This document shows positions 1 through 32,540 of a stretch of 32,540 nt of DNA, one piece after another. Position 1 is the stretch's first letter; each line of letters opens with the position of its first letter. The DNA is taken from assembly GCA_944388955.1 (NCBI GenBank), contig CALXKJ010000020.1:1-32540 (forward strand), written 5' to 3'. The translations under genes and the position numbers were made by a program. The notes under the pieces were generated by a model. The model saw only the letters and a program-made list of their open reading frames with translations, was not told the origin of the DNA and did not search any database. Source of the stretch: an uncultured Spirochaetaceae bacterium (GTDB lineage: Bacteria > Spirochaetota > Spirochaetia > Sphaerochaetales > Sphaerochaetaceae).

Positions 1-102
1 GAGGACAGGAATGAGGAACAGCTTGTGATGAAGGAGCTGTTTGACCCGTTTACGGGAGAGCCGGCAAAGAAGGACAACAGGGCTGTTAATGACCGACTCT
101 AA
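1..102 (+). CDS. 3' end of an unidentified gene (partial)
   Basis: An open frame enters from the left edge and ends at TAA (100-102), giving 33 residues that finish ...NRAVNDRL. The composition is charged and hydrophilic (for example KELFDPFTGEPAKK), which reads like genuine C-terminal coding sequence, but I do not recognise the family. No start is visible because the gene begins outside the window. About 70 bases follow before the convergent ATPase stop. It could be a chance open frame, since so short an open stretch at an edge is weak evidence. Confidence 0.35.
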   Translation, partial: EDRNEEQLVMKELFDPFTGEPAKKDNRAVNDRL

Positions 103-174
103 CAATGACACAGGTACATCATCCGTAAACACCATATTAGAAGATGAAAAGAAACAAACTCATCTCTACCCTCT

Positions 175-1458
175 TCACGGTTTCAAAGCAGTCAGAGGAA
201 GCACATATACGCCATCTTTCCTACGATATGCCGCATTTGACAATCCGCATATCACAGCAAGAAAAGATGGAGCGTTATCAGGATTGTCAGCTTTTATAAG
301 TCTGCTGACATTCAGAAGGCTCTCAGCAGCTTTATCTATCTGATTTGCCCCAAGCTTTATCTCAAAAGCTCCCCATCGTCCATCATCAAGCTCAAGGACT
401 GCATCGATTTCCTTGTTTCCATAATCCTGATAATGGCCAAGCCGGCCATTTAATGCTGTACTGTAGATAGCAAGATCTCGTTCCGCGAGAGCTTCAAACA
501 TAAAGCCGAAAGTTTCAAAATCCTTCATGAGTTTTGCTGGCGTCAATGACAGAAGTGCACATGAGAGTGATGGATCTGTCATGTGGCGCTTCGGTGCAAG
601 TTTCAGTCTGCGGCTAGATCTTGATGAAAACGTGAATGGCTCCTGATTCTCAATAAGAAAACTTCTTTCAAGCAGATTAAGATACTCATTCACTGTATCT
701 TCTTTAATATCAGTATTAGTTGCTGCTTTAATATCCCGGCATAGACTTGCTACTGTTACGGTTGTTGATTCATTCCGAGCAAGGGAAACAAGAAGATACT
801 CGATTTTCCTGACATCCCTACGAACTTTATCATCATCGAGCTTCATAAGATCCTCAGTGAGGAAGCTTCTTATATAATCCCTGCCGTTCTCAATATATGC
901 ATGTTCACCGTACCCTAGGATACCAGGCCATCCACCTCGGACAATAAGCTCAGCAAGATGAATAAGCTCTACATCACCCGTCAAGCAATCTTCAAATGTA
1001 TTGTCAAAAAGGGAGTGGATAGAAACACTGCCTGATGAGTCACAGGACTCAAATAGACTCATACTGCGCATACGCAATTTTGTTATACGTCCGGTACCGC
1101 TATGAGTCGTGCTTTTCTTCCTTGGGCTAGATGACCCAGTAAGAATGAATTGTCCATTTTCAGATCTTTTATCGACTTCCATTCTTACCGCATCCCAAAG
1201 AGAAGGCACTTCCTGCCATTCATCAATCAAATGCGGTGTATCTCCCTGAAGAGCGAGAAGTGGGTTTAATTCTGCAAGATTTCTATTTGCATAGTTACCT
1301 TCTGGATTCCCTACAAGAAAGGTGCTCCTAGCCTGTTCTAAGCAACTTCGTGTTTTTCCGCACCATTTAGCTCCTTCAACGCACACAGCTCCTTTCCAAC
1401 TCAGTCGATCAGCAATCATGGAGTCAATGATTCTAGGCAGATACTTATTATCAGTCAT
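175..1458 (-). CDS. AAA ATPase with C-terminal DUF4143-type domain
   Basis: This 427-residue protein belongs to the large family of orphan prokaryotic ATPases with an AAA_14-like P-loop followed by DUF4143. The Walker A motif GAKWCGKT is at residues 29-36, and a Walker B/arginine-finger-like LIDEWQEVPSLWD segment and GQFILTGSSSP follow, as usual in the family. The C-terminus has GNKEIDAVLELDDGRWGAFE followed by IKLG, which matches the D-x(n)-E-x-K layout of a PD-(D/E)XK nuclease-like fold. Length is normal (about 400-450). Cellular role is unknown in the family; such genes often sit in mobile or defence-rich regions. The start is the ATG at 1456-1458. It has no Shine-Dalgarno, but a -10-like TAAAAT lies 6 nt upstream, suggesting a leaderless mRNA. 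It lies directly after the break point of a truncated hipA, so it may have arrived as a cassette. Confidence 0.85.
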   Translation of the reverse strand: MTDNKYLPRIIDSMIADRLSWKGAVCVEGAKWCGKTRSCLEQARSTFLVGNPEGNYANRNLAELNPLLALQGDTPHLIDEWQEVPSLWDAVRMEVDKRSENGQFILTGSSSPRKKSTTHSGTGRITKLRMRSMSLFESCDSSGSVSIHSLFDNTFEDCLTGDVELIHLAELIVRGGWPGILGYGEHAYIENGRDYIRSFLTEDLMKLDDDKVRRDVRKIEYLLVSLARNESTTVTVASLCRDIKAATNTDIKEDTVNEYLNLLERSFLIENQEPFTFSSRSSRRLKLAPKRHMTDPSLSCALLSLTPAKLMKDFETFGFMFEALAERDLAIYSTALNGRLGHYQDYGNKEIDAVLELDDGRWGAFEIKLGANQIDKAAESLLNVSRLIKADNPDNAPSFLAVICGLSNAAYRRKDGVYVLPLTALKP

Positions 1459-1464
1459 AACTGT

Positions 1465-1493
1465 ATTTTATGTTATTACAAGTAATAAATCAA
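1465..1493 (-). promoter_or_regulatory. Promoter of the DUF4143 ATPase, leaderless type
   Basis: On the minus strand a -35-like TTGATT (1488-1493), a 17-bp spacer and a -10-like TAAAAT (1465-1470) precede the ATG by only 6 nt. The predicted transcription start falls on or next to the start codon, and no purine-rich ribosome site is present. Confidence 0.55.
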
Positions 1494-1500
1494 TTACAGA

Positions 1501-1557
1501 GGGTAAAATTTATAAACTTTAAAGGGTGAAATTAGTTAAATTCAGAGGGTGAAATTC
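1501..1557. repeat. Three direct repeats GGGTRAAATT upstream of the ATPase promoter
   Basis: GGGTAAAATT (1501-1510), GGGTGAAATT (1524-1533) and GGGTGAAATT (1548-1557) recur at 23-24 bp, about two helical turns. The first and third are preceded by CAGA. They end 8 bp above the -35 hexamer of the ATPase gene. The geometry is that of an array of regulator sites. Seen on the gene's own strand the unit is AATTTCACCC. Confidence 0.6.
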
Positions 1558-1572
1558 TATAATGTGTACTCA

Positions 1573-1929
1573 TCAGTCTGTAAAATCTTCAACACTAAGC
1601 AGAAAATCCAGCTCTCTGCATGTTTTAGGTCTACGATGTTCTATTTCTGCGAACTTTGCCTCTCGCCTGATTATCAATGCACGTCCCCAACGGTCAGGCA
1701 TTGAATCAGCTATAAATGGAATATCAATATTTCCAGAAAACGTAGGAGATGAAAGACTTATGGAAGGATCCAAAAGCAAATCTGAATGTTCAGATAGCCA
1801 TGACTTAGAGAAACTGAATCTGTATCGTTCACCTCTTCCTGGGAAAGATTCACACTCCAGCTGTCCTATGCAAATCGGAGGACCTGAAAGAAAATCAAAA
1901 TCAGCGTAGAGGGATAATACATTGCTCAT
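1573..1929 (-). pseudogene. hipA truncated to its N-terminal domain (or a stand-alone HipS-like protein)
   Basis: The frame encodes 118 residues matching the N-terminal 'couple' domain of HipA kinases, including the signature FIADSMPDRWGRALIIRRE and the late ELDFLLSVEDFT, which in full-length relatives runs on as a D-x-x-R-x-GALRF-like segment. Here it stops two codons later, so the ATP-binding kinase core (about 300 residues) is absent. The start overlaps the hipB stop by ATGA (1926-1929), the usual hipBA coupling. What follows downstream is the ATPase with its repeats, not more hipA, so deletion or replacement is the simplest reading. The alternative is a HipS-like small protein of a HipBST-type module that lost hipT. 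As it stands it cannot phosphorylate a target. Confidence 0.65.
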
Positions 1930-2225
1930 CTTTCATCCCTCCACAGCAACTCTTTATCCTGCAATGCACGCCCCATATCATCATCCTTTGCGAGGAAGAG
2001 GATATCACGTTCAAGCCTGAGAGCAAAAAGAACAGAAAGATACGCACCCATTGATACGGTCGGATCACCTTTCTCTATCTTCCAAAGCGTCGCCCTTGAT
2101 ATCTTTGCTCTCTCTGCAGCCATCTCACATGATATCTTCCTTCTAAGTCTGGCAAGTTTAATCTGCTTGCCGACTTCCATAAGCAGTCTACGCTCCTTTG
2201 GATAAAGCAATACCTCTCTCTTCAT
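1926..2225 (-). CDS. hipB: HipB-like XRE-family repressor/antitoxin
   Basis: A 99-residue protein with one helix-turn-helix of the Cro/CI (XRE) type: EVGKQIKLARLRRK, then AERAKISRATLWKIEKGDP, the recognition-helix signature of HipB-type antitoxins. A short acidic C-terminal tail (RALQDKELLWRDER) follows. Known HipB proteins bind HipA and repress their own operon. I chose the ATG at 2223-2225 over the in-frame TTG 18 nt upstream because a full promoter (TTTACA-17-TATTAT) ends 7 nt before it. The gene overlaps the hipA remnant by 4 nt. Since the kinase domain is gone, the protein may now act only as an autorepressor, or be under decay. Confidence 0.75.
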   Translation of the reverse strand: MKREVLLYPKERRLLMEVGKQIKLARLRRKISCEMAAERAKISRATLWKIEKGDPTVSMGAYLSVLFALRLERDILFLAKDDDMGRALQDKELLWRDER

Positions 2226-2277
2226 GTTTCTTATAATAAACAAATAGCCTTATAATGTAAATTATAATAAACAAATA
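2225..2277 (-). promoter_or_regulatory. hipB promoter with paired operators
   Basis: A perfect dyad TGTTT-N8-AAACA (2225-2242) overlaps the -10 (TATTAT, 2233-2238) and the start codon. A second, half-perfect copy TGTAA-N8-AAACA (2256-2273) covers the -35 (TTTACA, 2256-2261). The two share a 16-bp exact direct repeat (2231-2246 and 2262-2277) offset by 31 bp, about three helical turns. The inverted half-sites with an 8-bp gap match the known layout of HipB operators, although the half-site sequence differs from that of E. coli. Confidence 0.6.
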
Positions 2278-2422
2278 ATCCCAAATCATAAAGAATACGA
2301 TGGGTAATAGAACAGTTTCTGCCAACGGAAAGCAAACAGCACTCAAGACCTCTTAAACACAAATAGCCGTAACCGTGATGGTACAAAAGAGACGATACCC
2401 TGAATATTGGAGACCTCTCAAA

Positions 2423-2650
2423 TCCTGATATCACTGGCATCGTGAAAGCTATGGCAGATTTGAACCTGAGGGATACATGGCGATAGAATCATAGGAAATA
2501 TCTAAAGACAGCTCCAGCTGGGGTGAGCGGGCAGTATGGGAAGCCTTCAGGCATCCTACGCTTAAAGGAAACAGGCCAACTCCGAAGGACTATAAGCTGA
2601 CTCCAGAAGATATAGAGCTGATAAGAAAGCGATATGGAATCAGAAGATGA
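2423..2650 (+). pseudogene. Broken gene fragment of unknown family
   Basis: One frame reads YHWHRESYGRFEPEGYMAIE-S, then an in-frame TAG at 2492-2494, then 51 further residues including SWGERAVWEAFRHPTLKGN and KLTPEDIELIRKRYGIRR before TGA at 2648-2650. The sequence on both sides of the stop has the residue balance of real protein and the C-terminal half is rich in helix-forming charged residues. I do not recognise the family. There is no start codon or ribosome site. A nonsense-mutated remnant is the likely reading, but chance cannot be excluded. Confidence 0.35.
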
Positions 2651-2728
2651 GGAATGGTACATCCTCTGAAGTCATCAAAGAATGCAAAGCATAATTCTCG
2701 CCTGCTCAGCTGAAAAACCATGCTGACA

Positions 2729-2750
2729 GCTAAGTCTTGCCAGACTTAGC
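2729..2750. other. Perfect 9-bp hairpin
   Basis: GCTAAGTCT-TGCC-AGACTTAGC is a perfect inverted repeat with a 4-nt loop. It has no T-run after it on the plus strand, so it is not a clear terminator. It may be a protein site or part of a lost mobile element. Confidence 0.4.
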
Positions 2751-2817
2751 AAAGAAATCTCTGATATACACCACAAGGATTATTTTCACCGCTTACGTGA
2801 AATCGATACATAAAAAC

Positions 2818-2854
2818 AAGGCCGGAAGCACATTTCACATGCTTTTCCAGCCTT
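2818..2854. terminator. Terminator-like imperfect hairpin
   Basis: AAGGC/GCCTT and GGAA/TTCC arms pair, with one mismatch and a small bulge, around a short loop. It lies just below the end of the malic-enzyme-like remnant on the minus strand and could be that gene's old terminator. There is no strong U-tract on either side. Confidence 0.35.
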
Positions 2855-2935
2855 GAATATGAATCCACAGTGCAGGGCCGTTTGTTATTTTCTTACAGAA
2901 TGCCCCACTACCTTCACTTGGCGGTATTATCAGCC

Positions 2936-3240
2936 TTATTCCGGATTATTTATCGTAAGACCACCAAGATCCAGATTATCCAATCCTTCGATGTAATCCG
3001 TCTCAGATTTATCTGATGCGTTTCCTCGGAACCGCCCTCGAGAGTACGGTCTTGCCATTCGTTCCCTCAAGAATTCCCTGTAGACATCGGCTTTGCGGCA
3101 ACACCATCCTCGCAGGTCGCCATTGCAGCTGCGACAGCCTCATACTCGATTACACGCAGAGCAAATGGCTTTGGCACGATAGCATCCGCCGGAGAAACCC
3201 CTCGCCTACATAGGCTTTCCTTACTCGAGAGTGTGGCAAA
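2936..3240 (-). pseudogene. Remnant resembling the C-terminus of malic enzyme, frameshifted
   Basis: On the minus strand one frame reads GVSPADAIVPKPFALRVIEY then EAVAAAMATCEDGVAAKPMS, stopping at 3067-3069. A neighbouring frame overlaps and continues DVYREFLRERMARPYSRGRF down to TAA at 2936-2938. Placed end to end, these mimic the C-terminal pattern of malic enzymes as I recall it (I-P-x-P-F-D-x-R-V, then an AVAxAAxxxGVAxxP helix, then an xYxxxLxxRM helix). The frame change between the two pieces and the lack of any upstream catalytic domain mark it as a remnant. The family match is from memory of the motif and needs a search. Confidence 0.4.
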
Positions 3241-3266
3241 CAGATTTACGCTTTGACATCAAGCCA

Positions 3267-3306
3267 AAACCAGTGCTCCAGCCGTGAAAGACTGAAGCAC
3301 TGGTTT
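3267..3306 (-). terminator. Strong hairpin below the lipoprotein gene
   Basis: AAACCAGTGCTCCAG (3267-3281) and CTGAAGCACTGGTTT (3292-3306) form a 15-bp stem with a single wobble/mismatch and a 10-nt loop. On the minus strand it begins 7 nt after the lipoprotein stop and ends in TTTT, so it is best read as that gene's intrinsic terminator. It may also work in the other direction. Confidence 0.7.
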
Positions 3307-3312
3307 CCTGTC

Positions 3313-3894
3313 TTATATAGCAGGTACCAAAATATCAGCATTGATCTTTATCTCGTGATCAATGAGTTTTTTCATTATAACGACGTCAGGTTCACTATTT
3401 TCAGTGCCTTCTGATTGAGAAACATCTCCACTCCCTGTTTCATCGATAAACTTCACTTTTGCTTCCATGGTATTTCTCTCAGCATCAATGAACCTGTATT
3501 CTACAATCAAGGTCTCACTCTCAACAGTGAAAGAAATTGCAAAACTTCCATCCTCTTTGCTCTGGGTTCGATTGGATTTAATGAAATATGCAGCTGTTGC
3601 CTCATCTATTTCATATGGATCAAGCGGTTTGGAATCTGAATCAGTCGAGGATGAATCTGAAGTGACAAACCCAAAACACCAATATCCTGGCACCGTGTAT
3701 TGGATATCAATAATAACATCAACGAATTCTTCTTCCTTTTCCAGTGTATCTGGATCATCATCATACACCGCCCACTGGCCTCTGAGGGCATCCGCATCTG
3801 TCGGTGGATCTGGAGCACAGGATGATAATCCCACCATCAGCAACAAGGCTGCAAAGAGCATTATTAGAGCAGTTCCGTTCTTTCGTCTTTTCAT
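3313..3894 (-). CDS. Putative lipoprotein of unknown function
   Basis: A 193-residue protein with a classic lipoprotein signal: positive MKRRKNG, hydrophobic core ALIMLFAALLLMVGL, and lipobox LSSC with the lipidated Cys near residue 26. After it come APDPPTDADALRGQWAVYDD and an acidic, beta-rich body with 'W.v' and 'Y..p' features like small calycin-type lipoproteins (first strand GQWAVYDDD). I recognise no catalytic motif. The expected location is membrane-anchored at the surface or periplasm. The start ATG has a good AGGAG five to six bases upstream. A G9 tract lies about 100 bp upstream between promoter-like elements, so expression may vary by tract length. A strong terminator follows. It is an orphan, flanked by decayed sequence on both sides. 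Confidence 0.75.
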   Translation of the reverse strand: MKRRKNGTALIMLFAALLLMVGLSSCAPDPPTDADALRGQWAVYDDDPDTLEKEEEFVDVIIDIQYTVPGYWCFGFVTSDSSSTDSDSKPLDPYEIDEATAAYFIKSNRTQSKEDGSFAISFTVESETLIVEYRFIDAERNTMEAKVKFIDETGSGDVSQSEGTENSEPDVVIMKKLIDHEIKINADILVPAI

Positions 3895-3910
3895 GCATTT
3901 CTCCTTTTAA

Positions 3911-4203
3911 GCAAATTTTCTCTGTTGGCTGAAGGATCTTGCCAAGTCCTCCAGATCCGTGCATGGAAAGAATTATTCCTGATTCTAATGCTACCCCCCC
4001 CCTCCGGTTTCATGCGTCAACAAAAACTTATTCTTGAGCCTGAAGCCATTCATCAATCATGACGTACCAGCATACGAGATTCAATACTCAAGCGCATCTT
4101 ACATTTTTAGATAATATATTTTAGGAACCCTAATAGATAACAGCGGAGGCGGTCATGGAAAGATCTCTACTCAGGAGAAATCCCGTCTTCATCGACAGTT
4201 TCA
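3911..4203. other. Intergenic region upstream of the lipoprotein gene
   Basis: Apart from the G9-containing promoter candidate this stretch has no supported gene. A 40-codon frame (ATG at 4011-4013, minus) runs through the G9 tract and ends in an ATGA overlap with the lipoprotein start, but it has no ribosome site and unremarkable composition, so I do not call it a gene. Confidence 0.4.
3982..4020 (-). promoter_or_regulatory. Candidate promoter with a G9 tract in the spacer
   Basis: On the minus strand TTGACG (4015-4020) is followed by a G9 run (3994-4002 as C on plus) and then TAGCAT (3988-3993) and TAGAAT (3982-3987). The TTGACG-to-TAGCAT spacer is 21 nt, longer than the optimal 17, so loss of G residues would move it toward the optimum. 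It lies about 90-125 bp above the lipoprotein start. The promoter call is an inference; the homopolymer is directly visible. Confidence 0.4.
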
Positions 4204-4470
4204 TTAAGTTTCATAAGTTTCATTAATAATCGCATCATGATTGACCGATCCATTTTCCGTTGGCAACCTGATTATAAAGTCTGGCTGCCGGTGTTGAGCA
4301 GGATTGCTTGCACTAACTAAGGGGCCGGACTTGAATTTTTCTATATTCTCAAGGCTATCAGGCTCACCTGCATTTATCGAGAGAAAAACATAAGCAAATG
4401 CGGAAACCAGAAACCCAAAGACTGAAAAAGAGGTATTCGATGTTATAAGAGAATAATTGAAATCTGATGC
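4204..4470 (-). pseudogene. 5'-truncated membrane protein remnant
   Basis: An 88-codon open frame has no ATG, GTG or TTG at a sensible place. It reads a hydrophobic helix (SVFGFLVSAFAYVFLSINAG) followed by a hydrophilic tail (EPDSLENIEKFKSGPLVSAS and onward) ending ...INETYET at TAA 4204-4206. This looks like the last transmembrane segment and soluble tail of a membrane protein whose front is gone. I do not recognise the family. The codons around the stop form short tandem units (TGAAACTTA-like, 4196-4226), a possible slippage site. Upstream (4471-4658) I see nothing further. Confidence 0.4.
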
Positions 4471-4658
4471 TTATTATTTACAATAGAAAGGATTACACAG
4501 ACTCGCGATTTGAGCGGAAATTAGGTGGAAAAAGCCCTTAGGTTGCGCTCAAAATGGCCCTCAAGAATCCCAGAAGCAAAAAGAAAAGACTGATGCGAGC
4601 GTCATCAGATAGGTTCCTATAAGCCTTATTTCTTTATAATGCAGGTAAATAAAAAACG

Positions 4659-4731
4659 AGCCCCCGACCGGATTTGAACCGGTGACCTCAACCTTACCAT
4701 GGTTGCGCTCTACCGACTGAGCTACAAGGGC
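4659..4731 (-). tRNA. tRNA-Thr (anticodon GGT)
   Basis: The minus strand folds into a full 73-nt cloverleaf. The acceptor GCCCTTG pairs with CGGGGGC (two G-U pairs). The D stem is GCTC/GAGC with loop AGTCGGTA. The anticodon stem CAACC/GGTTG holds loop ATGGTAA, giving GGT for Thr ACC. The T stem ACCGG/CCGGT has loop TTCAAAT. The discriminator is T and CCA is not encoded. A T6 run follows within a few bases and may serve as the terminator. Confidence 0.95.
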
Positions 4732-4744
4732 AATTACCTGTAAG

Positions 4745-4773
4745 AAAATATCAGCTAAATGCAATATATGCAA
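4745..4773 (-). promoter_or_regulatory. Promoter of tRNA-Thr
   Basis: TTGCAT (4768-4773), a 17-bp spacer and TATTTT (4745-4750) on the minus strand lie 13 nt before the mature tRNA 5' end, a typical distance for a stable-RNA promoter. Confidence 0.5.
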
Positions 4774-4910
4774 TACATACCATCTGATTCATCCTTTTCA
4801 TGGCTCAGCTAGGATGTTTCACCATCATCAGGTGCAGGTGGAGCAGGCTTCATCATCCCGTAAATACTACATTTGGCTACCAATATACTCTGTTTTATCT
4901 CTATCCACAT

Positions 4911-4940
4911 TTCACCAGTTTAATATGCATCGCATATAAT
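4911..4940 (+). promoter_or_regulatory. Promoter of the esterase gene, leaderless type
   Basis: A perfect TATAAT (4935-4940) stands 6 nt before the ATG at 4947. TTCACC (4911-4916) is 18 bp upstream as a weak -35. There is no Shine-Dalgarno between them and the start codon. Confidence 0.5.
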
Positions 4941-4946
4941 GATTCC

Positions 4947-5597
4947 ATGCATATAGATGGACGGGAAATCAGAATTTTCAGATGCAGCGATGAAAAGGCA
5001 CCTCTTGTCGTCCTGAACACAGTGAGAAATGAAAGCGAAGCAATCTGGAATCTGTCAGACAAATCCTTCACCCTGCTCGCGGTGCAGATTGATGACTGGA
5101 ATGATTCCATGACACCTTGGCATCACGAAGGCGTTGCTAAGTGGGATTCCGGCTATGGCGGCAAGGCTGATACATATCTGGAATCACTAACAAAGAGGAT
5201 AATCCCATCTGTACTTAATAGAGAAGGTCTCGCTCCATGTTTCAGCGTAATAGCTGGCTACTCGCTTGCAGGCCTTTTTGCTCTTTATGCGATGTATCAA
5301 TCTGAATTCTTCTCACGCTATGCTGCAGTGTCTGGCTCTCTATGGTTTCCGGGATTTACGGAATTCGTGGCAAAGGGAAAGCCCATAAGGAAACCGGAGA
5401 GGATATATCTCTCACTTGGAAGAAAAGAGCCAGAATCAGGAAGTCCTGTCATGAGGGAAGTCGGTGACAGGACAGATTGGCTTTACCACTATTACCTATC
5501 AGAAGGAATCGAGTGCATGTATGAGATGAATGGCGGCAATCACTTCACAAAGCCTAACGAAAGACTCGTGAAAGGCATCAGGTGGATTCTCTCCTGA
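4947..5597 (+). CDS. Alpha/beta-hydrolase, esterase D / enterochelin-esterase-like
   Basis: A 216-residue serine hydrolase. The nucleophile elbow GYSLAGL puts the catalytic Ser at about residue 106. GGNHFTKP near the C-terminus supplies the catalytic His, and an Asp/Glu in the SLGRKEPES or EVGDRTDW segment is the likely acid. The layout matches small alpha/beta hydrolases annotated as ferri-bacillibactin/enterochelin esterase-like; the true substrate cannot be told. An upstream in-frame ATG (4800) would add 49 residues without hydrolase character, so I prefer 4947, where a TATAAT lies 6 nt upstream. No signal peptide, so it is cytoplasmic. Its TGA directly abuts the stop of the convergent GH42 gene with no bases between, which could mean a shared carbohydrate-ester role, but that is inference. 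Confidence 0.75.
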   Translation: MHIDGREIRIFRCSDEKAPLVVLNTVRNESEAIWNLSDKSFTLLAVQIDDWNDSMTPWHHEGVAKWDSGYGGKADTYLESLTKRIIPSVLNREGLAPCFSVIAGYSLAGLFALYAMYQSEFFSRYAAVSGSLWFPGFTEFVAKGKPIRKPERIYLSLGRKEPESGSPVMREVGDRTDWLYHYYLSEGIECMYEMNGGNHFTKPNERLVKGIRWILS

Positions 5598-7583
5598 TTA
5601 CCTTTCAATCACGATTGTCCCATAAGGCCTGATGGTATTTCCCTCCCCTATTATTATCTTTCCTTCAAACGTCTCTGACCTGATAACGACATCATGAGCA
5701 CTGAAATTCTGCATGAAAATATAGCTCTTTCCATCTTTTATGCGCTCAGATACGAAGACACCCCTTGGCAATGTCTTCATGATAGGCTCCAGCCCTTCAG
5801 CAGAAGCAACAGAGGAGAAGAAATCACTGTAGAAATCCTCATTCATCATTGAGCCTATGTAGTAAACACTGCCTTTTCTGGTGACAGCGGGTATGCCTTT
5901 GTAGAAATCATTGCCATAGATGAGTATAGGCTCAGCATCATAGACTTCCGGAATCTCTGAAAGTATCGATGAGGTATAGCTTCTGTTAATGCCTAGCGTA
6001 TTGCCAAGCACTGGCTCAACGCTGTTCTCAACACCATCCTGCAAGGCATCGATTTCAGCCCTGCATAGTCCAAGCAAATCAGAAAGCCCATAAGGTGTCC
6101 GTCCCGGATATATTGAGTCATAGTCATCAACGACTCCGCTCCAGTATGTGACAACAAGAACACCGCCCTGGGAAGCAAAGTTCCTCATTCTTTCCATGAC
6201 GCCTTTCCGGAACATATAGAGCATAGGCGCAACGAGCATACGATATGAAGAGAAGTCATGATCGGAATCAATCACATCCACATCGAAGCCGCATCTTCTT
6301 ATGCCAAGATATACCCGCCTGAGATTGTCCCTATAGTGCAAGCCCTTGTTTCTCGGCCCCGCAGCTCCCTCCATAGCCCATCTCGACTGCGTATCGTTTA
6401 TGATTGCAATCCGAGGTTTGTTCACGCTTCCTTTTACATCGGAGAGAAGCTCAAGCTTCTTTCCAAGCTCGCTGGCTTCTTTTATCGTTCTTGTCTCACG
6501 TCCTGATGTGTCTAGAAGAGCTCCATGGAATTTCTCAAATCCTCCACGCCCATGACGCATCTGGAAGAAAAGGGCACCATCGGCGCCATGCGCGACAGCT
6601 TCAAGCGATTCAGCTTCCATAACACCTGGGCGTTTCAGATGCGAAAGCGGTTGCCAATTCGTCGCTTCCGGACAGCTTTCCATCAGTATGAATGGCTTAT
6701 TCTTCATCGCGCGGAAATAATCATGCTCCATCGCGTTATCTGCAGCGACAAGCACATCATCTCCATCAAACCCAGTGCCCCATGCGGGATAATTATCCCA
6801 GGAAATGAAGTCAAGACAGTCTGCGAAACGACTGTAATCGAGACCTGTATAGTTGTACATCATATTCGTTGTCACAGGCAGATCCGAGTATTTCCGTACA
6901 GCTTTTATCTCCTCATTCATGAAATCAATGGTCTGATGAGTGACAAAGCGCTTCCACTCAAGCGAGAGTGCAGGATTCTGGCCTTCCCCGATGCTTGAAG
7001 GACTCTCGATAGAGTCAAAGCTATCATAGATATGGCTCCAGAATGCATTATTCCAACGCCTGTTGAGCTCGTCTATGCTCTCATACCGCTTCTCAAGCCA
7101 TCGATGAAAAGCATCCTGGCATAAAGGACAATGACATTCCCCACCATACTCATTTGAAATATGCCATGCAATCACTGCCTTGTGATGACCGAAAGCTTCA
7201 GAGAGTTTCTCATTGATAGCTCTCACCTTCTCTCTGTAAACAGGTGATGTATAGCAATGATTATGTCTCTCACCGAATATCATGCGGCGACGATCTTCTC
7301 TGACACGGAGCACTTCAGGATACTTGTCTGAAAGCCACTTCGGCCTTGCGCCTGAAGGTGTTGCGAGATTTACGCTTATGCCCTCTTCATAAAGACGATC
7401 TAGGAGAGACGAAAGAAAAGTGAAGTCATATTTCCCTTCCTCTGGCTCCAGAAATGACCATGAGAAGATATTCACACTTACTGTATTGACACCCATTTCA
7501 TGGAATCGTCTTATGTCTTCTTCAAGGATATTCTTATCATCAAGCCACTGCTCTGGATTGTAATCACCGCCAAAACCAATCAT
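5598..7583 (-). CDS. Beta-galactosidase, glycoside hydrolase family 42
   Basis: This 661-residue enzyme hydrolyses terminal beta-galactosides in the cytoplasm (no signal peptide). The N-terminal TIM barrel starts GGDYNPEQW, the usual GH42 opening. The acid/base Glu is E145 in WHISNEYGG and the nucleophile is E302 in FILMESCPE. C110, C150, C152 and C155 (GECHCPLC) reproduce the structural zinc-binding cysteine set of GH42. A trimerisation domain (residues about 390-600, starting RIAIINDTQSRWAMEG) and a short C-terminal beta domain follow; length is normal. I chose the ATG at 7581-7583, which has GGAGG six bases upstream, over a codon 39 nt earlier without one. A TATAAT (7611-7616, minus) lies at a proper distance. 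No transporter or lac regulator is adjacent. Confidence 0.93.
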   Translation of the reverse strand: MIGFGGDYNPEQWLDDKNILEEDIRRFHEMGVNTVSVNIFSWSFLEPEEGKYDFTFLSSLLDRLYEEGISVNLATPSGARPKWLSDKYPEVLRVREDRRRMIFGERHNHCYTSPVYREKVRAINEKLSEAFGHHKAVIAWHISNEYGGECHCPLCQDAFHRWLEKRYESIDELNRRWNNAFWSHIYDSFDSIESPSSIGEGQNPALSLEWKRFVTHQTIDFMNEEIKAVRKYSDLPVTTNMMYNYTGLDYSRFADCLDFISWDNYPAWGTGFDGDDVLVAADNAMEHDYFRAMKNKPFILMESCPEATNWQPLSHLKRPGVMEAESLEAVAHGADGALFFQMRHGRGGFEKFHGALLDTSGRETRTIKEASELGKKLELLSDVKGSVNKPRIAIINDTQSRWAMEGAAGPRNKGLHYRDNLRRVYLGIRRCGFDVDVIDSDHDFSSYRMLVAPMLYMFRKGVMERMRNFASQGGVLVVTYWSGVVDDYDSIYPGRTPYGLSDLLGLCRAEIDALQDGVENSVEPVLGNTLGINRSYTSSILSEIPEVYDAEPILIYGNDFYKGIPAVTRKGSVYYIGSMMNEDFYSDFFSSVASAEGLEPIMKTLPRGVFVSERIKDGKSYIFMQNFSAHDVVIRSETFEGKIIIGEGNTIRPYGTIVIER

Positions 7584-7610
7584 TTTCTGCCTCCGATGAA
7601 TGTATTGACG

Positions 7611-7616
7611 ATTATA
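7611..7616 (-). promoter_or_regulatory. -10 box of the beta-galactosidase gene
   Basis: A consensus TATAAT on the minus strand sits 27 nt before the GH42 start codon, leaving room for a short leader with the GGAGG ribosome site. The -35 is not clear (TGTGAA at 18 bp). Confidence 0.45.
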
Positions 7617-7648
7617 AGGCAAAGGGAGTAAAACTTCACATGATTTTT

Positions 7649-7675
7649 ATTGACATTTTTACAGAATATGTCAAT
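7649..7675. promoter_or_regulatory. Perfect 8-bp dyad upstream of the fatty-acid operon
   Basis: ATTGACAT (7649-7656) and ATGTCAAT (7668-7675) are exact inverted copies with an 11-bp gap, ending 24 bp before acpP. The left arm contains a consensus -35, TTGACA (7650-7655). A repressor bound here would cover the promoter of the operon and lies between the divergent GH42 and acpP genes. I could not place a convincing -10 for acpP. Confidence 0.55.
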
Positions 7676-7699
7676 GTGTAATTATAAGGAGAAAACAAG

Positions 7700-7933
7700 A
7701 TGACAGAAAACGATGTATTCAACGCTATTGCGGAGGTTGTTTCAGAAAGAACGGACACAGCAAAGGAAGATGTTAAGGCAGAAAGCACATTCCGTGACCT
7801 TGGTGTTGATTCTCTTGATACAGTGGAAATCCTCATGGAGCTTGAAGACAAGCTTGGAATAGAGATTGAACTGGACAGAAAGATATCAACAGTTTCAGAT
7901 CTCGTTTCATTCATCATGGACAAGGAGAACTGA
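7700..7933 (+). CDS. acpP: Acyl carrier protein
   Basis: A 77-residue acidic four-helix protein that carries growing acyl chains on a phosphopantetheine arm. The attachment Ser38 lies in the conserved DLGVDSLDTVEILMELED segment (DSL motif). Size is normal. The start has AAGGAG eight bases upstream. It is the first gene of the operon, 2 nt before fabK. The holo-ACP synthase gene needed for activation is not in the window. Being first in a Firmicutes-type fab cluster, it is the housekeeping ACP and not a polyketide carrier. Confidence 0.95.
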   Translation: MTENDVFNAIAEVVSERTDTAKEDVKAESTFRDLGVDSLDTVEILMELEDKLGIEIELDRKISTVSDLVSFIMDKEN

Positions 7934-7935
7934 GA

Positions 7936-8880
7936 ATGCTCAGCACTCCAGTAACAGAGCTTCTTGGCATAAAATACCCCGTATTTCAGGGCGGTATGGC
8001 ATGGATTTCCGATGGCCGTCTTGCCGCGGCTGTATCAAACGGTGGCGGGCTTGGTATCATCGCGTCCGGCAATGCTCCTGCTGAGTATGTGAGGAATGAG
8101 ATAAGAAAGGCGAAAAGCATGACAGACAAGCCTTTTGGCGTGAACATCATGCTGCTCAGTCCCTACGCTGACGAGATTGCTTCCGTAGTTGCGGAAGAAG
8201 GCGTAAGCGTTGTAACCACAGGTGCTGGGAACCCCGCTAAATACATGGATGCTTGGAAGAGAGCGGGAATAAAAGTCATTCCCGTCGTTGCTTCAGTCGC
8301 GATTGCAAAACTCATGGAGCGCCTTGGCGCTTCAGCTGTGATAGCCGAAGGAGGAGAAAGCGGAGGACATATAGGAGAACTGACGACTATAGTGCTTGTC
8401 CCTCTTATTGTCTCAGCAGTCTCCATACCTGTTATAGCCGCAGGAGGAATCGCAACAGGAGAACAAGCAGCGGCGGCTTTCATGCTCGGTGCTGTTGGCG
8501 TACAGATGGGAACACGTTTCCTTACAGCTGATGAATGCTCCGTGTCGGAAACATATAAGGAGAAGATCCTCAAAGCTGGTGACAGATGCACGATGGTGAC
8601 CGGCAAAAGGCTTGGTCATCCTGTTCGCTCACTGAAGACACCATTTTCACGAGCGTATCAGAAAGCTGAATACAGCACCATGAGCGATGACGAGCTCGAG
8701 ACATTTGCAGTCGGCGCTTTGAGGAAAGCTGTTGTTGATGGTGATTCAGAGCATGGTTGCTTCCTGTCAGGGCAAGTCGCGGCATTCGTCAATAAAAGAG
8801 AAAAAGCCGCTGATATCGTCAAGAGCATCGCGGAAGACGCCGAAACATGCCTCAGAGGGGCAATGAAATGGGTAAGATAG
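7936..8880 (+). CDS. fabK: Enoyl-ACP reductase II (FMN-dependent)
   Basis: A 314-residue TIM-barrel flavoprotein of the nitronate monooxygenase/FabK family that reduces enoyl-ACP in the last step of each elongation cycle. Family marks are the N-terminal PVFQGGMAWISDGRLAAAVS, the phosphate-binding GGGLGIIASG, AEGGESGGHIG in the middle with the active His, and AAGGIATGEQAAAAFMLGA followed by GVQMGTRFL. Its place directly after acpP and before fabD in a streptococcal-type cluster argues for FabK over a nitronate monooxygenase. FabK enzymes are resistant to triclosan, unlike FabI; no FabI is seen here. Only 2 nt separate it from acpP, and its 3' end overlaps fabD by 13 nt. Confidence 0.92.
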   Translation: MLSTPVTELLGIKYPVFQGGMAWISDGRLAAAVSNGGGLGIIASGNAPAEYVRNEIRKAKSMTDKPFGVNIMLLSPYADEIASVVAEEGVSVVTTGAGNPAKYMDAWKRAGIKVIPVVASVAIAKLMERLGASAVIAEGGESGGHIGELTTIVLVPLIVSAVSIPVIAAGGIATGEQAAAAFMLGAVGVQMGTRFLTADECSVSETYKEKILKAGDRCTMVTGKRLGHPVRSLKTPFSRAYQKAEYSTMSDDELETFAVGALRKAVVDGDSEHGCFLSGQVAAFVNKREKAADIVKSIAEDAETCLRGAMKWVR

Positions 8881-9782
8881 CATTCATCTTCTCTGGACAA
8901 GGCTCTCAGTATCCAGGGATGTGCAAGGATATATTCACAAACTACAGTGAGGCAGAAGAAGCTTTATGCAAGCTTGATGCAATCCATAACGGACTCATCG
9001 ATCTCATCTTCAGCTCAACCGAGGACGAGCTTAAGAGAACCGAGAATACACAGCTTGCGCTATACGCTGCAGAAATCATGATAAGCACTCTTCTGAGAAA
9101 GAGAGGCATTCATCCTGATGGAGCTGCAGGTTTCTCACTCGGTGAGATAGCAGCTCTGGAGACAGCTGGAGCAATCAATGCGGAAGATGGCATGAGAATC
9201 ATTGAAAAGCGTGCATGCCTGATGCAGAAAGCAGCAGAGAAACATGACGCTGCGATGTTCGCTGTTCTCAAGCTCAGCGATGAGACTGTCGAGATTATTA
9301 CTCATGATTTCTCCAACGCCTATCCTGTTAATTACAACGCACCAAGTCAGGTCGTGGTTTCAGTAGCCGCTTCTGAAGCGGATGCTTTCGAGAGAAGGAT
9401 AAAGGAATCTGGGGGAAGAGCGATGAAACTGAATGTCTCTGGCGGCTTCCACTCACCTTTCATGGATGAAGCCGCGGAAGGTTTCAGAAAAGCTATAAGC
9501 GAAGAGGTATTCAGAAGTCCCATGATTCCTATCTGGTCGAATCTGACTGGCAGAAGATACGGGGAGAACATAAAGGAAATGCTCCCTGCTCAGATAAACA
9601 ATCCAGTCAGATGGAAGGATGAGATCGAGGATATGAGTACCTCAGGTTTTGATACATTCATTGAGATAGGCCCCGGGAAGACATTGATAAATCTTGTAAA
9701 GAGGATACTTCCGGACGCACATCTCATGAATGCTTCCTCTGCCGAGGATATTGAGCTGATACTCAAGGAGATTTCCAGATGA
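8868..9782 (+). CDS. fabD: Malonyl-CoA:ACP transacylase
   Basis: A 304-residue transferase that moves malonyl from CoA to ACP. It opens with FIFSGQGSQYPGM. The nucleophile is Ser90 in GFSLGE (the family's GHSLGE, with Phe in place of His) and the catalytic His lies in GGFHSPFM near residue 195. The conserved Gln in NNPVRW is present. I chose the ATG at 8868, which has AGAGGGG eight bases upstream, over one 21 nt earlier; the start then lies inside the fabK end. Its stop overlaps fabG by ATGA. Length is usual for the family (about 305-315). Confidence 0.93.
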   Translation: MGKIAFIFSGQGSQYPGMCKDIFTNYSEAEEALCKLDAIHNGLIDLIFSSTEDELKRTENTQLALYAAEIMISTLLRKRGIHPDGAAGFSLGEIAALETAGAINAEDGMRIIEKRACLMQKAAEKHDAAMFAVLKLSDETVEIITHDFSNAYPVNYNAPSQVVVSVAASEADAFERRIKESGGRAMKLNVSGGFHSPFMDEAAEGFRKAISEEVFRSPMIPIWSNLTGRRYGENIKEMLPAQINNPVRWKDEIEDMSTSGFDTFIEIGPGKTLINLVKRILPDAHLMNASSAEDIELILKEISR

Positions 9783-10498
9783 AGGAAACAGCAATTATCA
9801 CAGGAGGCTCAAGAGGCATAGGAAGAGCTATTGCCCTGAAGCTTGCAGAGAGTGGTTATCATATAGCCTTGATTTATCAGGGAAACACAGAGAAAGCAGA
9901 AGAGACAGTCTCTTTATGCAAAGCCTATGGAGTTGCAGCCAAAGCGTACAGATGCGATGTCTCATCAAATGATGAAGTAAAGACAGCAATCAGTGAAATC
10001 AGAAAGGATTCAGATACTGTCTCAGTGCTTGTCAATAACGCTGGAATCACACGCGATTCTCTCATCGCCATGATGAGCTATGAAAACTGGGAGAGCGTTA
10101 TAAACACGAATCTCAGAGGCACATTCCTGATGATAAAGCACACAGTCCCTCTTCTTTTGCGGAACAAGGGTGGAAGGATTGTGAATATAAGCTCTGTATC
10201 GGGGATGATGGGTAATCCTGGGCAGGCGAACTATTCAGCTTCGAAAGCTGGTGTTATCGGATTGACGAAGACAGTTGCAAAGGAGCTCTGCAAGAAGGGA
10301 ATCACGTGCAACGCAATAGCCCCTGGATTCATTAAGACAGAAATGACTGAAAATCTGGAGAACAGCGAGCTTCTAAATTCAATCCCTCTCGGGAGAATGG
10401 GAAGCGCGGACGATATCGCTGACACTGCCCTCTTCCTAATAAAGTCATCATACATAACAGGAGAGGTCATCAGAGTCGACGGCGGACTTGCCATGTGA
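9779..10498 (+). CDS. fabG: 3-oxoacyl-ACP reductase
   Basis: A 239-residue short-chain dehydrogenase that reduces 3-oxoacyl-ACP with NADPH. The cofactor loop is GGSRGIGRAIA near residue 9, NNAG is in the fourth strand, and the catalytic Ser-Tyr-Lys set lies in NISSVSG and NYSASKAG. The C-terminal GEVIRVDGGLAM is typical of FabG. It overlaps fabD by 4 nt (ATGA) and ends ATGTGAGGAG, which supplies the ribosome site of fabF. Confidence 0.95.
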   Translation: MKETAIITGGSRGIGRAIALKLAESGYHIALIYQGNTEKAEETVSLCKAYGVAAKAYRCDVSSNDEVKTAISEIRKDSDTVSVLVNNAGITRDSLIAMMSYENWESVINTNLRGTFLMIKHTVPLLLRNKGGRIVNISSVSGMMGNPGQANYSASKAGVIGLTKTVAKELCKKGITCNAIAPGFIKTEMTENLENSELLNSIPLGRMGSADDIADTALFLIKSSYITGEVIRVDGGLAM

Positions 10499-10506
10499 GG
10501 AGAATT

Positions 10507-11742
10507 ATGGAAGGAAGAAGAGTTGTAGTAACGGGAATCGGAGCAGTGAGTCCCGTTGGAAATACAGTAAACGAAGCATGGAACAGCCTTATTGAAGGCA
10601 GATGCGGAATCGGGGAAATCACATACTTCGACACATCAGCATTCAAAGCTAAGCTTGATGCGGAAGTGAAGAACTTCAACCCTAGAGACTGGATGGAGAA
10701 GCAGGACATGCTCCGCTCCGATAGATACGTGCATTTCGCCATGGCGTCCAGTGTGGAAGCTGTGAATGACAGCGGCATCGAAGGCACTATAGAGCCCGAG
10801 AGATTCGCCGTATATTACGGAAGCGGCATAGGTGGAATCATCACATTCACTTCAGAGATGAGGAAACTCATCGAAAGAGGTCCAGGACGTGTTTCTCCAT
10901 TTCTCATTCCGATGATGATACCGAATATGGCGGCAGGCATGCTCGCTATAAGATTCGGATGCAAAGGTGCGGCACTGCCAGCAGTAACTGCATGCGCGTC
11001 AGGCTCCAATGCAATCGGAGAAGCTGTAAGGGCTATCAGACATGGATACGCGGATGCTGTGATAACAGGAGGAGCAGAAGCCGCTATATCAGACCTGGGA
11101 GTGGCAGGATTCCAGAATATGCAGGCACTCTCCATAAGTACCGATCCAGCTGCAGCCTCCCTTCCTTTTGACAGAAGACGCGCGGGCTTCGTCATCGGCG
11201 AAGGAGCAGCGACTCTCGTCCTGGAAGAATATGAAAGGGCGAAGAAGCGCGGAGCACATATCTACGGCGAAGTTGTTGGATATGGATCGACTTGCGACGC
11301 ATACCATATCACAGCACCATCCCCGGATTCTGACGGAGGTAAAAGAGCTATAGAAGAGGCCCTGAAGGAAGCTGGATGGAAGGAGAACGAGAAGATTTAC
11401 ATAAACGCACATGGAACCGGCACTCCTATGAACGACAGATGCGAGACGAAAGCCATAAAGAGGGCGCTTGGAGATGAGAACGCTAGAAAAGCTGTAATAA
11501 GCTCTTCAAAATCGATGACTGGACATATGCTGGGTGCGGCTGGTGCGTTTGAGGCTATTGTTGCGCTGAAAACACTGCAGGAAGGTATTGTCACACCGAC
11601 TATAAACCTCCAGGAGCCTGATCCGGAGTGCGACCTCGATTATACCCCGCTTACGGCAAGGGAATGGAAAAGCGATATCGCTCTCTCCATCTCTCTTGGG
11701 TTTGGCGGACACAATGCAGTCCTTGCATTCAGGAGGATATGA
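10507..11742 (+). CDS. fabF: 3-oxoacyl-ACP synthase II
   Basis: A 411-residue condensing enzyme that extends acyl-ACP with malonyl-ACP. The catalytic Cys163 lies in AVTACASGSNAIGEA, the first His in NAHGTGTPMND, and the second His with the Lys in SSSKSMTGHMLGAAGA. These mark a C-H-H ketosynthase of the FabB/FabF type, not FabH (C-H-N). I took the ATG at 10507 because AGGAG (10498-10502) is 4 nt upstream; an in-frame GTG at 10495 is less likely. Since no fabH is present in this cluster, initiation must come from elsewhere in the genome or from this enzyme. Confidence 0.95.
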   Translation: MEGRRVVVTGIGAVSPVGNTVNEAWNSLIEGRCGIGEITYFDTSAFKAKLDAEVKNFNPRDWMEKQDMLRSDRYVHFAMASSVEAVNDSGIEGTIEPERFAVYYGSGIGGIITFTSEMRKLIERGPGRVSPFLIPMMIPNMAAGMLAIRFGCKGAALPAVTACASGSNAIGEAVRAIRHGYADAVITGGAEAAISDLGVAGFQNMQALSISTDPAAASLPFDRRRAGFVIGEGAATLVLEEYERAKKRGAHIYGEVVGYGSTCDAYHITAPSPDSDGGKRAIEEALKEAGWKENEKIYINAHGTGTPMNDRCETKAIKRALGDENARKAVISSSKSMTGHMLGAAGAFEAIVALKTLQEGIVTPTINLQEPDPECDLDYTPLTAREWKSDIALSISLGFGGHNAVLAFRRI

Positions 11743-12146
11743 TGAACGCAGAAGCTATCAGAAAGTACGCGACACTGATGCAAGAGCTAGATCTCACAGG
11801 TCTTGAAGTCAATGAGAATGGTGCCGCGATAAGACTCGAGAGAAACATGAAAGGAAGCGTACAGGAGACGAAAACCGTAAAGGATGAACCTGCTGCAGAA
11901 GAAGATGGAGAGGTAATCACATCACCAATGGTGGGTGTCTTCTACACTTCCCCTGAAGAAAACGCGGAGCCATATGTGAGTGTAGGTACGAAAGTGAAGA
12001 AAGGCGACACGCTCTGCCTTATTGAAGCAATGAAGCTGCTTAACGAGATAACTGCCGAAAGAGATGGTGTCATTGCTGAGGTAATGCAGAAGAATGCCTC
12101 TGTCGTGGGTTTCGGGTCTCCGCTTTTCAGGATAAGGGAGGCATGA
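11742..12146 (+). CDS. accB: Biotin carboxyl carrier protein of acetyl-CoA carboxylase
   Basis: A 134-residue protein with an N-terminal helical segment (residues 1-35), an acidic linker (about 44-58) and a C-terminal biotinyl domain starting ITSPMVGVFYTSP. Biotin would be attached to Lys98 in LIEAMKLLNEI; the family usually has EAMKMMN, so the two residues after Lys are Leu-Leu here. The protruding-thumb region (SPEENAEPYVSVG) of the AccB type is kept. Two adjacent ATGs occur (11739 and 11742); the second has the better spacing to AGGAGG (11731-11736) and overlaps the fabF stop by one base. It is a little shorter than the E. coli protein (156). Confidence 0.93.
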   Translation: MNAEAIRKYATLMQELDLTGLEVNENGAAIRLERNMKGSVQETKTVKDEPAAEEDGEVITSPMVGVFYTSPEENAEPYVSVGTKVKKGDTLCLIEAMKLLNEITAERDGVIAEVMQKNASVVGFGSPLFRIREA

Positions 12147-12586
12147 TGAATAGAAATGAGATTATGAAGCTCCTTCCTCATCGCGATTCAATGCTTCTTC
12201 TCGACGAAGCGGAGCGAATCGGAGAAGAAGCTCATGGAATGTACCGCGTTAAAGGAAATGAGTTCTTCCTGGATGGGCACTTCCCGGGCTTTCAGGTTGT
12301 TCCCGGTGTGATACTATGCGAAATCCTTGCCCAGACAGCATGCTCGCTTATCGATATGGGAGAAGACGATGGAAAGATTCCTGTTTACGCGGGTCTTGAT
12401 AAAGTACGTTTCAGATCTCCTGTCCGTCCAGGGGATGAATTCAGGACAGTATGCAGGATAACAAAATCAAAAGGGCCTTTCTTCTTCTGCGAAGGAGAAG
12501 GATATGTCAGAGATAGAAAGTGCATCAGCGCTTCATTCTCATTCTGCATCACAGATAAGGATATGATATGTTCGCAAGAATCCTGA
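12146..12586 (+). CDS. fabZ: 3-hydroxyacyl-ACP dehydratase
   Basis: A 146-residue hot-dog-fold enzyme that dehydrates 3-hydroxyacyl-ACP. Marks are IMKLLPHRDSMLLLDE at the start, the catalytic His in DGHFPGFQVVPGV and the catalytic Glu in ILCEILAQTA. The family usually has GHFPGxPVMPG; here Phe-Gln-Val-Val replaces part of it without touching the catalytic residues. ATGATG at 12143 offers two starts; the second sits 4 nt after GGGAGG. It overlaps accC by 19 nt. A FabA role (isomerisation) is not indicated, so the source of unsaturated chains is not visible. Confidence 0.93.
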   Translation: MNRNEIMKLLPHRDSMLLLDEAERIGEEAHGMYRVKGNEFFLDGHFPGFQVVPGVILCEILAQTACSLIDMGEDDGKIPVYAGLDKVRFRSPVRPGDEFRTVCRITKSKGPFFFCEGEGYVRDRKCISASFSFCITDKDMICSQES

Positions 12587-13875
12587 TTGCAAACAGAGGT
12601 GAGATAGCTGTCAGGATAATACGCGCGTGCAAGGAGATGGGCATAAAGACAATTGCAGTATACTCCGAAGCCGATTCCAACGCGCTTCACCGCTATCTTG
12701 CAGATGAAGCTGTATGCATAGGCAAAGCACAGGCTGCGGATAGCTATCTCAACATTGAGAGGATTATCAGTGCAGCGCTTGCTTACAAAGCGGATGCCAT
12801 CCATCCGGGATATGGTTTTCTTTCAGAAAATCCAATCCTTGCCGAGAAATGCATGGAGAATGGCATAGCCTTCATAGGTCCAGATGCTGCAACGATGAAC
12901 AGACTGAGCGACAAAGCGGCGATAAAGAGAATCGCGAAAGAAGCAGGACTCCCGGTAATCCCAGGCTCAGATGCGCTCGAAAACGCAGAGGAAGCTATCA
13001 ATGAAGCTGAGAGAATAGGATATCCTGTAATGCTGAAAGCCCGCTCTGGTGGCGGAGGCCGGGGCATAAGAGCTGTTTACAGTTCGAGTGAGCTTTCATC
13101 TCTCTTCCCGATTGCGGAGAAGGAAAGCGAAACCGCATTCGGTGACAAAGCTCTGTACATCGAGAAATACATAACAAGTGCGCGGCACGTGGAGGTGCAG
13201 GTACTTGCTGATGAGAAAGGAAATGCTATCGCGCTCGGAGAGAGGGATTGCTCGGTACAGCGTCATCATCAGAAGATGCTTGAGGAAGCTCCATCCCCTC
13301 TTCTTGATAACTCAAAACGAAGCGAGATGCTCCTGAAGTCAGAAGAAGCTGTGAAGCACATGGGCTACACAGGCGCTGGTACACTCGAGTTCCTGCTCGA
13401 TAAGGATGGAAATTACTATTTCATGGAAATGAATCTGCGTCTGCAGGTTGAGCACGGAGTGACAGAGATTCTTACCGGCATCGACCTCGTGAAATGGCAG
13501 ATCAGGATAGCGGCAGGCATACCTCTTTCTTTCACGCATGACGATGTAAGACAGAATGGCTCGGCGATAGAGTGCAGAATCAACGCACTCACACCTGGAA
13601 CAGTGAAGAGAATCCACATCCCGGGCGGTCCTTTCGTGAGATTCGACACATATCTCGAACCAGGTACGGACATTCCGCCTTTTTATGATCCTCTTGTGGG
13701 TAAGCTAATCGTCTACACAAAGACAAGAGAGGAAGCAATAAGAAAGATGAAAGCATACTTATGCGAGCTTGTAATAGATGGCATAGAGACGAACATCGAT
13801 GAAGAGCTGAGAATACTTACCAATCCGGATTTCATCTCAGGCGATTATGACACATCTCTTCTGGAGGGCGCATGA
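12568..13875 (+). CDS. accC: Biotin carboxylase of acetyl-CoA carboxylase
   Basis: A 435-residue ATP-grasp enzyme that carboxylates the biotin on AccB. It has the N-terminal ILIANRGEIAVRIIRACKEM, HPGYGFLSEN, the glycine-rich ATP loop KARSGGGGRGIR, HVEVQVLADEKGN, ERDCSVQRHHQKMLEEAPSP and EFLLDKDGNYYFMEMN. The catalytic segment reads LRLQVEHGVTE where most enzymes have TRIQVEHPVTE; the catalytic Arg, Gln, Val, Glu and His are kept. The protein is about 12-15 residues shorter at the C-terminus than common AccC. It overlaps fabZ by 19 nt and accD by 4 nt, so translation is probably coupled. Confidence 0.95.
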   Translation: MFARILIANRGEIAVRIIRACKEMGIKTIAVYSEADSNALHRYLADEAVCIGKAQAADSYLNIERIISAALAYKADAIHPGYGFLSENPILAEKCMENGIAFIGPDAATMNRLSDKAAIKRIAKEAGLPVIPGSDALENAEEAINEAERIGYPVMLKARSGGGGRGIRAVYSSSELSSLFPIAEKESETAFGDKALYIEKYITSARHVEVQVLADEKGNAIALGERDCSVQRHHQKMLEEAPSPLLDNSKRSEMLLKSEEAVKHMGYTGAGTLEFLLDKDGNYYFMEMNLRLQVEHGVTEILTGIDLVKWQIRIAAGIPLSFTHDDVRQNGSAIECRINALTPGTVKRIHIPGGPFVRFDTYLEPGTDIPPFYDPLVGKLIVYTKTREEAIRKMKAYLCELVIDGIETNIDEELRILTNPDFISGDYDTSLLEGA

Positions 13876-14714
13876 TAAGCTTCAGGCTGAAACCAGATAA
13901 TGAGCTGGAGAAGGAAGGAAGAAGGAAAGCACCTCCATACGGAGAGGAGGAAGTGGTATGCCCAAATTGCCATAGGACGCTCAAGCTGAGTCAGGCAGAG
14001 AGCAATATGATGGTATGCGTATGCGGCTATCACTTCCGCATAGGAGCAAGGAAGAGACTTTCCTATACTGTAGACAGCTTCAGTGAGCTGTTTTCTGAGA
14101 TGCGGGCTTCAGATCCCCTTCGCTTCCCTGGTTATAATGAAAAGAAAGCGAAGGCTGAGAAGACAAGCGGGGAAAAGGAGTCTGTCATAACAGGTGAGGC
14201 TGTTATAGATAGTGCACGATGCGCTCTCTTTGCCATGGATCCATTCTACATGATGGGCTCAATGGGAAGCGTAACAGGAGAGAAGATAACACGCTTATTC
14301 GAATATGCTGCGGATAATTCCCTTCCAGTCATCGGTTTCACCGCATCAGGCGGAGCAAGAATGCAGGAAGGCCTTCTCTCGCTCATGCAGATGGCAAAAA
14401 CAAGCGCTGCCGTGAAAAGGCACTCGGATAAAGGCCTTCTTTATATTACGGTACTGACAGATCCGACGACAGGAGGTGTCACAGCCTCATTCGCCATGGA
14501 AGGAGATATCATTATATCCGAGCCTGGTGCGACCATAGGTTTTGCTGGAAAACGCGTTATAGAGGAAACTACAGGCAAAACTCTACCAAAGGGCTTCCAG
14601 ACTGCAGAATTTCTCATCGAACATGGTTTTCTGGACATCATTTCCGAAAGAAAAGAGATGAAGAGATTGCTTTCATCGTTGTTGAAAATGCATGAAAGAA
14701 AGGAAGCTTTATGA
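13872..14714 (+). CDS. accD: Acetyl-CoA carboxylase carboxyltransferase beta subunit
   Basis: A 280-residue crotonase-fold subunit that, with AccA, transfers the carboxyl group from biotin to acetyl-CoA. The C-terminal half has the expected GFTASGGARMQEGLLSLMQM and DPTTGGVTASFAMEGDI. The N-terminal zinc ribbon is altered: Cys30-x2-Cys33, then 15 residues, then Cys49-x-Cys51. The family has C-x2-C-x15-C-x2-C, so one residue is missing between the last two ligands. The codons (TGC GTA TGC) leave no doubt about this. Whether zinc still binds is unknown. Overlaps of 4 nt join it to accC and accA. Confidence 0.94.
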   Translation: MISFRLKPDNELEKEGRRKAPPYGEEEVVCPNCHRTLKLSQAESNMMVCVCGYHFRIGARKRLSYTVDSFSELFSEMRASDPLRFPGYNEKKAKAEKTSGEKESVITGEAVIDSARCALFAMDPFYMMGSMGSVTGEKITRLFEYAADNSLPVIGFTASGGARMQEGLLSLMQMAKTSAAVKRHSDKGLLYITVLTDPTTGGVTASFAMEGDIIISEPGATIGFAGKRVIEETTGKTLPKGFQTAEFLIEHGFLDIISERKEMKRLLSSLLKMHERKEAL

Positions 14715-15496
14715 ATGCATATGAAATTGTGAGAACAGCTAGAAGCGGCACAAGGCCCACTGCTCTCGATTACATCACATCAATCTTCCCTGATTTCATA
14801 GAGTTTCATGGGGACAGGCTCTTCTCTGATGATAAAGCCATAGTGGGAGGTATTGCCACACTCCAAGGTATGGCAGTTACTGTTATAGGAATCGAGAAAG
14901 GACATACATCAAAAGAGCGTCTCATGAGATCATTCGGCTCTCCATCCCCTGAAGGCTACAGGAAAGCAGGGCGGCTGATGGCCTTAAGCGAGAAATTCAG
15001 AAGGCCTGTCATAACATTTGTCGACACATCAGGCGCGTTCTGCGGCATAGAAGCTGAGGAACGTGGCGAAGGCGAGGCAATCGCCTCTGATATAGTCAGA
15101 TTGAGCTCTCTTACAGTCCCTGTCATCTCCCTGATGATAGGTGAAGGAGGAAGTGGAGGTGCACTGGCACTTGCAGTTGCTGACAGGCTCTGGATGCTTG
15201 AGAATGCGATATTCTCCGTCATCTCGCCTGAAGGATGCGCATCAATTCTCTGGCGTGACGCGTCAAAAGCCCCCGAAGCAGCAGAAGCGCTTCACCTGAC
15301 AGCAAAGGATGCCATCTCTCTTGGTATTGCTGACAGGATAATAAGCGAAGAAGGAATCGGAAGCGAGGCTTACTATACATCTCTTGGGGATGAACTTCAT
15401 AAGGAAATAATGGAAATAATGAAAGAGGGAAATATAAGAGAGCGAAGATACATGAAACTGAGAAACATAGGAGCCGCGGAAACATATGATCTATGA
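14711..15496 (+). CDS. accA: Acetyl-CoA carboxylase carboxyltransferase alpha subunit
   Basis: A 261-residue partner of AccD. Clear family segments are IEFHGDRLFSDDKAIVGGIA, SFGSPSPEGYRKAGRLMAL, ITFVDTSGAFCGIEAEERGE, MIGEGGSGGALALAVADR and FSVISPEGCASILWRDASKA. It lacks the longer N-terminal helical part of the E. coli-type protein (about 319 residues) and has the short form typical of streptococcal-type clusters. The VDTSGAFCG stretch replaces the common DTPGAYPG. It overlaps accD by 4 nt and the following synthetase by 11 nt. Confidence 0.94.
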   Translation: MNAYEIVRTARSGTRPTALDYITSIFPDFIEFHGDRLFSDDKAIVGGIATLQGMAVTVIGIEKGHTSKERLMRSFGSPSPEGYRKAGRLMALSEKFRRPVITFVDTSGAFCGIEAEERGEGEAIASDIVRLSSLTVPVISLMIGEGGSGGALALAVADRLWMLENAIFSVISPEGCASILWRDASKAPEAAEALHLTAKDAISLGIADRIISEEGIGSEAYYTSLGDELHKEIMEIMKEGNIRERRYMKLRNIGAAETYDL

Positions 15497-17117
15497 GGAA
15501 TACTGCACAATAAAAGAAGATAACGGGATTCCCGCAAGCATACGTTTCCACTACCCCGCCTCTTTTAATTTCGCGTATGATGTCGTTGATAAACTCGCTT
15601 TCTCTTCTCCCGATAAGAAAGCGCTTGTCTGGGCTGATGACAAGAGTGAAAGAATCTTCACTTTCAGCGATATGAGAAGGAAGAGCCTACAATATGCGAA
15701 AGTCTTCATTAAAAATGGCATCGGGAAGGGAGACAGGGTTCTGGTATCGCTCAAGAGGCACTACGAATACTGGTTCACAGCCCTCGCGCTTGAGAGAATC
15801 GGAGCTGTGATGATTCCCGTCACGCACATGCTCACGGAGAATGACTTTCTCTACAGATTGCGTAAAGCCAGTGTGAAAGCCGCGATTGTCACTCCATATG
15901 GAGAGACGCATTCATGCCTTGAAAAGGCCGCAAAAGCGTATCAAGGGGATATAAAACTCTGGACTGTAAGAGAAGATATCCCGGGTTTCATGAATCTCTC
16001 GAAGGAAGCAGCGAAGGAGAATGAGGATTTCAACCGGATAGAAACCAATGCAGAAGAGCCAATGCTTCTCTATTTCACTTCCGGGACAACAGGAAAACCA
16101 AAAGGTGTCATGCACAGCCATACATATGCGCTTTCCCATATCATTACTGCTAAATACTGGCAGGAAACTTATGATGGTGGATTACATTTCACAGTCGCTG
16201 AGACTGGATGGGCAAAAGCCTCGTGGGGAAAATTCTACGGACAATGGCTGACCGGCTCCGCTGTGATGGTCTATGATTTCGATACATTCGATCCATCTCA
16301 GCTTGTTCATATCATAAACAGATTCGGAGTGACATCATTCTGCGCACCTCCCACAGTCTACAGGTATATGATAAGGAAAAACAGCGAGAAGATGCCTACC
16401 TTAAGAAGCGCTACAACCGCAGGCGAGTATCTCTCCCCTGATATCTTCACATCATTCAGGCAGCTCACAGGCCTTACACTTAAAGAAGGATATGGACAGA
16501 CTGAGTCAGCCCTTATAGCAGGCAATTTCTCTGCAGAGAAAGCTGTAGATGGCTCAATGGGCACCTTCTCCCCTCTCTACAGAGCTATGATAGTCAGGGA
16601 AGATGGCTCTGAATGTGATATCAACGAGAAGGGGGAAATCGTCATTATCCCTGAAGACGGAAAAAGACCTATCGGCTTATTCTCCTCCTATCTCGATGAC
16701 GATAAAAGCTATGAGGATGCATGGGAAGGCGGCATGTATCATACAGGCGATGCGGCCTCTCGCGACGAGAATGGATATCTATGGTTCATGGGCCGTATTG
16801 ATGACATCATCAAAAGCTGCGGATACAGAGTAGGACCGGGGGAAATAGAGGATATCATAATCACGCATCCCGCTGTATGCGAATGCTCTGTCATAGGCAT
16901 CCCTGACACGCTCAGAGGCCAGTACATCAAAGCTTACATCATTCTCAGCGAAGGCTATGCCGAATCAAGGGAGCTTGAGAAGGAGATAAGAGAGTACTGC
17001 AATAGCCGCCTTGCTGACTATAAATGGATAAGGAAGATCAGTTTTGTAGAAAGCTTTCAGAAAACGATAAGCGGAAAAATCATGAAAACCGAGCTAAGGA
17101 AAGCAGAGGGTTTCTGA
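15486..17117 (+). CDS. AMP-forming acyl-CoA synthetase, medium-chain type
   Basis: A 543-residue adenylate-forming (ANL) enzyme that activates a carboxylic acid as acyl-AMP and then usually as acyl-CoA. Motifs are the P-loop YFTSGTTGKPKGVMHSH (about 193-209), GYGQTES, YHTGDAASRDENGYLWFMGR with the catalytic Asp/Arg, and the late Lys in KTISGKIMKTELRK. The closest overall look is medium-chain acyl-CoA synthetases (WAKASWGKFYGQW, APPTVYRYM), not acetyl-CoA synthetase. It overlaps accA by 11 nt and so belongs to the fatty-acid operon, where it may recycle or import acids, or prime synthesis in place of the missing fabH. An acyl-ACP product cannot be excluded. Confidence 0.88.
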   Translation: MIYEEYCTIKEDNGIPASIRFHYPASFNFAYDVVDKLAFSSPDKKALVWADDKSERIFTFSDMRRKSLQYAKVFIKNGIGKGDRVLVSLKRHYEYWFTALALERIGAVMIPVTHMLTENDFLYRLRKASVKAAIVTPYGETHSCLEKAAKAYQGDIKLWTVREDIPGFMNLSKEAAKENEDFNRIETNAEEPMLLYFTSGTTGKPKGVMHSHTYALSHIITAKYWQETYDGGLHFTVAETGWAKASWGKFYGQWLTGSAVMVYDFDTFDPSQLVHIINRFGVTSFCAPPTVYRYMIRKNSEKMPTLRSATTAGEYLSPDIFTSFRQLTGLTLKEGYGQTESALIAGNFSAEKAVDGSMGTFSPLYRAMIVREDGSECDINEKGEIVIIPEDGKRPIGLFSSYLDDDKSYEDAWEGGMYHTGDAASRDENGYLWFMGRIDDIIKSCGYRVGPGEIEDIIITHPAVCECSVIGIPDTLRGQYIKAYIILSEGYAESRELEKEIREYCNSRLADYKWIRKISFVESFQKTISGKIMKTELRKAEGF

Positions 17118-17118
17118 T

Positions 17119-17149
17119 TTGTAACGTATCTCCAATGATATGATAGAAT
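17119..17149 (+). promoter_or_regulatory. Possible promoter of the Wzi-like pair
   Basis: TTGTAA (17119-17124) and TAGAAT (17144-17149) are separated by 19 bp, a long but possible spacer. An AAGGAG ribosome site follows before the ATG at 17175. No terminator is visible between the synthetase stop (17117) and this point, so read-through from the fab operon is possible. Confidence 0.35.
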
Positions 17150-17174
17150 ATACACACTTAAGGAGAACACACCC

Positions 17175-18971
17175 ATGAAGAAACTATTCATTGCCATTCT
17201 TCTTATCGCAGCAACAGCTACGGTGACAGCCTCCGATGGAGAGCTGAACTATGAGAAAATCTACCCTATTCACGATGAGATTGTCTCAGACATGAAAGAC
17301 CTCTATATCCTTGCCGGTTACGCTCTCCCATCCACAGCAGGCCCATACAGCGGAAGTGAGCTGAAGATGGCACTCGAGCGCATAGACCGTGATTCTCTAC
17401 GGGGGGGGGGACGGAAGCTTTACGATAGGATAGAAAGAAAGCTTACCGAAGATGCGGAAGCTGCAGCTTTCACTTTCTCATTCTCTGTATCACCTGAAAT
17501 CTACGTCCACACAAACACATCCAAGGATTTCCAGACATGGGACAACTGGATGCAGGAATGGGCAGATAATAAAAGCGCATTGAGTATTGTCGGAGAACAG
17601 CATATAGGAAGCAATTTCTATGGCTTCTTCGACTTCTCTTTAGGCACGACGAAAACGAAATCGAGCAAGACACAATCAGGTGTTGCCTTCGGTGATAGGA
17701 TAATCGAGACAAACATCCCGATTGCAATCATGAGCAATCTCGATTTCAACTTCCCGTATCGAGCATTTGTAGCAGCAGGCGGAAAGAACTGGAGTCTTCA
17801 GGTAGGAAGGGAGCGTTACTCATGGGGACCGGGACATACGGGAAACTTCATCCTAGGCGACCATATCAAGTATCATAACTCTGCGCGCGTGACAGCGTTC
17901 TCAAAGAACTTCAAGTACACATTCCTCGTTCTCAGCTTCATACATCCGCAGAATTATTACTTTGCAGACGAGGAAGGAGGAACATCATACCTCCATCCTA
18001 ATGGCTCGTCTGACGGACAGAGTGCTTATCTCAATGGAATCAGCGCGTTCATCGCCCATAGGCTCGAATGGAGACTATTCCAGAACAAAGTAGGCATAGC
18101 ACTCACAGAAGGCGTGATGTATATGTCGAAAGACAACAGGATTGACCTCATAGCACTCTCCCCTGCACACCTCTTCCACAATTCATACACAAGATCGCTT
18201 ACAAATTCGATTCTGAGCCTTGAAGTCGATTACACACCCATCTCAGGTCTCAATCTCTACACAGAGATCGTAATGGATGAGATGGTACTGCCAGGAGAAC
18301 CAAAACCAGGGAAAGACACTAAGCTTGCTGAGCCATCGGCTATGGGTTACATGCTTGGTGCGACTTACACAATGGAAGCCTGGGATGGTATTCTCTCATT
18401 CAATCTCGAAGGTGCGTATACAGATCCATATCTCTATCTCAGGGATGGAGACGCACAGGTGAATGGCACATCCAAGAGAGAGCAGCATGAGGGAGACTGG
18501 GGAATAAACTTCGTCGTACCGACAAGGGAGATGATCAACACAGGCGGCAAGCAGTACTTTGATGAGCAGTTCCTAGGCTACAGATGGGGAGGAGATGCAA
18601 TCGTTGCCCAGCTTTCAGCAAGCTACAGAAGGCCAGACTCATTCTTTGCTGGTGCTTCGCTTTTCTACATGGCACATGGCACGCATGACAAGTGGACAGT
18701 ATGGACACGTGTAAATGGTGATTACAATAATGTCACGACACCGACAACAGAACATCAGACTGAAAACAACTATCCTGGAAATAATGCAGAAGAACGCGAT
18801 AGCGTAAGGCATGTAATAGATGTGGGGCTCAATGGAGGTGTTTATCTTCCATACGGCTTCAGCATCTACACAGATATCCACTTCATGACTGTCGTGCATC
18901 CTGGTAACGTGAAAGCAAATGGATGTGCATTCGATCTGCAATGGTCGCTTGGGATTGCCTGGAGCATCTAA
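17175..18971 (+). CDS. Wzi-like outer-membrane beta-barrel protein with internal G10 tract
   Basis: A 598-residue protein with a clear signal peptide (MKKLFIAILLIAATATVTAS). Then come the family's N-terminal helical region (LYILAGYALPSTAGPYSGSE) and a long run of amphipathic strands as in the capsule-assembly Wzi-like family (Pfam Caps_assemb_Wzi). Landmarks shared with the three paralogues are GRERYSWGPGHTGNF and FLGYRWGGDAIVAQ. Expected location is the outer membrane; substrate unknown. Codons 76-79 are built from ten consecutive G (17401-17410). The tract is in frame here, and the flanking sequence aligns with the paralogues without gaps, so this is the 'on' form. Loss or gain of one G would stop translation at codon 86 or 85. 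AAGGAG precedes the start. It is followed after 1 nt by a paralogue. Confidence 0.85.
   Translation: MKKLFIAILLIAATATVTASDGELNYEKIYPIHDEIVSDMKDLYILAGYALPSTAGPYSGSELKMALERIDRDSLRGGGRKLYDRIERKLTEDAEAAAFTFSFSVSPEIYVHTNTSKDFQTWDNWMQEWADNKSALSIVGEQHIGSNFYGFFDFSLGTTKTKSSKTQSGVAFGDRIIETNIPIAIMSNLDFNFPYRAFVAAGGKNWSLQVGRERYSWGPGHTGNFILGDHIKYHNSARVTAFSKNFKYTFLVLSFIHPQNYYFADEEGGTSYLHPNGSSDGQSAYLNGISAFIAHRLEWRLFQNKVGIALTEGVMYMSKDNRIDLIALSPAHLFHNSYTRSLTNSILSLEVDYTPISGLNLYTEIVMDEMVLPGEPKPGKDTKLAEPSAMGYMLGATYTMEAWDGILSFNLEGAYTDPYLYLRDGDAQVNGTSKREQHEGDWGINFVVPTREMINTGGKQYFDEQFLGYRWGGDAIVAQLSASYRRPDSFFAGASLFYMAHGTHDKWTVWTRVNGDYNNVTTPTTEHQTENNYPGNNAEERDSVRHVIDVGLNGGVYLPYGFSIYTDIHFMTVVHPGNVKANGCAFDLQWSLGIAWSI
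17401..17410 (+). repeat. G10 homopolymer inside a coding sequence
   Basis: Ten consecutive G bases encode part of Arg76 and Gly77-79 of the Wzi-like protein. G-to-G9 gives D-G-S-F-T-I-G-stop; G11 gives T-E-A-L-R-stop. Long G runs in surface-protein genes are classic slipped-strand contingency loci. Confidence 0.85.
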
Positions 18972-18972
18972 T

Positions 18973-20619
18973 ATGAGGAAGGCATTGCTTATCCTATTCA
19001 TGCTTCTTGTTATACTTCCGCTTTCAGCAGAAGGCGGAAGAATGATCAAGCTTAGCGACACGCTCTATGAGGACATGGAGGATCTATACCTTCTGAATGG
19101 TCTCTCCGGGCTCTCATCATCAAGGCCATGGAGCGAAAGCGAAGTGAAGATGATGCTTTCCCGACTCACCTACGATTCACTCGATTCATTAAGCAAAACC
19201 CTCTTTGACAGCATCAAGGGAAAACTGCGTGAGGAAAAGTACTACTTTGTACCATCACTCAGTATATCGCCTGAAATTTACTACCACACGAATGGAGAGC
19301 ATTTCAGGCATGATACTTACTGGCACTATGGATTCAACGAGCGAAATCCTTTCGCTCTCGCATCTATTGAAGCAGGACTCGACCCATTCTACACATATTC
19401 AGAGCTTGCATTCGGCTATGGAAGAGCGACCGGCTATGATACGTTTATCAAGACAGGAGACATCGAGAATTACTGCGGAATCGGGGCAATAGTGCCAGAA
19501 ACAGATAAAAACCTTGAGCTGCTTGATAAATCTGCAGTGTATTCATCTGCATTCTTATTCAATTTCCCGAAGCTGACGATGCTTGAAATCGATATGCCAA
19601 GACGCACATCCTTCACATTCGGTTTCGAAGATATGACATTCGGTTTTCTCAGGGATAAACTCTCCTGGGGTAGATCAAAACTAGGGAATTTCATCTTCGA
19701 TGACCACGTTTCCAAGATGGATTATCTCTTTCTGAAACTATATTACGATCGCTTCAGCTTTGATTATGTTCTATACCTGCCAGAGGTAGATTATTCCAAT
19801 GGAAACAGCAATGTTTATGATGGAAGAAACAGAATAATGCTTGCGCATATGCTTTCATTCAGGATTCTCGATAATCTATCGATGGCTGTCTCAGAGAATA
19901 TCATGTATGCTTACAAGACAGGAGAGTTATTCCAATTCAATCCCTCGATGATTTTCCATAATCTGAATAATTCAGAGACGCTCAATGCGATTGCACATCT
20001 TGAAATTGAATACGTACCCACTAGAGGTTTAAGATTATACACGCAGTTTGCACTCGATCAGGCAACGATAATCACAGAGCCTGACGCACAGCCAATGGCC
20101 TTCGGAGTCTCACTGAGCGCCGAGTACGCTATGAGGCTTGGAAATGGCATTCTCTCCTTCTTCGCGGAAGGTGCTTATACTTCCCCTTATCTATATAGAC
20201 GGGACAAAGTGGACTTCATTGTCTTTAACCGATATTCAACGAATGTGATCTACAGGAAAATCCCTATATTCACGTATATAGGCTTTCCATATGGTGGTGA
20301 CAGCATTGCAGCCTGCTTCGATGTTGGCTACAGAATGCCTGATTCTCTTTCTATTACACTTTCATGTATGTACCTTCTTCATGGAGAAGTCACGATGCTA
20401 GCATCACATTCATCTACTGGTGACAATAACAAAGCTCCTGATATACACGGAGCCACACCTACAGGCAATGCTACGCATCATGTGGTTCTCGCTTTAGACG
20501 CTCGCTATCCATATTCATTCTCTATTTTCGCATTGGAAGGGTTCGTGAATATTGCATATATCTACGATGAAGGCAATCATGATTTTCAGCTAGCTATTGG
20601 TGTAAGCATAAGCGTATGA
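18973..20619 (+). CDS. Wzi-like outer-membrane beta-barrel protein
   Basis: A 548-residue paralogue of the preceding gene. The signal peptide is MRKALLILFMLLVILPLSAE. The N-terminal region keeps YEDMEDLYLLNGLSGLSSSR and PWSESEVKMMLSRL. Barrel landmarks are RDKLSWGRSKLGNFIFDDH and YIGFPYGGDSIAACFD. It ends AIGVSISV, with a terminal aliphatic residue where many outer-membrane proteins have Phe. The start at 18973 is 1 nt after the upstream stop, with GGAG (18961-18964) inside the upstream gene. Where the first paralogue has RGGGR, this gene has DSLSK and no homopolymer, so it is not subject to the same switch directly; it may still suffer polarity when the upstream gene is off. Confidence 0.83.
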   Translation: MRKALLILFMLLVILPLSAEGGRMIKLSDTLYEDMEDLYLLNGLSGLSSSRPWSESEVKMMLSRLTYDSLDSLSKTLFDSIKGKLREEKYYFVPSLSISPEIYYHTNGEHFRHDTYWHYGFNERNPFALASIEAGLDPFYTYSELAFGYGRATGYDTFIKTGDIENYCGIGAIVPETDKNLELLDKSAVYSSAFLFNFPKLTMLEIDMPRRTSFTFGFEDMTFGFLRDKLSWGRSKLGNFIFDDHVSKMDYLFLKLYYDRFSFDYVLYLPEVDYSNGNSNVYDGRNRIMLAHMLSFRILDNLSMAVSENIMYAYKTGELFQFNPSMIFHNLNNSETLNAIAHLEIEYVPTRGLRLYTQFALDQATIITEPDAQPMAFGVSLSAEYAMRLGNGILSFFAEGAYTSPYLYRRDKVDFIVFNRYSTNVIYRKIPIFTYIGFPYGGDSIAACFDVGYRMPDSLSITLSCMYLLHGEVTMLASHSSTGDNNKAPDIHGATPTGNATHHVVLALDARYPYSFSIFALEGFVNIAYIYDEGNHDFQLAIGVSISV

Positions 20620-20788
20620 TAAGAGCCGTTATCGGAATATTATATCATGCATAGTAATGTTAAATGATTCGGAAATCCACTTTCTGATAGCATTCAGCGG
20701 AAAAAGGAATCACCACGGCTAAGTTTTTTCTAACATGATTTCTCTTATTGCATTCATTGCTGAAAATTAACTATCATAATCTGGTTGC

Positions 20789-20804
20789 TGTTCCTACAGG
20801 AACA
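20789..20804 (+). other. Hairpin directly before the glgP ribosome site
   Basis: TGTTCC-TACA-GGAACA is a perfect 6-bp stem with a 4-nt loop, immediately followed by AGGAG (20805-20809) and the glgP ATG. It could be a repressor site or an RNA structure near the ribosome site. The rest of 20620-20788 holds a weak -10-like CATAAT (20775-20780) and nothing else I can support. Confidence 0.45.
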
Positions 20805-20815
20805 AGGAGAAAACA

Positions 20816-23338
20816 ATGGCTGATAAAGCACTGAACACACGCTACGGACATGGAGCAAAGGATATTGCTCAGGATTTCGCAGAGCAGCTTAAGTATAGCC
20901 TTGATTCAGATATTTACCATACAACAGCAGAAGCAAGGTACCAGGCGCTGGCATATGCAATACGTGACAGGATAATCCACCAGTGGGATCTTTCCAGAAA
21001 AACACAGAGGGCAAAACATTCGAAGAGAGTATATTACCTTTCGCTGGAGTTCCTCATGGGAAGGGCGATGACAAACAACATCATCAATCTTGGACTCGAG
21101 AAGCCTGTGCGCGAGGCCCTTTCCTCTCTCGGCTACACGCTTGAGGAACTGAGGGATGTCGAGCCGGATGCAGGACTGGGCAACGGAGGACTTGGAAGAC
21201 TTGCAGCATGCTTCCTCGATTCCCTTGCTTCTCTTGAATACCCAGCATATGGCTATGGAATCAGATACAACTATGGCATTTTCCGCCAGCAGATAAGAAA
21301 CGGACAGCAGGTTGAATTCCCTGACAACTGGCTCAAGGATGGAAACCCTTGGGAAGTAAAGAGACCGGACCTTGTCTACCCTGTTTTCTTCGGCGGCTCA
21401 GTAAAAGAGATCAAGGAAAATGGAAAGGATATCTTCCGCTGGATTCCAGACGAGACAGTTGACGGTATAGCTTACGATACCCCGATTGTTGGTTACGGCG
21501 GAAAGACTGTAAACACACTCCGCCTATGGTCAGCACAGTCTCCAGAGGGATTCTCTTTCGAGGAGTTCAATTCCGGTGATTACACAGAGGCGGTAAGGAA
21601 TAAAATCAACGCGGAGACAATTTCGCAGGTTCTCTATCCTAATGATACCCTTTACATGGGTAAGGAGCTGAGACTCAAGCAGCAGTATTTCTTCGTTTCT
21701 TGCTCACTGCAGGATATCCTCAGGAGATTCAAGAGAAATCCAGATTACAAATGGTCCGAGTTTGCTGATATCGCGGCAATCCAGCTCAACGACACACACC
21801 CATCACTTGCAGTTCCTGAGCTTATGAGACTTCTCATAGACAAGGAAGGACTTGGATGGGATGAGGCATGGGATATCACAGTGAAGACAATGGGATATAC
21901 CAACCACACGCTCATGCCAGAAGCACTTGAGAAATGGCCACTGCCGATGCTCGAGAAACTCCTTCCACGCCATATGCAGATTATCTATGAGATCAATCAG
22001 CGCTTCCTTGATTATGCTGTCTCGTTCTTCCCAATGCAGAATGACAAGATTGCGAAGGTATCCATCATCGAGGAATCGAATCCGAAGATGGTAAGGATGG
22101 CTAACTTATCGATTATCGGCTCACATTCCACAAACGGAGTCGCCGCACTCCACTCAGAGCTGCTGAGAAAGGACATGTTCCCCGAGTTCAGCACAATCTT
22201 CCCTGAGCGCTTCAACAATAAGACGAATGGAATAACACAGCGCCGCTGGCTCCTCGATGCGAACCCCGCGCTTTCATCGCTTATTACAGAAGCTATAGGT
22301 GACAAGTGGATTACAGACTACTCCAGAATCGCGGACCTCAGACCATTCGCGGATGACTCTGCATTCGTGGAGAAGTTCGGTCGCGTCAAGCAGATAGCAA
22401 AGGAGAATGCCGCTGTATTCCTCAGGAATGATTCTGGATACATCCTGGACACATCAACTCTTATTGATGTGCAGGTAAAGAGAATCCATGAGTATAAGAG
22501 ACAGCTTCTCAATGCACTCAATATCCTGATGATCTATTGCAGGATGAAGAATGACAAAGCTTACCTCGACGCATTCCAGCCGACGACATTCCTTTTTGGA
22601 GGAAAGGCTGCTCCTGGATATGTGAACGCAAAGCTCATCATAAAGTTCATCTCAAATGTTTCAAAGGTCATCGCGAGCGATAAGGCGATAAGCAGCAAGC
22701 TCAAGGTCGCGTTCATGCCTGATTACCGCGTGACAATGGCGGAGGCAGTCATTCCAGCAACAAATATCTCCGAGCAGATTTCAACAGCGGGAACAGAGGC
22801 TTCAGGTACAGGAAACATGAAATTCATGTTCAATGGCGCACTTACAGTCGGAACGCTCGATGGTGCTAATGTTGAGATCGCTGAAGAAGTCGGAAAGGAT
22901 AACATCTTCATCTTCGGTCACACAGAAGATGAGATTTCAGCACTTGCTTCCTCTGGCTACAATCCGCGTGAGTGGGTTGATAGCGATCAGGAGATCAAGG
23001 ATATGATAAGCCTTATTGATTCCGGCTACTTCTCAATCAACGAGCCGCATATCTTCCAGCCGCTGAAGGATTCACTCTTCGGTTATGGCAATGATAGATA
23101 CTACCTCTTCGCAGATCTCAGAATGTACCATGATGTACATGAGAAAGCGACGCAGCTCTATCGTGACAATCCAGCTGAATGGAATAGAAAGGCTGTCATA
23201 AACATCGCGTCGTCCGGAAAGTTCTCTTCTGACAGAACCATAAAGGAATACGCAGATGAGATATGGCACATAAAGCCATGCAAGGTCAGGAAGTCATCGA
23301 CAGACAGCGTGCTTGAAGATGCAAAGAAGATCCAGTAA
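20816..23338 (+). CDS. glgP: Glycogen/alpha-glucan phosphorylase
   Basis: An 840-residue GT35 enzyme that releases glucose-1-phosphate from glycogen or maltodextrin using phosphate and pyridoxal phosphate. The N-terminal half has VYYLSLEFLMGRAMTNNIIN, DAGLGNGGLGRLAACFLDS and YGIFRQQI. The PLP lysine lies in TEASGTGNMKFMFNGALTVG followed by TLDGANVEI. Substrate-loop segments AIQLNDTHPSLAVPELMR and NHTLMPEALEKWP are intact. Length is normal for bacterial GlgP. The start follows AAGGAG. No other glycogen genes are adjacent. Its 3' end overlaps the next gene if that gene starts at 23319. Confidence 0.96.
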   Translation: MADKALNTRYGHGAKDIAQDFAEQLKYSLDSDIYHTTAEARYQALAYAIRDRIIHQWDLSRKTQRAKHSKRVYYLSLEFLMGRAMTNNIINLGLEKPVREALSSLGYTLEELRDVEPDAGLGNGGLGRLAACFLDSLASLEYPAYGYGIRYNYGIFRQQIRNGQQVEFPDNWLKDGNPWEVKRPDLVYPVFFGGSVKEIKENGKDIFRWIPDETVDGIAYDTPIVGYGGKTVNTLRLWSAQSPEGFSFEEFNSGDYTEAVRNKINAETISQVLYPNDTLYMGKELRLKQQYFFVSCSLQDILRRFKRNPDYKWSEFADIAAIQLNDTHPSLAVPELMRLLIDKEGLGWDEAWDITVKTMGYTNHTLMPEALEKWPLPMLEKLLPRHMQIIYEINQRFLDYAVSFFPMQNDKIAKVSIIEESNPKMVRMANLSIIGSHSTNGVAALHSELLRKDMFPEFSTIFPERFNNKTNGITQRRWLLDANPALSSLITEAIGDKWITDYSRIADLRPFADDSAFVEKFGRVKQIAKENAAVFLRNDSGYILDTSTLIDVQVKRIHEYKRQLLNALNILMIYCRMKNDKAYLDAFQPTTFLFGGKAAPGYVNAKLIIKFISNVSKVIASDKAISSKLKVAFMPDYRVTMAEAVIPATNISEQISTAGTEASGTGNMKFMFNGALTVGTLDGANVEIAEEVGKDNIFIFGHTEDEISALASSGYNPREWVDSDQEIKDMISLIDSGYFSINEPHIFQPLKDSLFGYGNDRYYLFADLRMYHDVHEKATQLYRDNPAEWNRKAVINIASSGKFSSDRTIKEYADEIWHIKPCKVRKSSTDSVLEDAKKIQ

Positions 23339-24020
23339 CGGAGTAAGGGGCGCGAAGCCCCTTATTTCATATGAGCGCCATGAGAGCTTTCTGATAATGC
23401 TATTCGTCACACTCTCGGGAGGTCTGCAGGATGCCTACACGTACCTTACACGAGGTCATGTGTTTGCTAACGCACAGACGGGGAATATCGTGCTGTTGAT
23501 GCACTACATTGTCGAATGGGATGGACGGATGATCATCTCTTACCTCTTCCCGATAATCTCATTCGCTCTTGGAATCATGGTATCGGAGAGTATACGTTTC
23601 CGCATGGAAGAAAGAGGAATGAAGAGATGGAGAGAGGTGGTCCTCATGCTGGAGATGATACTCCTTCTCATTGTCGGCTTCATGCCAGAAAGCACTGCTC
23701 ACTATGCTAACGCACTTGTCTCATTCTCATGCGCAATGCAAGTCCAGTCTTTCAGGAAATTCCATGGCAGAACATATGCGAGCACTATGTGCATAGGCAA
23801 TCTCAGAAGCGGAATGGAAAGTTTATCATCCTTCATGAACACGAAGGACAGGGCCGCACTCATAAACGCATCGCACTATTTCCTTGTAATCCTCGCATTC
23901 GCGCTTGGGGCAGCCGCTGGCTCGTTTCTTGTCTCTCTCTTCTCGCTCAGGGCAATCTGGGTATCTTCATTTCTCCTTCTGATATCATTTCTGATTCTTC
24001 ATCATGAGAGGAATGCCTGA
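23319..24020 (+). CDS. DUF1275 / YoaK-family membrane protein
   Basis: A 233-residue integral membrane protein with about six hydrophobic helices. The family signature is SGGLQDAYTYLTRGHVFANA followed by QTGNIVLL, and STMCIGNLRS in the second half. Function is unknown in the family. Relatives have a short SESF-like lead-in before the first helix, present here as ERHESFLIML, so the start must lie before the ATG at 23397. The only in-frame ATG is at 23319, inside the last codons of glgP; a TTG at 23313 is also possible. This start forces a GC-rich hairpin into codons 9-16. If that hairpin is a true terminator, the start would be 23397. The end overlaps the convergent gene by 19 nt. Confidence 0.75.
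   Translation: MQRRSSNGVRGAKPLISYERHESFLIMLFVTLSGGLQDAYTYLTRGHVFANAQTGNIVLLMHYIVEWDGRMIISYLFPIISFALGIMVSESIRFRMEERGMKRWREVVLMLEMILLLIVGFMPESTAHYANALVSFSCAMQVQSFRKFHGRTYASTMCIGNLRSGMESLSSFMNTKDRAALINASHYFLVILAFALGAAAGSFLVSLFSLRAIWVSSFLLLISFLILHHERNA
23344..23364 (+). terminator. Hairpin after glgP, possibly inside the next gene
   Basis: TAAGGGGC (23344-23351) pairs perfectly with GCCCCTTA (23357-23364) over a 5-nt loop, starting 6 nt after the glgP stop. The following bases (TTTC) are a poor U-tract. It may be a weak terminator or attenuator separating glgP from the DUF1275 gene. Confidence 0.55.
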
Positions 24021-24703
24021 AGCTCTTGCTCTCCAGGAAGGACAAACGTGACAGCAAGAGGATAGTCCGGATGAAGAGAGAACCAGATACTTACAGCTGA
24101 CGTTGCAATTGCACTCTCATCCTGAAGTGTGGCATCGGAAAGCGGTGCGATAGAGAGTGTTCTGTACCCCGCTTCCTTTGTTTTATCCAAGAGATTCCTG
24201 TACGCCGATGAAAGCCGCTCTGTGAAGCGGTCACCAGAAGCTACCCTGCTGATTGTAAGGACAGCTTCTGAATTCCATTTCTGGATTGAAGGAAACATGG
24301 AAAGACTTTCATCAGCAACTGCAGCAGCATCTGTCTCATATGATGAGATATCATCAGCGATTGCTGTCATCATACTGCTGTCCACTGCTGATATGATTTC
24401 CTCAATGAAGCCTTTCTCTATTATAAGGCCATCAAGGATAAGCCCGTCGAGAAGAAGGTACTTATCTGCGAAATCAAGGATTATGCGGCGAAGAGTTTCT
24501 TTCTTTCCAGAGCCATCAAAATGCACGGAAAGATACTTCTTACCGTGATCTTCCCTGATTCTGTCATCAGTATAGACTTCCGTAAGAAGCCATGTAGCTC
24601 TCACGAGAGCGTAAAAGAGCTCATCATCATAATCAGCACGGGGATTATCAAGAATCTTCCGCCTTGCTTCCCTGAGAAATGCATTGCTATGTACTCTTGC
24701 CAT
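24002..24703 (-). CDS. Unknown protein with degenerate macro-domain-like C-terminus
   Basis: A 233-residue cytoplasmic protein. Residues about 1-50 (FLREARRKILDNPRADYDDE and LFYALVRATWLL) resemble the lead-in of SseB-like domains. The C-terminal half follows the late macro-domain pattern: AVLTISR (a strand), ERLSSAYRNLLDKTKEAGYR (the LxxxYRNxLxxAxExG helix), TLSIAPLSDATL (strand and loop) and SLHPDYPLAVTFVLP (last strand). The ADP-ribose-binding glycines (GGGVDGAIH) are absent; the matching place reads VDSSMMTAIADDI. So binding of ADP-ribose is doubtful. There is no ribosome site, but TAGAAT lies 6 nt before the ATG. It is divergent from the nucleotidyltransferase gene and overlaps the DUF1275 end by 19 nt. 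The family reading is from memory and tentative. Confidence 0.6.
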   Translation of the reverse strand: MARVHSNAFLREARRKILDNPRADYDDELFYALVRATWLLTEVYTDDRIREDHGKKYLSVHFDGSGKKETLRRIILDFADKYLLLDGLILDGLIIEKGFIEEIISAVDSSMMTAIADDISSYETDAAAVADESLSMFPSIQKWNSEAVLTISRVASGDRFTERLSSAYRNLLDKTKEAGYRTLSIAPLSDATLQDESAIATSAVSIWFSLHPDYPLAVTFVLPGEQELQAFLS

Positions 24704-24709
24704 TACTGC

Positions 24710-24739
24710 ATTCTACACGAAATGAGTTTCTGTTAGAAT
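24710..24739. promoter_or_regulatory. Symmetric divergent promoter
   Basis: ATTCTA (24710-24715, a TAGAAT on minus) and TAGAAT (24734-24739, plus) are exact inverted copies with GAAA/TTTC partly pairing between them. Each -10-like box lies 6-7 nt before a start codon (24703 minus, 24747 plus) and neither gene has a ribosome site. One regulator or polymerase footprint would cover both. Confidence 0.5.
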
Positions 24740-24746
24740 AACTGCG

Positions 24747-25319
24747 ATGACTGTAATAATACTTGCGGCAGGGCTTTCAGAGAGAATGGGAGAGAATAAG
24801 ATGCTTCTTCCTTTCAATGGTCATGAGCTCATACTTGAGACCATAAGCAAAGCACTTCTGTATACAGATAACGTAATAACTGTAATCGGATATCAGAAGG
24901 AAAGAATGGAAGAAGTCCTTATGGATTCAGGCTCAGAAATCGTTTATGCCCCTGATTATCTTGCTGGACAGATGGTAAGCACAAAACGCGGCATAGAAGC
25001 TGTGTGCGATGATGATTTCGCAATACTCCCGGGAGATCTCCCTCTTATAACGCTTGATGATTTCATCGGCTGCGAGAATGCCCTTTCCGGGCATCAGGCT
25101 GCGCGCTGCGTATCGCATGGTATTCCAGGACACCCTGTCATGATAAGAAAAGAGCACCGTGAAAGGATACTCTCCTTCCACGGCACCATGAAAGACTATC
25201 TTTCGCTCTATGATATCTCAACCTACAACGCGAGTATCGGCTCCGTCTTCGATGCCGATACCCCAGAGCGATACAGAATGCTTTTAAACGGAAACCTTGA
25301 TCTTTCCGTCCTTCACTGA
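24747..25319 (+). CDS. MobA/MocA-like nucleotidyltransferase
   Basis: A 190-residue protein with the NTP-transferase fold of the MobA/MocA family. The nucleotide loop [20 protein letters not shown] is at residues 3-22, [13 protein letters not shown] and the metal-binding [10 protein letters not shown] follow, then GIPGHPVMI. MocA makes molybdenum cytosine dinucleotide cofactor from MPT and CTP; related proteins transfer other nucleotides. No xanthine-dehydrogenase-type gene is nearby, so I leave the substrate open. No Shine-Dalgarno is present; TAGAAT lies 7 nt upstream of the ATG, which suggests a leaderless mRNA. The last 36 nt overlap the convergent clpB coding end. Confidence 0.82.
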
Positions 25320-27851
25320 AAGATGGATATCTGCGCCATCCATAAGTGCTCCTGAAAGCATACTCTTCGATAGCTCATTCTCGACCTCATTCTGGATGCA
25401 TCTCCTGATCGGACGTGCACCAAACTGCGGATCGAAACCGACTTTAGCGATATAGCTTTCCGTATCATCATCCCACGTAAGCTTATAACCACGTCTTTCT
25501 ACTCTCTCCCTGAGAGTCTCAAGCTGCAGATGAACAATCTTCTTTATCTCGTTCTCGCCAAGCGGATTGAAGATGACAATCTCATCGATTCTGTTGATGA
25601 ACTCAGGCTTGAACGTGTGCCTTATGATTTCCATAACATTCTCATCTGCATGCTCAGGATCCCTGAGGATTTCCTCAGAGCCGAGATTCGATGTCATGAT
25701 GATAATCGTATTCGTGAAATCCACGACACGGCCCTGTCCATCCGTCAGCCGCCCATCATCAAGAACCTGCAGAAGGATATTGAAGACATCAGGATGCGCT
25801 TTTTCTATCTCATCAAAGAGAATGACTGAGTATGGCCTTCTTCTCACGACTTCCGTAAGCTGTCCACCTTGGTCATAACCGACATATCCTGGAGGCGCCC
25901 CGATAAGACGCGAGACTGAGAACTTCTCCATGTACTCAGACATATCTATTCTTGTCAGTGCCTTCTCGTCATCGAAAAGGAATCCGGCAAGGACCTTCGC
26001 GAGAAGCGTCTTTCCAACACCGGTAGGACCGGCGAAAAGGAATGAGCCAAGCGGACGATGCTCATCGCCTATCCCTGCCTTATTCCTTCTTATTGCATTC
26101 GAGACAGCTTCAATCGCCTTCTCCTGCCCGATTACGGAAGCTGAGAGCGTCTTCTCAAGATTGAGGTACTTATCCATCTCGGAGCCCATCATCTTCTGCA
26201 CAGGAACGCCAGTCCATGCAGAGACAACCTTCGCTATATCATCCTCAGTGACTTCCTCTCTCAGAAGCCTCCTGCCATCCTTCGTGAAGGAATTGACCTT
26301 ATCCTCAGCACTCTTTATCTCATTCTGGATCGCAGGTATACGTCCATGCTTTATCATGGCTGCGGTATTGAGATCGCCTTTACGCTCAGCATTCTGCTCC
26401 TCAGTCCTGAGCTTCTCAAGCTCGCCTTTCTTCTCTCTAAGCTGAAGTATAGCTCCTCTCTCGTTCTGCCATTCAAGATGAAGTGCGTCATAGCTTGATT
26501 GCATCTCAGCAAGCTCAGCTTCTATCTTCTGGAGCCTTTCCTTTGATGACGCATCATCTTCTCTCGAAAGCGCTTGCTTCTCTATTGAAAGCTGCAGCAT
26601 CTTCCTGTGGAGATTGTCAAGTTCAGCAGGCTGAGACTCAATCTCCATCTTTATCTGCGATGCAGCCTCATCGACAAGGTCGATGGCTTTATCTGGAAGG
26701 AAACGATTCGTCAGATACCTATCCGAAAGCACAGCAGCTGCGACAAGAGCCTCATCCTTGATTCTCACGCCATGATGAAGCTCATACTTTGGCTGCAGGC
26801 CACGGAGTATTGAAATCGTGTCCTCTACAGATGGCTCTTTTGTATATACTGGCTGGAATCTTCTCTCAAGAGCTTTATCCGACTCGATGTATTTCCTGTA
26901 CTCATCAAGAGTGGTCGCTCCAATTGCATGAAGTTCCCCTCTAGCCAAGGCCGGCTTGATAAGATTCGATGCATCTGTCGAGCCTTCCGCAGCTCCAGCA
27001 CCAACAATCGTATGAAGCTCATCGATGAAGAGAATTATCTTTCCCTCGCTCTTAGTGACTTCATTGATAACGCCTTTCAGCCTTTCCTCGAATTCGCCAC
27101 GGAACTTAGCACCCGCGATAAGAGAGCCGAGATCAAGTGAAAGAAGGCGCTTATCAGCAAGAGACTCAGGCACATCACCTTTCGCGATACGCTCTGCAAG
27201 CCCCTCGACTATTGCTGTCTTTCCAACACCCGGCTCACCAATGAGGACAGGATTGTTCTTCGTTCTTCTGCAGAGAACCTGCATTACACGTCTTATCTCG
27301 TCTTCCCTTCCGATGACAGGATCAAGCTTGTCTTCAGCGGCAAGACGTGTCAGATCCTTGCAATACTTATCGAGGGACTGATATCCAGCTTCAGGATCCT
27401 GAGATGTGATTCTCTGATTACCTCTGATAGCCTGAAGAGCCTTAAAGACCTCATCTTTTGTCACACCAAGCGCTATAAGGGCATCTTTTTCCTGACATTC
27501 ATCAGTGAGCAGCGCAATAAGGAAATGCTCCGCTGAAATGTATTCATCCTTGAAATCCGCGGCGATTTTATCGCACGAAGAGAGAATTCTCGCTGCTGAA
27601 CGGGAGAATGAGACCTGGGCATCCCCATAGAGCTTAGGGAGCGATGAAAGGATTTTATCCATCGCCTGAATCACCTGTTCCGGTGATACTCCAAGCTTCT
27701 CGAAGAGGGGTCTCAGTACCCCATCTTTCTGGCTAGTGAGTGCTTTGATTATATGTGCTGGCGTTACTTCAGAGTGCTTACTGCTCTGAGCCTCGCTCGC
27801 AGCTTCCTCTATAGCACTCTGTAGCTTAAGCGTAAATTTATCGTAGTTCAT
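25284..27851 (-). CDS. clpB: ATP-dependent disaggregase ClpB
   Basis: An 855-residue Hsp100 chaperone that, with DnaK, pulls proteins out of aggregates. An N-terminal repeat domain (about 1-145, [19 protein letters not shown]), a first AAA module with Walker A GEPGVGKT (205-212) and Walker [13 protein letters not shown], a coiled-coil M domain (about 400-530, rich in E, K, R and Q), and a second AAA module with GPTGVGKT near 605 and [13 protein letters not shown] are all intact. The M domain separates it from ClpA and ClpC. The ATG has GGAGGTGG five bases upstream. A promoter and a dyad symmetry lie in the short gap to tetR. The 3' end overlaps the nucleotidyltransferase gene by 36 nt. Confidence 0.97.
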
Positions 27852-27874
27852 ATTTCCACCTCCAGAGTTCTATA

Positions 27875-27925
27875 TGTGCATCCTCTGCACAGTGAAAATA
27901 TAATAATGAGACACTGAATCGTTAA
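27875..27925 (-). promoter_or_regulatory. clpB promoter with dyad at the transcription start
   Basis: TTAACG (27920-27925), 17 bp, and TATATT (27897-27902) on the minus strand form a promoter whose -35 overlaps the tetR stop. TGTGCA-N5-TGCACA (27875-27891) is a perfect inverted repeat covering the predicted start site, between the -10 and the GGAGGTGG ribosome site. It is not a CIRCE element (TTAGCACTC-N9-GAGTGCTAA). It may be a repressor site or a leader hairpin with GAGGA in its loop. Confidence 0.5.
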
Positions 27926-28518
27926 GCTTTTATGCTGTCAAGATAATCAGAAATCTGATTCATCGCTTCTTCTTTATCAAAGGTGCGGAAGAAGGCAATC
28001 TGGAAACATGCAAGCTCCGCAAGATTGAAGATGAAGGAAGCGGCAGTATCGATATCAATATGCTTTATCGTGCCATTGGCGATTCCCTGCCTGATAATCC
28101 GCTTGAACAGAATAGTGAACTTGGCTGTGCGATGATGGATGGCATCAGCGGAATCAACACCCTCACGCTTCGCGCTTATCATCACATCCATGAGGTTCAT
28201 GAGAGAGCTGTCATTTGCCTTCGCTGTATCGATGATATCCTGGAGAATCATCTTCATTCTCTCTATTTCCGTTCCGCCTTCCGTCCCCCAGGCTATCTCA
28301 GAGTATTTTGTGAACAGACGTCCGGTAACTAGCTTCACCGCATAATAATAGATTTCGTCTTTATCATGGAAATACTGATAGATTGTCGGACGTGAGATAC
28401 CCGTTCTTTCTGCGATAAGCGAAAGATTCGAATTATGATAACCCTCCTCTGCAAAAACAGAGAGAGCTGTATGAAGTATATGCTCCTTCCTTTCCTCGTG
28501 ATCTATCTTCTTAGGCAT
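27922..28518 (-). CDS. TetR-family transcriptional regulator
   Basis: A 198-residue repressor with an N-terminal helix-turn-helix: EHILHTALSVFAEEGYHNSN, then LSLIAERTGISRPTIYQYFH, then DKDEIYYYAV. The C-terminal helical part would bind a ligand that cannot be guessed; it is close in style to YcdC/AcrR-like members. It is divergent from the LysE-type exporter, the usual arrangement for a regulator controlling its neighbour and itself. No ribosome site is present; an extended -10 (TGCTATCAT) ends 7 nt before the ATG. The stop codon overlaps the clpB -35. Confidence 0.88.
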   Translation of the reverse strand: MPKKIDHEERKEHILHTALSVFAEEGYHNSNLSLIAERTGISRPTIYQYFHDKDEIYYYAVKLVTGRLFTKYSEIAWGTEGGTEIERMKMILQDIIDTAKANDSSLMNLMDVMISAKREGVDSADAIHHRTAKFTILFKRIIRQGIANGTIKHIDIDTAASFIFNLAELACFQIAFFRTFDKEEAMNQISDYLDSIKA

Positions 28519-28525
28519 TTTCTGA

Positions 28526-28577
28526 ATGATAGCACAATTAAGAAGGAATTTGCAGAAAAAGAATACATTGCTATCAT
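28526..28577. promoter_or_regulatory. Divergent tetR/lysE-type promoter region
   Basis: ATGATAGCA (28526-28534) and TGCTATCAT (28569-28577) are exact inverted copies, 34 bp apart. Each is an extended -10 (TGCTATCAT) for one gene, ending 7 nt before the tetR ATG and 6 nt before the exporter ATG. TTTGCA (28549-28554) is a -35 at 17 bp for the exporter. The symmetry would let one TetR dimer type see both promoters, but this is inference. Confidence 0.5.
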
Positions 28578-28583
28578 AAAAGC

Positions 28584-29150
28584 ATGCTTGATTACCTTAT
28601 ATACCTTACAGTAATGTCCATAACCCCAGGGCCGAATCCAATACTCTCGATGGCAAATGCAGCGGAAGTGGGACTGAGAAGAGGGATAAGACTCAATTTC
28701 GGCATGCTTGCGGGTATTGCGATAATCACAGCAATAGATTTCTTCATTGCGCTCTTCCTCTATTCATATGTGCCGAAAGCAGAGCCGATCCTCCGAGTGA
28801 TAACATTCATATACCTTCTGTATCTGGCATGGAAAACATACAGAAAAGGCGATTTGACTACAGATAAGAAAAGCGCCACTTTCCTTGATGGCATGCTGCT
28901 GCAGCTTGTAAATGCAAAAGTATACATGCTGGCGCTCACATGTCTTGTAAGCTATATCTTTCCACTCACAGGCAATAGTTACAAAACTGTTCTTCTCAGC
29001 ACGCTTATTCCTATCATATGCTTTCTTACCGGCCTTGTATGGGCTGTGGGAGGCTCGCTTCTCTCAAGACTCTATGCCCGCCACCGAAGAACAGTCTGCA
29101 CGATTCTTTCACTCTCACTTGTACTTCTGGCAATACGTCTTTTCCTGTAG
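28584..29150 (+). CDS. LysE/RhtB-family exporter
   Basis: A 188-residue membrane protein with about six hydrophobic helices. The family marker TPGPNPILSMANAAEVGLRR is near the N-terminus (residues 14-33) and LRVITFIYLLYLAWKTYRKG closes the first half. Relatives export amino acids or similar small molecules; which one cannot be told. The start ATG at 28584 has no ribosome site but follows an extended -10 by 6 nt. It is divergent from a TetR regulator that probably controls it. Confidence 0.85.
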   Translation: MLDYLIYLTVMSITPGPNPILSMANAAEVGLRRGIRLNFGMLAGIAIITAIDFFIALFLYSYVPKAEPILRVITFIYLLYLAWKTYRKGDLTTDKKSATFLDGMLLQLVNAKVYMLALTCLVSYIFPLTGNSYKTVLLSTLIPIICFLTGLVWAVGGSLLSRLYARHRRTVCTILSLSLVLLAIRLFL

Positions 29151-29179
29151 CTTGGTTTTATGATAAAGATATGGCATAC

Positions 29180-29251
29180 GTTCCCATAGCATAATGGATA
29201 GTGCATTCCCCTCCGGAGGGAAGGATGCCGGTTCGATTCCGACTGGGAACG
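29180..29251 (+). tRNA. tRNA-Arg (anticodon CCG)
   Basis: A 72-nt cloverleaf. The acceptor GTTCCCA/TGGGAAC is perfect. The D arm is GCAT/GTGC, the anticodon stem TTCCC/GGGAA with loop CTCCGGA giving CCG for Arg CGG. The T arm GCCGG/CCGAC has loop TTCGATT. One T-stem pair is C-A (the second), an unusual mismatch. Discriminator G; CCA is not encoded. Confidence 0.92.
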
Positions 29252-29303
29252 CTCTTTTACAATTGCGCCTCCCCAGTTCTGAAATCAATCCATATCATTC
29301 TAT

Positions 29304-30998
29304 TCAGAAATGAGCCGCAAGAGATAAGACAATCTGCAAATCATTCGTATTCTCCCGATGTCTCAATATGCCGTTTAATCCAAGCATGAAATCAAGCTGA
29401 GGCCAAGTGAACGAGCATATCTCAGAAATAGGGATCTCCGAAATAAGCGAAAGCACTGTCTTACAGGTGATATCACCATAGAACATCCCGGCAGCAATAT
29501 CAGGGAACTCACTGTTATTTCCGCTCGTGTTATGGGAAGTGAAGATATCAAGAGAGCCTTTTATAATCTCTTTTGCTGTAAATCCCAATCCAATACCATT
29601 CTTGAATTCATAATCAGCCTGAAGCTGAACTACAAGAGAATCATTTCCATACGGGAAGCCAAGGAAGTCTATGTCTATCACATACCCACCTGTTGTCGAA
29701 AGCTTGTTTTTATCAATTACAAGAAAATCAACATTATTCCTTCTGTATAGAAGAGGCGAAGTATATGCAACCTCAAGAGAGCCAGAGAAAACCCCTGATT
29801 CCCCTGCATTTGCATACTCAATGCCACCAAGAATCCCCCAAGCAGGACTCTGGTCATCACCCTCTCCAGGAGCTGTTGCCTGATCAAGCACAGCCTGCGC
29901 ATACAGATTGAAGCCCTTGGCAAATTGCCAATCGAGATCGACGCTCGCTATTGCGTTAAATAAAGAGCGGTTATCGAGATTATGGAAAATGAATGCCGGA
30001 TTGAAATACTTAAGCTCAACGCCTGTTTTGGAAACATACATAACATTCTCGCTGACAGAGAACGTAAGGTTTTTCAAAGGCCTGAATTCGAGACGATGTG
30101 CAATCAGAAATTTAGATCCAGAATCTTCTGTCTGACGACAACTGTAGTCATATTCAAGAAACAGTGTCAGAAATTCATATTTGAACTTATCAGAGAAGAA
30201 AACAAAGCGAAGGAAATCATTGTAATCCAAATGGTTATCAACTACGAAATTACCGATATGGGAATTTCCCCAGTTGATACGATCTCTGCCTAAAACAAGA
30301 CTCCAATGCTTGCCACCTGTAGATACATATGCACGTTTGGGAAATATAGAATCAAAATCATCGACATCAAGGAGAATATTGTGTGTGAAATATGGAGAAT
30401 ACATACCACTCTCTTCAATCATTTTCACATCTGCATCTGCAAGTTCACCAGCAGGAGGAACCACAGCTCCAATTCCATCAGGATGGATGTCTGCAACCAT
30501 ATAAGCAGTATCACTTCCACGATACTTGCCATTGGCAACTCTGATATCACAGAAAGTGTAGAACATATCAAGCATATCTATTGCGATATACCCCCTGAAC
30601 AATGGCAATCTTTCGTCGTACCCATATATCCAGTCAGACTCATGATTGAAAGATGGGTTTGTATGTATATAGCTTTCAAGTGCCAAATCAGCACCGAGAT
30701 CAAGAGAGACGATGCTATCAAGATTCAGCAATGGCTCATCAGACAGCAGATCAGAAATTGACTCATAAAGCTCCACTTCCGCTTTATCCAGTGCTGATTT
30801 ATCGATACGCTCCAGAATCATCACAGCCTCAGCTTTTGACCAAGGCCTTGAATTGGATGGGGTTCCATACCCTGCACTAAGATATAGAATCTCCATTTCA
30901 TCATACAAAGGGCTGTCCAGTGGATAAACTTCCACTGTCCCTGCAGACAGAGGCACTGAAAGCAGGGATATTACCAAAAGCAATATATATTTCTTCAT
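29304..30998 (-). CDS. Wzi-like outer-membrane beta-barrel protein
   Basis: A 564-residue paralogue of the pair at 17175-20619. The signal peptide is MKKYILLLVISLLSVPLSAG. Then come YDEMEILYLSAGYGTPSNSR and PWSKAEAVMILERIDKSALD. Barrel landmarks are GRDRINWGNSHIGNFVVDNH and FLGFPYGNDSLVVQLQ. It ends ...LSLAAHF with the terminal Phe typical of proteins folded by the BAM complex. The ATG overlaps the upstream gene's stop by 4 nt (ATGA), so the two form one unit. The gene lies just after tRNA-Arg on the opposite strand. No homopolymer occurs at the place of the G10 tract of the first paralogue. Function beyond the outer-membrane barrel is not known. Confidence 0.83.
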   Translation of the reverse strand: MKKYILLLVISLLSVPLSAGTVEVYPLDSPLYDEMEILYLSAGYGTPSNSRPWSKAEAVMILERIDKSALDKAEVELYESISDLLSDEPLLNLDSIVSLDLGADLALESYIHTNPSFNHESDWIYGYDERLPLFRGYIAIDMLDMFYTFCDIRVANGKYRGSDTAYMVADIHPDGIGAVVPPAGELADADVKMIEESGMYSPYFTHNILLDVDDFDSIFPKRAYVSTGGKHWSLVLGRDRINWGNSHIGNFVVDNHLDYNDFLRFVFFSDKFKYEFLTLFLEYDYSCRQTEDSGSKFLIAHRLEFRPLKNLTFSVSENVMYVSKTGVELKYFNPAFIFHNLDNRSLFNAIASVDLDWQFAKGFNLYAQAVLDQATAPGEGDDQSPAWGILGGIEYANAGESGVFSGSLEVAYTSPLLYRRNNVDFLVIDKNKLSTTGGYVIDIDFLGFPYGNDSLVVQLQADYEFKNGIGLGFTAKEIIKGSLDIFTSHNTSGNNSEFPDIAAGMFYGDITCKTVLSLISEIPISEICSFTWPQLDFMLGLNGILRHRENTNDLQIVLSLAAHF

Positions 30999-32455
30999 TT
31001 ACAGAGATTCCACAGATCAAGAGAACAACCGATAGTGAATGAAACCGCTGTCTGTCTATTCTTGATATCGCTATAAAGGCCAAACTGTCCTTTCAGAAGA
31101 ATTGAATCCTTTATGGCATATGAGCATCCGATATCACTCTTAATGATTGTTGCCACATCGCCATTCAAAGCAAATGAAGAGAATTTCGAATTGTTTTCTT
31201 TGTTATATTCTTCATCTATTCTATAAGAGCCTTTGAAAATCAGCTCGAAATTGAACCATGCCTTGATTGGATCGTCCTCATATTCAAGAAGGATTTTACC
31301 GACCATCGTATCTGGTCCATAGGGGAAACCTATGAAGAAAGCATTCTTGTCAGCTACATATCCGCCATCGGAGAAGTTGTATACCCACATGGGAACTGTG
31401 AACTTACCGCTGTCAACATCACGGCTGTAAAGAAAAGCTGTTGCCCAATACCATTCAAGCGAAAGGTTTAATCCTCCTGAGAACTTAAAGCTATCTTCTC
31501 TGAGGGTATAATCTTTACGCACTGCTACTGTTTTCTGCTGTTTATCACCATCTAAGAAATGGAATTCAATACCTGCAGCGAATCCCATGGCTGATGGTTT
31601 TGAGTTCACATCTTCACTGCCAAAAACAAAATCATCCATTGCGAAAAGACCATAGACTCGGAAATCGAGGGGGTTTAAGAGAAATAGCTTCTCAACTGCC
31701 AGCTCAATCATGACATTTGAGCGATCATGCTGGTAATTATTATGCCAGAATGCAAGAGGTGAAGCATCAAGGAGACTCGGAATTTTGTTATAAATGAGAT
31801 TAAGCTCGCTGAAACTTACTCTCCAGGTTTCATTCTCCCAGCCAAGCTTATGGGAGAAAAGAGTCTTGGAATTCAGATCCGCTCCATCAAAGTCATTATC
31901 ATGGTTTTCAGGATATCCAAGTGACGTGTTATTAAAGCCTGTGACAATGTAGTTATACCAGATATTACCGAAAGAAACGGGGAAATTGATGTCTATATAA
32001 ATACTGTCTAAGAATGGAGCTGAATCATTTATCGCGAAATCATAGCTTGCGGGTCCCCATTTCAGGGCTCTTCTTCCAACAGAGGCATACACATTCCAGA
32101 AATTGAAGTCGACATAGCCGAGCTTTGTCCAGTTCATGTCAGCAATGGCATAAAGGTTGTTACCGATAAAAGGTATATTTGTCCATTGTGTCTCCTCAAA
32201 ATACGTAACAATATCCTGCTGTAGATCAAGAAGAACAACGAGTCCAACATGATCGCTTGTCAGCTCAAGGCCCAAATCAAGCAAAGAAGCGGAATCATAG
32301 TAGCGCATGTATTTCTGCTGTGATAATTCTACAAAATCATCAAGCTCTTCGAAGATTATTTTCTTGTCTCCTTCAGAAAGTCTGCTAAGAGGTGTATGAG
32401 GATAATTATCCCATATGAAATATGGGTTCAGATTGGAAATGGGCTTGACTGTCAC
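30995..32455 (-). CDS. Wzi-like barrel protein lacking its signal peptide (5'-damaged)
   Basis: 486 residues from a GTG start. It is the most divergent of the four paralogues but keeps YASVGRRALKWGPASYDFAI and FIGFPYGPDTMVGKILLEYE, and has the same barrel-like strand pattern. No signal peptide precedes TVKPISNLNPYFIWDNYPHT. The in-frame codons just upstream read F-I-F-G-D, which fits the end of a signal peptide, but a TAG stands immediately before them, and no other frame gives a hydrophobic leader. So the export signal has probably been lost, or the real start lies in an edited or mis-assembled region. Without it the protein cannot reach the outer membrane. It overlaps the next gene by ATGA. 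Confidence 0.65.
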   Translation of the reverse strand: MTVKPISNLNPYFIWDNYPHTPLSRLSEGDKKIIFEELDDFVELSQQKYMRYYDSASLLDLGLELTSDHVGLVVLLDLQQDIVTYFEETQWTNIPFIGNNLYAIADMNWTKLGYVDFNFWNVYASVGRRALKWGPASYDFAINDSAPFLDSIYIDINFPVSFGNIWYNYIVTGFNNTSLGYPENHDNDFDGADLNSKTLFSHKLGWENETWRVSFSELNLIYNKIPSLLDASPLAFWHNNYQHDRSNVMIELAVEKLFLLNPLDFRVYGLFAMDDFVFGSEDVNSKPSAMGFAAGIEFHFLDGDKQQKTVAVRKDYTLREDSFKFSGGLNLSLEWYWATAFLYSRDVDSGKFTVPMWVYNFSDGGYVADKNAFFIGFPYGPDTMVGKILLEYEDDPIKAWFNFELIFKGSYRIDEEYNKENNSKFSSFALNGDVATIIKSDIGCSYAIKDSILLKGQFGLYSDIKNRQTAVSFTIGCSLDLWNLCK

Positions 32456-32480
32456 ATCACCAAATATGAACTAACCCCCT

Positions 32481-32521
32481 GAAGGTAGACACTACCAGAC
32501 CTTCTTTTAAGCTATATTATA
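32481..32521 (-). promoter_or_regulatory. Promoter-like box and dyad upstream of the damaged Wzi-like gene
   Basis: TATAAT on the minus strand (32516-32521) is followed by an inverted repeat GAAGGT...ACCTTC (32481-32504) with an inner GGTAG-ACA-CTACC. A G5 run lies just below it (32476-32480). The matching -35 would fall at or past the window edge. Confidence 0.35.
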
Positions 32522-32540
32522 AGCTTTGCATCTTCAAGTT

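Follow-up and report, generated by a model that had tools for sequence, protein, structure and literature searches.

Phase variation through simple sequence repeats (SSRs) is known mainly from pathogens with small genomes. In the spirochaete Treponema pallidum, the poly-G tract of tp0126, encoding an OmpW homologue, lies, in the account given in PMC7864442, between the -35 and -10 elements, with an optimum of 17 nt in total. The tprL tracts, found with 7-11 Gs in vivo, overlap the -10 region and leave the -35/-10 spacing unaltered, and a change between 8 and 10 Gs alters reporter output (PMC7864442). A poly-G in the -35/-10 spacer is also described there for Neisseria porA. Within coding sequences, frameshift switches made of homopolymers are a textbook form (PMC5953494), and phase variation by coding SSRs is described for Campylobacter in PMC8355987. 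The mechanism is already known from T. pallidum poly-G promoters, Neisseria porA and the coding SSRs of Neisseria and Campylobacter; the initial annotation of the locus considered here likewise took poly-G switching to be established for T. pallidum surface genes.

The stretch of DNA analyzed (hereafter, the window) makes up an entire contig, C20 (32,540 bp); the genome, of 2.1 Mb, is assembled in 33 contigs. The genus comprises uncultured spirochaetes, several members of which came from animal guts, judging by the record titles. The window harbors a G10 tract within an outer-membrane protein (OMP) gene (Table 1), which is very likely a phase-variation (contingency) switch belonging to a genome-wide set of coding and promoter-spacer switches.

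Table 1. Features of the window, with their positions, strands and the evidence behind them
Feature	Position	Strand	Evidence
Lipoprotein gene (MKRRKNGTALIMLFAALLLMVGLSSCAPD...) downstream of the promoter tract	3313..3894	-	ORF
-10-like hexamer TAGCAT, abutting G9	3988..3993	-	
Second tract: G9 in a promoter spacer, TTGACG-N12-G9-TAGCAT	3994..4002	-	
-35-like hexamer TTGACG	4015..4020	-	
Wzi-type outer-membrane beta-barrel gene, 598 aa, assembled ON through G10	17175..18971	+	ORF, Pfam, AlphaFold, fold match, orthologues 68-74%
G10 tract, proposed slipped-strand on/off switch	17401..17410	+	run search, frame table
Paralogue 1 nt downstream, probably co-transcribed, without tract	18973..20619	+	ORF, alignment
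Third Wzi-like paralogue, without tract	29304..30998	-	PF14052 5.1e-12, 45.9 bits, above Pfam cut-off
C-terminal part of Wzi-like OMP gene (weak profile match), severed by mobile element	30995..32455	-	
End B of repeated IS-like element, contig break point	32467..32540	-	inverted repeat TCTACCTTCAGGGGGTTAGTTCA

The G10 tract and the gene that carries it

The tract occupies codons 76-79 (CGG GGG GGG GGA), so the initial annotation had placed it correctly, in frame, at residues 76-79 of a product whose ORF opens with a signal-peptide-like segment. Its prediction that either G9 or G11 would reach a stop within ten codons was borne out by the recomputed frame table, where G10 gives 598 aa, G9 85 aa and G11 84 aa. 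Hence, as in translational-type SSRs, a pure homopolymer longer than expected by chance lies within an ORF, and a change by a single G results in a frameshift and a truncated product. Runs of eight or more Gs gave five overlapping matches in the window against 0.18 expected. The tract region (RGGGRKLYD) aligns with the corresponding segments of two window paralogues (DSLSKTLFD and DKAEVELYE) free of gaps, as had been claimed, and the ATG of the downstream paralogue is indeed situated 1 nt past the stop codon. A consensus scan of the window, to which spacers above 18 nt are invisible, revealed no convincing promoter 5' of the gene.

In the whole genome, 21 runs of G9-G11 were found (16 G9, 3 G10 and 2 G11, assembled homopolymer lengths being possibly off by one). 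The distribution of run lengths is bimodal: among the first 100 G6 matches listed, about three were exact G7 and none was an exact G8.

According to the proposed mechanism, the homopolymer would gain or lose one G at high frequency during replication. In the right length class the barrel would be read in frame (ON, as assembled), and one G more or less would shift the frame and leave a fragment of 84-85 aa (OFF), reversibly and in a part of the population. A minority of the switches would reside in coding sequences, namely in genes for Wzi-like OMPs and in a restriction enzyme gene; the majority would be G8-G12 tracts flanked by a -35 element of TTGACA type and a TAnnnT -10 element, where slippage would alter the spacer and tune the transcription of surface lipoproteins. 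The benefit expected from such a system would be diversification of the cell surface. Switching of the G10 tract might also exert a polar effect on the downstream paralogue. Loss of mismatch repair was considered as a driver of slippage and rejected: MutS and MutL are intact in the genome, so slippage is not aided by such a loss.

The 598-aa protein matches PF14052 (Caps_assemb_Wzi) with E 4.6e-5 and 23 bits, below the curated cut-off of 30.1. Its AlphaFold model (14 window and related sequences; pTM 0.78, mean pLDDT 73.6) features N-terminal helices followed by a beta-barrel, and the top PDB fold match found by Foldseek is E. coli Wzi, 2ynk (E 2e-16, probability 1.00, TM 0.70 by target length). 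Since the modeled fold matches 2ynk best, the predicted protein can safely be called a Wzi-type barrel; the name refers to the fold and not to a role in capsule assembly.

In the model, the tract falls at the start of the last N-terminal helix, before the barrel. Such a position within the N-terminal helical part could tolerate glycine-rich codons without selection for switching, and the surrounding stretch of the alignment is poorly conserved, both of which would suit a neutral glycine-rich segment of a fast-evolving protein that mutates without being a selected switch. The orthologues from G017 (72%) and G002 (69%), which possess ordinary codons at the G10 site, are compatible with this possibility as well. 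Non-G codons in close relatives had been named beforehand as an observation that would speak against a switch; they do occur, and what follows from them is only that the window G10 is lineage-specific.

At the same time, the other close orthologues carry tracts of their own. In that of an uncultured Spirochaetaceae (L059, 74%), an in-frame G9 is found at WDNWLMGGGKSWADN, at a different position in the gene, and in that of Ca. Aphodenecus pullistercoris (L062, 68%), there is an in-frame C9 near the signal peptide. Thus, three of the five closest orthologues, compared on the basis of one genome per species, harbor an in-frame G/C9-10 at three different places (the window G10 included), which indicates a repeated origin of tracts within one gene. 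Furthermore, in the sister species G017, the G10 of a different paralogue follows YRAFGSI and coincides exactly with a break of the frame, beyond which the protein continues in another frame; this gene is in the OFF state. ON states are seen in the window, L059 and L062, and the OFF state of G017 concerns another gene.

The lengths of the runs are informative, too. A homology-based sample of about 113 Wzi-like frames contained 664, 129, 12, 2 and 0 G/C runs of lengths 4 to 8, respectively, and beyond the empty length 8, runs of 9-10 appeared in four distinct genes. (Non-Wzi frames were set aside as a comparison for the coding tracts because the choice of loci was biased.) Glycine can be encoded without a pure run of G, and a chance run of ten is very unlikely. 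Collectively, the fact that orthologues and paralogues carry independent in-frame tracts of one length class, the frameshift at one of these tracts and the missing runs of eight indicate selection for pure tracts, and we consider the neutral explanation unlikely. Contingency loci are recognized by this kind of pattern, in which a single gene family has acquired tracts of one length class several times independently, and the slipped-strand reading proposed initially gains support from the tracts of the orthologues and the frameshifted G017 paralogue.

Coding tracts of this genome were found in three OMP genes, two of them with an in-frame C9 that becomes visible once a mobile element is bridged (see below), and in one gene for an Mrr/ResIII restriction enzyme. 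In the latter (735+ aa), an in-frame C9 is located at L001:1501-1509 (G000:C1:38252-38260), and the gene is possibly a phase-variable defense gene.

Poly-G tracts in promoter spacers

The initial annotation overlooked that the coding tracts are a minority, most of the poly-G of the genome being situated in the promoter spacers of surface lipoproteins; nor did it include the second tract of the window, a G9 on the minus strand. The layout around this G9 is that of a poly-G promoter motif found throughout the genus, and the lipoprotein gene behind it gave no match in a Pfam search. In the genome as a whole, 11 of the 21 tracts, the window G9 among them, fit TTGAC(A/G)-N8-12-G9/10-TA, and in all 11 the hexamer following the tract is TAnnnT; the mobile element interrupts a twelfth promoter, and looser versions of the motif account for up to three more tracts. 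Most products of the genes behind these promoters are lipoproteins or OMPs. Among them are a leucine-rich repeat protein of BspA type, a protein with a weak match to an outer-membrane barrel and right-handed beta-helix proteins, in one of which a pectate-lyase-like adhesive domain was recognized; in one case, the product, a DUF6884 protein, lacks a surface signal. The tracts at C1:45686 and C4:427 were assigned to neither the promoter nor the coding group. The former, a G11 (L002:1501-1511), is flanked by very small ORFs, and the region may be a mobile element.

Across the genus, the pattern TTGACN{9,14}G8+TA was detected at 238 sites (a hand sum of row counts) in 37 of the 48 genomes, many of which contain five to fourteen near-standard poly-G promoters each; the reversed pattern, used as a control, gave no sites in any of the 48. 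In a sample of 31 sites, a TAnnnT -10 element was present in 30 and a downstream lipobox in 24, with a -35/-10 spacer of 17-21 nt (mode 18-19). The poly-G is, therefore, positioned between the -35 and -10 elements, as in spacer-type switches, at the 11 sites of this genome as well as at the 238 of the genus. In the phylum sample (393 genomes, hand count), matches to the motif concentrate in this genus and in family f18 of the same class, probably Treponemataceae, 45 of whose 79 genomes are positive, as compared with 1 of 36 in f20 and 0 of 29 in f40. Many poly-G promoter-like sites were noted in f18 genomes (e.g., G324, G388, G414 and G427), where some tracts are far longer: a repeat in G414 consists of TTGACTTTTGA, about 12-16 Gs and TA.

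The high uniformity of the TTGACA-N10-G9-TAnnnT layout, with a modal length of 9, would also be expected if the promoter tracts were fixed elements (a spacer DNA shape, a regulator site or a G-quadruplex) that do not switch by length and are unrelated to the coding tracts. Tract length, however, ranges from 8 to 12 among near-identical promoter copies of the same genome, and the total spacer from 17 to 21. Unequal tracts were recorded in G046 (G8/G9), G004 (G8/G9), G019 (G9/G10) and G045 (G9/G12), where the flanks and the 5' coding ends of the paralogous promoters are near-identical, and in G048 G9 and G10 differ despite 60 identical upstream bases. In addition, length variation in vivo and an effect of length on reporter output are on record for the equivalent tracts of T. 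pallidum (PMC7864442). We, therefore, give little credence to fixed elements, finding them very unlikely, and retain the length-switch interpretation. The T. pallidum work supports, by analogy from a related organism, both the slippage and the expression-effect steps of the proposed mechanism (PMC7864442). In the spirochaetes studied here, tract length may vary within populations and may affect expression.

In a number of loci (L199-L216), the promoter, the 5' leader and the start of the signal peptide are near-identical ahead of different lipoprotein bodies, as if the 5' module had been duplicated. Several contigs end within this shared module.

An IS-like element beside the tracts

The right edge of the window is also a break point of the assembly. 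A 23-bp inverted repeat was found on six contig ends of the genome with two types of inner flank, namely end A (C3, C6 and C29) and end B (C7, C14 and C20, the last being the window edge). The six ends pair into three insertions, each with a 3-bp target duplication; for C3+C14 and C29+C20 the duplication alone permits two pairings, from which the one with an open OMP frame was chosen. Bridged in this way, both pairs yield an open OMP reading frame passing through C9, and C6+C7 yields a TTGACA-N9-G9-TAAGCT promoter ahead of a lipoprotein. The signal-peptide part of the OMP gene severed at the window edge is located on C29 and ends in the in-frame C9. Consequently, two OMP genes with coding tracts and one switch promoter of this genome have been interrupted by the element. 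We rejected the view that the mobile element includes the G9 next to the contig-end repeat: since bridging with the 3-bp duplication restores the OMP frames and a normal promoter, the G-tract belongs to the target site.

All three A ends of this genome continue with ATAC or AAAC and then G9-TA. Among 12 end-A-like junctions in the genus, a G-run starts within 4 nt in 10 (one of these G-rich and not pure), and of the two junctions without a nearby G-run at least one resembles a solo end. An exact search for the inverted repeat plus G7 in the other genomes of the genus returned own copies only; diverged copies of the element were found in other species by similarity search. In G056, both inverted repeats enclose a short version of 88 bp, situated beside a G9 (L184:1457-1544).

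The ends of the element (TGAACTAACCCCCTGAAGGTAGA) form TG..CA inverted repeats with a 3-bp target duplication in the three end pairs, as in IS3-family elements. The interior of the element is absent from the assembly, and the sole rve match (C33) belongs to a different element; the IS3 transposase of C33 was tried as a candidate for the tract-seeking element and rejected, as its locus lacks the element ends. Because the transposase is missing from the assembly, the family is judged from the ends, by which it looks like an IS3-family IS. It is likely that this IS-like element inserts beside poly-G switch tracts with the same end toward the 5' side of the G-run and, hence, that the genus combines a duplicated poly-G lipoprotein-promoter module with an element landing on the switches.

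The assembly is fragmented and of the metagenome type, and several contig ends lie near G-runs, which might suggest that the tracts are assembly or sequencing artefacts, e.g., poly-G of two-color chemistry. On the other hand, the repeated IS-like element accounts for the contig ends, each tract is bordered by unique sequence on either side and set in a fixed promoter or codon context, and tracts of this kind are present in other species that were assembled independently. An artefact is, accordingly, highly improbable, and the G10 tract is regarded as real.

Relation to known systems

The literature search revealed no paper on phase variation of Wzi, in keeping with the initial claim that a Wzi-like target would be new, and nothing relevant on SSR phase variation in metagenomic spirochaetes. 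Within the literature searched, the lineage, the Wzi-type target, the standard poly-G promoter module shared across the genus and the tract-seeking IS-like element appear to be new. These findings suggest a greater age or a wider reuse of the T. pallidum poly-G strategy than has been assumed. They also predict which surface proteins of these commensals would be variable (BspA-like LRR, beta-helix and other lipoproteins along with OMP barrels), explain the breaks of such assemblies at tract loci and provide a testable case of a transposable element targeting contingency tracts.

By its N-terminal helices and barrel, the window protein is similar to Wzi, the lectin of E. coli K30 capsule assembly (PF14052, 2ynk), from which it differs by an identity of 12%, a Pfam score below the cut-off and membership in a multi-copy family. 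The frameshift principle is shared with the coding SSRs of Neisseria and Campylobacter, whereas the lineage is unrelated and the target is a Wzi-type barrel; likewise, Neisseria porA exhibits the same placement of poly-G in the promoter spacer in an unrelated lineage. The tpr genes of T. pallidum (tprE/G/J/L) employ poly-G of variable length for the control of surface proteins, as proposed here, but the tprL tract overlaps the -10 region and the promoter tracts described here end directly before it. The likeness to tp0126 lies in a spirochaete surface-protein promoter where the length of poly-G sets the -35/-10 spacer. Unlike tp0126, with its tract in the promoter, the window has its main tract in a coding sequence, and the promoters of these uncultured spirochaetes represent a standardized cassette, present genus-wide in up to 14 copies per genome and serving mostly lipoproteins.
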